Made by a program: the position numbers and the translations under genes
Assembly: GCA_027624955.1 (NCBI GenBank)
Contig: JAQBTG010000020.1
Location: 1-61,859 of the forward strand
DNA from: Pseudomonadota bacterium
Lineage (GTDB): Bacteria > Pseudomonadota > Alphaproteobacteria > UBA828
Reading direction: 5' to 3'
DNA: 61,859 nucleotides
Shown here: in pieces, positions 1 to 61,859 of the stretch
Layout of the letters: each line of letters opens with the position of its first letter
Position numbering within the stretch: position 1 is the first letter of the stretch
The notes under the pieces: model-generated
The model's database searches: none
The model's input: only the letters and a program-made list of their open reading frames with translations
Told to the model about the DNA's origin: nothing

Positions 1-18
1 AAAACGCGCCTCACCAGC

Positions 19-144
19 TCAAGACGGTTTCCCTTGACACTGCCCGCGCTGCGGTTGGTCGGCCCGGGCAGGTGACGCCACGGCCAAAAAAATCGCAAGC
101 GATGCCGCAAGAGCATAGAAGATGAGTTTTCCTGATCGCCACAC
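19..144 (-). CDS. Putative small secreted peptide (41 aa)
   Basis: This short reading frame starts with GTG and is preceded by a strong Shine-Dalgarno sequence (GGGAGA, 6 bases upstream). The product has a classic signal-peptide layout: a basic start (WRSGK), a hydrophobic core of about 18 residues and an AxA-type cleavage site (PARA|DQ) near residue 28. Only a 13-residue mature peptide with one cysteine would be left (DQPQRGQCQGKPS). I do not recognise the family. It is divergent from the gamma-glutamyltransferase gene. It could be a real small exported peptide or the 5' part of a longer gene broken by a frameshift near the window edge. Confidence 0.5.
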   Translation of the reverse strand: MWRSGKLIFYALAASLAIFLAVASPARADQPQRGQCQGKPS

Positions 145-351
145 TGGCTTTCTCCCATTGTTGTCAAACCACCCCTGTACCCGCCAAAGCACCGTGAGGC
201 CGTCATCGCCAAGCTAATATAATCTACCACAAACCAGAGATAAATTCTCCGTGCGCGGCAATCGATGTGGATTGGCCGCGGCTTCGTTCCGACCGTTGCA
301 ATGCCATTCTTGCCGTGCATGATGGCTCGGCTTGAGAACGAGAGGCCCCCT

Positions 352-1941
352 ATGCGGAATTTTCAGTTACCCGGGCGCTCCACCGCGCATGGCATCAACG
401 GCATGGCGGCGACCTCGCAGCCACTGGCCACAGTCACCGCCTTGGATGTGCTCAAGGCAGGCGGCAATGCGGTCGACGCGGCGGTTGCGGCCTGCGCCGT
501 TCTCGGCGTTGTCGAACCGCAATCCACCGGAATCGGCGGCGATTGTTTTGCTCTTTATGCGCCCAAGGGCCGCATCCCACCAATCGCCATCAACGGTTCC
601 GGACGAGCACCCCAGGCGGCCAGCGTTGAACGGTTGCAGGGGTTGGGGTTGAACCAGATCGACTATCAGAGCCCACATGCCGTGACGGTGCCCGGTGCAG
701 TCGACGCCTGGTCGCAACTTCTGGCCGATCATGGCAGCAAGGATTTTGCCGAATTGCTGCAACCGGCAATCCGCTTTGCCGAGGACGGCTATGCCGTGTC
801 GCCACGAGTTTCGATGGATTGGGCCGCCAATACGGAAAAATTATCTGTCTGCCCTACCGCCAGCCGCATCTTTCTTCCCGGCGGCCATGCGCCGGTCGCA
901 GGAGAAATTCATCGCCAGCCAGAACTCGCGAACAGTCTGAAAGCGATCGCCAAGGATGGCCGCGACGCATTTTATCAGGGCGTGATCGGCGATGACATCG
1001 TTGCCCATCTAAGCGGTTTGGGAAGCCTGATGACGGCTGAAGATTTCGGCCAATATCGGGCGCAATATGTCGAGCCAATCAAAACCAATTACCGTGGTTA
1101 TGAGATTTTCGAATGCCCACCCAACGGCCAGGGCATCATAGCATTGATCATCCTCAATATTCTTCAGGGGTATGACCTAGCGGCGCTCGACCCCCATGGC
1201 TGGGAGCGCCTTCATCTTGAGGCCGAGGCGACACGCCTTGCCTATCGCGACCGCGCCGTGTTGATCGCCGACCCGGACGCCGTCGATGTGCCGAGCGCGC
1301 ATTTACTGTCGCCCGGCTATGCCGACGGCCTGCGCCGACTTATCGCTCGCGACAGTGCCATGGCCGCGCTTCCGGCCGCCGGAGAAACAGAGCATCGCGA
1401 CACCGTCTACCTCACCGTTGTTGATAGCGAGCGCAACGCCATTTCTTTCATCAACTCAACATTTCATTCCTTCGGCAGTGGGATTTGTGCGCCGAAAAGC
1501 GGCGTGATTCTGCAAAACCGCGGTGCCAGCTTCGTGCTCGACAGTGACCACCCCAACCATATCGCGCCGGGCAAGCGGCCGATGCACACCATTATTCCGG
1601 GGATGCTGGCGGAGGGCGAGCGCGCCATCATGCCGTTCGGCGTGATGGGCGGGCATTACCAGGCCACGGGACATGCGCATTTCGTGACGAACATTGTTGA
1701 TTTCGGCATGGACCCGCAGGAGGCGCTCGACGCGCCCCGCGCCTTCCATTACGAGAACGAGTTGACGGTTGAAAACGGCATCAGCCAAGCCACCGCCGCA
1801 GCGCTGGCTGAACTGGGCCATCAAGTCGAAACTGCCGCGGTGCCGCTCGGCGGCGGCCAGGCGATTCACATCGATTGGCAACGGGGCACCCTAATCGGCG
1901 GCTCAGACCCGCGCAAAGATGGTTGCGCGTTGGGCTATTGA
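352..1941 (+). CDS. Gamma-glutamyltransferase family Ntn-hydrolase
   Basis: This is an N-terminal-nucleophile hydrolase of the gamma-glutamyltransferase superfamily, 529 aa. Such proenzymes cleave themselves before a threonine, which then attacks an amide. The self-processing site is visible as RDTVYLTVVD, with Thr351 as the predicted nucleophile, followed by NSTFHSFGSG and a conserved GGxxQ region. The motif reads TVY rather than the TTH of classical enzymes, as in the HpxW/oxamate amidohydrolase-like branch, so a substrate other than glutathione is possible. I chose ATG 352 because GAGAGG lies just upstream; an in-frame ATG at 265 would add 29 unlikely residues. There is no obvious signal peptide, so it is probably cytoplasmic. 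A RidA gene follows 52 bases downstream. Confidence 0.85.
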   Translation: MRNFQLPGRSTAHGINGMAATSQPLATVTALDVLKAGGNAVDAAVAACAVLGVVEPQSTGIGGDCFALYAPKGRIPPIAINGSGRAPQAASVERLQGLGLNQIDYQSPHAVTVPGAVDAWSQLLADHGSKDFAELLQPAIRFAEDGYAVSPRVSMDWAANTEKLSVCPTASRIFLPGGHAPVAGEIHRQPELANSLKAIAKDGRDAFYQGVIGDDIVAHLSGLGSLMTAEDFGQYRAQYVEPIKTNYRGYEIFECPPNGQGIIALIILNILQGYDLAALDPHGWERLHLEAEATRLAYRDRAVLIADPDAVDVPSAHLLSPGYADGLRRLIARDSAMAALPAAGETEHRDTVYLTVVDSERNAISFINSTFHSFGSGICAPKSGVILQNRGASFVLDSDHPNHIAPGKRPMHTIIPGMLAEGERAIMPFGVMGGHYQATGHAHFVTNIVDFGMDPQEALDAPRAFHYENELTVENGISQATAAALAELGHQVETAAVPLGGGQAIHIDWQRGTLIGGSDPRKDGCALGY

Positions 1942-1993
1942 GAGTGTTCTTCTAGCACCATCCTGCAGAAATTATTTTTAATGGGAGGACGAT

Positions 1994-2380
1994 ATGCATA
2001 AACGCCACAACCCCGACACCGTCGTCGAGGCCTTCGGCAAAAGCTATAGCCAAGCGCTCGAAGTCGATCCCAATAAGCGCTGGCTGTTTACCGCAGGCCA
2101 AGTGGGCGCAGCGCCGGACGGCAGCACGCCGGAATCCTTTGAAGACCAGGTGGCGCAGACCTGGGCCAATGTCCTGGCGCTCTTGAAGGAGGGTGGCATG
2201 GGTATCGACGATATCGTCAAGGTCACCGGTTACATTGTCGGCGCAGAAAACTTCCCGACCTATGCTGCCGAACGCAAAAAAGTAATGGCTGACGCCCGGC
2301 CCGCATCGACCGCGATTGTCGTCCCTGCTTTGGCGAAGCCGCAATGGTTGGTCGAAATCGAAGTGATTGCCGCCAAATAG
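1994..2380 (+). CDS. RidA/YjgF/YER057c family protein
   Basis: A 128-aa protein of the RidA family. Members form trimers and hydrolyse reactive enamine/imine intermediates or related amide bonds. The visible family traits are the short single-domain length, the TAGQVGAAPDG region near residues 28-38, the central FEDQVAQTWANVLALL helix and a C-terminal VPALAKPQWLVEIE strand. The RidA arginine near the end of the fold (usual context RxxV) is not clear, since this copy has RPAST, so it may belong to a non-RidA subgroup. A good ribosome site (GGGAGG) precedes ATG 1994. It probably shares a transcript with the upstream Ntn-hydrolase, which suggests both act on one nitrogen compound. Confidence 0.85.
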   Translation: MHKRHNPDTVVEAFGKSYSQALEVDPNKRWLFTAGQVGAAPDGSTPESFEDQVAQTWANVLALLKEGGMGIDDIVKVTGYIVGAENFPTYAAERKKVMADARPASTAIVVPALAKPQWLVEIEVIAAK

Positions 2381-2383
2381 CGT

Positions 2384-3373
2384 TCAGCCCGGATAGCAGC
2401 CGGACTCAATAGCGCGCCGGCGTACCAGGGCGTAGACGGCGTCAATTGTCGGCGTCGGGATGCGAACCAGGCGGCCAAGTTCAGCCACCGCGCCGACCAG
2501 GGCTTCGATCTCCATCGGCCGGTCCAAGGCGAGATCCTGTAGCATTGAAGTCCGGTGGGAACCAACTTGCTCAGCGCCATTGATGCGCTGATCGACATCG
2601 ATGGCAAAACGCGCGCCGAGCTTTTCCGCCACGGCCTGGCCTTCGACCATCATTGCCCGCGCCAGCGCGCGGGTCTCGGTGTCGCCGGCGATGTCCTCAA
2701 GCGTCGAGCCCGTCAGCGCGCTGATCGGATTGAAGGCCAAATTGCCCCATAATTTGACCCAAATGTCGGAGCGGATATCGCTCCGCACCGGCGCCTTGAA
2801 GCCGGCCGTGATAAGCGCCCGGGAGAGAGCCTTGGCGCGCTCCGAACGGGTGCCGTCGGGCTCGCCGATGGGAAGCCGGTTTTGGCTCAAATGGGGCTGC
2901 ACTTCAACGACACCTGGGGCGGTGATTTCCGCCGCCGGATAGACGACGCAGCCGATAGCGCGGTGCGGGCCAATCCGATCCCATTGCGTGCCATTTGGAT
3001 CCACCGCCGTCACGCGATGGTCCGCCCATGGGCCTATCAATTTGTGAAAATACCACCATGGAATGCCATTAACCGCCGTCACCACCGCAGTATTGCGCCC
3101 GAGCAGCGGCTGCATGGCGTCGCAAACGCCGGCGACTGAATGGGCCTTCAACGTGACCAAGACAAAATCTTGTGGGCCGAGCTCGGCAGGATCGTCGGTG
3201 CAACGGGGATGCTCGGTATGCTCGGAATCGCCGACTCGGAGCGTGACGCCGTTTTTCTTCATCGCCTGCAGATGCGGGCCGCGGGCGATCAGCGACACGT
3301 CAATGCCGCCGCGCGCCAGTTCAACGCCAAGATAGGCGCCGATGGCACCGGCGCCGAAAATACAGAGTTTCAC
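2384..3373 (-). CDS. Ketopantoate reductase family protein (PanE/ApbA-like)
   Basis: A 329-aa NAD(P)H-dependent reductase of the 2-dehydropantoate 2-reductase family. The N-terminal Rossmann motif GAGAIG (residues 7-12) binds the nucleotide. The C-terminal helical domain carries the lysine-containing motif DIWVKLWGNLAFNP that supplies the catalytic lysine. True PanE reduces ketopantoate for coenzyme A synthesis, but many paralogues act on other 2-keto acids. Placement behind an acyl-CoA synthetase, rather than with pantothenate genes, leaves the substrate open. The GTG start at 3373 overlaps the stop of the upstream synthetase by 4 bases, so the two are probably translationally coupled. Confidence 0.85.
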   Translation of the reverse strand: MKLCIFGAGAIGAYLGVELARGGIDVSLIARGPHLQAMKKNGVTLRVGDSEHTEHPRCTDDPAELGPQDFVLVTLKAHSVAGVCDAMQPLLGRNTAVVTAVNGIPWWYFHKLIGPWADHRVTAVDPNGTQWDRIGPHRAIGCVVYPAAEITAPGVVEVQPHLSQNRLPIGEPDGTRSERAKALSRALITAGFKAPVRSDIRSDIWVKLWGNLAFNPISALTGSTLEDIAGDTETRALARAMMVEGQAVAEKLGARFAIDVDQRINGAEQVGSHRTSMLQDLALDRPMEIEALVGAVAELGRLVRIPTPTIDAVYALVRRRAIESGCYPG

Positions 3374-4893
3374 GATACCAGGCCGAGCTTTTCGGCCAAA
3401 CCTATCCGCTGCAACTTGCCGGTCGCCCCTTTGGGGATTTCATCCAGGAGAATGATTTTGCGCGGCACTTTGAAAGGCGCAAGATGCTCGGCAGCAAAGT
3501 CACGAATGTCGCGCTCACTTGCTTCCGCGCCTTCGCGCAGCACGATTGCGGCGGCGACATCTTCGCCCAGCTTATCGTGCGGTACGGCAAACACGACGGC
3601 CTGGGCAATCGCCGGGTGGGTCATCAAGACGTCATCCACTTCGCGCGGCGATATTTTCTCGCCGCCGCGGTTGATGATCTCCTTGAGCCGGCCGGTCAGG
3701 GTGAGATAGCCGGCTTCGTCCATCTGGCCCTGGTCGCCAGTGCGAAACCAACCCTGGGCAAAGGCCTCGGCGTTTGCCTTTTCGTTGTTTTCATAACCCT
3801 TGGTCACATTGTCGCCGCGAATAACGATCTCACCGATCTTGCCGGGGGGCAGCAATTCACCGTCCGGCGTCATGATGGCAATCTCGGGACCGGCAGCGAT
3901 GCCGACGCAACCCGGCCGGCGTTCACGTGGCGGCAACGGGTTGCTCGCCATTTGATGGGCGGCTTCGGTCATGCCATAGGATTCGATGACCGGTGCACCG
4001 AAGACCTCTTCCAGCTCAGTCATTACCGGACCCGGCAGAGACGAAGAGGAAGAGCGGATCAGGCGCAACGGATTGCGCTCCACTATTTCCCGATTGCGCC
4101 CGGCGCGCGCCAGGATCGTCTGGTGCATGGTCGGCACCGCCGTGTACCAGCTGGGCTTGATTTCATCCATCCAGGAGAAAAACTGAAGGGCATTGAAGCC
4201 CGGCGTGCAGGCCACGCCAGCGCCAGCGTAGAGCGATGACAGCACCGCGGCGATGAGACCATGAATGTGGAACAGCGGCATCACATTAAGGCAGCAATCT
4301 TCAGCCCCCAAATTCAACCAGCTTGAGATATTGCGTGCTGATGCACAGACGTTGCGGTGGCTGAGCGGCACAATCTTGGGTCGCGAGGTAGTGCCGGAAG
4401 TATGCAAGATGAGCGCCGTATCATCGGGTCCCGCCATCCCGCCATTTGCGACCGGCGCGGCGGCAACGGGCGCCAGTGAAAATACCCCCGCCGGACCAAC
4501 TGGCTGCGGCGTGAGGGGAATGAGTGGAATCTTCAGTTTTGCTGCTGCCTCGATGACAGGCGATCCATCACCGTCCAGCACGATCACCGCCTTGGCGCTC
4601 AGATCGGACAGATAAAACTCAAACTCTTCAGCCTTGTAGGCCGGATTGAGCGGCGCCGCAGTGGCGCAGGCGGCGAGCGAGATAAAGGCGGTCGCCATCT
4701 CCGGCCCGTTCGGCAGCACGATGGCAATGCGGTCATTGCGGCCAATCCCGGCGGCATTGAGAACGCCCAGCGTTGTCGCGCTTAGCGTGCGCAGGCCGCC
4801 GTAAGTCAAGGCCTCCCGTCCAGGTGTGCGAATTGCCGGCGCGCCGGTGTCGCCGCGCGCCAACAGTTCGCCCAATGTTGTGCTGTTGGTCAT
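3370..4893 (-). CDS. AMP-dependent acyl-CoA synthetase (oxalate-CoA ligase/Pcs60-like)
   Basis: A 507-aa adenylate-forming enzyme that activates a carboxylic acid with ATP and couples it to CoA. The P-loop-like motif HTSGTTSRPK lies at about residues 164-173, the YGMTEA motif is in the middle, the hinge GWFRTGDQG follows, and the C-terminal lysine motif is IPKGATGKLQR. The segment around APLNPAYKAEEFEFYLSDL resembles the Pcs60/acyl-activating enzyme 3 group that includes oxalate-CoA ligases; this assignment is from memory. The frame stays open upstream to 5004, but ATG 4893 gives the family-like N-terminus. It forms an operon with the PanE-like gene. The substrate is not certain. Confidence 0.85.
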   Translation of the reverse strand: MTNSTTLGELLARGDTGAPAIRTPGREALTYGGLRTLSATTLGVLNAAGIGRNDRIAIVLPNGPEMATAFISLAACATAAPLNPAYKAEEFEFYLSDLSAKAVIVLDGDGSPVIEAAAKLKIPLIPLTPQPVGPAGVFSLAPVAAAPVANGGMAGPDDTALILHTSGTTSRPKIVPLSHRNVCASARNISSWLNLGAEDCCLNVMPLFHIHGLIAAVLSSLYAGAGVACTPGFNALQFFSWMDEIKPSWYTAVPTMHQTILARAGRNREIVERNPLRLIRSSSSSLPGPVMTELEEVFGAPVIESYGMTEAAHQMASNPLPPRERRPGCVGIAAGPEIAIMTPDGELLPPGKIGEIVIRGDNVTKGYENNEKANAEAFAQGWFRTGDQGQMDEAGYLTLTGRLKEIINRGGEKISPREVDDVLMTHPAIAQAVVFAVPHDKLGEDVAAAIVLREGAEASERDIRDFAAEHLAPFKVPRKIILLDEIPKGATGKLQRIGLAEKLGLVS

Positions 4894-4975
4894 TTTTGAT
4901 GGTCCCGTTGCTCGGCACGTTGGCAAACGCAATATGCCCGAGCGTCGGGAACGAGGAAACTTGAAAATTCTGCGC

Positions 4976-5437
4976 TTATGCTGCGGCGTTGAGCGGCAGG
5001 GCATCTCTCATGAAAAAGCGCGAACGATCGAGTGTGGCTTGATACGCCGCGGCAGGCAGATGACGCGAAAAGGCAAGCATTTCATTCGGCATTTGAGCGC
5101 GCAGAAACCCGCTTTCATGGGCGATGATCTGCGCCACGGCGGGCGCGAAATCGCCGAACTTAGCAGGCGGTGAGAGGCGCTCAAAAAAATTACCCGGTGC
5201 GCGGGTCGGATGTGCACCTTGCGCAACGACGACCTCTTGCCCTGGCGGACCGAGGCGGTCACGCGGCGCATGCCGGCCCTGTGCCCGGAACTCGACCTGA
5301 TGAATCTTTTGCACGGGTTGATCGGTCCGCGCAGTTTTCGGCGCATGCGCCGCGGGCAAGGCAAGATCGCTCCCGCCGACGGGTCTGAAACTGCGTAGGT
5401 GCTGCGCCGATGCGTGAAGCGGTATCATTTTATGCAA
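4976..5437 (-). CDS. Hypothetical ORF of doubtful reality
   Basis: A 153-codon open frame that I do not recognise. Its C-terminal third has plausible protein character, with an amphipathic stretch FAPAVAQIIAHESGFLRAQM and NEMLAFSRHLPAAAYQATL. The N-terminal half is rich in Pro, Gln, His and Arg and looks like GC-rich filler. Competing shorter frames exist on both strands. It lies just upstream of, and co-directional with, the acyl-CoA synthetase. It could be a real lineage-specific gene starting at an internal codon, a decayed gene, or no gene. Confidence 0.35.
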   Translation of the reverse strand: MHKMIPLHASAQHLRSFRPVGGSDLALPAAHAPKTARTDQPVQKIHQVEFRAQGRHAPRDRLGPPGQEVVVAQGAHPTRAPGNFFERLSPPAKFGDFAPAVAQIIAHESGFLRAQMPNEMLAFSRHLPAAAYQATLDRSRFFMRDALPLNAAA

Positions 5438-5758
5438 TTATTATTTATGCGACCCGTGGATATCATACTGTATTATACACAGTAACTTAACAAAATTTAA
5501 ATAAAAATCAGGAAAATTCAGACTAGAAGAATTTGTTACTTATTTCAGTACCCTAACAAATTTCACTAATTACCAATTATGGTTAATTTTTATTAACCGT
5601 AATTGCCATATATTTTGATATTGTGAATTAACATTTGTTAAACCAATTCGGCTTACCTTCGAAATACGCGTTGGTGTGTGGTGTCAATTCCTAAAGCTCG
5701 GTGCCAGGCATATCCAACGTAGTGCGGGGTCTAATTCGAACGGTTGCTCAGGTAGGGC
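5438..5758. promoter_or_regulatory. AT-rich intergenic island with several dyads
   Basis: This 321-base stretch holds no gene and is far more AT-rich than anything else in the window. It contains at least three inverted repeats: TACTGT...ACAGTA at 5466-5484, a long hairpin-like dyad at 5574-5605, and TTAACA-TT-TGTTAA at 5628-5641. The TTAACA half-site recurs at 5487 (TTAACAAAATTTAA) and in degenerate form near 5554 (TAACAAATTT). It lies directly upstream of the c-di-GMP phosphodiesterase gene, so it most likely holds that gene's promoter and operators. Which protein binds is unknown. Confidence 0.6.
5574..5605. repeat. 13-bp inverted repeat with 6-base loop
   Basis: The left arm is CAATTATGGTTAA (5574-5586) and the right arm is TTAACCGTAATTG (5593-5605). 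They pair over 13 positions with one T/G wobble, around the loop TTTTTA. It lies about 155 bases before the start of the PAS-GGDEF-EAL gene. It could be an operator for a dimeric regulator or an RNA hairpin. It is not a classical terminator, because no T-run follows either arm. Confidence 0.6.
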
Positions 5759-7540
5759 ATGGAAACCGAGCGGACAAATTCTGAAATTGTCAGCGACGCC
5801 CTCGAGGCGTCGGGCGACGCAATCTACGATTGGGATCTGCGCTCTGGCGCGATCGAATGGTTGGGCAACGCCTGCGAGGTGCTGGGTGTTCGCGACAGCG
5901 ATGAGATCGGTCACGCTGAGCGGTATCTGTCGAGGATCAGCCCGTCTTGCATTGGCGAATTGCGGCGCACCCATACGGAGCGCGCGCAGAATGGCGCGCG
6001 GTTTAGCTGCAGCTACGAAATCAGACGCAGCGATCAATCGGTTGTGTGGGTCGAAGACCGCGGCCGTTTTTTTTGTTCGCCAGAAGGCGAACCGATTCGC
6101 ATTCTTGGCACCTTGCGCTGCCTCGACCGATCGCGGCCGAGCGATGTACGCGCAGCCCGCAGCATCAATTTTGACGACCTGACGGGACAATATAATAGAG
6201 GCCGGCTGCGCGAATCTCTGGAACACGCGATCGAATATGCGCTGCGCTATGATTCGCCTGGCGCGTATTTACAGCTCGGTATCGATAATTTGCCGCTCAT
6301 CCACGACACCTATGGCCGCGAGATCGCCGAACAATCTCTCGTTGCGGTGTCACGCGAACTCGACCGCGCTCTGCGCGCTAGCGATGTCGTGGGTCGCATC
6401 GCGCATGACCAGTTTGGCATCGTTCTGAGCGGCTGTCTCAGCCAAGACGTCTCGGCCGCGGCGGATAAACTGCTGCTTGCAGTACAGGAATCCGCGGTCT
6501 TAACCGACAAAGGCCATATACCGGTCACCGCTTCCGTTGGCGCCGTGCAATTTCCGGAAATTGTGCGTACGTCGTACGACGCCATGGCCAAGGCCGATAT
6601 TTCGCTGGAAAAAGCCCGGCGTTCCGGAGCCAGTTGCTTCAGCCTGTACGATCTTTCCGAACGGCAAATGGCCGATCTGCGCGATAATCTGGTCGCCGCC
6701 GGTTTGGTGCAAACCGCGCTCCGCAACAAAAGCTTTCATCTCTACTTTCAGCCCATTGTCGACGCGGAATTTCATCAGCCAAAATTCTATGAATGCCTGC
6801 TGCGTATGTTCGACCAGGACGGCGAATTGCTTCCGGCAGGCGAATTTCTCCCGGTCGCCGAGAAAATGGGATTGATACGCTCTATCGACCGATTCGTTCT
6901 CGACGCCGTGGTTAGCGAGTTGAGCGAAAGCCCTAATGTTTGCCTGGCGCTCAATATATCTAGCCTGTCGACAACGGATCCTTCATGGCTTCGGGCACTG
7001 ACGGCCCAGGTCAAGGAACGTGAGGAGATCGCTCACCGCCTGGTGGTCGAGATCACCGAAACCACGGCACTGCATGACATGCGTGAAACGAAAAGATTTA
7101 TTGCCGCACTGAAGGAAATGGGGTGCCGCGTGGCGCTCGACGATTTCGGCGCCGGCTATACGTCGTTCCGCCATCTCCAGGAACTCTCAGTCGATATCGT
7201 CAAGATCGATGGTTCTTTCGTCAAATCGATCGCCGAAAACGCAAACTCCCAATTGTTTGTCGAAACCCTGCAATCTTTTGCCAGCGGTCTTGGGCTGGAA
7301 ACGGTGGCGGAATGTGTCGAAACAGAACGCGTCGCTGAAGTTCTGGGGCGCTACGGCGTAACCTATATGCAGGGTTATTTTTTCGGCGCACCCAGCGCGC
7401 ACAAGCCCTGGAATCCAAATGCGCCGGCGCTTCAGGTGGTCCCCAAAAGCGCGACCACGGAGCAATTTGAAGCGTCAGAACGGCGGCGGCCAATCCTACC
7501 GGCCGGCGGCAAGGTGATCAGCCTTGTCACCCGCCACTAA
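5759..7540 (+). CDS. PAS-GGDEF(degenerate)-EAL c-di-GMP phosphodiesterase
   Basis: A 593-aa cytoplasmic signalling protein without membrane segments. A PAS-like sensor spans about residues 10-122, a GGDEF-type domain about 137-300, and an EAL domain about 310-545. The cyclase signature reads AHDQF (215-219) instead of GGDEF, so synthesis is unlikely, yet an RxxD motif (RASD, 206-209) sits five residues before it, where the inhibitory c-di-GMP site lies. The EAL motif is ECL (345-347). The usual EAL ligands are present: N399, E431/E434, D461-D462 in DDFGAGYTSF, K482, E518 and Q538. I infer an active phosphodiesterase modulated by the PAS and the dead GGDEF domain. A run of dyads lies upstream of the gene. 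Confidence 0.9.
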   Translation: METERTNSEIVSDALEASGDAIYDWDLRSGAIEWLGNACEVLGVRDSDEIGHAERYLSRISPSCIGELRRTHTERAQNGARFSCSYEIRRSDQSVVWVEDRGRFFCSPEGEPIRILGTLRCLDRSRPSDVRAARSINFDDLTGQYNRGRLRESLEHAIEYALRYDSPGAYLQLGIDNLPLIHDTYGREIAEQSLVAVSRELDRALRASDVVGRIAHDQFGIVLSGCLSQDVSAAADKLLLAVQESAVLTDKGHIPVTASVGAVQFPEIVRTSYDAMAKADISLEKARRSGASCFSLYDLSERQMADLRDNLVAAGLVQTALRNKSFHLYFQPIVDAEFHQPKFYECLLRMFDQDGELLPAGEFLPVAEKMGLIRSIDRFVLDAVVSELSESPNVCLALNISSLSTTDPSWLRALTAQVKEREEIAHRLVVEITETTALHDMRETKRFIAALKEMGCRVALDDFGAGYTSFRHLQELSVDIVKIDGSFVKSIAENANSQLFVETLQSFASGLGLETVAECVETERVAEVLGRYGVTYMQGYFFGAPSAHKPWNPNAPALQVVPKSATTEQFEASERRRPILPAGGKVISLVTRH

Positions 7541-7595
7541 AGTCAGAATTACCGGAAGTACGGCGCGCCCGCTATGCGCGTGGCGAGATCGCCTA

Positions 7596-8243
7596 TTATC
7601 CCCGGCCCGTCTTGCGAGCAAGATCGTTCAGTTGCGCCTGCATACTGTCCAACTGGCCCTTTAGGAGGGAAATTTCATCGCTGTTGCCAGCTTTGTGCTG
7701 CGGCGGTTCGGTCGTTTCGGGCGAGGGCGGTGGCGGTTTGGCGGCGCGAGACTCACTTGCACCTGCGCTGGCGCCGAGCGGGGAGAACATGTTGAGCGCC
7801 TTTTGAAAGGCCGCCATGTTTTGGCGCCCCATTTCCTCGAATTCAGCCATCGGAAATACGCCACCAAATGCGCCCTCTATGCGCGAACGCATGCGTTCCT
7901 GATTATGGCTGAAATTTTCCATAGTCAGTTCAAGATAGCGAGGCACGACGGAATGCATCGAATCGTCATAAAGGCGAATGAGCTGGCGTAAAAACCCGAT
8001 CGGCAACAGGCTTTGTCCCTTGGATTCCTCTTCGACAATGATTTGCGTCAGTACTTGATGGGTGATGTCTTCACCCGATTTGGCGTCACGCACGATAAAT
8101 TCCGTCCCGTCCTTAACCATCTGACAGAGATGATCGAGGGTGACGTAACTGCTAGTCGCAGTGTTGTAGAGCCTACGGTTCGCGTATTTCTTAATGATCA
8201 CCGGCTCGCCATTTGCGCCGCCGGATGAATTATCTTCTGTCAT
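7596..8243 (-). CDS. phaR: PHA synthesis regulator PhaR
   Basis: A 215-aa regulator of polyhydroxyalkanoate metabolism. PhaR proteins bind DNA at phasin and PHA promoters and also bind PHA granules, releasing repression when polymer forms. The N-terminal DNA/PHB accumulation domain is clear (IIKKYANRRLYNTATSSYVT, then LDHLCQMVKDG). A second conserved domain follows (LLPIGFLRQLIRLYDDSM), then a Pro-rich linker and a C-terminal helical tail that may be a coiled coil. ATG 8243 was chosen over an upstream in-frame start because GGCAGGCGAG precedes it. The gene is divergent from the PHA-synthase-like operon across about 200 bases, which would suit autoregulation. Confidence 0.92.
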   Translation of the reverse strand: MTEDNSSGGANGEPVIIKKYANRRLYNTATSSYVTLDHLCQMVKDGTEFIVRDAKSGEDITHQVLTQIIVEEESKGQSLLPIGFLRQLIRLYDDSMHSVVPRYLELTMENFSHNQERMRSRIEGAFGGVFPMAEFEEMGRQNMAAFQKALNMFSPLGASAGASESRAAKPPPPSPETTEPPQHKAGNSDEISLLKGQLDSMQAQLNDLARKTGRG

Positions 8244-8440
8244 GCACTCGCCTGCCACGGCCAACCGGGCCATTATCGAAGATCGCAATAGTTTGGCAGC
8301 AATTGCTGCGTTGCGCAATTTAATGTTGCGGCGCGGCATTGCGGGCAAATCATGGCGAACAGGTCATAGTTGGCTAGTCATGGCTGACGAATGACAGGCC
8401 CGGGGCAGACCGGTAGGCAAGATTAGGTTATATTACGGCT

Positions 8441-8851
8441 ATGGATGAGCACGGCGGCGGCAGCGGATCGTCAAGCAGAAACGAAAACGAGCTTCAGGCG
8501 CTCGCCTCGCAATTCGTCGATTTGTGGCAACGCCAACTGGAAGTCATGTCCGCCGACCCGGCGTTGAGCGAGATGATGGCGGCATTTGCCAAATTCGGCA
8601 CACAGGCAACCGGTGCGGGCGGCGGCGCGGATGAAAACGGGACTGCAAATGACAGCAGCGGAGACGCAACACCAACCGGAACCGCGACACGGGCCGCGCC
8701 CACTGACGCTGCATCTCGGCAGCGCGGCAGCGAGTTGGATGAGCTCTCTCGCCGTGTTGCCGCATGCGAGAAACGGCTCGCTCAGTTGGAACAAGCAACT
8801 GGCGCCGGAAGCGGAAGCGCTCGCAAGCGCCCTGGCAAATCACGAACCTGA
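8441..8851 (+). CDS. Small helical protein, possible PHA synthase partner
   Basis: A 136-aa protein that I cannot assign to a family. Residues 15-55 form an amphipathic segment (ASQFVDLWQRQLEVM, then DPALSEMMAAFAKF). A low-complexity Gly/Thr/Ala linker follows, then a heptad-like segment (LDELSRRVAACEKRLAQLEQ) and a basic tail. It overlaps the 5' end of the PhaC-like gene by about 110 bases in another frame. Class III and IV PHA synthases need a small helical partner (PhaE or PhaR-type), and the WQRQLEVM plus coiled-coil layout fits such a role. This is inference from position and shape. It is much shorter than typical PhaE. Confidence 0.7.
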   Translation: MDEHGGGSGSSSRNENELQALASQFVDLWQRQLEVMSADPALSEMMAAFAKFGTQATGAGGGADENGTANDSSGDATPTGTATRAAPTDAASRQRGSELDELSRRVAACEKRLAQLEQATGAGSGSARKRPGKSRT

Positions 8852-9926
8852 AGCCCTCGCTGGAGCAATAAACGGCGAAATTCAGCGCCGCATGGCGGAT
8901 TTTCTCGCCGGTATCGAAGGTTATCGCCAACACCCTTATCGCCGTGGACTAGAGTCGGCCAGCGACGCGCCTGGCGTGCTGTGGCACCAGGGTTCGAGCC
9001 GCTTATTGGACTATGGCACCGGCGGCACCGGCGGCTCCGGCGCGGTAGACAGCCGCGCGCCGACCGTGGTGTTCGTGCCCTCGCTTATAAACCGGGCCTA
9101 TATTCTCGATCTGTCGCGGGATCGCAGCCTCATGCGCTATCTGGCCGCGTCCGGCATACGCCCGATGCTCCTCGATTGGGGTGAGCCGGTTGGTGACGAG
9201 CGTGACTTCGGACTCGACGACTATATTGCCGGGCGGCTCAATGCGGCGCTCGACGCGGCGCTCAGCGCTGCGGGGCAGCCCGTCGTGCTCGCCGGCTATT
9301 GCATGGGCGGCCTGTTGGTCATGCCGGCTGCCCTGGCGAGACCGTCCGATATTTCGTCGCTGGTGCTGATGGCGACGCCGTGGGATTTCCATACCGGCTC
9401 GCAGGGCGACATTATCAATGCCCTCAATCTTCCGCTCGAGACAATCCTCGCCGCTATGGGGGCATTACCGGTCGATGTCATCCAGGCTCTGTTTGCCGCG
9501 TTGGACCCGCTTTTGGCGGCGCGCAAGTTCAGCCATTTCGCCAAGCTTGCGCCGAACTGTGCAGCGGCGCGCAATTTCGTCGCGCTCGAGGACTGGCTGA
9601 ACGATGGCGTTGATCTTTCCGGCGGCGTTGCCCGCGAATGCCTGCTCGGCTGGTACGGCGCAAATGACACGGCGCATGGGCGCTGGCATGTTGCAGGAAA
9701 GGCGATTCACCCACAGCGCTTGGTTCAGTCGGTGCTGAATATTGTGCCGCGGCGCGACCGCATCGTACCACCCGAATCGGCGGAGCCTTTGAGCGCGCTC
9801 ATACCATCAGTGGAAACCTGGCGCCCGGCGCTCGGCCATATCGGCATGATCGCGAGTCCACGCGCCAAACGCGGCTTGTGGCGCCCGCTCGCCGCGTGGA
9901 TCAAAGCGCACCCATCACGACATTAG
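8739..9926 (+). CDS. PHA synthase-like alpha/beta hydrolase (PhaC family)
   Basis: A 395-aa alpha/beta-hydrolase-fold protein of the PhaC type, which polymerises 3-hydroxyacyl-CoA into polyester. The lipase-like box is GYCMGG with a cysteine nucleophile (Cys188), as in PHA synthases rather than serine hydrolases. The predicted partners are Asp340 in RRDRIVPPES and His367 in LGHIGMIAS. The segment NRAYILDLSRDRSL followed by LLDWGEP resembles class III/IV PhaC, and the short length fits those classes, which need a second subunit. The start is uncertain: ATG 8739 and ATG 8892 are both possible. The family-like text QRRMADFLAGIEGYRQHPYRR favours a start upstream of 8892. Two phaB genes follow. 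Confidence 0.8.
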   Translation: MSSLAVLPHARNGSLSWNKQLAPEAEALASALANHEPEALAGAINGEIQRRMADFLAGIEGYRQHPYRRGLESASDAPGVLWHQGSSRLLDYGTGGTGGSGAVDSRAPTVVFVPSLINRAYILDLSRDRSLMRYLAASGIRPMLLDWGEPVGDERDFGLDDYIAGRLNAALDAALSAAGQPVVLAGYCMGGLLVMPAALARPSDISSLVLMATPWDFHTGSQGDIINALNLPLETILAAMGALPVDVIQALFAALDPLLAARKFSHFAKLAPNCAAARNFVALEDWLNDGVDLSGGVARECLLGWYGANDTAHGRWHVAGKAIHPQRLVQSVLNIVPRRDRIVPPESAEPLSALIPSVETWRPALGHIGMIASPRAKRGLWRPLAAWIKAHPSRH

Positions 9927-10009
9927 AGCCAAGGCCCGGCCGGCATTGGCTTGCATTCGACCGCCCGGCACGCCATATCTGTCGGCGAAAATTCTAACAG
10001 GAGCTAGAC

Positions 10010-10732
10010 ATGGCAAGAGTCGCGGTCGTCACCGGCGGCACACGCGGAATCGGCGCGGCAATTTCAATCGCGCTACAAGATGAAGGCTATCGGGTGGCCG
10101 CGGTTTACGCGCGCGACGATGCGGCGGCCGAGGCGTTCCATAAAAAAAGCGGCGTCGCGGTCTATAAATGGGATGTCGGCGATTTCCAACAATGCCAGAA
10201 CGGCGTCGCCCGCATCGCAACAGAAATCGGCGCGGTCGAAATCCTCGTCAACAATGCCGGAATCACGCGCGACGCCACCCTGCAACGGATGGCGCAAGAA
10301 CAATGGCAAGACGTTCTCGACACCAATCTCGGTTCCTGTTTCAACATGTGCCGTTCAGTCATCGAATCCATGCGCGCCCGCAAGTTTGGCAGAATCGTCA
10401 ATATCGGTTCGATCAACGGCCAGGCCGGGCAATATGGCCAAGTTAATTATGCCGCCGCCAAATCGGGCATTCACGGCTTTACCAAGGCGTTGGCGCAAGA
10501 AGGCGCCAGGGCTGGCATTACCGTCAACGCGGTGGCGCCCGGATATGTCGATACCGACATGGTGCGCGCGGTGCCGGAGAACGTGCTGGAAAAGATCGTT
10601 GCCAGCATTCCGGTCGGCCGGCTCGGCCGCGCCGGCGATATCGCGCGCACGGTAAAATTCCTGGTCGCCGATGACGCCGACTTCATCACCGGTTCGACGA
10701 TTTCGGTGAATGGCGGCCACCACATGTATTAG
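10010..10732 (+). CDS. phaB: Acetoacetyl-CoA reductase PhaB, copy 1
   Basis: A 240-aa short-chain dehydrogenase that reduces acetoacetyl-CoA to (R)-3-hydroxybutyryl-CoA with NADPH, the monomer-making step for PHB. The cofactor motif is TGGTRGIG (8-15), the catalytic triad is Ser134, Tyr147 and Lys151, and NNAG lies at 81-84. The motif YKWDVGDF and the C-terminal SVNGGHHMY ending are typical of PhaB. A strong AGGAGC site precedes ATG 10010. It sits 83 bases after the PhaC-like gene. A second, clearly related copy begins 52 bases downstream. Confidence 0.93.
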   Translation: MARVAVVTGGTRGIGAAISIALQDEGYRVAAVYARDDAAAEAFHKKSGVAVYKWDVGDFQQCQNGVARIATEIGAVEILVNNAGITRDATLQRMAQEQWQDVLDTNLGSCFNMCRSVIESMRARKFGRIVNIGSINGQAGQYGQVNYAAAKSGIHGFTKALAQEGARAGITVNAVAPGYVDTDMVRAVPENVLEKIVASIPVGRLGRAGDIARTVKFLVADDADFITGSTISVNGGHHMY

Positions 10733-10784
10733 CGGCCGGACACCGGCCCGCCCCCACGAAACGAAATTGAATGAGGATGAAATT

Positions 10785-11507
10785 ATGCCGCGCTTGGCAT
10801 TGATCACCGGTGGAACCAGGGGAATCGGGGCGGGCATCGCCCGATCCCTAAAGAATGCGGGCTACCGGGTGGTGGTGAATTATCACAGCGCCGACGCGGT
10901 CGCCGAGAGTTTCGCCGCGGAAAGCGGTATCCCGGTGTTCAAGTGGGATGTCGGCGATTTCGCCGCGTGCCGTGCGGGCGTGGACGAGGTGCGCAGCGCG
11001 CACGGGCCGGTCGATATATTGATCAATAATGCCGGCACGGTGTCGGACAGTAAATTCGAGAACATGGATGAGGCGCAGTGGCACCGCGTGGTGCGCGTCA
11101 ATTTGGATTCAGTGTTTCATATGAGCCAGCAGGTCTATTCGGGCATGATGGCGCAGAAATGGGGCCGCATCGTCAATATCGGTTCAATGAATGGGCAGGC
11201 TGGCCAGCTCAACCAAGTCAATTACGTCGCTGCCAAGGCGGGCATGCATGGATTCACCAAAGCGCTCGCGCTGGAAGGCGCCAAACACGGCATCACGGTC
11301 AATACCATCGCGCCGGGTTATGTCGATACCTATCTCATGCGCGAGATGCCCGAGCGGATTATGAATAAGATCATTGAAAAATCTCCAATCCACCGGCTCG
11401 GCACGGAAGATGAAATCGGCCATGCGGTGGTCTTTCTAGTCGACGAAAAATCGGCTTGGACGACGGGCTCAACCATCACCCTGAACGGCGGCACCCACAT
11501 GTATTGA
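10785..11507 (+). CDS. phaB: Acetoacetyl-CoA reductase PhaB, copy 2
   Basis: A second 240-aa PhaB-type reductase, the same length as its neighbour and collinear with it: TGGTRGIG at 8-15, Ser134, Tyr147 and Lys151 at identical positions, and a C-terminal LNGGTHMY. Many surface positions differ (for example VNYHSADAV versus AVYARDDAA), so this is an old tandem duplication and not a recent copy. ATG 10785 follows GAGGATG; an upstream in-frame ATG at 10710 would overlap copy 1 and is unlikely. The two copies may differ in cofactor or chain-length preference, or be expressed differently; the sequence alone does not say. Confidence 0.92.
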   Translation: MPRLALITGGTRGIGAGIARSLKNAGYRVVVNYHSADAVAESFAAESGIPVFKWDVGDFAACRAGVDEVRSAHGPVDILINNAGTVSDSKFENMDEAQWHRVVRVNLDSVFHMSQQVYSGMMAQKWGRIVNIGSMNGQAGQLNQVNYVAAKAGMHGFTKALALEGAKHGITVNTIAPGYVDTYLMREMPERIMNKIIEKSPIHRLGTEDEIGHAVVFLVDEKSAWTTGSTITLNGGTHMY

Positions 11508-11529
11508 GCGCCGGCGCCAAGACCGTCTT

Positions 11530-11967
11530 TCAGCCGGAAGGCTCCCAGGCGGGCGGCGCCAGCTCGAAGCCGGAGAATTCGAATGCCGGCGAGACCGTGC
11601 AGCCGACCAGCGTCCAATCACCAAGGGTGGCGGCGCTTTGCCAGACGCCCTTAGGCACGATCGCTTGCGGGCGCTCGCCTGCGGCCAAATCCGCGCCGAG
11701 GCGGACCTGCTCGGTCGTGCCCGTACCGGTGCTCAGGGAAAGCGCCAGGCCGGCGCCGCCGTAGTAATGCCAGATCTCTGCCGCATCGACGTGGTGCCAA
11801 TGCGAGCGCTCGCCGGCGCCCAGCAAATAATAGATTGCCGAGCCGGCGCCGCGTTCCCCTTGCGGCACTTGGTCGCGCCAAGTTTCGCGGTAATGCCCAC
11901 CTTCTGGGTGCGGCGCAAGCGCCAGCATTTCAATAACTTCTTGCGCTGAAACTCTCAAAACCTTCAA
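11530..11967 (-). CDS. Cupin-5 (DUF985) domain protein
   Basis: A 145-aa single-domain cupin of the DUF985 family. The opening LALAPHPEGGHYRETWRD and the metal-binding-like cluster SHWHHVDAAEIWHYYGG, followed by GVWQSA and TVSPAFEFSGFELA, are hallmarks of this family. The biochemical role is not established as far as I know; a sugar- or metabolite-binding role is usually guessed. It is convergent with phaB copy 2 and divergent from a methyltransferase gene. Nothing in the context ties it to PHA metabolism. Confidence 0.88.
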   Translation of the reverse strand: MKVLRVSAQEVIEMLALAPHPEGGHYRETWRDQVPQGERGAGSAIYYLLGAGERSHWHHVDAAEIWHYYGGAGLALSLSTGTGTTEQVRLGADLAAGERPQAIVPKGVWQSAATLGDWTLVGCTVSPAFEFSGFELAPPAWEPSG

Positions 11968-12050
11968 CTCCCACGAATCCGTAATCGACCAACTCTATGG
12001 GCCTTAAAATAGCACGATACCAGAGCGCGATTCGTCCGCACTTAGCGTGT

Positions 12051-12056
12051 TATAAT
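12051..12056 (+). promoter_or_regulatory. -10 element TATAAT, possible leaderless start
   Basis: A perfect TATAAT lies only 8 bases before ATG 12065 of the methyltransferase gene. Transcription would start about at the ATG itself, and no Shine-Dalgarno sequence is visible. This predicts a leaderless mRNA. The -35 element is unclear (TTCGTC lies 14 bases upstream, shorter than ideal). Confidence 0.45.
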
Positions 12057-12064
12057 CCGGCCTT

Positions 12065-12835
12065 ATGCGCCCTCATGTTCTCGAGCTAAAAGAATTTTAC
12101 GCGACGCGGCGCGGCCAGAACGCGCGCCGCGTTATTCGCCACGCCATTCGTGCCATGTGGCCGACGCTCGCCGGCGAAGCTCTGCTCGGCTTGGGCTTCG
12201 CCACACCCTGTCTTGGCATTTACCGCGAAGAGGCGGAGCGTGTGGTGGCGCTGATGCCGGCCAGCCAGGGCGTTATTGCCTGGCCGCGCGAGGCAAATCG
12301 TTTGGTCGCGGTGGCGGAAGAATCCGAATTGCCTCTGGCCGACAATTCGATGGATCGAATCCTGTTGCTTCATGCGCTCGAACTGAGCGAGGAGCTTCAT
12401 CCGATGATGGACGAAGTTTGGCGGGTGCTTCGTCCGCACGGTCGCTTGCTGGCGGTGGTTCCCAACCGGCGCGGGTTGTGGGCGAGAATGGAGCGCACGC
12501 CGTTTGGACACGGCCACCCGTTTACCGGCGGGCAACTGACGCGCCTGTTACGCGATCATGGCTTCGTTCCGCTGCGGCAAAAAATGACGCTTTACGTGCC
12601 GCCCAGTCGCTCGCGCCTGGTGCTGAGAACGTCCGGCTTGTGGCTAAAGCTGGGGCAGCGTCTCGCCAGGCCGTTCGGTGGCGTGCTGCTGATCGAAGCC
12701 GAAAAGGAAATATACGCAGCTCGGCCCGTGGGCAGACGTGCGCGGCGGAGAACCGGGGTCCGGATGCGCGCCAGTGCGGTGCCCGCCAGCGCCCGAAATG
12801 CTCGAACGCCGGGCGGCTGTATGGATATTAATTAA
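12065..12835 (+). CDS. Class I SAM-dependent methyltransferase-like protein
   Basis: A 256-aa protein of the methyltransferase type 11 fold. The SAM-binding glycine motif is weak (LLGLGFATP, about 40-48), but the post-I and motif II/III regions are recognisable: ESELPLADNSMDRILLLHALE, then MMDEVWRVLRPHGRLLAVVPNR. The C-terminal 50 residues are Arg/Ala rich and probably disordered. In related genomes, as I recall, such a gene lies beside a glyoxalase-II gene, which is absent here. The substrate is unknown. A TATAAT box just before the ATG suggests leaderless expression. It is convergent with metW. Confidence 0.8.
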   Translation: MRPHVLELKEFYATRRGQNARRVIRHAIRAMWPTLAGEALLGLGFATPCLGIYREEAERVVALMPASQGVIAWPREANRLVAVAEESELPLADNSMDRILLLHALELSEELHPMMDEVWRVLRPHGRLLAVVPNRRGLWARMERTPFGHGHPFTGGQLTRLLRDHGFVPLRQKMTLYVPPSRSRLVLRTSGLWLKLGQRLARPFGGVLLIEAEKEIYAARPVGRRARRRTGVRMRASAVPASARNARTPGGCMDIN

Positions 12836-12840
12836 TAGCG

Positions 12841-13476
12841 CTAGCGTTTCATCGACAGAAGAAAGACCGCCTGCTCGCCAAACAAGTTGGCGAACGCCCC
12901 GGTGCCATGAAAGCGGTTCGCCCGGCCTCTGGCGTCGAGTTGCGCGCGGCGCTCGATAACGATGCCGAGCGTTCGGCACAACATCACGAAATCACGAATG
13001 GTGCAGGGGTGTAAATTGGGTGTGTCGAACCATTCTGTGGCGCGCGCGCCCATGTCCGGTATGCGGCCACTGAACAGTAAGTGCAGGCGGTGGCGCCAAA
13101 ACCCCGAATTGGGAATCGAGACGATGGCGCGCCGCCCGACGCGCAGCAGTTCGAGCAGGATCTCGCGCGGCTGGTGAAGCGCCGGGAGAGTCAGGCTGAG
13201 AATGACATAGTCAAAAGCGCCGTCGGGATAGTGATAAAGATCGGTTTCGGCGTTGCCCTGAATGACCGAAAGGCCGCGGCTGACGCAGGCTGCCACGCCT
13301 TCTTGGCTAATCTCCACCCCGCGGCCGTCGACATCTTTCTCCCGGCTCAACAGCTCCAACAGCAAGCCGTCACCGCAGCCGACATCGAGAACGCGGGTGC
13401 CAGGCGCTACCATTTCGGCGATAAGCGCAAGGTCTGGGCGATCTATTCCGGCGGCAAAGCTCCGTGACTTGGTCAT
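12841..13476 (-). CDS. metW: Methionine biosynthesis protein MetW
   Basis: A 211-aa methyltransferase-fold protein of the MetW family. Motif I is VLDVGCGDG (29-37), followed by [17 protein letters not shown] and [24 protein letters not shown] is the MetW signature. MetW is encoded with MetX in many proteobacteria and is thought to act with it in acyl-homoserine formation. Here its start overlaps the metX stop in an ATGA arrangement (13473-13476), which implies translational coupling and a joint function. It may not act as a methyltransferase despite the fold. Confidence 0.93.
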
Positions 13477-14648
13477 TTACTCTTCAGGCCGCGCAGCTTT
13501 GCCGCGCCACTGAGAAAGCCGCCCAAAGTTTCAAACATTTTCGGCTCATCCAGAAGAAACGCGTCATGGCCTTTGTCGCTTTCAATCTCCACGAAGCTGA
13601 CATTGGCGGCGACCGCGTTGAGCGCCCGTACTACGTCCCGGCTTTCCGACGTCGGGTAAAGCCAATCGCTGGTAAAGGAGATCAAGCAGAACCGCGATTC
13701 AACGCCCTGGAACGCATTGGCGAGAATACCGCCATGCTCAGCCGCAAGATCGAAATAATCCATTGCCCGGGTAATGTAGAGATAGGAATTGGCATCAAAG
13801 CGTTCAACGAAACTGATTCCTTGATGGCGCAAATAGCTCTCGACCTGAAAATCCGCATCGAAGCCATAGCTGACCTTCGACCGGTCCTGCAGAGCACGGC
13901 CAAATTTGCGGTGCAGCGCGGCCTCGGACAGATAGGTGATATGTCCCGCCATGCGCGCCACGGCAAGGCCACGCACCGGAAAACTATCGCCGGCGAGGTA
14001 GCCGCCCTCGGACCATTCCGGATCGGCCATGATCGCTTGCCTGCCGACCTCGTGAAAGGCGATATTCTGCGCTGAGTGTCGCGCCGCCGCGGCGATCGGA
14101 ATGGCGGTAAAACAGCGCTGGGGATGGCTCACTGCCCATTGCAACACCTGCATGCCGCCCATGGAGCCGCCGATAACGCTGAACAGCTGATCGATTTCGA
14201 GATAATCGAGCAGCATCGCTTGCGCCTCGACCATGTCCTTGATGGTGATGACCGGAAACTCCAGACCGTAGCTTTTACCCGTCTTGGGATTTATTTCCTG
14301 CGGCCCGGCGGTTCCCATGCAGCCGCCCAGCACATTGGCGCAGATCACATAATAACGCTCCGTATCGAGCGTCTTTCCTGGGCCAACCATGTGCTCCCAC
14401 CAGCCACTGCGCCCGCTGGTCGGATGCGGCCCGAGAACGAATTGATCACCGGTCAAGGCATGACAGACGAGAATCGCGTTGGATTTATCGGCGTTGAGGG
14501 CGCCGTACGTTTGATAGGCCGTAGAAAACGGCCCGAGCTCGCCCTCTGAATCCAGACGCAACGGCTTGTCCCGCCCGAGTTCCACGCGGAACCCGTCGGG
14601 CGAGTTAGCTGGCTCGAATTCCATCGCGTTAGACTGGCGATCCGTCAT
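13473..14648 (-). CDS. metX: Homoserine O-acyltransferase MetX
   Basis: A 391-aa alpha/beta-hydrolase-fold enzyme that acylates homoserine, the first committed step to methionine. The nucleophile elbow GGSMGGMQ contains Ser162; the predicted acid and base are Asp327 ([10 protein letters not shown]) and His360 (KGHDAF). The segment [22 protein letters not shown] is family-typical. Annotation usually says O-acetyltransferase, but some proteobacterial MetX enzymes use succinyl-CoA, so the acyl donor is open. It forms an operon with metW. I looked for a SAM riboswitch in the 178 bases upstream and saw none of the hallmarks. Confidence 0.93.
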
Positions 14649-14826
14649 TTTGCCGTATTCTGTTGCCGATTTGGAGTGTTTCCGCCACGGCCGGGATATT
14701 GCGCTCCGCTATCCCATTCGCCAACAAGAAATAATCCCCGTACCAGAGCCAGATACCTTGTCGCGGATGAGGAACCGGCTGCCGCGCGGGTTTGGTGAGC
14801 GGCAGGGGCGGTGGTAGCGTATCGCC

Positions 14827-15219
14827 ATGTTCGGCTTTTCAGCAATATTTGGACGCTCACGCGAGGTGCGGCGGCTTGACGATGCCCTGCGCGCGACCGG
14901 CCTGCATCCTGCCCTCGTGCCGGATGCGGTGAAGATTGCGACGCTCAAATTGCTCACAGAAGCGGGCTACGGGTCGAGCCCCGATCCCACGGCCTGCGCG
15001 CTGGCGGCGGAAATGCTTACCTATTGCATCCTAGGAGACCAGGGATTTCATGAGGAAAAGGGGCGGAGCGCAGCGCGGCTCCTCGAAGCGCGCTTGGAGG
15101 CAGCGCTCGAAGTCGGGGATAGTCTGGATGCCCGCCTTATCTTGCTTGCACTTCATGCCGGGATTACCCAAGGTTCTCTCATTGATCGGTACGACCTCAG
15201 CGCCGGGGGCACATCCTGA
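14827..15219 (+). CDS. Conserved-looking hypothetical protein (130 aa)
   Basis: I do not recognise this protein. It is predicted to be all-helical: residues 15-50 (RRLDDALRATGLHPALVPDAVKI and on), 60-85 (ALAAEMLTYCILGDQGF) and 85-120 (RLLEARLEAALEVGDSLDARLILLALHAG). There is no signal peptide, transmembrane segment or cysteine cluster. It is divergent from metX and lies 94 bases before the chorismate mutase gene in the same direction, so it may share a transcript with the aromatic amino-acid operon. Codon use looks like that of its neighbours. Confidence 0.75.
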   Translation: MFGFSAIFGRSREVRRLDDALRATGLHPALVPDAVKIATLKLLTEAGYGSSPDPTACALAAEMLTYCILGDQGFHEEKGRSAARLLEARLEAALEVGDSLDARLILLALHAGITQGSLIDRYDLSAGGTS

Positions 15220-15313
15220 GCCGGCGACACTGCGTCGCTTTCAATGTTTTCTTTGATTTTGTTTCCCGCTTGGACTACCACTTCTTCTTTCCAATTCATC
15301 GCCGCGCGGACTT

Positions 15314-16210
15314 ATGGCCGATTCGAAAAAGAGGGAGCCTTCCCTCAATTCTCTTCGCCGCCAGATCGATAAGATCGATGATCGTATCCACGATCTTCTG
15401 ATGCGCCGCATCGATGTGGCGCACAATATCGGCGAAGAGAAAAGCCAATCACGGGGGGTGCCCTATCGCCCGGCGCGCGAGGCGCAAATCATGCGCCGCC
15501 TAGCCGCGCGCCATGAGGGTCGTTTTCCGTTCCCCGTAGCGGTGCGTATTTGGCGCGAGATCATCTCGGCCTCTCTCGGCGTCGAGGGTAAATTCGTGGT
15601 CTCTGTCTATGTGCCAGCGCCGCTCGAAACCGGCCTTGCCTATCTTAACTTGGCGCGAGCGTATTTTGGCGCCGAGACTCCGCTGCTGCAGGCGCAAACC
15701 GAGGCCGGTGTTCTCCGGGCGGTGCGCGACGGCAAGGCATCGGTGGGGGTATTACCGATGACGTCCGATACGCACACCATGCGCGCGTCCGCCGAGCCAT
15801 GGTGGTATACGCTGACTGTCGGCGGCAGCCAGCGGCCGCGCATCGTTGCCGCTCTGCCTTGGCTGTTGCGCGGCGTTGCCGGAAACGACGATACCCGCGC
15901 CATGGCGATCGCCCGCGTGATACCGGAAGCCTCGGGCGAAGATATTTCCCTCATCGCATTTGAATCAACGGAAAACATCAGCCGCGATCGCATACGCAAG
16001 GAAGCGGAGGGCGCCGGCCTATCGCTTGACTGGGCAGCGACTTGGACGCAAGACGATCAACCCACACGTTGGCAGCTCGCGGAAATCGACGGTTTTATCG
16101 CGGATACCGACCCCCGCCTCACCAGTTTGCTCAGCACCCTTGAGAACGAGGTGACACGGTTCGTGAATTTGGGCTGCTTTGCCAAACCAGTCAACGTGAC
16201 GGAGATCTAG
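15314..16210 (+). CDS. Chorismate mutase with C-terminal PDT-like region
   Basis: A 298-aa protein. Residues about 10-95 form an AroQ-type chorismate mutase: SLNSLRRQIDKIDDRIHDLL, then RRIDVAHNIGEEK and YRPAREAQIMRRL with the conserved Arg/Lys/Glu residues, and a closing WREIISASL. This converts chorismate to prephenate. The remaining 200 residues resemble the periplasmic-binding-like fold of prephenate dehydratase (DGKASVGVLPMTSD) but lack the clear TRF and ESRP motifs of PheA, so dehydratase activity is doubtful; this C-terminal part may be regulatory. It leads an operon with hisC and the tyrA-type gene. Confidence 0.88.
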   Translation: MADSKKREPSLNSLRRQIDKIDDRIHDLLMRRIDVAHNIGEEKSQSRGVPYRPAREAQIMRRLAARHEGRFPFPVAVRIWREIISASLGVEGKFVVSVYVPAPLETGLAYLNLARAYFGAETPLLQAQTEAGVLRAVRDGKASVGVLPMTSDTHTMRASAEPWWYTLTVGGSQRPRIVAALPWLLRGVAGNDDTRAMAIARVIPEASGEDISLIAFESTENISRDRIRKEAEGAGLSLDWAATWTQDDQPTRWQLAEIDGFIADTDPRLTSLLSTLENEVTRFVNLGCFAKPVNVTEI

Positions 16211-16260
16211 CAGCAAGCGCGCGCCTGCCGACGCAAACAATTTGCCATGAATGACATGCC

Positions 16261-17361
16261 ATGAATACGCGAACATCACATCTGACGCCACGGCCCGGAA
16301 TCATGGAAATTTCACCCTATGTGGGCGGACGATCCACGCTCGACGGTGGTCAAAACGTCATTCGCTTGGCGTCCAACGAATCGGCGCTCGGCCCGAGCCC
16401 GCGCGCCGTGGCCGCGTATGAAGCGCTTGGCGATTCATTGCATCGCTATCCTGACGGCGGCGCTGGTGATCTACGCGATGCGCTCGGCGCCCTCAACGGC
16501 CTGGACCCGGCACGTATTGTGTGCGGCACCGGCTCCGATGAAATATTGCAATTGCTGACCAAAGCCTATGCCGGCCCAGGCGATGAAGTCCTGTACAGCC
16601 GGCACGGCTTTCTCGTTTATGCGCTCGCCGCGCGCGCGGCTGGTGCCACGCCGGTGGCTGCGCCGGAGACTGATTTGCGGGCCGACGTCGATTCCCTGCT
16701 CGAGCATGTCACCGGGAAAACCCGGGTTCTTTTTCTCGCCAACCCGAACAACCCGACAGGCAGCTATCTCTCAAAAGCGGAGTTGCGCCGATTGTGGCGT
16801 GGGCTGCCGGAAAATATTCTTCTCGTTATCGATTCGGCGTACGCGGAATATGTGACGGCCGCCGACTATGAGGCCGGCGCGGAACTGGTCGATGCCGCTA
16901 AGAATGTGGTCATGACGCGGACCTTCTCGAAAATTTATGGTTTGGCGGCGCTTCGCCTTGGCTGGTGCTATGCCGGCGAAGAAGTGATCGATGTGATGAA
17001 CCGCGTGCGCGGCCCGTTCAACGTCACCGCCCCAGCCCTTGCCGCCGGCCTGGCCGCGGTGCAAGACCAGGACCATATCGATACGGCGCGGCGCCGCAAC
17101 GACAAATGGCTCAAGCGGCTTGTCCCGGAGTTACAGAACATCGGCATCGCGGTTTTACCGAGCGTGTGCAATTTTCTGCTGCTGCGCTTTCCCGAAGGCG
17201 GGAGTCACGATTCGAAAGCGGCAGATAGTTTTCTGACCACCCGCGGTATTCTTGCCCGCAATGTCGATACTTATCATTTGCCCGATTGCCTGCGCGTCAG
17301 TATTGGACGGGACGACGAGATGGACGCACTGCTTTTGGCGCTCAAGGAATTCATGGCGTAA
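16261..17361 (+). CDS. hisC: Histidinol-phosphate aminotransferase
   Basis: A 366-aa fold-type I PLP enzyme. The PLP lysine is Lys224 in TFSKIYGLAALRLGW. Other family marks are RLASNESALGPSP near the N-terminus, ANPNNPTGSYL and the final LRVSIGRDDEMDALL. It transaminates imidazole acetol phosphate in histidine synthesis. Between a chorismate mutase and a prephenate/arogenate dehydrogenase it may also transaminate prephenate or aromatic keto acids, as known for some HisC-family enzymes. The gap to the next gene is 3 bases, so the two are co-translated. Confidence 0.93.
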   Translation: MNTRTSHLTPRPGIMEISPYVGGRSTLDGGQNVIRLASNESALGPSPRAVAAYEALGDSLHRYPDGGAGDLRDALGALNGLDPARIVCGTGSDEILQLLTKAYAGPGDEVLYSRHGFLVYALAARAAGATPVAAPETDLRADVDSLLEHVTGKTRVLFLANPNNPTGSYLSKAELRRLWRGLPENILLVIDSAYAEYVTAADYEAGAELVDAAKNVVMTRTFSKIYGLAALRLGWCYAGEEVIDVMNRVRGPFNVTAPALAAGLAAVQDQDHIDTARRRNDKWLKRLVPELQNIGIAVLPSVCNFLLLRFPEGGSHDSKAADSFLTTRGILARNVDTYHLPDCLRVSIGRDDEMDALLLALKEFMA

Positions 17362-17364
17362 ATC

Positions 17365-18252
17365 ATGACAGCTGAATTTATGTTCGAGCGCGTTGCGCTG
17401 ATCGGCATCGGTTTGATCAATTCTTCGATCGCCCGTTTTATGAAACGCGACAGCCTGGCGCGCGAGATCGTTATTTATTCACGCCGCAAATCAACCTCAG
17501 ACAAGGCGATGGAGCTCGGCCTGGGTGATCGCGCCGAAACCGACATGGCCACCGCCGTTGAGAACGCTGATTTGGTGATTCTGGGCGCGCCGGTGGGCGC
17601 CAATGCCGCCATCGCCGAGGCGATCGGGCCGTACCTGATGCCCGGCGCCATCGTGACCGATGTCGGCTCGGTCAAAGGCGCCGTTATCCGCCACGTTGCG
17701 CCGCATCTGCCCAAGGGGGTGCATCTGGTGCCGGCCCATCCGGTGGCGGGCACTGAGCATTCGGGCCCGGAGGCCGGGTTCGCGGAACTCTTCGAAAATC
17801 ATTGGTGCATACTCACGCCGCCCGAAGGATGCGATCCGGCGGCGGTCGAAAAAATCTCTGAGTTATGGCGCCGCGCCGGCTCGATGGTCGATATCATGGA
17901 TGCCGCGCATCACGATAAAGTACTGGCCATCACCTCCCATCTGCCACAGCTCATCGCCTACAATATCGTTGGCACGGTGCTCGACATCGAACATGTAACC
18001 GATCGCGAAGTGGTTAAATACGCCGCCGGCGGGTTTCGCGATTTTACCCGCATTGCCGCCTCGGACCCCGAGATGTGGCGCGATGTGTTTCTCAACAACC
18101 AGGAGGCCGTGCTCGAAATGCTCGGCCGCTTCACCGAGGATTTGGCGGTCTTGCAACGCGCCATTCGTTGGGGTGACGACAAGGCGTTGGAGGAACTGTT
18201 CACGCGCACACGCGCTATCCGCCGAGACCTGATTGAGGCCAAGCAAGTTTAG
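17365..18252 (+). CDS. Prephenate/arogenate dehydrogenase family protein
   Basis: A 295-aa NAD(P)-dependent dehydrogenase of the TyrA/TyrC family that makes 4-hydroxyphenylpyruvate or tyrosine. The nucleotide-binding loop is LIGIGLINSS (about residues 10-20), followed by VILGAPVGAN, VTDVGSVKG and the active-site histidine segment LVPAHPVAGTEHSGPEAG. The later motifs HDKVLAITSHLPQLIAYN and GGFRDFTRIA are conserved. It closes the chorismate mutase-hisC-tyr operon. There is no ACT or chorismate mutase fusion. An alternative ATG at 17380 would shorten it by five residues. Confidence 0.92.
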   Translation: MTAEFMFERVALIGIGLINSSIARFMKRDSLAREIVIYSRRKSTSDKAMELGLGDRAETDMATAVENADLVILGAPVGANAAIAEAIGPYLMPGAIVTDVGSVKGAVIRHVAPHLPKGVHLVPAHPVAGTEHSGPEAGFAELFENHWCILTPPEGCDPAAVEKISELWRRAGSMVDIMDAAHHDKVLAITSHLPQLIAYNIVGTVLDIEHVTDREVVKYAAGGFRDFTRIAASDPEMWRDVFLNNQEAVLEMLGRFTEDLAVLQRAIRWGDDKALEELFTRTRAIRRDLIEAKQV

Positions 18253-18292
18253 CGTCGGCTGTTACAAAGACGGCTCAGACTATGAGTTGAAC

Positions 18293-19342
18293 TTAGTCGA
18301 AGTTCATCGCCGGAATTTTGGCGATGGCGACAGGGCCCACGAAGAGGCCGCCGTCTTGGGCGGTTACGGGAACGCCGCGGAGAACTGGCGGTCCGCCATC
18401 TGCCGGCTTGTCGGCCAGCAAGTTAAACGCGACCTTGGCCAGGAAAGCATCCCCCAGCGGGATCATGTTGCTCATGATCAGCGCATCGATCACATCGCCG
18501 TAGCCGATGATATCTGCCGTGAGCGCACCGATCGGGCGCATCTCGCTGTCGAGGGCGATGGTCCCCGCCGAATTGATTCCGAGCGGCCCCCAGAGAACGC
18601 GGAACGAATCGATCTCCACCGTGCCGCCCTCGTCGCGCCATGCACGTACCGCTGCGTTGGTTTTGCCGGTGGGCAGCGGGCCAAACAGGCTGAGATCAAA
18701 ATTCAAAAATTCAATCATTTCGCCCATTTCGTCGCCGAATCCCGGCGGCAGCTTGACGCCTTCAAATTCCACCGCGGCAGTTGCGGCCTTAAGCGGCGCG
18801 GACGCGGTCTCTGATTCAGATTCCGCCAGGCGCTCGCCTCGTGCCCGCAGCCGTGCAGCGAAAACCGAATCTTCGCCCCACGGGCCCGCAAGGGCTATCT
18901 GCTTGAGGTCGAGTAGAAAATTTTCGATTCGCCGCTCATCATCGAGTTGAAGCCAGGCGCTGCCGTCTTCGATATTACCGTGAATATCGTGCCAGGATTC
19001 ACCATCAAAATAGCGCACATCGTTTCGGCCGTTAAATTTGAGATTGAACTTGTCGAACCGCCAGGGGCGAAAACTTGCGGTGAGGAAGTCACCGCGCCAG
19101 GTCCAGCCCTTGGCGCCAGCGTCCACCGACGGATGTTGTAGAGATACCTCGAACTGGAGCGGGTAACCGCTCACTTCAGGAGCGCCGGTCTCGATGGTGA
19201 GGCCGCGCGCGCGTTGGTCTTCCGCCCATTCGGCGATGCGGTCCTCGATCTCGCCTGCCGCGACAAACCAATAGGCGGTGTAGCCAATAACGGCGATGGC
19301 GATTCCGCCAACGACGCTGACGGCAAGCGGTGCAATTTTCAT
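18293..19342 (-). CDS. DUF2125 domain-containing periplasmic protein
   Basis: A 349-aa protein with one N-terminal membrane anchor or uncleaved signal (MKIAPLAVSVVGGIAIAVIG and on, residues 1-28), placing most of it in the periplasm. The long beta-rich body with SGYPLQFEVSLQHPSV, WRGDFLTASFRPWRF and EIDSFRVLWGPLGINSAGTI is typical of the DUF2125 family of alphaproteobacteria, whose function is not known to me. ATG 19342 has an excellent AGGAGA site 7 bases upstream; a longer in-frame start at 19402 is rejected. It is divergent from the ChaC-like gene, separated by only 71 bases. Confidence 0.88.
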   Translation of the reverse strand: MKIAPLAVSVVGGIAIAVIGYTAYWFVAAGEIEDRIAEWAEDQRARGLTIETGAPEVSGYPLQFEVSLQHPSVDAGAKGWTWRGDFLTASFRPWRFDKFNLKFNGRNDVRYFDGESWHDIHGNIEDGSAWLQLDDERRIENFLLDLKQIALAGPWGEDSVFAARLRARGERLAESESETASAPLKAATAAVEFEGVKLPPGFGDEMGEMIEFLNFDLSLFGPLPTGKTNAAVRAWRDEGGTVEIDSFRVLWGPLGINSAGTIALDSEMRPIGALTADIIGYGDVIDALIMSNMIPLGDAFLAKVAFNLLADKPADGGPPVLRGVPVTAQDGGLFVGPVAIAKIPAMNFD

Positions 19343-19413
19343 ACGGCCATCTCCTGGCTTGCTCTCACTTCCGCGGGCGCTACACTTCCGGCGCAACGAC
19401 AATCTTGCAGTTT

Positions 19414-19962
19414 ATGATAGAGACACGCAAAGACGAAATTTGGGTATTTGCATACGGTTCGCTGATGTGGCGGCCAGATTTTGAGTATGTCGAATCGGAA
19501 CCAGCATTGTTGCGCGGCTATCACCGCGCCTTTTGCATTTATTCTCACATATACCGTGGGTCGCCGAAAAACCCCGGCTTGGTCCTCGGCCTGGACAATG
19601 GCGGCTCCTGCGTCGGGCGGGCTTTTCGCCTCGACCCTGACGCCGCGCGCGACATTCTGGCCGCGATCCATGCACGCGAGATGATCTATCATGTTTATGT
19701 GGCGCGGCGCCTGCCGATATCGCTGATGCGCGGGCGTGGCGCGCCGCGTGTTATGGCGCACACCTACACCGCCGACCGAGCTGGCCCGCAATATTCCGGA
19801 AAACTCGAACCTGACATCATGATCAATCTTATCCGCAATGGCCGCGGCACGGCCGGTGAAGCGCGTGACTATCTGGCGAACACGGTTCACCACCTCCGCC
19901 AGTTGGGCCTGAAGGACACCGGTCTCGCCGCACTCTTGCGCGAGGTCGACGCCGACGACTAG
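19414..19962 (+). CDS. ChaC-like gamma-glutamylcyclotransferase
   Basis: A 182-aa protein of the ChaC family, which degrades glutathione to 5-oxoproline and Cys-Gly. The substrate loop VFAYGSLMWRPDF is near residues 9-21, and the likely catalytic glutamate is in HAREMIYHVY. SFC-like text (YHRAFCIYSHIYRGS) and LDNGGSCVGRAFRL also fit. ATG 19414 is chosen because the family motif starts soon after it; no strong ribosome site is visible. It is convergent with the ribonucleotide reductase gene, 4 bases apart. Confidence 0.9.
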   Translation: MIETRKDEIWVFAYGSLMWRPDFEYVESEPALLRGYHRAFCIYSHIYRGSPKNPGLVLGLDNGGSCVGRAFRLDPDAARDILAAIHAREMIYHVYVARRLPISLMRGRGAPRVMAHTYTADRAGPQYSGKLEPDIMINLIRNGRGTAGEARDYLANTVHHLRQLGLKDTGLAALLREVDADD

Positions 19963-19966
19963 ACCA

Positions 19967-22273
19967 TCAGGCGCATTTGGAGAAACCGCACGCCGTACAC
20001 ATGTCGCAGCCCTCCTGTTGAATGACGCCGAATTGGCCGCAGCGCGAGCATGTCCGCAAGCGCTCGCGTGGCGGTGCTTCCATCGCGGACGCTCGTTTGT
20101 CCACCGGGGCCGCAACGGGGGTAAAGCCGGTGATGCTCAAATGATGCTCGATCACCTCGCCGATGGCAGCCAGAATCGACGGCACATAGCGCCCATCCAT
20201 CCACTGGCCACCGCGCGGATCGAACACCGCTTTCAATTCCTCGACTACAAACGAGATATCGCCGCCGCGCCGGAAGACCGCGCTGATCATGCGCGTTAGG
20301 GCAACGGTCCAGGCATAATGTTCGGTGTTCTTGGAATTGATGAAAATTTCGAACGGCGCGCGCCGGCCATCCCGCATGATGTCGTTGATGGTGATGTAGA
20401 TGGCGTGGTCGTTCTCGGGCCAGCGAATCTTATAGGTGCTGCCCGGCAATGATTCCGGGCGCTCCAGGGGCTGGGTCATATAGACCACGCCGCCTGCCTC
20501 ATAGGCATCGCGCGGCTTGGCGACGGGTTGCTTCAGCGGAAGCTCTTCCTGCACTTCGTGTTCCACGACTTCAGCCGCAGAGGTGGTTTCCATGACCGCG
20601 CCGGTTATCGGATTGGGTCGATAGGTGGTGCATCCCTTGCAGCCAAGGTCGAAGGCTTCGGTGTAGATATCCTTGAATTCGTCGAAGTCGATTTCTTCTG
20701 GGCAATTGATTGTCTTGGAAATCGAGCTGTCGATATATTTTTGCGCCAACGCCTGCACAACGAGATGGTCGGACGGGCGCAGCTGCTGCGCATCGACAAA
20801 ATAATCCGGCAGCGGCGTATTTTCACCCTTGAGTTCGCGGAATAGACGATAGGCGTAATCGGAAACATTCTCCGCCTTGCGCGTACCGTCTGGCATGAGC
20901 ACATTGCGGCGATAGGAATAGCTGAAAACCGGCTCGATGCCGGACGAGATATTTCCCGCCAGAAGCGAGATCGTACCGGTTGGCGCGATCGAGGTGAGAA
21001 GCGCATTGCGCGTCCCAAAGCGCTCAATTTCGGCACGGATTTCGGGGCTCAAATTAGCCACCGTTTCGCTCGCCAGATAAGGCTCGGCGGCGAACAGCGG
21101 GAAAGCACCTTTTTCCCCAGCCAGGCGTGCCGACGTTAAATAAGCGGCATCGCGGAGCGCCGCCAGCCAGCTATGGGTGAGCGCGTTCGCCGGCTCGCTG
21201 CCATAGCGCGCGCGGCACATGATCAACGCGTCGGCGAGACCGGTCACGCCGAGGCCGATGCGTCGCTTGGCAATCGCTTCGTCCTTTTGCGCTTCGAGCG
21301 GAAAGCGCGAAACGGAAATGGCGTTGTCGAGCATGCGCACGGAAGTGGCGACAAGCCGGCTGAGCGCTGCAATATCTAGCGCCGCATCTTCCTCAAACGG
21401 CGCCTGCACCAGGCTGGCCAGATTGATCGAGCCAAGCAGGCACGCGCCATAGGGCGGCAGTGGTTGCTCGCCACATGGATTGGTGGCGAATATCTCCTCG
21501 CAATAGCTCAAATTATTGGCTTTGTTGATACGGTCGATAAAGATCACGCCGGGCTCGGCAAAGGCATAGGTCGCGCGCATGATCCGGTCCCACAGCTCGC
21601 GTGCCGAAACCGTTTTGTAGCAGACGCCGCCAAAGCTCAGCTCCCACGGGCGATCAGCTTTGACTGCGACCATAAAATCGTCGCTCACCAGCACCGAGAG
21701 ATTGAACATACGCAGGCGCCCCGGATCCTGCTTGGCCTCGATAAAGGATTCGATATCGGGGTGATCACAGCGCAGGGTGCCCATCATCGCGCCGCGCCTG
21801 AAGCCGGCGCTCATGATAGTGCGGCACATTGAATCCCACACATCCATGAAGGTCAGCGGCCCCGACGCGTCGGCGCCGACGCCGACAACCGGTGCTCCCT
21901 TAGGCCTGAGCGTCGAAAAATCATAGCCGATGCCGCCGCCTTGTTGCATCGTCAGGGCGGCTTCTTTGAGTTGATCGAAAATGCCCGCCATATCGTCGGG
22001 CACACGTCCCATGACGAAACAATTGAACAAGGTGACATGACGGTCTGTCCCGGCGCCGGCAAGAATGCGGCCTGCCGGTAGGAAGCGAAAATCTTTGAGC
22101 GCTTCGTAAAATTCCGCCTGCCAATGCGCCGGATCATCCTCGGGCGCGGCGAGAGCATTTGCGACTCGGCGCCAACTATCCTCCATGGTCTTGTCTATTG
22201 CCGTGCCCTCGCCCGTCTTGAGGCGATATTTCATGTCCCAGATTTGGCTGGATATGGGTGTCATCGGGGTCAT
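19967..22273 (-). CDS. nrdJ: Adenosylcobalamin-dependent ribonucleotide reductase (class II)
   Basis: A 768-aa reductase that makes deoxyribonucleotides using a radical generated from coenzyme B12, so it needs no oxygen and no NrdB. Key motifs are LFNCFV with the first redox cysteine, TMQQGGGIGYDFSTLRP, the second cysteine in LRCDHPDIESF, the radical-site motif NPCGEQ, and TGTISLLAGNISSGIEP. The C-terminus carries four or five cysteines in a zinc-ribbon-like tail (CSRCGQF, then CDMCTACG). It has no N-terminal ATP cone, so activity control by dATP is unlikely. There are 116 bases upstream and no visible B12 riboswitch. A PduO adenosyltransferase is encoded at 33 kb. Confidence 0.95.
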   Translation of the reverse strand: MTPMTPISSQIWDMKYRLKTGEGTAIDKTMEDSWRRVANALAAPEDDPAHWQAEFYEALKDFRFLPAGRILAGAGTDRHVTLFNCFVMGRVPDDMAGIFDQLKEAALTMQQGGGIGYDFSTLRPKGAPVVGVGADASGPLTFMDVWDSMCRTIMSAGFRRGAMMGTLRCDHPDIESFIEAKQDPGRLRMFNLSVLVSDDFMVAVKADRPWELSFGGVCYKTVSARELWDRIMRATYAFAEPGVIFIDRINKANNLSYCEEIFATNPCGEQPLPPYGACLLGSINLASLVQAPFEEDAALDIAALSRLVATSVRMLDNAISVSRFPLEAQKDEAIAKRRIGLGVTGLADALIMCRARYGSEPANALTHSWLAALRDAAYLTSARLAGEKGAFPLFAAEPYLASETVANLSPEIRAEIERFGTRNALLTSIAPTGTISLLAGNISSGIEPVFSYSYRRNVLMPDGTRKAENVSDYAYRLFRELKGENTPLPDYFVDAQQLRPSDHLVVQALAQKYIDSSISKTINCPEEIDFDEFKDIYTEAFDLGCKGCTTYRPNPITGAVMETTSAAEVVEHEVQEELPLKQPVAKPRDAYEAGGVVYMTQPLERPESLPGSTYKIRWPENDHAIYITINDIMRDGRRAPFEIFINSKNTEHYAWTVALTRMISAVFRRGGDISFVVEELKAVFDPRGGQWMDGRYVPSILAAIGEVIEHHLSITGFTPVAAPVDKRASAMEAPPRERLRTCSRCGQFGVIQQEGCDMCTACGFSKCA

Positions 22274-22389
22274 AGCAATAATTTACTGCCTATTTCTGGT
22301 CGACGAACGAAGTCGCCGTACCACCAGGAAGGAACCGGATAGTTTAAGGCTGCGGGGTTCTTGCGGTCAAGGGATGTTCCGCTGATGTT

Positions 22390-23112
22390 CTAATTCACAG
22401 GTCTCGTTTCTGCTATCAGTTCGTCGGCGGCATTTTCCATGGTGTTTTCGAGGCGCGCCATGAATTCACGCCGCTCGAGGCCGGGCTCGATCGGCTCAAG
22501 AAAGTGAATGACGATAGTGCCGGCATATTTGCGGAAAGACTGTTTCGGCCAGCACAGGCCGGAATTATGCACCACCGGTGTGACCGGCACATCGAGTGCG
22601 CCATAAAGTGCGGCGATACCGGGCCGATACGGCAATTTCTCGCCCGGCTCAACGCGCGTGCCTTCCGGGAAAATGACTAACGCGCGGCCGGTCGCGATGG
22701 ATTTCTGCGCGGCCTTGACGAGCTTGCGCAATGATTTGGAGTAGCCGTCGCGATCAATGAAGATCATTTTCATTTTGCGGGCGAACTGGCCGTACCCTGG
22801 GATATAGGCGAGTTCTTTTTTCATGATGTAGACGGGATCGTGCAGCAGGCGCAGAAAAATGAGAGTCTCCCATTCGGACTGATGCTTAGACGCGATGATC
22901 GCCGGTCCCGCCGGTATAAATTCACGCCCGCGGACTTCCACGCGGATGCCGACGACAACGCGAAAAATGAAAAAATTGCCTTCCGACCATAATTGTACGA
23001 ACCACCGGAATATCGGGCGCGGCGTCAGCAACATGGGAAACATCACCAAGGCCATGACGATGGACCATGTGTAAAAGCACGTCGTGCAAAGCGCCGAGCG
23101 GACGGTGTTCAT
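22390..23112 (-). CDS. plsC: 1-acyl-sn-glycerol-3-phosphate acyltransferase (PlsC-like)
   Basis: A 240-aa membrane acyltransferase that converts lysophosphatidic acid to phosphatidic acid. The catalytic HX4D-type motif reads SKHQSEWETL (His and acidic residue spaced as HQSEWE, a common alphaproteobacterial variant), and the substrate motif is FPEGTRVEPG. Two hydrophobic stretches lie at the N-terminus (about 10-40). ATG 23112 overlaps the stop of the YdcF gene as ATGA, which decides the start over a longer in-frame option at 23223. It is the last gene of the ftsE-ftsX-ydcF-plsC operon. Confidence 0.92.
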   Translation of the reverse strand: MNTVRSALCTTCFYTWSIVMALVMFPMLLTPRPIFRWFVQLWSEGNFFIFRVVVGIRVEVRGREFIPAGPAIIASKHQSEWETLIFLRLLHDPVYIMKKELAYIPGYGQFARKMKMIFIDRDGYSKSLRKLVKAAQKSIATGRALVIFPEGTRVEPGEKLPYRPGIAALYGALDVPVTPVVHNSGLCWPKQSFRKYAGTIVIHFLEPIEPGLERREFMARLENTMENAADELIAETRPVN

Positions 23113-23711
23113 GACGGATTGCTTGGCGAGTCGGCGCGGCTGAACGGCGTTCGAATGAGCGCCAGAAGATACTTCGCGTACTCGCTCGCGATCAGGCCCG
23201 CTGTTCCTCTGTAACGCCACCAATTCTCGACCCTCACATGTTGCGAAAAGACCGGGTTGGCCACTATTTTAACATCTGGCATGGCGCTGCGAAACTCAAG
23301 GATCGCCCTTGGCATGTGGTAATTTCCGGTCACCAGCCGGAGGCTGCGATAATCCCGTTCGGCCATCCAAGCGGCGGATTCCAGTGCGTTTTCGAACGTA
23401 TCGCGGGCACCGTATCCGAGATCAACGCAACAGACCGTCGCCGCGCCAGCGTTTTCGCCGACCAGGCTCTGCATGGTGACGCCATCATTGACGCCCGTTA
23501 TTAAAAGCCGCTCGGCCAGGCCTGCGCGCAGCAGTTCCAGCCCGGCACCGAGCCGCCCTTGACCACCAGTTGGAACAACTATGGCGTCCGTATGGCTCGA
23601 CGGATCATCAATGTCGCGTGGCAAGGCCGCGGCAAAACTCACCAGGCCGACCGACCAGAGGATCGCCAACACGAAGATCGTGCCGCCAAAAATGCGATAG
23701 GTAACTGTCAT
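23109..23711 (-). CDS. YdcF/ElyC-like DUF218 protein
   Basis: A 200-aa membrane-anchored protein of the DUF218 family. Residues about 8-30 form one transmembrane segment; the DUF218 core follows, with TDAIVVPTGGQGRLGAGLEL, ERLLITGVNDGV and LRLVTGNYHMPRAILEFR. The E. coli relative ElyC affects envelope and peptidoglycan assembly; the exact activity is not settled. ATG 23711 is preferred over GTG 23717. It lies 24 bases after ftsX and overlaps plsC, so it is part of a division/envelope operon. Confidence 0.9.
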   Translation of the reverse strand: MTVTYRIFGGTIFVLAILWSVGLVSFAAALPRDIDDPSSHTDAIVVPTGGQGRLGAGLELLRAGLAERLLITGVNDGVTMQSLVGENAGAATVCCVDLGYGARDTFENALESAAWMAERDYRSLRLVTGNYHMPRAILEFRSAMPDVKIVANPVFSQHVRVENWWRYRGTAGLIASEYAKYLLALIRTPFSRADSPSNPS

Positions 23712-23735
23712 GCGCACACACCTATTGTCGTGCCG

Positions 23736-24617
23736 TCATGGCATCTTTGCGAGTTCCCTGAGCGCCGTGAGGCGGGCCGTCACCATGGCGATCAAGGCAG
23801 TGGCGACCGGAACGGCGGCCAGCAATACCCATGCCCAATTCGCCACCGGAATGTCCGGCGCCAACGGCGTTTCCAGGCCACCGGCGACTTGGCCCAAGCC
23901 ATAAAGCGTGGCCGCCGCGAAGACAATCCCGAGCACCCCGCCGCGCAATCCCAGCATCATCGCTTGGCGCTGAAACTGTGCAGCCACATAACCGTCGCGC
24001 GCACCGATAAGATGCAACAATTCTATGACGTTGCGATGAATTGAAATACCCATTCGCGTGGTGAATATGACGGTTGCGACGGCGGCAAGGCCGATCAAGA
24101 TGACCACAGCAATGGCGAGAAATTCCAGAGAACGGCCAAGATCGGCCAGCCGGTCGAGCCAAAGTTTAGCGTCATCTACAGTGACGCCGGGCAGCGATGC
24201 CTGAAGGCGAAGGGCCAGACTTTCGGCGTCGAGGCCGTATCCAGGCGCAACATCGACATCAATGAGCCGTGGCAATGGCAAATCCGGCGGCACATTTCCG
24301 GCGCCCAACCAGTGCTCGATCAGTTCGATGGTCTCCGACTGCGCGACCACGTGAATTCCCGTCACGCCGTCCACGCCGCCAAGCAATTCCCGCATTTCGG
24401 TGATTCGCGCGTCCTCGCTCACGTTCTCGATCGGCATGAGCTGCACAGTGAGTGTATCCACTTCACCGCGCTGCCAGCGATCCACGGCGCTATGCAATAT
24501 CAGCACGCCGGCCAGGGCCAAGACAGCCAAATAGACCATCAGTGCAAAAACCCAGGGCAAGAACCGGCTCGGCGCGTCGCGACCGAGCGGAACAACTGCC
24601 GGCGCACGGCGTGCCAT
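23736..24617 (-). CDS. ftsX: Cell division protein FtsX
   Basis: A 293-aa membrane component of the FtsEX complex that controls septal peptidoglycan hydrolases. One transmembrane helix is at about 22-46, then an extracytoplasmic domain (DTLTVQLMPIENVSED and on), and three more helices at about 170-195, 220-245 and 260-285. FtsX proteins use ATP hydrolysis by FtsE to activate hydrolase partners such as EnvC-type factors; none is encoded nearby. ATG 24617 lies 1 base after the ftsE stop, so translation is coupled. Confidence 0.93.
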   Translation of the reverse strand: MARRAPAVVPLGRDAPSRFLPWVFALMVYLAVLALAGVLILHSAVDRWQRGEVDTLTVQLMPIENVSEDARITEMRELLGGVDGVTGIHVVAQSETIELIEHWLGAGNVPPDLPLPRLIDVDVAPGYGLDAESLALRLQASLPGVTVDDAKLWLDRLADLGRSLEFLAIAVVILIGLAAVATVIFTTRMGISIHRNVIELLHLIGARDGYVAAQFQRQAMMLGLRGGVLGIVFAAATLYGLGQVAGGLETPLAPDIPVANWAWVLLAAVPVATALIAMVTARLTALRELAKMP

Positions 24618-24618
24618 C

Positions 24619-25296
24619 TCAGCTCTCCTTGACGATCGGTGCGTCGAGTCGAAGCTCGCCGGAACTGAGCGTCATCACAGGGTGGGGATTGCGCGCCACC
24701 ATGTTGTGATTATGGGTGGCGATGATCACCGTGGTGCCGATCCGGTTCAATTCCTCAAACAGGCGAATCAGGCGCTGACCAAGCGATTCATCGAGATTTC
24801 CCGTCGGTTCGTCGGCCAATAACAAGCGCGGGCGGGTAATCACGGCGCGGGCGATCGCGACGCGTTGTTTTTGTCCGCCGGACAGCGATTCGGGCAGCGC
24901 GTGGATATGATCGGCAAGGCCTACCCAAGCCAGCAATTCAGACACATGCTCTTGCACCAGTTCTTCCTTGGCGCCGGCGACGCGCAGCGGCAGCGCCACA
25001 TTATCAAGCGCCGAAAGATGCGCAAGCAGGCGATAATCTTGGAAAACCACACCGATTCCGCGGCGAAGATCCATCAATTGCTGACGTCCCGCCGCGATAA
25101 CGTCGGCGCCAAACATCGATATCAAGCCGCGCGACGGGCGGTGCGCAAGATACATCAAGCGCAGTAGCGACGTCTTTCCGGCGCCGCTCGGCCCCACAAG
25201 ATAGCGGAATTCGCCGGGTTGGACCTCGAAGGTGACATCGTGCAGCACCTCCGGGCCCATGCCATACCGCATCCCCACATTTTCGAATCGAACCAC
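24619..25296 (-). CDS. ftsE: Cell division ATP-binding protein FtsE
   Basis: A 225-aa ABC-type ATPase that works with FtsX at the division site. The motifs are Walker [15 protein letters not shown]-loop VFQDYRLL, signature [14 protein letters not shown], Walker [14 protein letters not shown] and the switch His in [12 protein letters not shown]. The family N-terminus [11 protein letters not shown] begins at a GTG at 25296, preceded by GGAG at suitable spacing; an upstream in-frame start at 25401 would add 35 residues that do not fit. It is first in the ftsE-ftsX-ydcF-plsC operon and divergent from the zinc-ribbon gene. Confidence 0.95.
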
Positions 25297-25469
25297 GAGT
25301 AAAAGTCTCCAGGCCTTGAAATAGTTGCCGGATCGGCAGTCCTCCAGCATTCTACATGCACGCCGGGCTGTTTGCGCAATCGCTATGGAGAGGAAGCGCA
25401 ATTAGCGGTACACTGCGGACTGTTCGGCATCCGCCAACGCATACAACAACAATTGTTTGATTAAAACGT

Positions 25470-26132
25470 ATGATTGTCAGCTGCCCGTCCTGCGCGACGC
25501 GCTATCTGATCGATCCCACGGCACTGGGCGGAGAGGGGCGCACGGTTCGTTGCGCTAAATGCAGCCATACTTGGCACGAGCAGCCGCCCGCCGACATGCC
25601 GAAACGGATCGATATCCTACCGCCTGATGATGAACCCAGGCCGATTCCGTTCGGCTCGAACTTGCCGGCCATCGTGGCAAAGCGGCGGCGTGCAAACCGC
25701 TTGGGCTGGCTCGCTGTGGCTGCTGCGGTGGTGATAATCGTCCTTGGCGGCATTCTGGCGCGCGGGCCGATCGTCGACGCGTGGCCCCCCGCCGGCAAAC
25801 TTTACGCGGCGATCGGCTTAGGCACAGACACGGTGGATACCGCTGATCTTAAATTCCAGAATGTCACTCAGAACCAGGTGGTTGAGGGCGGCGTTCCGAT
25901 TCTTGTGGTACGCGGACGAATTTATAACCTGGCTGACGACAGCCGGGCCGTTCCAGCGGTTCGCATCGGATTGCTCGACGCTGCCAATATCGAACTGCAT
26001 CACTGGACTTTCGCCGCCGAGCAAAGCGAGTTACCGGCGCAAAGCTACACGAAATTCGAAACCCGCCTCACCAGCCCGCCGATAGGCGTAGTAAGCTTGC
26101 GCATCGGTTTCGCCGGTGAAGACGCAAACTGA
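25470..26132 (+). CDS. MJ0042-type zinc-finger, DUF3426-like membrane protein
   Basis: A 220-aa protein. A zinc finger of the MJ0042 type occupies residues 1-37 (VSCPSCATRYLIDP, then VRCAKCSHTWH). A single transmembrane helix spans about 73-95, and the remaining residues form a beta-rich domain (VEGGVPILVVRGRIYNLADD, LPAQSYTKFETRL) like DUF3426. The zinc finger would be cytoplasmic and the C-terminal domain periplasmic. Its function is not known. It lies 9 bases before a CpdR-like receiver gene, so the two are probably one transcript. Confidence 0.88.
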   Translation: MIVSCPSCATRYLIDPTALGGEGRTVRCAKCSHTWHEQPPADMPKRIDILPPDDEPRPIPFGSNLPAIVAKRRRANRLGWLAVAAAVVIIVLGGILARGPIVDAWPPAGKLYAAIGLGTDTVDTADLKFQNVTQNQVVEGGVPILVVRGRIYNLADDSRAVPAVRIGLLDAANIELHHWTFAAEQSELPAQSYTKFETRLTSPPIGVVSLRIGFAGEDAN

Positions 26133-26141
26133 GCAAACCCG

Positions 26142-26516
26142 ATGGCCCGCATCCTAATCGCCGAAGACGAGGATGCCGTGCGGACATTCCTGGTTCGCGC
26201 CTTGGAGAGCCAGGGCCATGAAATCAAAGCGGTGGCGGACGGCGTTCAGGCCCTACAAGCCCTGCAAAAAAACACATTCGATCTGCTGCTGAGTGATATC
26301 GTCATGCCCGAATTGGACGGCATCTCACTGGCGTTGACGGTGAGCCGGGATTGGCCAGACATGCCGATTGTCCTCATCACCGGCTACGCTGCGGAGCGCC
26401 AACGAGCGCACAATCTGGAGGCCCTTGTGCATAGCGTCGTGCCAAAGCCATTCGACCTTCAGAAAATTTGCAGTGTCGTCATAGAGGCATTGGAAGCGGG
26501 CCCACGAAGCGGCTAG
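26142..26516 (+). CDS. Single-domain response regulator (CpdR-like)
   Basis: A 124-aa stand-alone receiver domain. The acidic pocket is EDED (8-11), the phosphorylated aspartate is in LLLSDIVMPELDG (about Asp52), the switch Thr is in VLITGYAA, and the conserved lysine is in VVPKPFDL. It has no output domain. The closest well-known type, from memory, is CpdR, which in Caulobacter links the CckA-ChpT phosphorelay to ClpXP proteolysis. The C-terminus (ALEAGPRSG) lacks a clear degron-like AA. It overlaps the end of lysA by 4 bases, convergent. Confidence 0.88.
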   Translation: MARILIAEDEDAVRTFLVRALESQGHEIKAVADGVQALQALQKNTFDLLLSDIVMPELDGISLALTVSRDWPDMPIVLITGYAAERQRAHNLEALVHSVVPKPFDLQKICSVVIEALEAGPRSG

Positions 26517-27790
26517 GCGCTGGCCAATCCGCTCAGCCAATCCGGCACTGTGTCGCGCGCAATCAGAGCGTCATAATCGAGGCGCGGGCGAACTAGAGCG
26601 GCCTCACCGCCATGCACCATCGCCTCGGCAGCGGGCAGGCGGCTGTTGTAGTTTGACGACATCACCGCGCCGTACGCACCGACGTCCCGCACGGCGATGA
26701 GATCTCCGGCACGCAATTCGGGCATTGGGCGGTCGGACCCGATCACATCGCCGCTCTCGCAAATTGGGCCGACGATATCGACCGGCGACACCTCGCCGGG
26801 ACGCGGTGCGACGGCCTGAATCTCGTGCCATGCGCCATAGAGCGCGGGGCGTAAAAGATCGTTCATCGCCATATCGGCGATCACAAATTGCTTGTTGCCG
26901 TTCTGCTTTACGCGAATGACGCGAGCCAGCAACAACCCGGCGGGAGCCGCCATCCAGCGCCCCGGCTCGAGTGTGACTGCTGCTCCAAGAGCGCGACCGG
27001 TGCGCTGCACCAAGGCACCATATTCGTGCAAATCCGGCGGCGCTTCGCCGCGATAAGAAATGCCGAGCCCGCCGCCAAGATCAAGACGCGAAACCGCATG
27101 TCCGTTGGAGCGCAGCCGGAGGAAGAGCTCGCCGACGCGGGCGAAAGCGGCCTCAAACGGCGCGAGAGACGTCAGTTGCGAACCGATATGAATCGCTAGG
27201 CCCACCATATCGACACCGTCCATGCCAGCGGCGCGGGCATAGAGCGCCTCTGCCTGATCGAATGCGATGCCAAATTTATCCTCGGCCCGGCCGGTCGAAA
27301 TCTTGTCATGGGTTTCAGCGTCGACATCCGGATTAACCCGCAGCGAAATCGGCGCGCGCACGCCACGCGCCGCGGCAAGCGACGCCAGCAAATGCAGCTC
27401 ATCCTCGGATTCAACATTGAACTGGCCGATGCCGGCATCAAGCGCGTCGGCCAATTCGTCACCGGTTTTGCCAACGCCGGCGAAGACGATCTTGGCCGGG
27501 ACGATATCGGCCGCAAGTGCCCGGCGAAGCTCGCCGCCGGAGACAATATCCGCCCCGGCACCGGCGCCAGCGAGACAGCGAACCACCGCCTGATTGTCGT
27601 TTGCCTTCAGGGAATAGCATACCAAGGCATCGCCCACCGCCTGGCTAAAGGCCTGGAAGCGCGCGAGCAGCGCAGCGCTCGAATAGACGTAGCACGGCGT
27701 GCCGAATTGCTCGGCCAGTTGACTAAGCGCGACATCCTCGGCGAATAGCTCGTTGCCACCGGTGCCGTCCCGGTACGTAAAATATTCCAT
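26513..27790 (-). CDS. lysA: Diaminopimelate decarboxylase
   Basis: A 425-aa PLP enzyme of the alanine-racemase-like fold that makes lysine from meso-diaminopimelate. The PLP lysine is Lys62 in CYSLKANDN. Other family marks are VFAGVGKT, INVESE-like FNVESEDEL, the HIGSQ motif AIHIGSQLT, LDLGGGLGISY, LEPGRWMAAPAG and CESGDVI. It is 28 bases downstream of lptM and co-directional with argH, an arrangement common in alphaproteobacteria. Confidence 0.95.
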   Translation of the reverse strand: MEYFTYRDGTGGNELFAEDVALSQLAEQFGTPCYVYSSAALLARFQAFSQAVGDALVCYSLKANDNQAVVRCLAGAGAGADIVSGGELRRALAADIVPAKIVFAGVGKTGDELADALDAGIGQFNVESEDELHLLASLAAARGVRAPISLRVNPDVDAETHDKISTGRAEDKFGIAFDQAEALYARAAGMDGVDMVGLAIHIGSQLTSLAPFEAAFARVGELFLRLRSNGHAVSRLDLGGGLGISYRGEAPPDLHEYGALVQRTGRALGAAVTLEPGRWMAAPAGLLLARVIRVKQNGNKQFVIADMAMNDLLRPALYGAWHEIQAVAPRPGEVSPVDIVGPICESGDVIGSDRPMPELRAGDLIAVRDVGAYGAVMSSNYNSRLPAAEAMVHGGEAALVRPRLDYDALIARDTVPDWLSGLASA

Positions 27791-27818
27791 GCCGTCTTTT
27801 TCCGAAGTATGGCCGCCG

Positions 27819-27959
27819 TCAGGCCGATTGGCGGGGCAGCTCTAGAGTGGATTCTTGAGGCGGCGCCTCAAGCGCGCCCCGCTTGCCGCATCCCACCAAC
27901 GCCACAACCAAACCGAGTGCGGCGAGGATGGTCAACAGCAGGCTGAGCTTGCGAATCAT
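27819..27959 (-). CDS. lptM: Small lipoprotein LptM-like (46 aa)
   Basis: A 46-aa prolipoprotein: basic start MIRK, hydrophobic core [16 protein letters not shown], lipobox LVGC (Cys24) and the family-defining [10 protein letters not shown] just after the cysteine, equivalent to the GxKGPLYxPP of E. coli LptM (YifL). LptM helps mature the LptD/LptE lipopolysaccharide-export complex. Its ATG overlaps the argH stop as ATGA and it ends 28 bases before lysA, so it is cotranslated in the argH-lptM-lysA operon. The short length means automated calls often miss it. Confidence 0.9.
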
Positions 27960-29428
27960 AAGAAGCGCTGCCGCGCGCGCGTCACTTGCGCACGCACCTG
28001 ATTGGGCGCCGTTCCGCCGTAGCTGGAGCGGCTTTCGACGGCGCGGACGGGATCCAACACATCGCGCGCCGCTGCCACGATGCGTGGCTCAACAGCTTGC
28101 AGTTCCTCAAGCGGTAACTCGTCCAAGCGGCACGCCAATTCATCGGCGCGGCGAACGACGCGCCCAGTGACATGATGCGCATCGCGAAATGGCATACCCA
28201 GCTCGCGCACCAGCCAATCTGCGAGTTCGGTCGCCGTGGCATGTCCCTTCCCGGCGGCGCTGGACATGGCGGCGGTATCCACCTGTAAGTCGCGTATCAT
28301 GCCGGCCGAAGCGCGCAGACAAAGCGAGAGCGAGTCGAATGCATCGAACACCGGCTCTTTGTCTTCCTGCATGTCCTTGGCGTAGCTCAGCGCCAAGCCC
28401 TTCATCACCGTCAAAAGCGCCACCAGCGCGCCAGTGATGCGCCCGGTCTTGGCGCGCACCAATTCCGCCGCGTCAGGATTACGTTTTTGCGGCATGATCG
28501 ACGAGCCGGTGCTGAAGCCATCGGAGAGCCGGATAAAAGCGAATTGGGCGCTTGACCAAATGACCAGTTCCTCGGCCAAGCGCGACAAATGCACTGCGGA
28601 GATGGCGGCGGTGCTCAGCGCTTCAAGGGCGAAGTCGCGGTCCGACACCGCATCGATGGAATTGGCCGCAACACGATCAAAACCGAGCGCCGCAGCACTT
28701 GCCTGGCGGTCGATCGGAAACGAGGTGCCAGCCAGCGCCGCGGCACCGAGCGGGGATTCGTTGAGCCGGCTGAGACAATCGCTAACACGGCCGCGATCGC
28801 GGCCGAGCATTTCGACATAGGCCAGCAAATGATGACCGAAGGTCACCGGCTGCGCCGATTGCAAATGGGTAAAGCCCGGCATCACGGTCGCCGCATGCTC
28901 TTCAGCGCGGTCAATCAGCGCGGCCTGCACATCGCGCATTTCCCTGTCAGTCACTTCCAGCGCCGCACGCACCCAGAGACGGAAATCCGTCGCCACCTGG
29001 TCGTTGCGCGACCGCGCCGTATGCAGGCGCCCGGCGGCGCTGCCGATGATGTCACTCAGGCGCGATTCGATATTCATGTGGATGTCTTCCAATTCGCTTT
29101 TAAAGGCGAACCGGCCGTCCTCGATTTCATCCCGGATGGTGTCGAGCCCGGCTTGAATTTTGAAGCCATCTTCTGCGGGAATAATGCCCTGGGTGACAAG
29201 CATTTCGGCATGCGCTTTGGAAGCGGCGATGTCTTGAGCGTAGAGCCTGCAATCAAAACTGACGGAAGCGTTTATCGCCGTCATGAGATCATCAGGCGCG
29301 GAATCAAAACGCCCGCCCCACACGGTATTCACGCCTTGGGGTTTTGCATCACGGGGATTCGCCGATTTGGCGGAGGCGCCGGACACCGCCGCGTCGCCGT
29401 CCTGCTTGGTCTTTGGGTTGCCGCTCAT
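27956..29428 (-). CDS. argH: Argininosuccinate lyase
   Basis: A 490-aa lyase of the fumarase/aspartase superfamily that releases arginine and fumarate. The signature loop [12 protein letters not shown] is at about residues 307-318. Other conserved parts are [58 protein letters not shown] and the closing [12 protein letters not shown]. The N-terminal 35 residues before WGGRF are low in conservation, so a downstream start is possible, although ATG 29428 is kept. It is the first gene of the argH-lptM-lysA run. Confidence 0.95.
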
Positions 29429-29539
29429 GTTCCGATTCCGCGTTGGCGTTTCGCGCCGTTTTCAGGGGCGACTCGTGCCCCATCGGTTCCGCACGGGCGC
29501 ATAATGGCGCTATTTTTTCGGCAATCAACCGTTTCGTTG

Positions 29540-30160
29540 TTATTCCGTCGCCCTTGCGTCATCGCGCAAAAACTCGGCCAGGCCGTCAGCGACGTCGTTT
29601 GGAGGGGCCAGGGAATCGATCGAACCGCGATAATCCCCGCGCGGGCCGAGCAAATATGTGTTGGCAGAATGGGCATAGATATAGCCGCCGCCCTCTTCCC
29701 GTTGCCTGATCCGAATGACACCAAAGGCATCGAGGATGCGGGCTATTTCCGCTTCTGATCCGGTGAGACCAATAATCGCCGGGTGAAAATTATCGACATA
29801 GCCGGCCAGTACGTCTGCGCTGTCGCGCGCCGGATCAAAAGAGATGAAGAGCGGCTGGACTTTCTCGACCTCTGCTCCTAGTCGGTCCAGAACCTCCGCC
29901 AACAATGCCAATTCCATCGGGCATACATCCGGGCACCATGTGTAGCCAAATTGAATCAGCAGATAGCGCCCGCGAAAATCCTGCTCGCTCACGCGTCGCC
30001 CGTCATGGGTGGTCAGCGAAAAATGCATGACCTCGCCGTCGGTTTGCGCTCGGGCGCCGGCGCTACCGATGGGCAACGAGGCGAACAGCATTATCCCTGC
30101 CATCAGGACGGCAGCAAAAGCAATTGCTGGAACAAACGTTGAAATAGTGGAGGGCCGCAT
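29540..30160 (-). CDS. SCO1/SenC family copper chaperone
   Basis: A 206-aa thioredoxin-fold protein that delivers copper to cytochrome c oxidase or keeps its CuA cysteines reduced. An N-terminal hydrophobic anchor spans about 7-30. The metal site is Cys76 and Cys80 in TWCPDVCP, with His164 in YIYAHSANTYLL; FISFDPARDS is also family-typical. The frame can start at TTG 30175, but ATG 30160 is preferred. It lies 29 bases after hbd in the same direction, yet no oxidase genes are near. Confidence 0.92.
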   Translation of the reverse strand: MRPSTISTFVPAIAFAAVLMAGIMLFASLPIGSAGARAQTDGEVMHFSLTTHDGRRVSEQDFRGRYLLIQFGYTWCPDVCPMELALLAEVLDRLGAEVEKVQPLFISFDPARDSADVLAGYVDNFHPAIIGLTGSEAEIARILDAFGVIRIRQREEGGGYIYAHSANTYLLGPRGDYRGSIDSLAPPNDVADGLAEFLRDDARATE

Positions 30161-30189
30161 GATCCGTTGCCGCAAACGTCAAACCAGCA

Positions 30190-31062
30190 TCAGCGCGTTG
30201 GAACGGGCGTCTCGCTGGAATAATCGTAAAAACCGCGACCGGTTTTGCGGCCCAGCCAACCGGCCTCGACATATTTAGCGAGCAGCGGGCAGGGGCGATA
30301 TTTGCTGTCGGCCAGGCCTTCATAAAGGACCTGCATGATGGCGTGGCAGGTATCGAGGCCGATGAAATCAGCGAGCTGCAGTGGCCCCATGGGATGATGC
30401 GCGCCTAGGCGCATGGCGGTATCGATGGATTCCACCGTGCCGACACCCTCATACAGCGCGTAGATCGCTTCGTTGATCATCGGCAACAAAATTCGGTTTA
30501 CGATGAAGGCCGGGAAGTCCTCGGCCATAGCTGTTTTTTTGCCCATCTTCACCGCGACGTCGCGCACCTGCTCATAGGTGTCCACGTCGGTGGCAATGCC
30601 GCGCACCAGTTCAACAAGTTCCATCATCGGCACCGGATTCATGAAGTGCATCCCCATGAACAGGCCGGGCCGGTCGGTGCTGGCGGCAAGCCGCGTCACC
30701 GAGATGGAAGAGGTGTTGGTGCAGATGATGGCGTCAGGCTTAATGATGCCCTTGAGACTGGCAAAAATTTCTTTCTTGATTGTTTCGTTTTCCGCCGCCG
30801 CCTCGATTACCAGATCCGCATCCTTCAGATCCGCAACACCGGCACCGGTTTTGATCCGCCCCAACGCCCCATCGCAGGCAGCCTGGTCAATCATTTGCTT
30901 GCGCACCTGCCGGCTCATATTTCTGTGGATCGTCGCCATCGCGGCCTGCAACACCGCATCGTCAACATCTAGGAGCGTCACCGTAAAACCGTTCAGCGCC
31001 GCGACATGAGCGATACCGCTGCCCATTTGGCCCGCGCCGATTATGCCGATGTGTTCAATCAT
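30190..31062 (-). CDS. hbd: 3-hydroxybutyryl-CoA dehydrogenase
   Basis: A 290-aa NAD-dependent dehydrogenase that oxidises (S)-3-hydroxyacyl-CoA (or runs in reverse). The Rossmann motif is GAGQMG (9-14), the active-site motif is FMGMHFMNPVPMMELVE with its catalytic histidine near residue 141, and the dimer domain has FIVNRILLPMINEAIYAL and GAHHPMGPLQLADFIGLD. It lies 8 bases behind etfA, which links CoA-thioester oxidation directly with electron transfer flavoprotein. The stereochemistry is opposite to that of PhaB products. Confidence 0.94.
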   Translation of the reverse strand: MIEHIGIIGAGQMGSGIAHVAALNGFTVTLLDVDDAVLQAAMATIHRNMSRQVRKQMIDQAACDGALGRIKTGAGVADLKDADLVIEAAAENETIKKEIFASLKGIIKPDAIICTNTSSISVTRLAASTDRPGLFMGMHFMNPVPMMELVELVRGIATDVDTYEQVRDVAVKMGKKTAMAEDFPAFIVNRILLPMINEAIYALYEGVGTVESIDTAMRLGAHHPMGPLQLADFIGLDTCHAIMQVLYEGLADSKYRPCPLLAKYVEAGWLGRKTGRGFYDYSSETPVPTR

Positions 31063-31070
31063 GGCCGGCC

Positions 31071-32024
31071 TCAGTTCTTAGATATTTTTTGTTTGTCCAG
31101 CTCCTCAGCGAGCTCGGGGAGCGCCTTAAACAAATCGGCAACCAAACCATAATCCGCAATCTGAAAAATGGGCGCCTCTTCATCCTTGTTAATGGCGACG
31201 ATCACCTTGCTGTCTTTCATCCCGGCGAGATGTTGGATCGCGCCCGAGATGCCGACGGCGATATAGAGGTTGGGCGCCACCACTTTTCCGGTCTGCCCGA
31301 CCTGATAATCGTTTGGCACGTAGCCCGCATCGACCGCGGCGCGCGACGCGCCGACGGCGGCGCCGAGCCGATCGGCGACGGCTTCAACCAAAGGAAAGTT
31401 TTCGCCGCTCTGCATCCCGCGCCCGCCGGAAACGACGATGTCCGCGCTGGTCAATTCGGGCCGCACTGAGACGCTCAATTCATGGCGCTCGAAGCGCGAC
31501 AGGCCCTGGTCTCCGGGGCCGCTAATCGCTTCAATAACCGCCGACCCGCCGTCCACTGCGGCGGCATCAAACGCGGTCGCGCGTACTGTGATAACTTTGC
31601 GGGCATCCTTGCTACGCACGGTCACCATGGCGTTGCCGGCATAGGTCGGGCGAACAAAAGTGTCGGCCGAGACGATTTCAGAAATCTCGGATATCTGTGC
31701 GACGTCGAGCAGCGCCGCCACGCGCGGCATCACATTTTTGCCGGATGTCGTGGCGCAGGCCAGCAGCGAATCGTATTTCTCCGCCAGACCGACAATCAGC
31801 GGCGCCAAATTCTCGGCCAGATCATGACCATATGCGGCATCGTCGGCATGCAGCACCTTGGTGACGCCGGCAACGGCTGCCGCGGCTTCGGCCACGCCGG
31901 CGGATTGCGCGCCGGCAACCAGAATATGAACCTCGCCGTCCAACTGCAACGCCGCGGTAACCGCGTGCAGCGTGGCGCGTTTCAACTCTATATTGTCATG
32001 TTCGGCAAGGACGAGAGAGGCCAT
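31071..32024 (-). CDS. etfA: Electron transfer flavoprotein, alpha subunit
   Basis: A 317-aa FAD-binding subunit that with EtfB passes electrons from acyl-CoA dehydrogenases to ETF-quinone oxidoreductase. The FAD signature region is [18 protein letters not shown], then [29 protein letters not shown] and [15 protein letters not shown] 32024 begins the family N-terminus [11 protein letters not shown] and overlaps the etfB stop by one base (TGATG); the longer frame to 32156 is not used. It is the middle gene of etfB-etfA-hbd. Confidence 0.95.
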
Positions 32025-32773
32025 CACAGCACCTTGGCTTCGTTTTGCAATTTGTCGACCAACTCGGCCACGCTTGCGACCATCACACCGGCTTCGCGTT
32101 TGGGCGGCGCGGTGACGTTGAGAATTTCGAGGCGCGGCGCGGCATCCACACCCCATTCCTCGATCGTCTTGGCGTCGATCGGCTTCTTCTTGGCTTTCAT
32201 GATGTTAGGCAGCGACGCGTAGCGCGGTTCGTTGAGGCGCAGATCGGTCGTCACCACGGCGGGAAGCTTGATGGTGAGCGTCTCCAGCCCGCCATCAATT
32301 TCCCGTGTCACTTCGGCCTCGCCGTCGCCGAGCGTGATCTTGGAGGCGAACGTCGCCTGGGGCCAACCAAGAAGTGCCGCCAACATCTGCCCGGTCTGAT
32401 TGCTGTCATCGTCAATCGCCTGCTTGCCGACAATCACCAAACCAGGCGATTCCTGCTCAACCACCGCCTTCAGCACCTTAGCCACGGCGAGCGGTTGAAT
32501 ATCCTGTTCCGCCAACACATGTACGGCGCGATCGGCGCCGATGGCGAGCGCGGTCATGAGGGTTTGGCGCGCTTCTTCAGGGCCTGCCGTCACCACGACA
32601 ATCTCCTCGGCGATGCCGGCCTCCTTCATGCGCACCGCTTCCTCGACAGCGATTTCACAGAATGGATTGATCGTCATTTTGACGTTGGCCGTCTCTACGC
32701 CGGTGCCATCCGCTTTAACGCGAACTTTCACATTTGCGTCGATCGTGCGCTTGATCCCGACAAGCACTTTCAT
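32024..32773 (-). CDS. etfB: Electron transfer flavoprotein, beta subunit
   Basis: A 249-aa AMP-binding subunit of ETF. It starts [19 protein letters not shown] and shows [23 protein letters not shown], the [25 protein letters not shown] segment and the late [21 protein letters not shown] signature near the recognition loop. It leads the etfB-etfA-hbd operon. The 222 bases upstream before the PduO gene hold no other gene that I can see and presumably contain the promoter. Confidence 0.95.
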
Positions 32774-32995
32774 ATTGCGCGGGCTCCTACTGGATTAAAT
32801 CAAACATTTGCCGTGGCGCCAGGCGCAGCAGGCATGAAATCAGCGGCGTGGCCCTTGCCTTTCGCATTCGCAACAAACCGACCGTACCGATCAAGAGGCG
32901 CAGCGTAATGCCCCAACAGCGCGGCGTCAACGGTCCGAAAATTCAAGGAAATGTCGCTGGATTGGCTAATTATGTTGCAACGCAGCATAAGCCCT

Positions 32996-33550
32996 TCAGC
33001 GCGTCGCTCCAGGCACCCAAAGCACGTCGCGTGCACCGCCTTCATTGTTGACGCGGGCGAGTTGAAATAGGTGATCGGAGAGGCGGTTAAGATAGTGGAT
33101 CGCCACCGGATTCAGCTTCTCCTGTTGGGCCAAAGCCACAGTTAGGCGCTCAGCGCGACGCACTGTAGTACGCGCGACGTGAAGTTCGGCTGCGGCGGGC
33201 GAGCCGCCAGGCAAAACGAAGGATGTAAGCGGTGCCAGGACGCTGTTCATGGCGTCAATTTCCCGCTCCAGTCGCTCGACCTGGGCGGCGACGATGCGGA
33301 GCGCTTCGGCGCCATCTTCTGGCCGACACAGATCTGCACCGACATCGAACAGATCGTTTTGGATGCGCGCCAGCATCTCGTCGCTGTCGGCGGTACAGTG
33401 GAGCCGCGCAACGCCGATGGCGGCATTTGCTTCGTCCACCGCGCCATAGGCTTCAACGCGGAGGTCGCATTTGAGCACGCGCGCGCCGCCGCCCAGCGAG
33501 GTCTCACCTGCATCGCCGCCACGCGTATAGATTTTTGTCAGAAGAACCAT
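32996..33550 (-). CDS. PduO-type cob(I)alamin adenosyltransferase
   Basis: A 184-aa ATP:cob(I)alamin adenosyltransferase that forms adenosylcobalamin. The N-terminal ATP-binding motif IYTRGGDAGETSLGGGARV is near residues 7-25, and the trimer/active-site features VDEANAAIGVAR, FVLPGGSPAAAELHVARTTVRRAER and YLNRLSDHLFQLAR follow. It can supply the cofactor for the class II ribonucleotide reductase at 20-22 kb. It lies 5 bases behind the twin-transmembrane gene. Confidence 0.94.
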   Translation of the reverse strand: MVLLTKIYTRGGDAGETSLGGGARVLKCDLRVEAYGAVDEANAAIGVARLHCTADSDEMLARIQNDLFDVGADLCRPEDGAEALRIVAAQVERLEREIDAMNSVLAPLTSFVLPGGSPAAAELHVARTTVRRAERLTVALAQQEKLNPVAIHYLNRLSDHLFQLARVNNEGGARDVLWVPGATR

Positions 33551-33555
33551 CGCTG

Positions 33556-33774
33556 TCAGTCTTTCTTGACGACGAAAACGAGAATCGCCAGCAGAGCAAT
33601 GGCGATAAACTGAATGCCAACCCGCCAGCGCATGAATTTGTTGCTGCGATCGGATGTTTTTTTGCCTTTGCGGCCACCGGACATCGAACCGATGCCGAGG
33701 ACCAGAACAATTACCACCGCGCCCATGGCGATATAAACGAGGATTTCGAGAATGCTGGCAATCGAATCAGACAC
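33556..33774 (-). CDS. Twin-transmembrane HIG1-like small protein
   Basis: A 72-aa protein with two hydrophobic helices (about 8-28 and 50-69) separated by a basic loop (GGRKGKKTSDRSNKFMRWR). The NKFMRWRVGIQFIAIALL text fits the twin-transmembrane/HIG1-like family often seen next to cobalamin adenosyltransferase genes in alphaproteobacteria. HIG1 proteins in mitochondria associate with respiratory supercomplexes; whether this one does is unknown. It is probably cotranscribed with the PduO gene. Confidence 0.85.
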   Translation of the reverse strand: MSDSIASILEILVYIAMGAVVIVLVLGIGSMSGGRKGKKTSDRSNKFMRWRVGIQFIAIALLAILVFVVKKD

Positions 33775-33857
33775 GCGTCACGTCCTTGGTGAGGCTCCAA
33801 TCATAAGCCGCTTGGCGGCAATTGAATATGTAAATTCGGCCAAGTAAACTCTGCCGC

Positions 33858-34193
33858 ATGGCTGTTTCCGATAGAGATACTGGCGAACCCGCCTCCCGCA
33901 CGCCTGACACCGCCGTTCCGGTTGCGTGTTTTTCCGTGCTGACGGAAGCCGATCCTTCCGCCGTACCGAGGGTGCTGGAGATATTCGCGCTACGCGATCT
34001 CATTCCAAGCCAAATTCATGTCACCCGGAGCGGCGGCAACAATGTCCGGGCGCCGGAAGCCGAACTGACCATCGACGTCCAAGTCCCCGGCGTGGGGCGC
34101 GAGGCGAGCGAAGCCATCGCGCGCAAAATACGCGCGATAATTTGCGTGCACTCTGTTTTGACCAGCGAACGCCTGCCGCATGGGTCGGTGTGA
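33858..34193 (+). CDS. Stand-alone ACT-like domain protein
   Basis: A 111-aa protein. After a 20-residue polar start, the remainder has the beta-alpha-beta-beta-alpha-beta pattern of an ACT domain: ACFSVLTEADPSAVPRVLEIFALRDLIPSQ, then a beta strand IHVTRSG, an acidic strand AELTIDVQVPG, helix EASEAIARKIRAII and strand VHSVLTS. This resembles the regulatory subunit of acetolactate synthase, but no catalytic subunit is nearby. It may bind an amino acid. It is divergent from the twin-transmembrane/PduO genes, 83 bases away. Confidence 0.75.
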   Translation: MAVSDRDTGEPASRTPDTAVPVACFSVLTEADPSAVPRVLEIFALRDLIPSQIHVTRSGGNNVRAPEAELTIDVQVPGVGREASEAIARKIRAIICVHSVLTSERLPHGSV

Positions 34194-34220
34194 GCCGCCC
34201 GGGAGAATTATCCCGGGCGC

Positions 34221-35066
34221 TCAGGCAGCGCCGGCCATGCGCGCCACTGCCTCCTCGGTGCTCCAGACAGCGTTTGCGATATAGCGGAAATTTGTGATCG
34301 CCGCCAAATAACCGTCGCCTTCGGGCAGTTTCGCCGCCGCCGTCGCATCCTTCACCACGGCAACCTCGAAGCCCTGCTCCAGCAATTCCCGGAGATGAGA
34401 CTCGGTGCAGAGATTAGCCGACATGCCGGCCAATATGATTTGATCCACATGGTTCTTCCGCAGTTGAAGAACGAGATCGTTGGCCTCCGGCCCGTACATC
34501 TTGTGCGGCGACGTGACGATGGTCTTTCCGTCATCGATGTATTTCTTGTATTGCGGCATGAAATCGGCGCCCGAGTTTTCAAAGCCGTCCATGGTGTATT
34601 GGCTGGGGCGGTCGAACATGCCGATCGCGTGCATGAGCTTTTCCAGCGCTCCCTCGAAACGCCATCCCTTATCGGTAGGATAATAATAGTGTGGCGATAC
34701 CGCGACGGTCAGGTTGGCGGCTTTGGCGGCGGCGAACAGGCGGTCAATATTGGCCACCGTGTTGTGCTCGGTCACGCTCTCTCCGACGACGCCCCATGTC
34801 ACGCCATCGGGGCTCAAGAAATCGATCTGCGGGTCGGTGATCACCAGCGCCGTGCGCGGCAGGTCGAGCTTCATGTCCGATGGCGGCAGGGCCGGATTGT
34901 CCGGCGGTGCATAGGGATCGCCCGCGGCATGGGCGGAAGTCGGGGCGATCGAACCTGCCGCCAGCGCGCCTGTCGCAGCCGCTACGGCCACTCCACCGGT
35001 GAGAACTTTCCGCCGGCTTATGCCTTCATCTTTGAGCTCTGGATCTTTTTTATCGCTACTGCACAT
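34221..35066 (-). CDS. Tat-exported isochorismatase-family hydrolase
   Basis: A 281-aa cysteine hydrolase of the isochorismatase/nicotinamidase superfamily. The catalytic triad is readable: Asp in LVITDPQIDFL, Lys in VTSPHKMYGPE and Cys in LAGMSANLCTESHLREL with the preceding cis-peptide region. The N-terminus carries a twin-arginine signal (ISRRKVLTGG at 16-25, then Ala-rich core and AHA cleavage site near 47), so the folded enzyme is predicted to be exported. Most family members are cytoplasmic. No substrate can be assigned. It is a single gene by spacing. Confidence 0.88.
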   Translation of the reverse strand: MCSSDKKDPELKDEGISRRKVLTGGVAVAAATGALAAGSIAPTSAHAAGDPYAPPDNPALPPSDMKLDLPRTALVITDPQIDFLSPDGVTWGVVGESVTEHNTVANIDRLFAAAKAANLTVAVSPHYYYPTDKGWRFEGALEKLMHAIGMFDRPSQYTMDGFENSGADFMPQYKKYIDDGKTIVTSPHKMYGPEANDLVLQLRKNHVDQIILAGMSANLCTESHLRELLEQGFEVAVVKDATAAAKLPEGDGYLAAITNFRYIANAVWSTEEAVARMAGAA

Positions 35067-35178
35067 TTACTTCCCTTCCGATTGTGTAATTCCGAATCGT
35101 CTCTCCTGGTAACATTGGGCTGATCGGTCCGCAATCGGCGTCACAATGCTGTAACGCATGCTCATAGTTTAGTGAGAA

Positions 35179-36048
35179 TCAAAGAGCGTTGAGAAAGGCG
35201 GATAATTCAGCCGGCGCATCCAACATCTCTCGCAAGCGATCGGGCGTGTGGCCGGCGGCGCGCAATTCCTGCAACGTCAAAGCGCGGTCGCGCTTGGCGA
35301 AGCGCCGACCCGACGCATCGCGCAACAGCGCGTGGTGCGAATATTCGGGCGTGTCGAGGCCGAGGAGCGCCTGCAACAGGCGATGAATATGGGTGGCCCC
35401 GAACAAATCTTCGCCTCGCGTAACCAGGGTGACGCCCTGCAGATGATCGTCGAGGGTCACCGCAAGATGGTAGCTGTTCGGCGTGTCCTTGCGCGCCAAC
35501 ACCACGTCGCCCAGAGGCGCCGGATCGGCGGCGATATCGCCGCGTCCCTGCTCATGCCAGGTCAATGCGCCAGCCGCGGCAACGGCTGACGCCATATCGA
35601 GACGGAGCGCATGCGGCACACCGGCGGCCATGCGCTCGGCCCGAACGGCAGCCGAGAGGGCACGGCAGGTGCCGGGATAGATGGGGCCCTCTGGGCCATG
35701 CGGCGCTGCGCCGGCGCGGGCGATCTCGGCGCGGATGTCACGGCGTGAACAAAAACACGGATAGATCAGACCCTCTGCCTCTAGAGTTTCGAGCGCCTTT
35801 CGGTAATCCGCCAAATGCTCTGATTGGCGGCGCACCGGCTGTTCCCATGCGAGGCCGAGCCAGGCGAGATCCTCTCGAATGGCGTCTTCGAATTGCGGCC
35901 GGCAGCGCGCCACATCGATGTCCTCGATGCGCAGCAGAAACCGCCCGCCCGGACCCTCCGCCGCGGTGGCGGCGATCAGAGCCGAATAGGCGTGGCCTAA
36001 ATGCAGATAGCCTGACGGGCTGGGCGCGAAGCGGGTGACTGGAGGCAT
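35179..36048 (-). CDS. gluQ: Glutamyl-Q tRNA(Asp) synthetase
   Basis: A 289-aa truncated GluRS paralogue that loads glutamate onto queuosine in tRNA(Asp). It has the class I HIGH-like motif HLGH (16-19), LLRIEDID, the zinc-site cysteines in CFCSRRDI and GTCR, and the KMSKR-like RRFAKRDRALTL. It lacks the anticodon-binding domain of GluRS. ATG 36048 gives the family N-terminus PPVTRFAPSPSG; the frame upstream to 36129 is not used. It lies 23 bases behind a CoA-transferase gene. Confidence 0.93.
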   Translation of the reverse strand: MPPVTRFAPSPSGYLHLGHAYSALIAATAAEGPGGRFLLRIEDIDVARCRPQFEDAIREDLAWLGLAWEQPVRRQSEHLADYRKALETLEAEGLIYPCFCSRRDIRAEIARAGAAPHGPEGPIYPGTCRALSAAVRAERMAAGVPHALRLDMASAVAAAGALTWHEQGRGDIAADPAPLGDVVLARKDTPNSYHLAVTLDDHLQGVTLVTRGEDLFGATHIHRLLQALLGLDTPEYSHHALLRDASGRRFAKRDRALTLQELRAAGHTPDRLREMLDAPAELSAFLNAL

Positions 36049-36071
36049 CCCCGGCGCTCGCACTGCCGATG

Positions 36072-37322
36072 CTATACGGCGCCGCTTTGGCGGAGCGCGG
36101 CGATGGCGGTATCGTCGAGGCCGAGCCATTCCTCCAACACTTCATCGGTATGCTCACCGAGCAACGGCGCGGCGCGCGGATAGTCTACTGGCGAAGCGGA
36201 GAAGCGAATCGGATTTCCGGCATATTCCACATCAACTCCGAGCGCATGGGGTATTTTGACGCGCATGCCGCGCGCCTTAATCTGCGGATCGTCGAACACC
36301 CGGTCGAGCGTGTTGATCGGTCCGCAGGGCACGCCGGCGGGCTGCAATTCGGCCAGCCAATCGTCGAGATCGCGCATGGCTGTGATGCCGCCAACAATCG
36401 CCACCACGGCCTCGCGATGTTGCACCCGCAAGGTGTTCGTCTTGAAGCGCTCGTCTTGCATGAGCTCGGCGCGCCCGGCAACTTCCAGAAACTTGGCCAA
36501 TTGGCTGTTGTTGCCAATGCCGAGAATCATATGGCCGTCGCGCGCCGGAAAAACGCCATAGGGCACAATATTCTGATGCGCGTTGCCGGCGCGCCGCGGC
36601 ACGTCACCACCGACCAGATAATTCATTGCCTGATTGGCAAGCCAGGCGACTTGAGTATCCAGGAGGGCGAGATCGATATATTGGCCGGCGCCGGATTTCT
36701 CGCGCCACGCCAGAGCGGCCAAGACTGCGACCGTGGCGTACATACCGGTCATCAAATCAGCCACCGCGACGCCGCCTTTCTGCGGCCCGCCGCCGGGCAA
36801 ATCGTCACGCTCGCCGGTGAGACTCATGAATCCACCAGCGCCTTGAATAATCATGTCGTAACCGGCGCGGGCGGCGTAAGGGCCGGTTTGGCCGAAGCCG
36901 GTGATCGAGCAATAGATCAGCCGCGGATTGCTCGCTTTCAGGCTATTATAATCGAGGCCGTATTTGGCCAGGCCGCCGGCCTTATAATTTTCCAACAGGA
37001 TGTCGGCACGCCCGGCCAGGGCGGCGCAGGTTTCTTGTCCCTCGGGTTTTGATATATCCAGGGTAAGCGAGCGCTTGGCGCGATTCGCCGACATATAATA
37101 GGCTGCCTCGCCGGTCTCGTTGCCGGCGGCGTCCTTAAGATAGGGCGGACCCCAGCCGCGTGTATCGTCGCCCACATCAGGACGCTCGACCTTCACCACA
37201 TCGGCGCCAAAATCAGCCAGCAATTGCCCCGACCACGGGCCGGCCAAGACCCGGCTCATGTCAAGTACGCGCAGCCCCGAGAGCGGGCCGGTGCGCGCTG
37301 AAGAAGAAAACGAGTTGGACAT
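36072..37322 (-). CDS. CaiB/BaiF family (class III) CoA transferase
   Basis: A 416-aa CoA transferase of family III, which moves CoA between carboxylic acids through an aspartyl-CoA thioester. Marks are LRVLDMSRVLAGPWSGQLLADFGADVVKVE, NRAKRSLTLD, the catalytic aspartate in DLALLDTQVAWL, and AGYDMIIQGAGGFMSLTGE. Relatives include formyl-CoA:oxalate CoA transferase and various acyl-CoA transferases; the glycine loop PGGGPQKGG suggests this general branch but not a substrate. An oxalate-CoA-ligase-like enzyme is at 3.4-4.9 kb, which may be coincidence. Confidence 0.92.
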   Translation of the reverse strand: MSNSFSSSARTGPLSGLRVLDMSRVLAGPWSGQLLADFGADVVKVERPDVGDDTRGWGPPYLKDAAGNETGEAAYYMSANRAKRSLTLDISKPEGQETCAALAGRADILLENYKAGGLAKYGLDYNSLKASNPRLIYCSITGFGQTGPYAARAGYDMIIQGAGGFMSLTGERDDLPGGGPQKGGVAVADLMTGMYATVAVLAALAWREKSGAGQYIDLALLDTQVAWLANQAMNYLVGGDVPRRAGNAHQNIVPYGVFPARDGHMILGIGNNSQLAKFLEVAGRAELMQDERFKTNTLRVQHREAVVAIVGGITAMRDLDDWLAELQPAGVPCGPINTLDRVFDDPQIKARGMRVKIPHALGVDVEYAGNPIRFSASPVDYPRAAPLLGEHTDEVLEEWLGLDDTAIAALRQSGAV

Positions 37323-37505
37323 TTTGGCAACTCCGGTAGCGATCTAAAACGGGCGATAACCTATCCCGTCGACGCGCCCGGGCCAAGCTCGCCGACGCCC
37401 GAACCGGGGGATTGACCCTTGCCTGTCATCCAGCGGTGCTTATGATGATAGGCGGAATACCATCACCGTTTCGTTGAGAAGCGTATCGCGATGAAGGGAG
37501 TAAGC

Positions 37506-38069
37506 GTGTCGACGCCGCTTGAGTCCTGCCACGCCTTGGTACTGAACGCCGATTATCGGCCGCTCAGCTATTTTCCGCTTTCGCTCTGGCCGTGGCAGTA
37601 TGCGGTTAAAGCGGCCTTTCTCGAGCGCGTGAATATCGTTTCGGAATATGATGTCGCGGTGCATTCGCCGAGCTGCGAAATCCGCCTACCCAGCGTCATC
37701 GCGCTCAAGCAATATGTACCGCTCGCCAGGCGCCCGGCATTCACGCGCTTCAATGTTTTTTTGCGCGATCGCTTCTCCTGCCAATATTGCAATAGGCGGT
37801 TTGCCGTCGAAGATCTGACCTTCGACCACGTCGTGCCACGATCACGCGGCGGACACACCAGTTGGGACAATGTCGTGGCGGCATGCAGCATTTGTAATCT
37901 TGCCAAGGGCAACCGGATGCCGAACGAATGCGGTCTGCATCCGCACTACGCGCCGCGCCCGCCAACCACGCATGATCTGCATGAAGCCGGCCGAGAATTT
38001 CCGCCGCGCTTCTTGCATCAAAGCTGGCGCGATTATCTCTATTGGGATTCCGAACTGGAAGAACACTGA
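37506..38069 (+). CDS. HNH endonuclease family protein
   Basis: A 187-aa protein with a C-terminal HNH nuclease domain: zinc cysteines in FSCQYCNRRF and CSICN, the catalytic FDHVVPRSRGG and the SWDNVV and NLAKGNRMP segments. The N-terminal part (LVLNADYRPLSYFPLSLWPW) is typical of the widespread stand-alone HNH proteins found in alphaproteobacteria. GTG 37506 is chosen since GGGAG lies 5 bases before it; ATG 37491 would add five residues. It is not next to a restriction methylase or phage gene, so its target is unclear. Confidence 0.9.
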   Translation: MSTPLESCHALVLNADYRPLSYFPLSLWPWQYAVKAAFLERVNIVSEYDVAVHSPSCEIRLPSVIALKQYVPLARRPAFTRFNVFLRDRFSCQYCNRRFAVEDLTFDHVVPRSRGGHTSWDNVVAACSICNLAKGNRMPNECGLHPHYAPRPPTTHDLHEAGREFPPRFLHQSWRDYLYWDSELEEH

Positions 38070-38096
38070 CGCTGCCGCGTCGTCAGGCGCGTGCCG

Positions 38097-38714
38097 CTAG
38101 ATCCTCTCCGAAAGCCAGATCGCAAGACGCGTGCCACGCTTGACCGCGGCGCTGAGCGGCTCGAATCCCGGCGCCATTTCCGCTTCATGCGCCAACCCGA
38201 TCTCCTTATGCCGGCTTTCCTCGGCGCCGAACTCGATCAGCGTTTCACGTAATTCCTTTTCGTCGTCGCCGAGCTTATCGACTTGCGCCGCATAATGTTC
38301 TTCGATCACCTCTTCAACCGCGGCTGTGCACGCCATTGCCGCGCGCGGGCCCAACAGCGCACTGCCCGCGCCAAGCGCGAAACCGGCGGCATGCCAGAAC
38401 GGCGCCAGAAGGGTCGGCCTGACGCGCCGCTCGCGCAGCAACCGATCGAAAGTCTCCAGATGCTTGCGTTCGGCATCGGCCATTTCGCGAATGACCGGCG
38501 CCACGGCATCGCGCCCGAGCACGGCGAGCTGGCCTTCATAGATGCGCGCGGCGCCATATTCGCCGGCATGATCAACGCGGAGGATTCGCTCGATGGTCTG
38601 TTCCGGCCCAAGATCGCCGGGCAACCGGTCGTCACCGGTGCGCGCCGGGCGCGAGGCTCGCTCAACGGCTTGCTCTGCGGCTTGCTCTGGCACTCGCTCT
38701 GCGTCGTCCGTCAT
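38097..38714 (-). CDS. coq7: Demethoxyubiquinone hydroxylase (COQ7)
   Basis: A 205-aa di-iron monooxygenase for the penultimate step of ubiquinone synthesis. The ligands are visible as HAGEYGAARIYEGQ, EMADAERKHLETF, EEVIEEHY and GAEESRHKE. It is membrane-associated through its hydrophobic helices. ATG 38714 has GGAGCG upstream and overlaps the dsbB stop as ATGA. A polar Glu/Ala-rich tract precedes the catalytic core. Together with the UbiH/COQ6-type gene at 55 kb it shows aerobic ubiquinone synthesis. Confidence 0.94.
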   Translation of the reverse strand: MTDDAERVPEQAAEQAVERASRPARTGDDRLPGDLGPEQTIERILRVDHAGEYGAARIYEGQLAVLGRDAVAPVIREMADAERKHLETFDRLLRERRVRPTLLAPFWHAAGFALGAGSALLGPRAAMACTAAVEEVIEEHYAAQVDKLGDDEKELRETLIEFGAEESRHKEIGLAHEAEMAPGFEPLSAAVKRGTRLAIWLSERI

Positions 38715-39199
38715 TTGGCGCGCTCCATCATAAATGCAGCATATAGCGCGCCGGCGCCCAAGGCGAGCGACAGCAACGCGTTCCAGCCGGCCATGGAAAT
38801 TTGCCACAGCGACCAGGCCACCTCGTCACAGCGCACGCGAGGCGCGGCGAGTAGACTGGCGCGCAGCTCTTCGATGGTATCTCCCTTGACCGGCGCGGCA
38901 CAGCTGCTCTCCCACCAGCTCTGCTCGACCCCGACTTGGTACCCAGCGATGGCTGCTCCGACGAGCATCGCCAGCGCCGCAGCCATCGAAAGCGGCACCG
39001 AAATGCTAGCCTGCCGCTTGAAATAAAGCGCCGGCGAGGCGATCGCCAAGACGGCCATATGAGCATAGCGCTGATACCAGCAAAGTTCGCACGGGGCGAG
39101 GCCACCAACATGCTCGAACAGGAAAGCGGTGAGCAGGACGGCACCGCTGACGGCAACCAGCGCCAACGCCGGCAGCCAAGGTTTGTCAAACAGCGTCAT
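38711..39199 (-). CDS. dsbB: DsbB-family disulfide bond formation protein
   Basis: A 162-aa inner-membrane protein that re-oxidises DsbA with quinone. Four hydrophobic helices are evident. The first redox pair is CELC (Cys37, Cys40) after the first helix, and the second pair is Cys100 and Cys124 in the second periplasmic loop. ATG 39199 is chosen because it starts the first helix; an earlier frame to 39364 would run through the next gene. It sits between yqaA and coq7 with coupled translation. Confidence 0.92.
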   Translation of the reverse strand: MTLFDKPWLPALALVAVSGAVLLTAFLFEHVGGLAPCELCWYQRYAHMAVLAIASPALYFKRQASISVPLSMAAALAMLVGAAIAGYQVGVEQSWWESSCAAPVKGDTIEELRASLLAAPRVRCDEVAWSLWQISMAGWNALLSLALGAGALYAAFMMERAK

Positions 39200-39215
39200 C
39201 GCCAGAATATGCGCA

Positions 39216-39797
39216 TCATACCAGGAGCTTGACCAGCAGGAACGCGCCGACCAGCATGACGAAGAACAGCAGTGCCAATTTTCCCAGATGGCGTTCGATG
39301 AATTCGCGCACCGGCTCTCCGAAGCGCCACAACAGCGCGGCTTCGATGTAAAAGCGCAAGCCACGGGAAACGACCGAGGCGAGAATGAAGATACCGATAT
39401 CGAGCCGCGTGACGCCGCTGGCGATAGTGATCACCTTATAGGGCAGCGGTGTAAATCCGCCGGCGCCGACAATCCACCCGCCCCACTCGTTGTAATAGTC
39501 TTGAAACTGGCTGAACTTTTCTTCGGAACCATAAAATTCCAGCAGCGGCTGGCCAACGGCTTCGAACAGCCAAAACCCGATGGCATAGCCGAGCAAACCG
39601 CCCAACACCGAGGCCAAGGTGCATACCCCGGCGATGCGCCAGGCGCGGCGGCGGTTGGCCAGGACCATTGGGACCAACAGGATATCCGGCGGAATGGGAA
39701 AAAAAGCGCTCTCCGCGAACGAGACCCCCGCTAACCACCAGATGGCGTGGCGCTTGCCAGCCAGCGCCATTACCCAATCGTATAGTTTTCTCAGCAT
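39216..39797 (-). CDS. YqaA/DedA-family membrane protein
   Basis: A 193-aa integral membrane protein of the SNARE-associated/DedA superfamily, YqaA branch. Typical parts are WWLAGVSFAESAFFPIPPDILLVPMVLA, the glycine-rich GGLLGYAIGFWLFE and GGFTPLPYKVITIASGV, followed by SRGLRFYIEAALLWRFG. DedA relatives act as lipid carriers or affect membrane potential. ATG 39797 is preferred over a longer frame to 39830. It is the first gene of the yqaA-dsbB-coq7 operon. Confidence 0.9.
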   Translation of the reverse strand: MLRKLYDWVMALAGKRHAIWWLAGVSFAESAFFPIPPDILLVPMVLANRRRAWRIAGVCTLASVLGGLLGYAIGFWLFEAVGQPLLEFYGSEEKFSQFQDYYNEWGGWIVGAGGFTPLPYKVITIASGVTRLDIGIFILASVVSRGLRFYIEAALLWRFGEPVREFIERHLGKLALLFFVMLVGAFLLVKLLV

Positions 39798-39918
39798 CCG
39801 CCGAATATACCCGCCATTTGTGTGGCGCAATTGACGTGCCAGAGGGGAGCCGCAAAATCAAGCGTGCGAAGCGACGGTCGACGCGACATATTCTATACTG
39901 GCGTCGCTTCAAGCTGGC

Positions 39919-39948
39919 TTGGCACGGCCACAGGCTTTGGCCTATAAC
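39919..39948 (+). promoter_or_regulatory. Promoter of tRNA-Leu
   Basis: TTGGCA (39919-39924) and TATAAC (39943-39948) are spaced by 18 bases, close to sigma-70 consensus. Transcription would start about 39955, some 22 bases before the mature tRNA end. Confidence 0.65.
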
Positions 39949-39976
39949 GTTAAACTCAGTTCGAATGGAACTGCTT

Positions 39977-40063
39977 GCCTCTGTGGCGGAACTGGTAGAC
40001 GCGACAGACTCAAAATCTGTTATCCGTGAGGGTGTGGGGGTTCGAGTCCCTCCAGAGGCACCA
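39977..40063 (+). tRNA. tRNA-Leu (CAA)
   Basis: An 87-base tRNA with encoded CCA. The acceptor stem is GCCTCTG (39977-39983) with CAGAGGC (40053-40059), the anticodon stem ACAGA/TCTGT encloses CTCAAAA with anticodon CAA, and the T-loop is GTTCGAGTCCC. A long variable arm, as in leucine tRNAs, is present (ATCCGTGAGGGTGT). It reads UUG codons. Confidence 0.96.
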
Positions 40064-40202
40064 ATTTTGTTCGCTGGGTCGGGCGTATGCGTCGCGTTGG
40101 GGCAATTTATGCTGGTGCTCGGATGCGCTCGGGGGTGGCTCTCCTACCCGCTAGCGGCACTTCCCCTTATTGCTACAATGGCTCAACAATAAGGACCGGC
40201 AT

Positions 40203-41543
40203 ATGCAATACCTGTTGAGGGCGGCTCTTCTTTCCCTGGTTCTCGTGCTCGCCGCGCCGGTGACGGCAGCTGACATGGCGGCCGGACAGGAGGCTTATCA
40301 GCGCGAAGACTATACGGCTGCGCTCAGCGAATGGCAGCCACTTGCCGAACGCGGCAACGCCGAAGCGCAGACCAACCTCGGCGTCCTGCATTATCACGGC
40401 CAAGGCGTGGCGCGCGATCGTGTGGAGGCCGCAAAGTGGTATCTCAAGGCCGCCAACCAGGGTCATGCCCAGGCCCAGACCAACCTCGGCGTGATGTACT
40501 ACCATGGCCAAGGCGTAGCGCAGGACTTTGCCGAGGCTGCGAATTGGTATCGCAAGGCCGGCGAACAGGGCGTCACATTTGCCCAGACCAGACTGGGCTA
40601 TATGTACGCCGAAGGCCGCGGTGTTGCGGGTGACGATGCCGCAGCAGCGACCTGGTACCGCCGGGCCGCCGATCAAGGCCACGCCCAGGCTCAGACCGAT
40701 CTAGGCGATCTCTACCTCCAGGGACGTGGCGTGGCCGAGGACCATGGCGAGGCGCTGGCATGGTATCGTCGTGCCGCTGATCAGGGCTATGCCGAAGCGC
40801 TATTCCAGCTCGGCTACATGTATCAAGAAGGCCTGGGCGTGTCCCAGGACCATGGCCAATCGTTGAAATGGTACCGCAAGGCTGCCGATCAGGGGCGCGC
40901 CGGGGCGCAAGCGATGCTCGGCGTTATCTATGCCAACGGTTTAGGCGTGACCGCAGACTATGTTCAAGCCCATATGTGGTGGAGTCTCGCGGCCAGCCAA
41001 GGTCACGACGGGGCACTCAAAAACCGCGACACTGTGGCCGGCGTCATGACCTCCGCGGAGCTTGACGAAGCCAAGAAACTCGCGCGCGACTGGGGGCCAG
41101 AGACGGCCACGATCAGGGTTGCTTCGGCGTCAGCGGCGGAGGATTTCGCGGCTGGATTGGAAGCGTACAAGAGTGGCGACTACGCGGCGGCGCTGGATAA
41201 ATTTCAGCCCCTGGCGGGGGACGGCCATGCAGAGGCCCAGTTCAATCTCGGACTGATGTATGTGAACGGTCAAGGCGTGACGCAAGACCATAGCAAGGCG
41301 GTGAAATGGTATCGCGAGGCCGCCCAACAGGAACTTGCCGGCGCCCAATATAATCTCGGCCTCATGTATGGCCTCGGCCACGGCGTAGAGCAGGATTTCA
41401 TTCTTGCCCATGTGTGGTGGACCCTTGCCGCCCGCAAGGGTCACGCCGGTGCGGTCAAGAACCGCGGCATTGTGGAAGGCGGCATGTCCGATGCGCAGCT
41501 GGCGCAAGCACAAAAACTGGTGCGCGAATGGAAGACGAAATGA
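40203..41543 (+). CDS. Secreted Sel1-repeat protein with two modules
   Basis: A 446-aa protein with a signal peptide (LLRAALLSLVLVLAAPVTAA, cleavage after about residue 22), so it is periplasmic. It contains about eight Sel1-type repeats of 36 residues (pattern AEAQTNLGVLYxxGxGVxxDxxEAxKWYxxAAxQG). They lie in two blocks: six repeats, then a linker, then two repeats. Each block opens with a GxEAYxxxDYxAAL segment and ends with an AHxWW(S/T)LAA cap and a KNR tail. Sel1 repeats bind proteins, often in envelope signalling. The RBS AAGGACC precedes ATG 40203. The next gene follows after 16 bases. Confidence 0.9.
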   Translation: MQYLLRAALLSLVLVLAAPVTAADMAAGQEAYQREDYTAALSEWQPLAERGNAEAQTNLGVLHYHGQGVARDRVEAAKWYLKAANQGHAQAQTNLGVMYYHGQGVAQDFAEAANWYRKAGEQGVTFAQTRLGYMYAEGRGVAGDDAAAATWYRRAADQGHAQAQTDLGDLYLQGRGVAEDHGEALAWYRRAADQGYAEALFQLGYMYQEGLGVSQDHGQSLKWYRKAADQGRAGAQAMLGVIYANGLGVTADYVQAHMWWSLAASQGHDGALKNRDTVAGVMTSAELDEAKKLARDWGPETATIRVASASAAEDFAAGLEAYKSGDYAAALDKFQPLAGDGHAEAQFNLGLMYVNGQGVTQDHSKAVKWYREAAQQELAGAQYNLGLMYGLGHGVEQDFILAHVWWTLAARKGHAGAVKNRGIVEGGMSDAQLAQAQKLVREWKTK

Positions 41544-41559
41544 CGCAGGAAATTGGCTG

Positions 41560-42393
41560 ATGGTATTTACGGAACAGGATATCGAATTCGAAGGAACGTC
41601 GGTCCATTTTTGGGAAGGCGGTTCAGGATTTCCGATCCTGATGCTGCACGGCTCCGGGCCGGGCGCCGGGACGATGGGCAATTGGCGCTTTGTGCTTGAG
41701 CCGCTCGCGGCGTCGTATCATATCCTCGCCACCGATCTCATTGGCTTCGGCGAATCGGGACGCAAACAGGAAGAACCCTATTTCGATATCGGCCTGTGGC
41801 GCCGCCAAGCGCAGTTCATGCTCGATCGTTTGCTCCCAGGGCCTGCTGGCACACGGGGGGGGCCGGTCGGTATTATCGGCCATTCGCTGTCGGCATCGTT
41901 GGCGCTGGGTCTCGCCGCCGCCAATGAGCGGGTGACCAAAGTGCTGACCACCGGCGCGATGGGCGGGCATTTTGAGGTCAACGAATCGACCAATCTGTGC
42001 TGGACCTTCCCCGAGACGCGCGCGAACTTGCGCGAAGCGGTCGAATGCCTGGTCTATGACCGCTCCGTGGTGACCGACGCGCTGTTGGACAGCCGCATGG
42101 AAATTCTCCATGACGGCGAATACGGACCTTATTTCCGTTCCATGTTCGCCGGCGGCAAACAACAATATGTCGATGCTGCGGTGCTGCCGACGGACATGCT
42201 GAACGCACTCACCTGCGATGTGGTGATGATGCATGGACGCGACGACCGGCCCTTTCCCTACGCGGAAAACAGCCTCGCGCTGAGCGCCGCCATTTCCCAT
42301 GCCGACGTGATTTTAGTTGGCCGCTGCGGCCATTCGCCGGCGTTGGAACATCCGCAAAAACTTCTAAGCGCGGCGAAACTGCTATTCGGCTGA
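41560..42393 (+). CDS. Alpha/beta hydrolase, meta-cleavage product hydrolase-like
   Basis: A 277-aa serine hydrolase. The oxyanion motif HGSGPGAG (30-37) is a hallmark of carbon-carbon bond hydrolases such as MhpC and BphD. The nucleophile is Ser109 in GHSLSASLAL, the acid is in HGRDDRP and the base is the His of GRCGHSPALEHP. Such enzymes hydrolyse ring-cleavage products of catechols. ATG 41560 (AGGA upstream) was chosen; the frame extends upstream only into the Sel1 gene. It fits with the flavin monooxygenase and the interrupted extradiol dioxygenase in the same region. Confidence 0.85.
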   Translation: MVFTEQDIEFEGTSVHFWEGGSGFPILMLHGSGPGAGTMGNWRFVLEPLAASYHILATDLIGFGESGRKQEEPYFDIGLWRRQAQFMLDRLLPGPAGTRGGPVGIIGHSLSASLALGLAAANERVTKVLTTGAMGGHFEVNESTNLCWTFPETRANLREAVECLVYDRSVVTDALLDSRMEILHDGEYGPYFRSMFAGGKQQYVDAAVLPTDMLNALTCDVVMMHGRDDRPFPYAENSLALSAAISHADVILVGRCGHSPALEHPQKLLSAAKLLFG

Positions 42394-42515
42394 GGCCGCG
42401 GCGGAGAAGGCGGCGCCCTATATATTGCGCTGGGGCTTCAATCGCCGCTACAGTCTAGCGAGCAAAGAATTGGGACGGTCCGGCTTCGAGGCGGGACGTC
42501 AAAGGAGTCCACGTC

Positions 42516-43883
42516 ATGGCAAGACATATCAGCTGCGGGAAACTGTTCACCGGTCTCGGCGATGGCGCCGAAGCGGAGCAAACCCTAGTTCTCGACGGCG
42601 ATACCATTCGCTATGTCGGCCCCAGCGCGGGCGCGCCGGCGCCGGCGCCGGGCGACGAGATGATTGATCATTCAAATCATTTCGTGCTGCCCGGCCTGAT
42701 CGACATGCATGTTCATCTGTCTTATGGCAACGCCAAGTCGGAAGAGGATATCGATCTCTACGCATCGGTTGAGTTTCGCGCGCTGCGCGGGCTGGAAGCG
42801 GCGCAGCGGGTGCTGGCGGCAGGCTTCACCACGATTGCCGATCCCACCACCACCGGGCGCGTCAGCCTGGCGATCCGCGACGCCATCGATGCCGGCTTGT
42901 TCGCCGGCCCGCGCATCTCGTCCTCGGGCCGGCAAATCACCAACCGCCAGGGCTTGTCGGACTGGTACCCGAGCTGGGTCGGCGTGCCGGAAACCTCGAT
43001 CGGCGTGTTGTGCCGCGACGCAGCGGAGGGCATTGCGGAGATCCGGCTGGAAGTCAAAGACGGGGTCGACTTTATCAAGATCGCGATCGACGGCGATTCG
43101 ATGAACCCGTCTTCAAACGTGTTGGTCGCGGGTTACGACCAGGACGAGATGACAGCGATGGTGCGCGAGGCGCATCGCCTCGGCAAGAAAGTGGTGGTGC
43201 ATGCGCGCGGCGCCGAGGGTGTGCTCTATTCGGCACGCGCCAAAGCGGATGTGATCTTCCATGCCGCTTGGATGGATGATGCCGGGCTCGAGGCGGTGAT
43301 CGAGAATGGCTGCGCGTTGTGTCCGAGTCTAAGCCTGGTGGTCAACGATATCGATTTCACCCGGCCCGGCGACGGCTGCTATCCGGCGTTTCCCGAAGCG
43401 CATCAGCGCGAGCTTGATCGCGCCCGCGAAAGCCTGCCCAAGGCGCGCCAGGCGGGCGTGAAATTCATGCTCGGCAGCGATGCCGGATTTGCAGTAACGC
43501 CTTACGGCGAATGGCACGCGCGCGAGCTTGAGCATTATGTCAAATATCTCGGGTTTAGCCCGGCTGAAGCGATCAAATGCGCGACCGTCAACAATGGCGA
43601 TTTCGTCCGTGAAAATGGAAAAGTAGGCGCGCTCGAAGTTGGACGATTGGCGGATATTCTGATCATCGACGGCGATCCGCTTGCCGATATCTCGGTGCTG
43701 CAAGACCGCGCGCGCATCCGCGAGATCATTCAGGGTGGCGAGACGGTGAATATCGAGATCAACAAGAACACCAGGCGCCTGCGGTCCGAGTTTTCCTACG
43801 ACATGTGGAGCGATGTCTATACCCAAGCGCGCATCGAAGAGATCGGTATGGCGCGCGGCGTCGCCCAACGCGCGGCCGAGTAA
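42516..43883 (+). CDS. Amidohydrolase family metal-dependent hydrolase
   Basis: A 455-aa TIM-barrel hydrolase of the imidazolonepropionase/dipeptidase-like amidohydrolase group. Metal ligands are HVH (His65, His67) after LPGLIDM, the Lys in FIKIAIDG, His in VVVHARG, His in VIFHAAWMD and Asp in MLGSDAGF. The C-terminus returns to the beta-sandwich (VGALEVGRLADILIIDGDPL) and then carries an unusual 40-residue tail. AAAGGAG lies upstream of ATG 42516. The substrate is unknown; an amide or lactone in the neighbouring catabolic pathway is a guess. Confidence 0.9.
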   Translation: MARHISCGKLFTGLGDGAEAEQTLVLDGDTIRYVGPSAGAPAPAPGDEMIDHSNHFVLPGLIDMHVHLSYGNAKSEEDIDLYASVEFRALRGLEAAQRVLAAGFTTIADPTTTGRVSLAIRDAIDAGLFAGPRISSSGRQITNRQGLSDWYPSWVGVPETSIGVLCRDAAEGIAEIRLEVKDGVDFIKIAIDGDSMNPSSNVLVAGYDQDEMTAMVREAHRLGKKVVVHARGAEGVLYSARAKADVIFHAAWMDDAGLEAVIENGCALCPSLSLVVNDIDFTRPGDGCYPAFPEAHQRELDRARESLPKARQAGVKFMLGSDAGFAVTPYGEWHARELEHYVKYLGFSPAEAIKCATVNNGDFVRENGKVGALEVGRLADILIIDGDPLADISVLQDRARIREIIQGGETVNIEINKNTRRLRSEFSYDMWSDVYTQARIEEIGMARGVAQRAAE

Positions 43884-43932
43884 GACGCGCGAGCCGCCAA
43901 GCCGTGCAAGCCGACAACGAATAGCCCGCGGG

Positions 43933-45105
43933 ATGTCAAAGCCATCCATTACGCCGCCCGAATTGCGCGACCGTATCGAGGCGCTGGTCCCGGTGCTGCG
44001 CGAGCGCGCACCCGCCGCCGAGACATTGCGCCGCCTGCCTGACGAGACCGTCCGCGACCTGGTGGAACTGGGATTGATCCGCGCGACCTTGCCAAGCCGG
44101 CTCGGCGGCGCGGAAATCGATTACCGCACCATGATGGAACTTGTCGCCACCTTGGCGCATGGCTGCGGCTCGACCGCCTGGGTCGCGTGTAACTTCATGA
44201 GCTGCACCTTCCTGCTCGCGCTGTGGCCGCGCGAAGCGCAGGACGAAGTTTGGAACGAATCGCTCGACGCCATTCTCACTGGGACGTTGGTATTTCCCGC
44301 CGGCCGCGCCAAGCGCGTCGAGGGTGGCTATCGTTTGAGCGGGCGCTGGCCATTTGGCAGCGGCATCGATCACGCCGATTGGAACATATTTGCCGCGACC
44401 GAAGAGGACGCCGGGACGCTCCGAATGTTCGTCCTGCCAAAATCCGACTTCACGATTATTGATACTTGGCGCGCTGCGGGCCTGCGCGGGACCGGCAGCC
44501 AAGATGTCGCCGTGGACGATGTATTTGTGCCGGACCATCGGACGCTCCGCGCTGCGGATACGCGCGATGGCACCAGCCCGGGATGTGCCGTCAACCCGGC
44601 GACGGTTTATCGCGTACCGTTGTTTGCCTTGTTCTACAGTTGGGTCGGCGCCGCCTTGCTTGGGCTCGCCGAGGCGGCGGTCGATGACTATGTGGCGGCG
44701 ACACGAAGCCGGATCGCGCGCTATAGCGGCCAACGCATCGCCGACTATGGCACCATACAGGTGAATCTCGCTGAAGCGATTACATCGGTCGATGTCGCGC
44801 GCCGTCTCTATCTGCAGAATTGCGACGAGGCGATGGCCATTGTCGAGGCCGGCGATCTTCCGACGTTGATGCAGCGTGCGCGCTACCGGGCCGAAGGTGC
44901 ACATGCCGCGACGCTCTGTTGCCGTGCCGTGGATCTGGTCTTCACCGCGAGCGGCGGCGGCGGAGTCTATGACGAGAATTCATTGTCACGCGCGTTCCGC
45001 GACGTGCATACCGGGCGCGCCCACATCACCCAGAACTGGGAGGTCAATGCGACCACATTTGGCCGCGTCGCACTCGGCCTGGAGACCGACAATCCGCTGC
45101 TCTAA
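43933..45105 (+). CDS. Flavin-dependent monooxygenase, acyl-CoA dehydrogenase fold (HsaA-like)
   Basis: A 390-aa protein of the acyl-CoA dehydrogenase superfamily, in the branch of two-component flavin monooxygenases (HsaA, HpaB C2 type). The N-terminal text LVELGLIRATLPSRLGGAEIDYRTMMELVATLAHGCGS and GSTAWV, LSGRWPFGSGIDHADW and RGTGSQDVAVDDVFVP fit this group, and the acyl-CoA dehydrogenase catalytic Glu context is not evident. Such enzymes hydroxylate phenols with reduced flavin from a partner reductase, which is not found nearby. ATG 43933 is preferred over the long upstream overlap with the amidohydrolase gene. Confidence 0.85.
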   Translation: MSKPSITPPELRDRIEALVPVLRERAPAAETLRRLPDETVRDLVELGLIRATLPSRLGGAEIDYRTMMELVATLAHGCGSTAWVACNFMSCTFLLALWPREAQDEVWNESLDAILTGTLVFPAGRAKRVEGGYRLSGRWPFGSGIDHADWNIFAATEEDAGTLRMFVLPKSDFTIIDTWRAAGLRGTGSQDVAVDDVFVPDHRTLRAADTRDGTSPGCAVNPATVYRVPLFALFYSWVGAALLGLAEAAVDDYVAATRSRIARYSGQRIADYGTIQVNLAEAITSVDVARRLYLQNCDEAMAIVEAGDLPTLMQRARYRAEGAHAATLCCRAVDLVFTASGGGGVYDENSLSRAFRDVHTGRAHITQNWEVNATTFGRVALGLETDNPLL

Positions 45106-45123
45106 ACTTGAAAGCTCGGCTCG

Positions 45124-46065
45124 TTAGGGGCGCACCGACGCCGACTTTGCCCGCGTGGTGACCAGAAACAAGCCAGCGAACATGAGTACAAGCGCGCCCC
45201 AAATCCAGGGGCTGTGGCGTTCGCCAAAAATCAGCACAGCCCAACCGATGCCCGCCAGTGGAGAGATGTAATTGTAGCTGGCGAAAAAAACTGGGCCGGC
45301 GAGACGAATTATCTCGAAAAATAGAATCCAAAATATAGCGTTTAGGAAGGTGACACCTATCAGGGCCAAACCGCCATCGTCCAGGCCGGCATCAAAAAAC
45401 CACCAGCTATTGGTTGCCGCCATGACCACAAAAAGTAGTGCGGACGCACACAGTAAAAGCCCCGCGGCCAGGGGAATGGAAATTGACTCGGGAGGGCGCA
45501 GGATGGCGACCAGCGCATTAGCAAAACCGTAACAGAGCGGCGCAATCAAGGCGAAGAGGACCCAGCCGACCATCTCGGGCTGCGGCAAACTGGATTTCGG
45601 CAAGACCACCAAAAGGACGGCCGCAAGCCCAATGCATAAACCGGCGAAACGCAGCGTGGTGTAACGCTCGATGCGAAACATGAGGGCAAAGCCAAACGTC
45701 AGCGCCGGCACCAAGGCCTGCCCGAGGCTGACGACCCCGGCGGGCAGGCGGTCTGCAACATAATTGAGCGCCAGAAATGGGACAACGAACTGGAGCACTG
45801 CGGCGACGCCATAGAGCCTCAAATAGGGCCAGCCTAGCGGCACGCGCTTTGCCGTGGCGAAGGTGACGATCAACAGAATCAAACCGGCGCCGAGACTTTG
45901 CCAAAACACATAGGCGACGACGGGAATGCCGGAAGTGATAGCAATTTTGTTGAGAGAGAAACTCAGACCCCACGTGATGCCACAAGCAAACAGCAACGCC
46001 GATGGCAAAAGCGGCACGCGCGCCAAACCGCCTGTCAGGCCATGCCAGTTTCCTTTCCGTGTCAT
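45124..46065 (-). CDS. EamA/DMT-family transporter
   Basis: A 313-aa integral membrane protein with about ten hydrophobic helices in two EamA repeats, typical of drug/metabolite exporters. Each half has the usual layout (WGLSFSLNKIAI at the start of the first; FANALVAILRPPES between the halves; SYNYISPLAGIGWAVLIFGE near the end). ATG 46065 is preferred over GTG 46080. It is convergent with the monooxygenase and divergent from the dioxygenase, so it may export or import an intermediate of that pathway, but this is only positional. Confidence 0.9.
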   Translation of the reverse strand: MTRKGNWHGLTGGLARVPLLPSALLFACGITWGLSFSLNKIAITSGIPVVAYVFWQSLGAGLILLIVTFATAKRVPLGWPYLRLYGVAAVLQFVVPFLALNYVADRLPAGVVSLGQALVPALTFGFALMFRIERYTTLRFAGLCIGLAAVLLVVLPKSSLPQPEMVGWVLFALIAPLCYGFANALVAILRPPESISIPLAAGLLLCASALLFVVMAATNSWWFFDAGLDDGGLALIGVTFLNAIFWILFFEIIRLAGPVFFASYNYISPLAGIGWAVLIFGERHSPWIWGALVLMFAGLFLVTTRAKSASVRP

Positions 46066-46272
46066 CAGATTCAATTCCACTCAATATGGTTGTGATGGAT
46101 CTTAATGCATCAGACCGGGCAACTCCGCTGCTATATCTGCCTCGGAGGCGCGCCGGTTGCAGCCTTACGTATCCACGAATATCTTACGAAGCACCGGCCC
46201 CGCCGGCGTGAGGGTGCGGGTCGCCAGCAAAGTTTCTTAACATGATTGCAGAGCATCTTAGGGAAGAGGGCC

Positions 46273-47190
46273 ATGGCCGTTAAATCGTTGCAGCATTTTT
46301 GCCTGGCGGTTCCCGACCCGGCGCTCGGCGGAAAATTCTATTAAGATTTCGGACTCGAAGCCGACGACCGAGGAAACAGCCTCGCACTGCGCTGCGCTGG
46401 GCGGGATCAGGATCAAGTCGTCCTGGTCGAGGGCGCGCGCCGGAAGTTGCATCATATCAGTCTTGGCACCGACACAGCCGGGCTCGAAACGCTAAAAAAG
46501 GAGCTCGAAGCAAACGGCACCAAATTGCTCGACCCGCCGGCACTGGTGTCCGGCGAGGGCCTGTGGTTCCGCGACCCGGAGGGCGTGCTCCTTAACCTCT
46601 CGGTCGCCGATCCGGCGCCGTGGGCCGACGCACCGGAATGGCGCATCAATAATCCGGGGCATTACGACCGCCGCGGTGTGCGTGGATTTCCGGCCCGCGA
46701 CACCGTGGTCAAGCCGCGCCGCCTCGGTCATCTGCTCTCCTTCACGACAAATATCGAAGACAAAATCGATTTCTACACCCGCGTACTGGGCATGCGGCTG
46801 AGCGACCGCGCACAGGATATGGTAGCGTTTTTACATGTCCCCGGCGGCAGCGATCATCATGTGCTGGCGTTTCTGGCGGGCGAGCGGCCGGGCTTCCACC
46901 ATGCCAGTTTTAAAGTCGCGAACGTCGATGAGGTCGGCCTTGGCGGCTGCCAAATGATCGCTAAAGGCCATCGCAATGGCTGGGGACTGGGCCGCCATGT
47001 GATTGGCTCAAACTTCTTTCACTATATCCGCGACCCGTGGAACGGGATGGCCGAATATTTTTGCGATATCGACTATATTCCTGCCGATGCGGTGTGGCAG
47101 CCCAAGGACTGGCCGCTGGAAGACTCGCTTTATGTATGGGGCCCGGATCTGCCGGAAGATTTCCCGATCAATTTCGAAGAGCCCGCATAG
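46273..47190 (+). pseudogene. Extradiol dioxygenase (VOC family) interrupted by in-frame TAA
   Basis: The frame from ATG 46273 (GAGGG upstream) to the stop at 47188-47190 encodes a two-domain vicinal-oxygen-chelate protein of 305 codons, except that codon 24 is TAA (46342-46344), inside KFY*DFGLEADD. Reading is in frame and protein-like on both sides, so a single base change such as GAA to TAA explains it. The catalytic C-terminal domain keeps a plausible iron triad: His in RLGHLLSF, His in GFHHASF and Glu in GMAEYFCDI. The part after the stop could start at TTG 46447 but would lack about 58 residues of the N-terminal domain. A recent nonsense mutation or a base-call error is likely. Confidence 0.85.
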
Positions 47191-47261
47191 CCACCGACGC
47201 CATTATTGGCGCCTGCGTTGATGAATGCGATCGCCTAACTCGCCCATTTGCCTGGTTTGAA

Positions 47262-48176
47262 CTAGGCAAGAGCATCGGCGATGGCGACTTGGTACGGCGT
47301 TTCGCGGAACTCCGGCAATACTGCGGTGAGCTTGGCGCCGTCAATGGCGTGCGGCCGGCGCCAGAGATACGACATCTCCGCGACTTCGCGCATTTCCGGC
47401 ATGGCGAGTCCGAGCAACCAGATCATCGGCCACGACAACCCTTTGACCTTTAATTTACGCCCAACGGAGCGCGACATGGCATCGACCAGCATCCGTCCGG
47501 TGAGCGCATATCCTGGAAAGCCGAATTCTTCGAAGGCGGCAAAGCCAACCCGCTTGTCCGCCAGCCCCGTCATTGCGCGTGCCATATCAGGCAGATAGGC
47601 CCAACTGTGGGTGCAGTCTAGCGGGCCGGGATACATCACCCGGCCTTTGGTTACATGGGCTGCGATATGGCTGTCGAACCAATTGCCGGTCTTTTGGCGC
47701 TCTATGAAATCTCCGGCGCGGAGGATGATCGTGCACACACCGTCGGCGACCGCATCGGCATAGGCGCGTTCCATCTCGGCGCGCAGGCGGCCCTTACGGG
47801 TTGTCGGAGCGGCCAGCGTATCTTCCGCCAGGCGCGCCGGCATCGCGGCGCCATAATGATAGACGTTGCCGGGGATCATCACTGTCGCGCCGGACGCCTG
47901 GGCGGCGGCAATAACGTTGGCCGTCAAACGCGGTAGGTCGCGCTGCCATCGACTGTACGGCGGGTTCAGCGCATTGACGATGACATCACATCCCCGAGCA
48001 GCGCCGGCCAACACCGATGCATCGAAGGCATCGCCGGCAATCCACTCGATCGCCGCCGGTCCCTCCGCGCTGGAGCGGGCAAGGCCGCGCACCCGCCAGC
48101 CGGCGGTGAGAAAGGCGTCAGCTGCGGTGCGACCGAAACGACCCTTGGCGCCGAGAATAACGACTCTTGGCGGCAT
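47262..48176 (-). CDS. NAD(P)-dependent epimerase/NmrA-like protein
   Basis: A 304-aa atypical short-chain dehydrogenase. The nucleotide-binding loop is LGAKGRFGR (about 8-16), then VIVNALNPPYSRW, VMIPGNVYHYG in place of the usual YxxxK, and HSWAYLPDMARAM. The SYK triad is not clear, so it may be a sensor-like or unusual oxidoreductase. It faces the dioxygenase gene and is divergent from a LysR regulator with a shared 118-base control region, which suggests LysR control. Confidence 0.85.
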   Translation of the reverse strand: MPPRVVILGAKGRFGRTAADAFLTAGWRVRGLARSSAEGPAAIEWIAGDAFDASVLAGAARGCDVIVNALNPPYSRWQRDLPRLTANVIAAAQASGATVMIPGNVYHYGAAMPARLAEDTLAAPTTRKGRLRAEMERAYADAVADGVCTIILRAGDFIERQKTGNWFDSHIAAHVTKGRVMYPGPLDCTHSWAYLPDMARAMTGLADKRVGFAAFEEFGFPGYALTGRMLVDAMSRSVGRKLKVKGLSWPMIWLLGLAMPEMREVAEMSYLWRRPHAIDGAKLTAVLPEFRETPYQVAIADALA

Positions 48177-48228
48177 ATCACTTCCCTTCCTATTTTCGAT
48201 TGGCTCGATTGAGCTAAGTTAGCTATTT

Positions 48229-48245
48229 GTTTTTCGATAGAAAAC
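48229..48245. promoter_or_regulatory. LysR-type operator candidate
   Basis: The dyad GTTTT-TCGATAG-AAAAC (48229-48245) contains the T-N11-A pattern used by LysR-type regulators. It lies in the AT-rich 118-base interval between the divergent NmrA-like gene and the LysR gene, 49 bases before the LysR ATG and 52 bases before the other start. Confidence 0.5.
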
Positions 48246-48294
48246 AATATATTTTGCCTATCTATTATTCATTTTTGAATTGATCGGTGAAATT

Positions 48295-49173
48295 ATGGCG
48301 TTCGAGTGGAGCCTGCTGCAAAGCTTCATCGCCGTCGCGGAAGAAGGCTCGCTATCCGGCGCAGCGCGTGCCCTTGGCGGCAGTCAACCGACCATGGGCC
48401 GCCATGTCGGCGCCCTCGAGGCAGCGCTCGGCGTGCGCCTGTTCGAGCGCGCCGCCGGCGGGCTGGAACTCACGGCAACCGGTATCGAACTGCTCGAGCA
48501 TGCCGCGCTGATGGCCGAAGCCGCCCATCGGCTTTCGCTCGCTGCCGAGGGCCGGGCTGAAGCGATCGCCGGCACCATCCGCCTCACGGCCAGCGAAATC
48601 GTCGCCACCTATATCCTACCCGATATTCTTACTGCGCTGCGACGGGCCGAGCCTGAGATCGAAATTGAGTTGGTCGCCTCCGAACGCACGGAGAATCTGT
48701 TGCAGCGCGAAGCCGACATTGCGGTGCGCATGTACCGGCCGACCCAGGCGGATGTCTTTACGCGCAGGGTCGGCGATCTCCGGATTGGCATGTTCGTAGC
48801 TGAAAGCTATGCAGCGCGGCGCGGCGTGCCGCAATCAATCGAAGATTTCCGCGACCACGACATCATCGGCTATGATCGCGGCGACCAGATAATCCGTGGC
48901 TTTCGTGAAGCGGGGCTGGATATCGGCCGCCGCTTCTTTTCGTTCCGTTGCGACAATCAAGTTGTCTGCTGGCGCATGGTCGTCGCCGGCTATGGCATCG
49001 GCTTCAATCAAATCTCAATCGGCGAGGCCGAACCCGGCGTCATGCGAATTCCATTGAAGACCGAATTGCCCACCCTGCCGATATGGCTGACCGCCCATTC
49101 GGAACTGAAGACCAGTCATCGCGTGCGTCGGGTTTTCGACTTTCTCGCCGACGCGGTCGGCCGGGCCACATGA
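48295..49173 (+). CDS. LysR-family transcriptional regulator
   Basis: A 292-aa regulator. The N-terminal winged helix-turn-helix spans residues 1-60 (FIAVAEEGSLSGAARALGGSQPTMGRHVGALEAALG and LFERAAGGLELT); the effector domain follows from about 85. ATG 48295 precedes the typical WSLLQSF start, five codons inside the longest frame. It is divergent from the NmrA-like gene and most likely controls it through the shared spacer. Link to the dioxygenase cluster is inference from distance. Confidence 0.92.
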   Translation: MAFEWSLLQSFIAVAEEGSLSGAARALGGSQPTMGRHVGALEAALGVRLFERAAGGLELTATGIELLEHAALMAEAAHRLSLAAEGRAEAIAGTIRLTASEIVATYILPDILTALRRAEPEIEIELVASERTENLLQREADIAVRMYRPTQADVFTRRVGDLRIGMFVAESYAARRGVPQSIEDFRDHDIIGYDRGDQIIRGFREAGLDIGRRFFSFRCDNQVVCWRMVVAGYGIGFNQISIGEAEPGVMRIPLKTELPTLPIWLTAHSELKTSHRVRRVFDFLADAVGRAT

Positions 49174-49212
49174 ACAAGGGCTCAACCAAATTCGGCCAAG
49201 CCCTTGAAAAAT

Positions 49213-49287
49213 TGGAGCGGGTGATGAGATTCGAACTCACGACTTCAACCTTGGCAAGGTTGCGCTCTACCCCTGAGCTACACCCGC
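49213..49287 (-). tRNA. tRNA-Gly (GCC)
   Basis: A 75-base tRNA with encoded CCA. The acceptor stem pairs GCGGGTG with CACCCGC, the anticodon stem CAACC/GGTTG encloses TTGCCAA with anticodon GCC, and the T-loop is GTTCGAATC. It decodes GGC and GGU. It lies just after the LysR gene on the opposite strand. Confidence 0.96.
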
Positions 49288-49312
49288 GTCTAAGCCTGTC
49301 AGGCTGGCAGGG

Positions 49313-49340
49313 ATATTACGTCATGCAGCGGGTCATTCAA
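49313..49340 (-). promoter_or_regulatory. Promoter of tRNA-Gly
   Basis: On the minus strand TTGAAT (49340-49335) and TAATAT (49318-49313) are spaced by 16 bases. Start of transcription would be near 49306, about 19 bases upstream of the mature tRNA. Confidence 0.5.
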
Positions 49341-49410
49341 GTCCCGTCTCGCATTTCAATGTTATCATGGCAAAATACCGATTCGTTAACCGTTGCGAAC
49401 GCATAGAACC

Positions 49411-49923
49411 ATGCCACTCGACAGTGAACAATTGTTCAGCCGGTTTCGCCAGTTGGGCATCTCCTTTGAGACGCACAGCCATCCGGCCGTGTTCACGGTT
49501 GAAGAAGCCCAACTCCATTGCGGCCATTTTCCCGGCGCGCATTGCAAGAATCTTTTTCTCAAGGACAAAAAGGGCCAGCTCTGGCTGGCGGTCATGTTGG
49601 ATGGTCGTGAGGTGAATATAAAAGCGCTGCAAAATGCAATGGGCGCGGCGCGGCTTTCGTTTGGCAGGGCCGAGTTGCTACATGAAGTGCTCGGCGTCAT
49701 TCCCGGTGCGGTCACGCCGTTCGGGCTGATAAACGATACCGAGCAGCGGGTACGGGTTTTCCTCGACGCCGACATGATGGCCGCCGAGTTGGTCAATTTT
49801 CACCCTTTGCGAAATGACGCGACGACGGCGATGGCGCCGGCCGGCCTGCGTCGCTTCATCGCCGCTTGCGGCCACGACGCGCACGACCTGGAATTTCCGC
49901 TTGGCCGAGAAACCGAGCCGTAA
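49411..49923 (+). CDS. YbaK/ProX-family prolyl-tRNA deacylase
   Basis: A 170-aa single-domain editing factor that hydrolyses mischarged prolyl-tRNA in trans. The fold is marked by HSHPAVFTVEEAQ, HCGHFPGAHCKNLFLKDKKG, the substrate lysine in this region, ALQNAMGAARLSFG and VLGVIPGAVTPFGLIND. The later VFLDADMMAAELVNFHPLRNDATTAM is typical. It resembles ProXp-ala/PrdX, which clear Ala-tRNA(Pro). ATG 49411 was chosen over a track start at 49393 because the homologous N-terminus begins there. Confidence 0.9.
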   Translation: MPLDSEQLFSRFRQLGISFETHSHPAVFTVEEAQLHCGHFPGAHCKNLFLKDKKGQLWLAVMLDGREVNIKALQNAMGAARLSFGRAELLHEVLGVIPGAVTPFGLINDTEQRVRVFLDADMMAAELVNFHPLRNDATTAMAPAGLRRFIAACGHDAHDLEFPLGRETEP

Positions 49924-49979
49924 TTGCGCCTGTGATAAAATAGCGCTAACAACGGGACGATGAACATTATGGAGCAAGC

Positions 49980-50882
49980 ATGGAAGAGCTAATCGGACAG
50001 GGTGCGGGCGCGCCAAGCGCGGTCGTGGACAGCACCACGCAGACATTCGTCGCTGATGTCGTCGAAGCGTCAATGGAGCAGCCCGTCATCGTCGATTTCT
50101 GGGCGCCATGGTGCGAGCCCTGCAAAACCCTCGGCCCGACCCTGGAAAAGATCGTCAACGCGACCCAGGGTAAGGTCAAGCTGGTCAAGGTCGATATCGA
50201 CCAAAATCAGGAAATCGCCGCGCAGATGCGCATTCAATCTATTCCCGCGGTATTTGCGTTTAAGGACGGCCAGCCGATAGATGGCTTTGTCGGCGCGCAA
50301 TCGGAAAGCCAAATAAAGACTTTTGTCGAGCGGCTGACCGGACCGATTGGCCCGACGCCGGTGGAACAAGCCATGGAGCAAGCGCAACAGGCTCTCGCAG
50401 AACAGGATTTCAACAGCGCCGCCAATATTTATGGCCAGGTGCTTAAACATGCGCCGGAAGAAATCGCCGCCGTGGCCGGCATGGCGCGCAGCCTGTTGGG
50501 CATGGGCGACGCACCGGGCGCGCGTGAAATACTCGACGCCGTGGATGAAAAACTCGCCACCCACATCGATATTGAAGGCGCCCGGGCAGCCTTGGAGCTG
50601 GCCGAGCGGGCGGAAGAATCCGGCGACGAAGCGGAAATGCGCGCCCGTCTCGACACGAACGAAAACGACCATCAGGCCAGATATGACCTCGCCATGGCGT
50701 ATTACGCCAAGGCACAAAACGAAGAAGCCATCGACGAACTGCTCGAGATCATACGGCGCGACCGCGCCTGGAACGAAGAGGCGGCGCGTGTGATGTTGCT
50801 GCAAATCTTCGAGGCTCTCGGCCCAAAGCACGAACTCACTGCAGGCGGCAGACGCAAACTTTCCTCAATTCTGTTTTCCTGA
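49980..50882 (+). CDS. CnoX-like thioredoxin-TPR protein
   Basis: A 300-aa co-chaperone. Residues 1-115 form a thioredoxin domain with the active site WCEPC (Cys45, Cys48) instead of the common WCGPC; both cysteines are kept, so it may be redox-active as in Caulobacter CnoX, unlike E. coli CnoX. The rest is tetratricopeptide-like (LAEQDFNSAANIYGQVLKHAP and LAMAYYAKAQNEEAIDELLEI). CnoX protects proteins in bleach stress and works with chaperonins. GGAG precedes ATG 49980. It starts a four-gene operon. Confidence 0.92.
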   Translation: MEELIGQGAGAPSAVVDSTTQTFVADVVEASMEQPVIVDFWAPWCEPCKTLGPTLEKIVNATQGKVKLVKVDIDQNQEIAAQMRIQSIPAVFAFKDGQPIDGFVGAQSESQIKTFVERLTGPIGPTPVEQAMEQAQQALAEQDFNSAANIYGQVLKHAPEEIAAVAGMARSLLGMGDAPGAREILDAVDEKLATHIDIEGARAALELAERAEESGDEAEMRARLDTNENDHQARYDLAMAYYAKAQNEEAIDELLEIIRRDRAWNEEAARVMLLQIFEALGPKHELTAGGRRKLSSILFS

Positions 50883-50912
50883 CGTGCCGCCCGATTAAGG
50901 ACGACATACGGC

Positions 50913-51584
50913 ATGGGCCAAGAATTGAACCAGTGGACGACCGAGGAACTGCCGACCGTCATCCCCATATTTCCGCTTGCCGGCGTCTTGCTGTTGCCCG
51001 GTGGGCGCCTGCCGCTAAATATCTTTGAGCCGCGTTATCTTGAAATGACCCAGGACGCCATGGCATCGCATCGCATCATCGGCATGATTCAGCCGGCTGA
51101 TCCCTATAGCCGTGACTTCGAACCGGAAACTTATGAGACCGGTTGCGCCGGCCAGGTCACGGAATTCGAGGAGACGGCAGACGACCGGATACTCGTCACT
51201 CTCACCGGGGTGTGCCGTTTCGCGGTGGCGAACGAACTTCCTCGCGAGGAGCTTCTTTACCGCCGCGTGACCGCTCGCTATCAACCCTACGCCTGCGATC
51301 TGATCCAGGAAAATGCGATCGCGCTCGACCGTGACTGCCTGATCTCAGCGCTCAGAAAGTTTTTCGCAACGCGGGGCATAAGAGCGGATTGGTCAGCGAT
51401 TGACGATTTAAGTAACGAAGACCTGATGACAAACTTCGCCATGGCCTGCCCATTCGGGCCAAGCGAGAAGCAGGCGCTCTTAGAATGCCGGGAAACGAGC
51501 GAGCGCAGCGCCATGTTTCAGTCCCTGCTGGAAATGGCGGCGCATGAGCGTAGCGGAAAGGCGCGGCCGAGCGCGCCGCAATAA
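50913..51584 (+). CDS. LON-substrate-binding-domain protein
   Basis: A 223-aa protein with only the N-terminal substrate-recognition domain of Lon protease: [19 protein letters not shown] then [15 protein letters not shown] and [27 protein letters not shown]. No ATPase or protease domain is present. These stand-alone proteins are widespread, but their role is not defined. It is the second gene of the thioredoxin-LON-Trm112-DUF971 operon, 30 bases after cnoX. Confidence 0.93.
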
Positions 51585-51616
51585 GATTTTATGCCTGCAC
51601 AATCGGAGTATCGGAT

Positions 51617-51808
51617 ATGAATGAAACCAGCGCCGGGGTAGACCCCAAGCTCCTGGAAATCCTGGTTTGCCCGGTCACCAAAGAGCCGCTTATTTACGAC
51701 GCAGCGGCGCAGGAATTGATCAGCGAGAAAGCCAAGTTGGCCTATCCCATCCGCGACGGCATTCCGATTATGTTGCCGGACGAAGCGCGTCACCTCGACA
51801 AAGATTGA
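51617..51808 (+). CDS. Trm112 family protein
   Basis: A 63-aa zinc-finger-like protein of the Trm112 family. It starts near [17 protein letters not shown] and shows [27 protein letters not shown], the common bacterial form with only one cysteine of the CxxC knuckle retained (VCPVTK). Eukaryotic and archaeal members activate methyltransferases; the bacterial role is less clear. It is 32 bases after the LON gene and 10 bases before the DUF971 gene. Confidence 0.93.
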
Positions 51809-51818
51809 GCGGAAGAAT

Positions 51819-52190
51819 ATGGCTTCGCCCCACGAGACAGTCCACTGGCCAACGGAGATCCGTTACAAAAGTGGCGAGAAAGCGCTGGAGATCGATTTTG
51901 ACGACGGCGAATGCTTCCACTTCCCGGCTGAATTTTTGCGCGTCGAATCGCCTTCGGCTGAGGTTATGGGACATGGCGAGGGCAAGACCATCATCGCTGG
52001 CCGGCGTCATGTCGGAATCATGGAAATCGAGCCAGTTGGCAATTACGCGGTGCGCATCCGCTTTGACGATATGCACGATACCGGCATCTATTCTTGGTCG
52101 TACCTGCGCTATCTCGGCGACGGGCAACCTGAAGTTTGGGCGCAGTATCTGGCCGCCCTGCAGGAAAAGGGCCTAAGTCGAGATCCTTGA
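51819..52190 (+). CDS. DUF971 (gamma-butyrobetaine hydroxylase N-terminal-like) protein
   Basis: A 123-aa protein with the domain seen at the N-terminus of gamma-butyrobetaine hydroxylases: WPTEIRYKSGEKALEIDFDDGECFHFPAEFLRVESPSAEV, then GRRHVGIMEIEPVGNYAVRIRF and DTGIYSWSYLRYLG. Such proteins have been linked to Fe-S cluster processes in some reports, but this is not settled. GGAAG precedes ATG 51819. It closes the operon. Confidence 0.92.
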   Translation: MASPHETVHWPTEIRYKSGEKALEIDFDDGECFHFPAEFLRVESPSAEVMGHGEGKTIIAGRRHVGIMEIEPVGNYAVRIRFDDMHDTGIYSWSYLRYLGDGQPEVWAQYLAALQEKGLSRDP

Positions 52191-52205
52191 TTGCCAGCCC
52201 GAGCC

Positions 52206-53054
52206 TCAGGCCAGAAAGGCGTTGACCACCGTGTTGAACTTGGCCGGGTTCTCATAAAACATGAAATGCGAGCCACCTTCACTGGCACCGAAAATAACGC
52301 ATTCCGCGCCGGGTATTTGCTCGGCGATCCATTCCTGCGTGTGTGCCGGAAAAATACTGGCGTGCCCGCCGACGACCAGCGTCGGCAAGCGGATGGCACG
52401 AACCACGTCGCGCCAATCGATCATCGCATGATGGTAGACGAGGTTTGCAGCGTGGATGCGCGGCAGTTTGAGATTCTCTGCGGCGATCCACAGCAAATCG
52501 TCGCGCGCCACGCCTGCAGTGAACATCCCGGCAAGGAGATCAGCCGTCGCTTCAGCATCGGTCGCGGTTAACACTTTATGGTATTGCGCGGCGAGGTCCA
52601 GGGGACCCGCAAAGAGACAATCAAGTGCCTTACGTTCAGCCTGAGGCCAACTCGGATTGCCAGTAACCGCAGCCGCCTCATCAACCAGGATCAGGCGTGA
52701 CAGACGCTCCGCGCCAAACAGATCGAGATAGCACCAGCTCACCGAGCAGCCCATCGAATGGCCGAGCAGATCCACATCATGGAGATCGAGCGCGATCAGA
52801 ACTTCGTGCAAGTCGGCAGCTAGCCGGCTGATGCGGTAGCCGCCAGCTGGCTTGTCAGATTCGCCATGGCCGCGCATATCGAGAGCAATCACGCGTCGGC
52901 CTTCAGCCAGGGCGCTCATTTGATATTTGAACTCCGCCGCGCTCTGCGACCAGCCGGGCAGCATCACTAATGGCTTTCCGGCGCCCGCCTCCTGGTAGCG
53001 CAGTGTCACACTACCGGAAATAGTGACGGCCTTCTGGATCACTTCTCTGGCCAT
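52206..53054 (-). CDS. Alpha/beta hydrolase
   Basis: A 282-aa serine hydrolase: oxyanion PGWSQSAAEF, nucleophile in LLGHSMGCSVSW, acid in the LVVGGHASIF region and base His in GGSHFMFYENPAKFN. The RGHGESDKP motif and length fit haloperoxidase/lactonase-like enzymes. The frame could start at TTG 53078, which overlaps the upstream stop, but ATG 53054 is preferred. It is the last of msrA-SDR-hydrolase. The substrate is not known. Confidence 0.88.
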   Translation of the reverse strand: MAREVIQKAVTISGSVTLRYQEAGAGKPLVMLPGWSQSAAEFKYQMSALAEGRRVIALDMRGHGESDKPAGGYRISRLAADLHEVLIALDLHDVDLLGHSMGCSVSWCYLDLFGAERLSRLILVDEAAAVTGNPSWPQAERKALDCLFAGPLDLAAQYHKVLTATDAEATADLLAGMFTAGVARDDLLWIAAENLKLPRIHAANLVYHHAMIDWRDVVRAIRLPTLVVGGHASIFPAHTQEWIAEQIPGAECVIFGASEGGSHFMFYENPAKFNTVVNAFLA

Positions 53055-53074
53055 GCCGAACTTATTCCGTGCGC

Positions 53075-53911
53075 TCAAGAACTGGCGAGCGCCTCGACGG
53101 GCTCCGCGGCGGATCCCCTGTCGCCGCTTCCCGGCACACAGCCGCCGCAGACGGCAAGTGTTTGCGCGGTAATGAAGCGGCCACGATCGCTAGCCAGAAA
53201 CACCGCCATGTCGGCGATCGAATCTGGGGTTAACAAAGCGCCGAGCATGTTGCCACGCATGTTGTCGTTGTAGAGCATCTCATACGGTGCGCCAGATGCG
53301 TCAGCCATGCCCTGGTGCAACTGCTGCGCCATCTTCGTCTCGACCCAGCCAGGCGCGATGGTGTTGACCCGCACGCCGTGCGCGCCAAGCTCATCGGCCA
53401 AACAGTGCATGTAGGCGTTCAGGCCGTTCTTCGATGCGGCATAGGCGCCCCAGCCAGCGGCATGCGCGTTCGCCGCGATCGACGAGATGAATATCACCGA
53501 AGCATTGGCGCCGGATTGTACGAGCGCCGGATAGACCGCGCGGGCGACCAAAAAGGGTGCCGTCAAATTGGTGGCGAGGATCGCCTTCCACGTTTCCGGC
53601 GCCATGTTTGGCGTAGGCTGCAAGCTACAGATACCAGCATTGTTGACCAAAATATCGAGCCCGCCGAGAGCCTCGAGAACATCGGCGCACATGGCGCCGA
53701 TGGCGTCTTCTTCGGTCAGGTCGGCAAGCGCCGGAACCGCGCTGCCGCCGGCGCTCTCAATGGCCGCGAGTGTGGCGGAGATCCGCGCCGCGCTACGGCC
53801 ATGCACCGCGACCACAGCGCCTTCGCGCGCTAGCGCCTCCGCGATTTCTCGCCCGATGCCGTCTCCGGCGCCGGTGACCAGCGCGCGCTTGCCCTTTAGC
53901 GACGTATCCAT
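53075..53911 (-). CDS. Short-chain dehydrogenase/reductase
   Basis: A 278-aa SDR: cofactor motif TGAGDGIG, NNAG in ILVNNAGICSL, catalytic Ser in VIFISSIAA with Tyr/Lys in WGAYAASKNGLNAY, and a C-terminus with CGG and a 20-residue polar tail (VPGSGDRGSAAEPVEALASS) beyond the usual ending. ATG 53911 was chosen because it begins the family N-terminus (LKGKRALVTGAG); the open frame to 54118 runs into msrA. It lies 7 bases after msrA and overlaps the hydrolase. The substrate is not known. Confidence 0.9.
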   Translation of the reverse strand: MDTSLKGKRALVTGAGDGIGREIAEALAREGAVVAVHGRSAARISATLAAIESAGGSAVPALADLTEEDAIGAMCADVLEALGGLDILVNNAGICSLQPTPNMAPETWKAILATNLTAPFLVARAVYPALVQSGANASVIFISSIAANAHAAGWGAYAASKNGLNAYMHCLADELGAHGVRVNTIAPGWVETKMAQQLHQGMADASGAPYEMLYNDNMRGNMLGALLTPDSIADMAVFLASDRGRFITAQTLAVCGGCVPGSGDRGSAAEPVEALASS

Positions 53912-53918
53912 GGTCCGG

Positions 53919-54383
53919 CTACCGCGCGCCGAAGCGATGGCGCTGGCTTTTCTCAAAATATTGCTGGTGATAGTCCTCGGCAGGCCAGTAGTCCCCCGCC
54001 TGAATAATCTCGGTCGCCACCTTGCCGGCGCCTGAGAGCTTGGCCCGCGACGCCTCGGCAGCTTCCTGCTGTGCCGTCCCATGAGTAAATACTGCGGAGC
54101 GGTACTGCGTGCCCACATCCGGACCTTGCCGGTTCAACTGGCTGGGGTCGTGCGATTGCCAGAAAATCTCGAGCAATTCCTGATAGCTGATGCGCTCTGG
54201 GTCGTACTCGACCTGGACCACTTCGGCATGGCCGGTACGCCCGGTGCACACCTGTTCATAGCTTGGATTGGTGACGTCGCCGCCCATATAACCGACAGAG
54301 GTGGAAACCACCCCATCGACCTGGCGGAAGACATATTCGGGTTTCCAAAAACATCCCGCGCCAAACGTTGCTTTCTCACTCAT
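53919..54383 (-). CDS. msrA: Peptide methionine sulfoxide reductase MsrA
   Basis: A 154-aa enzyme that reduces methionine-S-sulfoxide. The active-site motif is GCFW (Cys11), followed by VGYMGGDVTNPSYEQVCTGRTGHAEVVQVEYDP, FWQSHDPSQLNRQGPDVGTQYRS and WPAEDYHQQYF. No resolving cysteine is seen near the short C-terminus, so it probably depends on thioredoxin differently from classical MsrA, or uses Cys46 (VCTGRTGHAE). It is the first gene of an operon with an SDR and a hydrolase. Confidence 0.94.
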   Translation of the reverse strand: MSEKATFGAGCFWKPEYVFRQVDGVVSTSVGYMGGDVTNPSYEQVCTGRTGHAEVVQVEYDPERISYQELLEIFWQSHDPSQLNRQGPDVGTQYRSAVFTHGTAQQEAAEASRAKLSGAGKVATEIIQAGDYWPAEDYHQQYFEKSQRHRFGAR

Positions 54384-54467
54384 GACAATACTCCTTCTTT
54401 TTCCTAGCTGAATTTATAGCCATTCCCGCGCGTCGCCGCGAGCCTGCTGTTGGGCGGCGCGCCCGCG

Positions 54468-55691
54468 CTACAACGGCTCGCCACGCGTCAGGCGTGGCAG
54501 CTCGCCAACCACACCCATGGCATGGCGCATAAAGATGCTCTTCAGACGCGGCGAGCGGTTAACCGCCGCAAGGCCAAGGTCGCGCGCCAGGCGCAGCGGC
54601 GCGCTGTTGTTTGAGAACAGGCGATTGAGCCCGTCGGTGACGGCAATCAAGGCCAGCGCGTCGAAGCGTCGCCTTTGTTGATAGCGGGCGAGCAAGTCGG
54701 GAGCGCCGATATCGAGACCCAGGCGGTAGCGGTCGACGATCAGTTCGGCCAGCACCGCCACATCACGCACCCCGAGATTAAAACCCTGGCCGGCGAGCGG
54801 GTGGATAGCATGCGCTGCATCACCGGCCAACGCCAAGCGCTCGCCGGTATAGTGGTTCGCGTGGGTGAGCGCGAGCGGATAGCTCCAGCGCGGACCAATG
54901 ACTTCCAGTGGCCCAAGAAAATCGCCAAAACGCGATGCCAACTCGGCAAGAAATTCGCTATCGCCAAGAGCAAGAAGCTCCGGCGCCAGGCTGGTCTTCT
55001 CGGTCCACACGATGGACGAGCGCCCCGCCGTCATCGGTAGAATGGCGAAGGGACCGGCGGGCAAGAAGCGCTCATGGGCAATGCCGCGGTGCGGGCGCGC
55101 ATGACGCACGGTGCACACGATCCCGGTCTGAGCATAGGACCAGTCCATCGTGCGGATGCCGGCGGCTTGGCGCAACCGCGAGTTCCGGCCATCGGCGGCT
55201 ATGGCGAGACGCGCGGAGATGCGCCGGCCGTCGGCGAGAATCGCTTGGATACGCTCACCCTGAGGCGAGAATTCTGTGACCGACACCGGCGCCAGATGGC
55301 GCAGCTTTGGGCAGCCCGCAACGGCATCCAACAGCGCCACACGGGTAACGCGATTCTCGACGATCCAGCCGAGCGGATCAGTGCCGACCTCGCGATGGTC
55401 GTAGTGCAGAAAAAGCGGCGCGTCGCTGTCCGACACGCGAATCTCCAATATCGGCTCGGCCTCCTCAGCCATGCCGTCCCACACGCCAATGCCATCAAGC
55501 ACGCGTTTCGAGCCATAGGCGATGGAGCAGACGCGGCCATCGAACTCGGCGCTCTGTATCCGCGCTGGATCTTCACCATCCATGACCACTGTCTCGAGAC
55601 CGGCGCGCGCCAGCGCTACGCCGAGGCTGAGCCCGACCAAACCACCGCCGGCGATAACTACATCGGCCGTAGTTTGCCCGTCCGCCGTCAT
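54468..55691 (-). CDS. UbiH/UbiF/COQ6-family FAD monooxygenase
   Basis: A 407-aa aromatic-ring hydroxylase of ubiquinone synthesis. The FAD-binding motif VIAGGGLVGLSLGVALARAG is near the N-terminus, and the C-terminal FAD motif is LAGDAAHAIHPLAGQGFNLGVRDVA. The central DGR motif RLAIAADGRNSRLRQ and ESEFDGRVCSIAYGSKRVL-like text are present. ATG 55691 was chosen to give the family start. Which ring position it hydroxylates cannot be told from the sequence; COQ7 at 38 kb does another step. It is divergent from an amidase gene. Confidence 0.92.
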   Translation of the reverse strand: MTADGQTTADVVIAGGGLVGLSLGVALARAGLETVVMDGEDPARIQSAEFDGRVCSIAYGSKRVLDGIGVWDGMAEEAEPILEIRVSDSDAPLFLHYDHREVGTDPLGWIVENRVTRVALLDAVAGCPKLRHLAPVSVTEFSPQGERIQAILADGRRISARLAIAADGRNSRLRQAAGIRTMDWSYAQTGIVCTVRHARPHRGIAHERFLPAGPFAILPMTAGRSSIVWTEKTSLAPELLALGDSEFLAELASRFGDFLGPLEVIGPRWSYPLALTHANHYTGERLALAGDAAHAIHPLAGQGFNLGVRDVAVLAELIVDRYRLGLDIGAPDLLARYQQRRRFDALALIAVTDGLNRLFSNNSAPLRLARDLGLAAVNRSPRLKSIFMRHAMGVVGELPRLTRGEPL

Positions 55692-55757
55692 ATGCCTAAA
55701 CTCGCCGCCGCATGCATGGGCATAGCATAACGCAGAGAACGGAGAACCATAAGAGAC

Positions 55758-57137
55758 ATGACGAGCGAATGGCATGACGTGAGCGCCCTGGCGCTGGGCG
55801 AGGGCATTGGGCGCGGTGAGATCGACGCGAGCGAGCTGTGCGAATATTTTCTCGAGCGCATCGAGCGCATCGACACCAAGCATGACATCTATCTTCGCGT
55901 CACGCCCAAACGTGCCCGCACCGAAGCCGCCGCCGCCGCCGAACGAGCGCGCCAAGGACTTCGCCTGAGCCCGCTCGACGGCGTGCCGATTTCGTGGAAA
56001 GACCTGTTTGATACCGCCGGCGATATCACCAGTCATGGCGCCAAGGTGTTGCAGGAACGTATTGCCGAGCGCGACGCCACAGTTGTTGCGCGCGCCACTC
56101 TGGCGGGGCTGGTGTGCCTCGGCAAAACAAACCAGACCGAATTCGCGTTTTCTATTCTCGGCATCAACCCGAATTACGGCACGCCGGCCAATCCGTTTGA
56201 CGACAAGGTCGCCCGCCTGCCCGGCGGCTCGACCTCGGGCGGCGCGGTATCGGTGGCACGCGGGCTGGCCGCCGCCGCCATCGGCTCGGACACCGGCGGC
56301 TCGGTAAGGGTACCGGCGGCTTGGAACGGTTTAGTCGGGCTGAAAACCAGTTTCGGCCTGCTGCCGCTCGATGGGGTGCTCGGTCTCTCGACCAGCATGG
56401 ACTCGGTGGGCCCGTTGGCGCGCGACGTCGCCGACGCTGCCGCATTATTTACCGCGCTGTCAGGCGGATATGGCGCGGGAAACTCGCACGCGCCGGACCT
56501 GACCGGCGCCGAACCAGCGCGCCTCAGCCTGGCGCTGCCGGCAAACCTCGTGTGGGACGGCTTGGATGCCGGGGTTGAACGGGCGACGCGGGCGGCGCTC
56601 AGGCGTCTCGAAGCGGCCGGCGTGACGATCCGCCAGGCAGAAATCCCGCAATTCGGCGAGATCGAAGAGTTGATCAGCCATTTCGGCCCGTTCCACGCCG
56701 CCGAGTGCCATGCCCTGTGGCATGAATATGTCGAAGCGCGGCCCAATCTCGTCTACCGACCGATCCTTGAACGCATCCGCCTCGGCGGAAAGATGCCGGC
56801 CAGCACGGTGGAAGGCGCCAGACAGCGCCTCAAGCAAGTGGCGCCGGCGCTGCATGCGCGCATCCGCGAGGTCGGCGTGCTGGCGATGCCGACGATCGCC
56901 ATCAGCCCGCCGGCGATCGCCGAATTGGAAAACGACATGGACGCCTGGATGGCGGCCAATGTGATGACATTGCGCAACACCCGGCTGGGCAATTTTCTCG
57001 ATTGCGCGGCGCTCACCCTGCCGTGTGGCAAGGATGACAACGGCATTCCGGTCGGCCTGATGCTGATGGCACCGGCGGGCTGGGAGGCGCGCCTGCTGCG
57101 CATGGCGAGCGCGTTGGAGCCGATCCTGCGCGCCTGA
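55758..57137 (+). CDS. Amidase signature family enzyme
   Basis: A 459-aa amidase. The Ser-cisSer-Lys triad is visible: Lys81 in ISWKDLFDTAG, the glycine/serine-rich loop PGGSTSGGAVSVA at about 155-167, and Ser182 in GSDTGGSVRVPAAW. The family start ALALGEGIGRGEIDASELCEYFLERIE is also typical. It may be an amide- or carbamate-hydrolase; GatA of tRNA amidation is not indicated, since no gatB/gatC are near. AGAGACATG places the start at 55758. It leads towards the 354-base gap before ftsK. Confidence 0.93.
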   Translation: MTSEWHDVSALALGEGIGRGEIDASELCEYFLERIERIDTKHDIYLRVTPKRARTEAAAAAERARQGLRLSPLDGVPISWKDLFDTAGDITSHGAKVLQERIAERDATVVARATLAGLVCLGKTNQTEFAFSILGINPNYGTPANPFDDKVARLPGGSTSGGAVSVARGLAAAAIGSDTGGSVRVPAAWNGLVGLKTSFGLLPLDGVLGLSTSMDSVGPLARDVADAAALFTALSGGYGAGNSHAPDLTGAEPARLSLALPANLVWDGLDAGVERATRAALRRLEAAGVTIRQAEIPQFGEIEELISHFGPFHAAECHALWHEYVEARPNLVYRPILERIRLGGKMPASTVEGARQRLKQVAPALHARIREVGVLAMPTIAISPPAIAELENDMDAWMAANVMTLRNTRLGNFLDCAALTLPCGKDDNGIPVGLMLMAPAGWEARLLRMASALEPILRA

Positions 57138-57491
57138 CCCGGCTGATAGGAGCGATGAATCCGGGCTTTGCTAAAGTAGCAGGGATTTAGGTCGACTTAG
57201 GTGCCCCGAGCGCGGCGACAATTATATAAGCCGTTGTTATAATTATATTAATTTCCCTCCAGCGCCTCGTTCAGCCGGTGTAAAACGCGTCTTGAACCCG
57301 GCAAACGCGCCTGTGGGAAGCGCTATATGAAATCTTGCTGCGGCCACCCAGTCGCTAATTAACATCTTCCGCCGGATCTGCTAGTCTGTTAAGTTCGATT
57401 CGTAACAGCAGCACACAACACCTTGTTATAAAAGGCAGGAGACGGCTTTGCGCACGCGAATTATCAAAGCGCCGAAGGGGCGCTGGGCATT
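57138..57491. promoter_or_regulatory. Gene-free interval before ftsK
   Basis: About 350 bases without a long gene. The middle (57220-57260) is AT-rich (CAATTATATAAGCCG then TTGTTATAATTATATTAA) and may hold a promoter; TATAAT occurs at 57238-57243. Near the end lies a very short ORF with a strong ribosome site, described separately. No tRNA, repeat array or terminator was seen here. Confidence 0.4.
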
Positions 57492-57495
57492 ATGA
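57448..57495 (+). CDS. 15-codon upstream ORF coupled to ftsK
   Basis: A TTG-started frame of 15 codons ([15 protein letters not shown]) with AGGAG six bases upstream. Its TGA stop overlaps the ftsK ATG as ATGA. Its ribosome site is better than any seen for ftsK itself. It may be a leader that feeds ribosomes to ftsK, or the true N-terminus of FtsK shifted out of frame by an indel. Confidence 0.4.
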
Positions 57496-60014
57496 CGGCG
57501 AGCAGCGAGGGGGTACGCCGCGCGCCCTTCCTGCCGGAAGCGGCGAGCCGCTTTCTGCGCCGGCGCACGATTCAGTTAGCGGGGCTGGTTTTGCTGGCGC
57601 TTGCCGCCGTGCTGGCTCTTGCCCTGATCAGCTATGCCCCGAATGACCCCTCCTTCAACACCGCAAATTCGCAAACCGCCGCCAATATAGCCGGCCTGCC
57701 CGGTGCTTATGCCGCTGATCTCCTATTACAGGCGGTCGGCGCCGCGTCGGCGTTGCTGGTGGTTATTCTCGCGGCCTGGTCTTGGGCGCTGCTATCGTGC
57801 CGGCGAATCAGCCTTTTATGGCTACGCGCGACGCTGTGTCCGCTCAGTATCTTGCTCGCCGCCACCGGCTTTGCCGGTCTGGCGGCGCCCCTGGGCTGGC
57901 CGGTCGAAGCAGGCTTTGGTGGTGGTGGCGGCAGCGTGATCGCGGCACCGATAGCTGCTCAGTTGAGCGCCTGGGGCGCCGGGTCGTCGATCCTGCCGAT
58001 CATCGCCTTCGCTCTCGCGGCGATCGCCTTCACGGCCGCCTTGGGCCTGCCGTGGCGCGAATGGCGCGGCCTCTTTATTGGGCTGTGGTTTGTACTGCGC
58101 ACATCGGCAATCGGTCTTTTCCGCAGCGGCAGGTGGGTGCATGCCCAAACAACGCCCAAATTCGCCGGCGGCGAAAGCGCTGCCGAAACCGTCGCCCAAA
58201 CCCGAGCCAATGCGAAGCCGGCGCGGGAGAGCAAAACGCCGCGCGCACCACGCCGTGGCTGGCGGCCTCATCTCAAGCTTCCGAGGCTCGCCTTTGCCGG
58301 CGGCAAGCTTCCCGCACTTGCCTTTGCCGGGCGCAACAAAGTCCGCTCCGAACCTCAACTCTATGAAGACGGCATCGCTGACAGCGCGGCGGGCGGGCGG
58401 ACCGAGCCGAGTTTGGTGGCGCGCAAACCGACCAAAAAGATTGTCGAGCCGTCGACGCAGAAGCCCAAGCCGGGAAAGCGCGCCGCGCGCGAGAATCAGC
58501 GCACGCTCGATCTGAACGAAGGAAATGATTTCGAATTGCCGGCGCTCAACTTGCTCACCACCCCGCCGGAGCGCAGCCGCAAGCCGTCGCTGGCTGAAAA
58601 TGCGCGCGAACAGAACGCCGAACTGCTGCTCACCGTGCTGGAAGATTTCGGCGTCTACGGCGCCATCGACAAAGTGCGCCCCGGCCCGGTGGTGACACTC
58701 TATGAATTCGTCCCGCGCGCCGGCACGCGGACGGCGCGGGTGATTGCGCTGGCCGACGATATTGCGCGTTCGATGAGCGCGATATCGGTCCGTGTCGCGA
58801 CCATTCGCGGGCGCAACGTGATCGGCATCGAATTGCCCAACGCGGACCGTGAATCGGTGTTTCTGCGCGAGCTACTCGCTAGCGAGGATTATGAAAATAC
58901 CTCCGCCAGCCTGACCCTGGCGCTCGGCAAGGACATCGGCGGCAGCCCGGTGATCGCCGACCTGGCGCGCATGCCGCATCTGCTGGTCGCCGGCACCACC
59001 GGCTCCGGTAAATCGGTTGCCATCAACAGCATGATCCTGTCGCTCATCTACCGCTTGCCGCCTGACCAGTGCAAGCTGATCCTGATCGACCCGAAGATGC
59101 TGGAACTGTCGGTCTATGACGATATTCCCCATCTGCTGACGCCGGTCGTCACCGACGCGTCGAAGGCGGTGGTGGCGCTCAAATGGACCGTTCGCGAAAT
59201 GGAAAACCGCTATCAGGCGATGTCCAAACTCGGCGTGCGCAACATCGGCGGTTATAACAAGCGCCTCGCCGAGGCGCGGCACAATGGCGAAGAGCTGAGC
59301 CGACGCGTCAACACGCATATTGATGCCGAGACCGGCCAGCCGGTCTATGAGGATCAGCCGCTAGACTTGGCGCATTTGCCGTTCATCGTCGTTGTCGTCG
59401 ATGAAATGGCCGATCTCATGCTGGTTGCCGGCAAGGATATCGAAGGCGCGGTGCAGCGCCTGGCGCAGATGGCGCGGGCTGCCGGCATCCACATCATCAT
59501 GGCCACCCAACGGCCGTCGGTCGACGTTATCACCGGCACGATCAAAGCCAACTTCCCGACGCGCATCAGTTTCCAGGTGACGTCGAAGATCGACAGCCGC
59601 ACCATCCTCGGCGAATCCGGCGCCGAACAGCTTCTTGGCATGGGCGACATGCTCTACCTCGAGGGCGGCGGGCGCCTCACCCGGGTGCATGGGCCATTGG
59701 TTAGCGACAAAGAAGTGCAAGCGGTCACCGATGCACTGCGCGCCCAGGCCGAGCCCGACTACATCTCAGCGATCACCGAGGAGCCGGATTCTGACCTGCC
59801 GTCAACCGGCGACGCGGCGGCTGACGACCCGCTCTACGACCGCGCCGTGGAACTCGTCACGCGCGAGGGCAAAGCATCAACCAGCTTTGTGCAGCGCCAT
59901 TTACAGATCGGCTATAACCGCGCGGCGCGCATGGTCGAGCGCATGGAAAGCCAAGGCGTCATCAGCCAGGCCAATCACGCCGGCAAACGCGAGGTGCTGG
60001 CCGGGCGAATCTGA
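57492..60014 (+). CDS. ftsK: DNA translocase FtsK
   Basis: An 840-aa DNA pump that clears chromosome ends from the division septum and activates XerCD at dif. Residues 1-200 hold about four transmembrane helices, 210-350 are a basic, Pro/Lys/Ala-rich linker, and the motor follows. Walker A is [13 protein letters not shown] (about 501-513), Walker [11 protein letters not shown], and the C-terminal gamma domain (about 770-835; [22 protein letters not shown]) recognises KOPS sites. The length suits an alphaproteobacterial FtsK with a short linker. The start overlaps a 15-codon ORF. Confidence 0.95.
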
Positions 60015-60043
60015 CGTTGGCGGGCGCTGCGCGTGACAAGCCC

Positions 60044-60064
60044 CTCTTCCCCGGCGGGGAAGAG
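60044..60064. repeat. Perfect 9-bp hairpin after ftsK
   Basis: CTCTTCCCC (60044-60052), a GGC loop and GGGGAAGAG (60056-60064) form a perfect stem 30 bases after the ftsK stop. No T-run follows, so it is not a canonical terminator. The surrounding text (AGCCCCTCTTCCCC, then GGTTGGAGAGATGGGGTGA) resembles a dispersed intergenic repeat that I recall from many alphaproteobacterial genomes. Confidence 0.55.
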
Positions 60065-60147
60065 AGGTTGGAGAGATGGGGTGAACAGAGCGCAGCTGTT
60101 ACTTTTATTGGACCCTCAATCCCTGGGCGGGCGCGGGCGCCTCTTTC

Positions 60148-61800
60148 TCAAAGTATCACCAGCGGGATGGGACAATCGAGTGCGCCCGAAACGGCGCGGA
60201 ACAGTTCGATTTCCACGACCGTCGACACTCGATCGTGCAACACGCAAGCGGCACACGCCGACAGCAGTAGCGGCTTGGACCGAGGTTTCAGCCCGGCCAG
60301 CTTTTGCACCGCACGATCCAAATCTCCGAGTCGGAAATCCTTTTGCCTCCTCATTTGAAGACCGCTCAGCTTCAGCGTTTTCGCCGCAGCCTCGAACGCG
60401 GCTTCGACGTTCTTCCCGTTCAGTTGCCCCGCATGAGCCATGAGGGAAAGGAGCAATTCGATTTCGCTCTTTACTTGGTTGAGACCGACGACGGGAGCCT
60501 TCTTGCGTGCCAGCTTGAAGAACTGTCCGTCCAGATGGTTGAGTAGAATCTTCTGAAGCGACCATTCCAAAAGATCGATCCTGGCATCGACGTCAATCAG
60601 CGTGACGACATTTTCTCTGAACAGCCTGTACTGACTGAGCGACAATTGTTTCAAAGCGGGCATGGCGAGATCGATCAGTGGCAACCGGTATTTGATGTCG
60701 AGCGCCGTGACTTCCGGCATGAGTTTCCGCGTTAACGCATAGACATTCGAATCTGCTAGCGATTCTAATTGCCTCAATTGCAAGTCTCGAACGTCGTGCC
60801 TGACATCAAGCAACAATAGATAGATCACCGCACGAGCGCCAAAGGGCTCGGCGGCGGCTTCTTTGATTGAAGCGGGTAGCCACACGATCAGTGAACGGGC
60901 GTAGTCGATAGTTTCTTGTTTCGGATTACCTATTTGGCTGATCGCGTCGGCGACGTCGGTTTTTGCCGCGCCGGCAAAGGCAAGAGTCGCATGACTGGCG
61001 AGCGCTTCCCGCGCCCCGAAGCTCTTACCGCCAGCCGGGTCTCCGTCCCGGGATGTGCTTTCAATGTCGGACGTCAAGTATTCACCATTCCACTGCGGAT
61101 CGATGCGCCGAATACGCTCAGCCAGCGGCGGATGGATAGCGGACACGGATTGAATAAAACCTGAAACGCCGCGGGCAAAAAGAGCGTGGCTGATTTCGGG
61201 CGCGCCGGGGCTGTCCAAAATAGAGCCGGCGCGAAGACCGCCAATTCTCTTCAGTGCGCCGGCGATGCCGTCCGGATTGCGGGTAAACTGCACGGCAGAG
61301 GCGTCCGCCAGATACTCACGTTGCCGGCTGACCGCGGATTTGATGAGGCTACCGAAAACTGTGCCTGCATAGCCAATAATCATTAGTCCGAGACCGAACA
61401 CCACCGCGGCCAACGCCCCACGGCGGCGCGAGTGGGGTGCCGCCCGCAACGTCCAATATCCGATATGGCCGATCACCAGAATGCCGTTCAACAGGCCTAT
61501 CAGGCGAATGTTGAGCCGCATGTCGCCATTGAAAATATGGCTGAATTCATGAGCTATGACCCCTTGCAACTGATCGCGGTTTAACCAATTGATCGCCCCG
61601 CGAGTTACCCCGATAACGGCATCGCGCGGCGAAAAGCCCGCCGCAAACGCGTTTATCGCGAGCTCATCCTCCAACAGGTAGACGGGTGGCGCCGGCGTAC
61701 CGGATGCGATTGCCATTTCCGCCACCACGTTCAACAACCTGCGCTGTTTCAGATCGTCGGTATTTTGCGGGATCAGTTTGGCTTCCATATCCTCCGCCAC
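60148..61800 (-). CDS. M48-family zinc metalloprotease, N-terminally short
   Basis: A 550-aa membrane metalloprotease of the M48 type, related to HtpX/Ste24. The zinc motif is HEFSH (84-88) with the third ligand in REYLADASAVQ near residue 163; hydrophobic stretches near 100-150 form helices. The remaining 350 residues are a family-specific C-terminal region (HPPLAERIRRIDP, then helical repeats). The frame opens at GTG 61800 directly after an in-frame TAA. Relatives, as I recall, carry about 90 more N-terminal residues with two membrane helices, so this copy seems truncated or interrupted. The upstream region leaves the window. Confidence 0.85.
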   Translation of the reverse strand: MAEDMEAKLIPQNTDDLKQRRLLNVVAEMAIASGTPAPPVYLLEDELAINAFAAGFSPRDAVIGVTRGAINWLNRDQLQGVIAHEFSHIFNGDMRLNIRLIGLLNGILVIGHIGYWTLRAAPHSRRRGALAAVVFGLGLMIIGYAGTVFGSLIKSAVSRQREYLADASAVQFTRNPDGIAGALKRIGGLRAGSILDSPGAPEISHALFARGVSGFIQSVSAIHPPLAERIRRIDPQWNGEYLTSDIESTSRDGDPAGGKSFGAREALASHATLAFAGAAKTDVADAISQIGNPKQETIDYARSLIVWLPASIKEAAAEPFGARAVIYLLLLDVRHDVRDLQLRQLESLADSNVYALTRKLMPEVTALDIKYRLPLIDLAMPALKQLSLSQYRLFRENVVTLIDVDARIDLLEWSLQKILLNHLDGQFFKLARKKAPVVGLNQVKSEIELLLSLMAHAGQLNGKNVEAAFEAAAKTLKLSGLQMRRQKDFRLGDLDRAVQKLAGLKPRSKPLLLSACAACVLHDRVSTVVEIELFRAVSGALDCPIPLVIL

Positions 61801-61859
61801 TTACCTGTCCAGCACCATCCACGGAAGTCCTAATAAATCCCGGAATATATGGGATATAG

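Follow-up and report, generated by a model that had tools for sequence, protein, structure and literature searches.

A single in-frame TAA at codon 24 interrupts an otherwise healthy type I extradiol dioxygenase-like gene in an alphaproteobacterial draft genome

Introduction

Type I extradiol dioxygenases, among them BphC, HsaC, XylE/catechol 2,3-dioxygenase and homoprotocatechuate 2,3-dioxygenase, have a two-module fold and a 2-His-1-Glu set of metal ligands. Both features are common to a gene in the window, that is, the whole stretch of 61,859 nucleotides analysed here (contig JAQBTG010000020.1, assembly GCA_027624955.1, UBA828 lineage). Its reading frame contains one stop codon close to the start. 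Here we describe the gene, its relatives and neighbours and the other nonsense lesions detected in the same genome, and we weigh the explanations that would account for the interruption.

Results

The interrupted gene, of the type I extradiol (VOC superfamily) dioxygenase-like kind, occupies positions 46273 to 47190 of the forward strand. Translation from ATG 46273 gives 305 codons followed by the terminal stop (47188-47190), with one internal stop, the TAA of codon 24 (46342-46344), and thereby confirms the coordinates, the codon number and the single in-frame TAA of the initial annotation. The ATG is preceded by a purine-rich stretch similar to a ribosome-binding site, TTAGGGAAGAGGGCC (46258-46272, forward strand; read directly), and purine-rich stretches also precede the same start codon in congeners. 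The residues flanking the TAA, MAVKSLQHFCLAVPDPALGGKFY before it and DFGLEADD... after it, are colinear and gapless with the single open frames of three congeners, at 72-82% identity, and such an alignment on both sides of the stop makes the interrupted frame more than chance. No second copy of the gene was found in the genome, where the next match is 28% identical over 127 residues. In the assembly, the interruption of an otherwise healthy and ordinary dioxygenase gene by a single codon is real.

The orthologues in three congeneric draft genomes (G003:C198, G001:C268 and G002:C239) are 82, 78 and 72% identical to the window gene, N-terminus included. They have the same start codon and the same length, run without gaps through codon 24 and carry GAG (Glu) at that position. 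A scan of the GTDB collection yielded 43 homologues, and each of the 39 that cover codon 24 has a sense codon there (Thr in 17, Glu in 8, Ala in 5, Ser in 4, Asn in 3, Lys and Arg in 1 each), a variability which indicates that many residues are tolerated at this place. Among the covering homologues the stop at codon 24 is found in this assembly only. The comparison of the codon in close relatives had been proposed in the initial annotation, together with the possibility that the conserved protein begins near 46447; since the homologues start at codon 1, and none of them near 46447, the interruption stands. By this alignment codon 24 belongs to the gene, and neither the frame nor the start is in doubt. 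The homologue of another draft genome (JASLLV010000051.1) has an in-frame TAG of its own (L060:516-518), about 20 codons before the C-terminus, between the residues PEED and LYLWGP.

The part of the product located after the stop matches PF00903 of Pfam (Glyoxalase/dioxygenase superfamily) with 54 bits (cut-off 20.6), and the VOC/Glyoxalase domain is matched by all 40 aligned members. The nearest NCBIfam models are those of extradiol dioxygenases (HpaD, catechol 2,3-dioxygenase, BphC and HsaC), all far below cut-off: 75.5 bits against 321 for HpaD, 47.5 against 366 for BphC and 31.2 against 450 for HsaC, scored with codons 25-305 only, the shortfall being far bigger than 24 residues could explain. 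This pattern makes the class of the enzyme clear, and not its substrate. An AlphaFold2 model of codons 25-305 was built with 40 homologues (pLDDT 89.8, pTM 0.88; an earlier model from four sequences, with pLDDT 36, was useless) and compared with solved structures by VIA-align and also by Foldseek. It matched both modules of the type I extradiol dioxygenases 3lm4 (Z 26.5), 3b59 (Z 26.2) and 1mpy (Z 25.8), and further matches were 1f1r (Z 24.9), HsaC 2zyq (Z 24.0) and BphC 1han (Z 23.0), each of them spanning approximately 230-255 residues. The two-module fold of the solved members is hence predicted for the window gene, with Z 23-26 against BphC, HsaC, HPCD and C23O. Residue 1 of the model (codon 25) corresponds to about residue 22-38 of the solved enzymes, so that the part preceding the stop is the start of the first module. 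The iron-ligand motifs read in the initial annotation, RLGHLLSF, GFHHASF and GMAEYF, are all present, and the alignment places the ligands at H153, H210 (the second His of GFHHASF) and E261, which are invariant in 43/43 homologues and also aligned to 3b59. The gene is best explained as one that encodes, or encoded, a type I extradiol dioxygenase of the Fe(II) type, predicted to cleave a catechol-like ring.

The dioxygenase gene is separated by a divergent intergenic region (46081-46272, forward strand) from an intact EamA-family transporter gene (45124-46080, reverse strand) that is 78% identical and syntenic in congener G001; in the intergenic region itself 103 of 177 aligned bases are identical to those of G001, with the same gene order. 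Three further genes, all intact and on the forward strand, code for an HsaA/HpaH-like flavin-dependent oxygenase with the acyl-CoA dehydrogenase fold (43813-45105), an amidohydrolase (42516-43883) and an HsaD/BphD-like alpha/beta hydrolase (41404-42393). The order HsaA-like, EamA, dioxygenase found in the window is that of G001. Congener G002 retains the amidohydrolase, directly upstream of the dioxygenase, and in G003 the neighbouring gene for an NAD-binding (epimerase-like) protein lies on the dioxygenase's contig. These neighbours suggest a ring-cleavage module, intact in the relatives, within what may be here a small aromatic-degradation neighbourhood. The presence of HsaA-like, HsaD-like, amidohydrolase and EamA genes makes the catabolic cluster of the initial annotation plausible, but the cut-offs of the named steroid-degradation equivalogs were all missed (316 bits against 450 with NF045629 for the HsaA-like oxygenase, 80 against 400 with NF045632 for the HsaD-like hydrolase), and the name hsa cluster was therefore rejected for this locus.

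The dN/dS between the window gene and its G003 orthologue is 0.16, and among the intact congeners themselves it is 0.13-0.20. Private changes amount to 21.75 synonymous and 8.25 nonsynonymous on the window branch, and to 20.5 and 6.5 on the G001 branch, the two branches being similar in how far they alter the protein. Judged by these figures, purifying selection has acted on the dioxygenase up to very recent times, or still does. Since constraint is unrelaxed on the window lineage, the lesion would be either very recent or not real.

The assembly is a draft of 84 contigs, and a sample of 1.66 Mb (46% of the genome) was scanned in stretches for in-frame stops with a strong coding signal, by codon and hexamer scores, both before and after them and with no nearby restart. 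These scans are good for long interrupted genes and weak on the dioxygenase, whose upstream part is short; as cases of this kind score weakly, the lesion counts are minimums. At least five supported lesions consisting of a single in-frame TAA or TAG were found in the 1.66 Mb, the dioxygenase included. A WD40/caspase-like gene of about 1007 codons (TAG, C19:30653, reverse strand) and a Tag-like DNA-3-methyladenine glycosylase gene (TAG, C1:29931, reverse strand) have TGG in three congeners at the corresponding position. An AMP-ligase-like gene carries a TAA (C19:9693) where relatives at 47-52% identity have GAT, and the genome's only CtrA response regulator carries a TAA in its DNA-binding domain (C15:34640), with a match to NF045991 of 405 bits across the stop (cut-off 350). 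The interrupted AMP-ligase-like gene adjoins an intact tandem paralogue, 46% identical (C19 10255-11763). No frameshifts were detected in the sampled 1.66 Mb by the same coding-score scan, the sensitivity of which for them is low. Other candidates, namely the stop at 55038 of the window, C17:31808, C3:34584, C2:109464 and similar ones, were recognized by eye as normal gene ends or non-coding frames, and the literature searched yielded no relevant report of in-frame stops in metagenome-assembled genomes. The lesion set could be explained either by a few genuine nonsense pseudogenes or by substitution errors scattered in the draft consensus.

Discussion

A single stop without counterpart in the sequenced relatives points to a freshly broken gene or to a single-base assembly error, not to a novel mode of gene regulation. 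We lean slightly towards a very young nonsense pseudogene or a strain polymorphism, that is, a nonsense allele carried by part of the population. A substitution would have changed codon 24 to TAA in the strain behind this assembly, the base being really present in the cells; translation from ATG 46273 would end after 23 residues and, since the next 34 codons lack a good restart, no working enzyme would be made and the product would be lost. The undecayed state of the rest of the gene implies that such a mutation would be very recent. The uniqueness of the TAA among the covering homologues and the open frames of the congeners, colinear from the same start, argue for the young pseudogene, and genuine pseudogenes arising now and then could account for a rate of five supported lesions in 1.66 Mb. 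Counting against it, the other lesions, the only CtrA gene among them, and the lack of detected frameshifts would also be expected from scattered consensus errors. A close rival, with a probability not far below one half, is indeed a single-base error of the draft consensus, arising from a base call or from a chimeric or low-coverage column, with the gene intact in the living cells. The 84 contigs of the draft, the four or more other genes in which one TAA or TAG breaks an otherwise intact frame, with the sole CtrA gene and the two genes with TGG in congeners among them, the outcome of the low-sensitivity frameshift scan and the unrelaxed purifying selection acting elsewhere in the dioxygenase gene are all consistent with such an error. 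If some 4-5% of random coding substitutions produced a stop (our own estimate), 5-10 lesions would need about 1e-4 errors per base, a rate plausible for thinly covered contigs. On the other hand, there is nothing unusual about five real nonsense pseudogenes in 1.66 Mb, and several alphaproteobacterial orders, Rhodospirillales among them, can do without CtrA (PMC8116508), so that an interrupted CtrA gene is no proof of error and was rejected as such.

The very young pseudogene and the base-call error had both been offered in the initial annotation, and both survive. Its third option, phase switching, is unsupported, as a substitution gave rise to the stop and inspection by eye showed no slippable repeat at the site (TTCTATTAAGATTTC). 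A shortened functional protein starting at TTG 46447, or at another weak start, is very unlikely. This TTG is the first in-frame ATG, GTG or TTG after the TAA, 34 codons on, and the open reading frame that it begins (46447-47190, forward strand, 247 aa) includes the three Fe ligands and the entire C-terminal module; yet no homologue starts there, the GGAAG in front is too close to the TTG for a normal ribosome-binding site, and the loss of the first 58 residues, a shortening of the N-terminus already pointed out in the initial annotation, would remove the start of the first module, a part that all the solved relatives listed possess. Still less credit is due to functional readthrough or recoding, in which the TAA of codon 24 would be translated or some stops would be reassigned in the genome. 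Before and after the TAA alike the frame is intact and under constraint, as recoding would have it, but none of the 40 complete tRNA genes, all with sense anticodons, would read UAA or UAG, and the stops ending 1146 long ORFs sampled are TGA in 493, TAG in 330 and TAA in 323, so that TAA works as a stop, and TAA and TAG together terminate over half of them. Moreover, the congener codons differ by lesion (GAG for the dioxygenase, TGG for two of the others), which does not fit a single reassigned meaning, and a stop common to no homologue is not a conserved recoding site. That UAA would be suppressed at codon 24 to give the full-length enzyme, with the UAA or UAG codons of the CtrA, glycosylase, WD40/caspase-like and AMP-ligase genes read through too, is the most improbable proposal of all.

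The case has little importance outside annotation, where automatic calling would yield a truncated dioxygenase of 247 aa that would be wrong under both main readings. Read support is also needed before any single nonsense lesion of this draft genome is taken as biology.

Compared with the solved type I extradiol dioxygenases, the window gene is only 20-28% identical and has its first module opened by a stop. The congeneric orthologues differ from it at codon 24 in having the Glu codon GAG where it has TAA. Young nonsense pseudogenes of bacteria are characterized by a single nonsense codon, no other decay and intact orthologues in relatives, and the same is found in the window gene.
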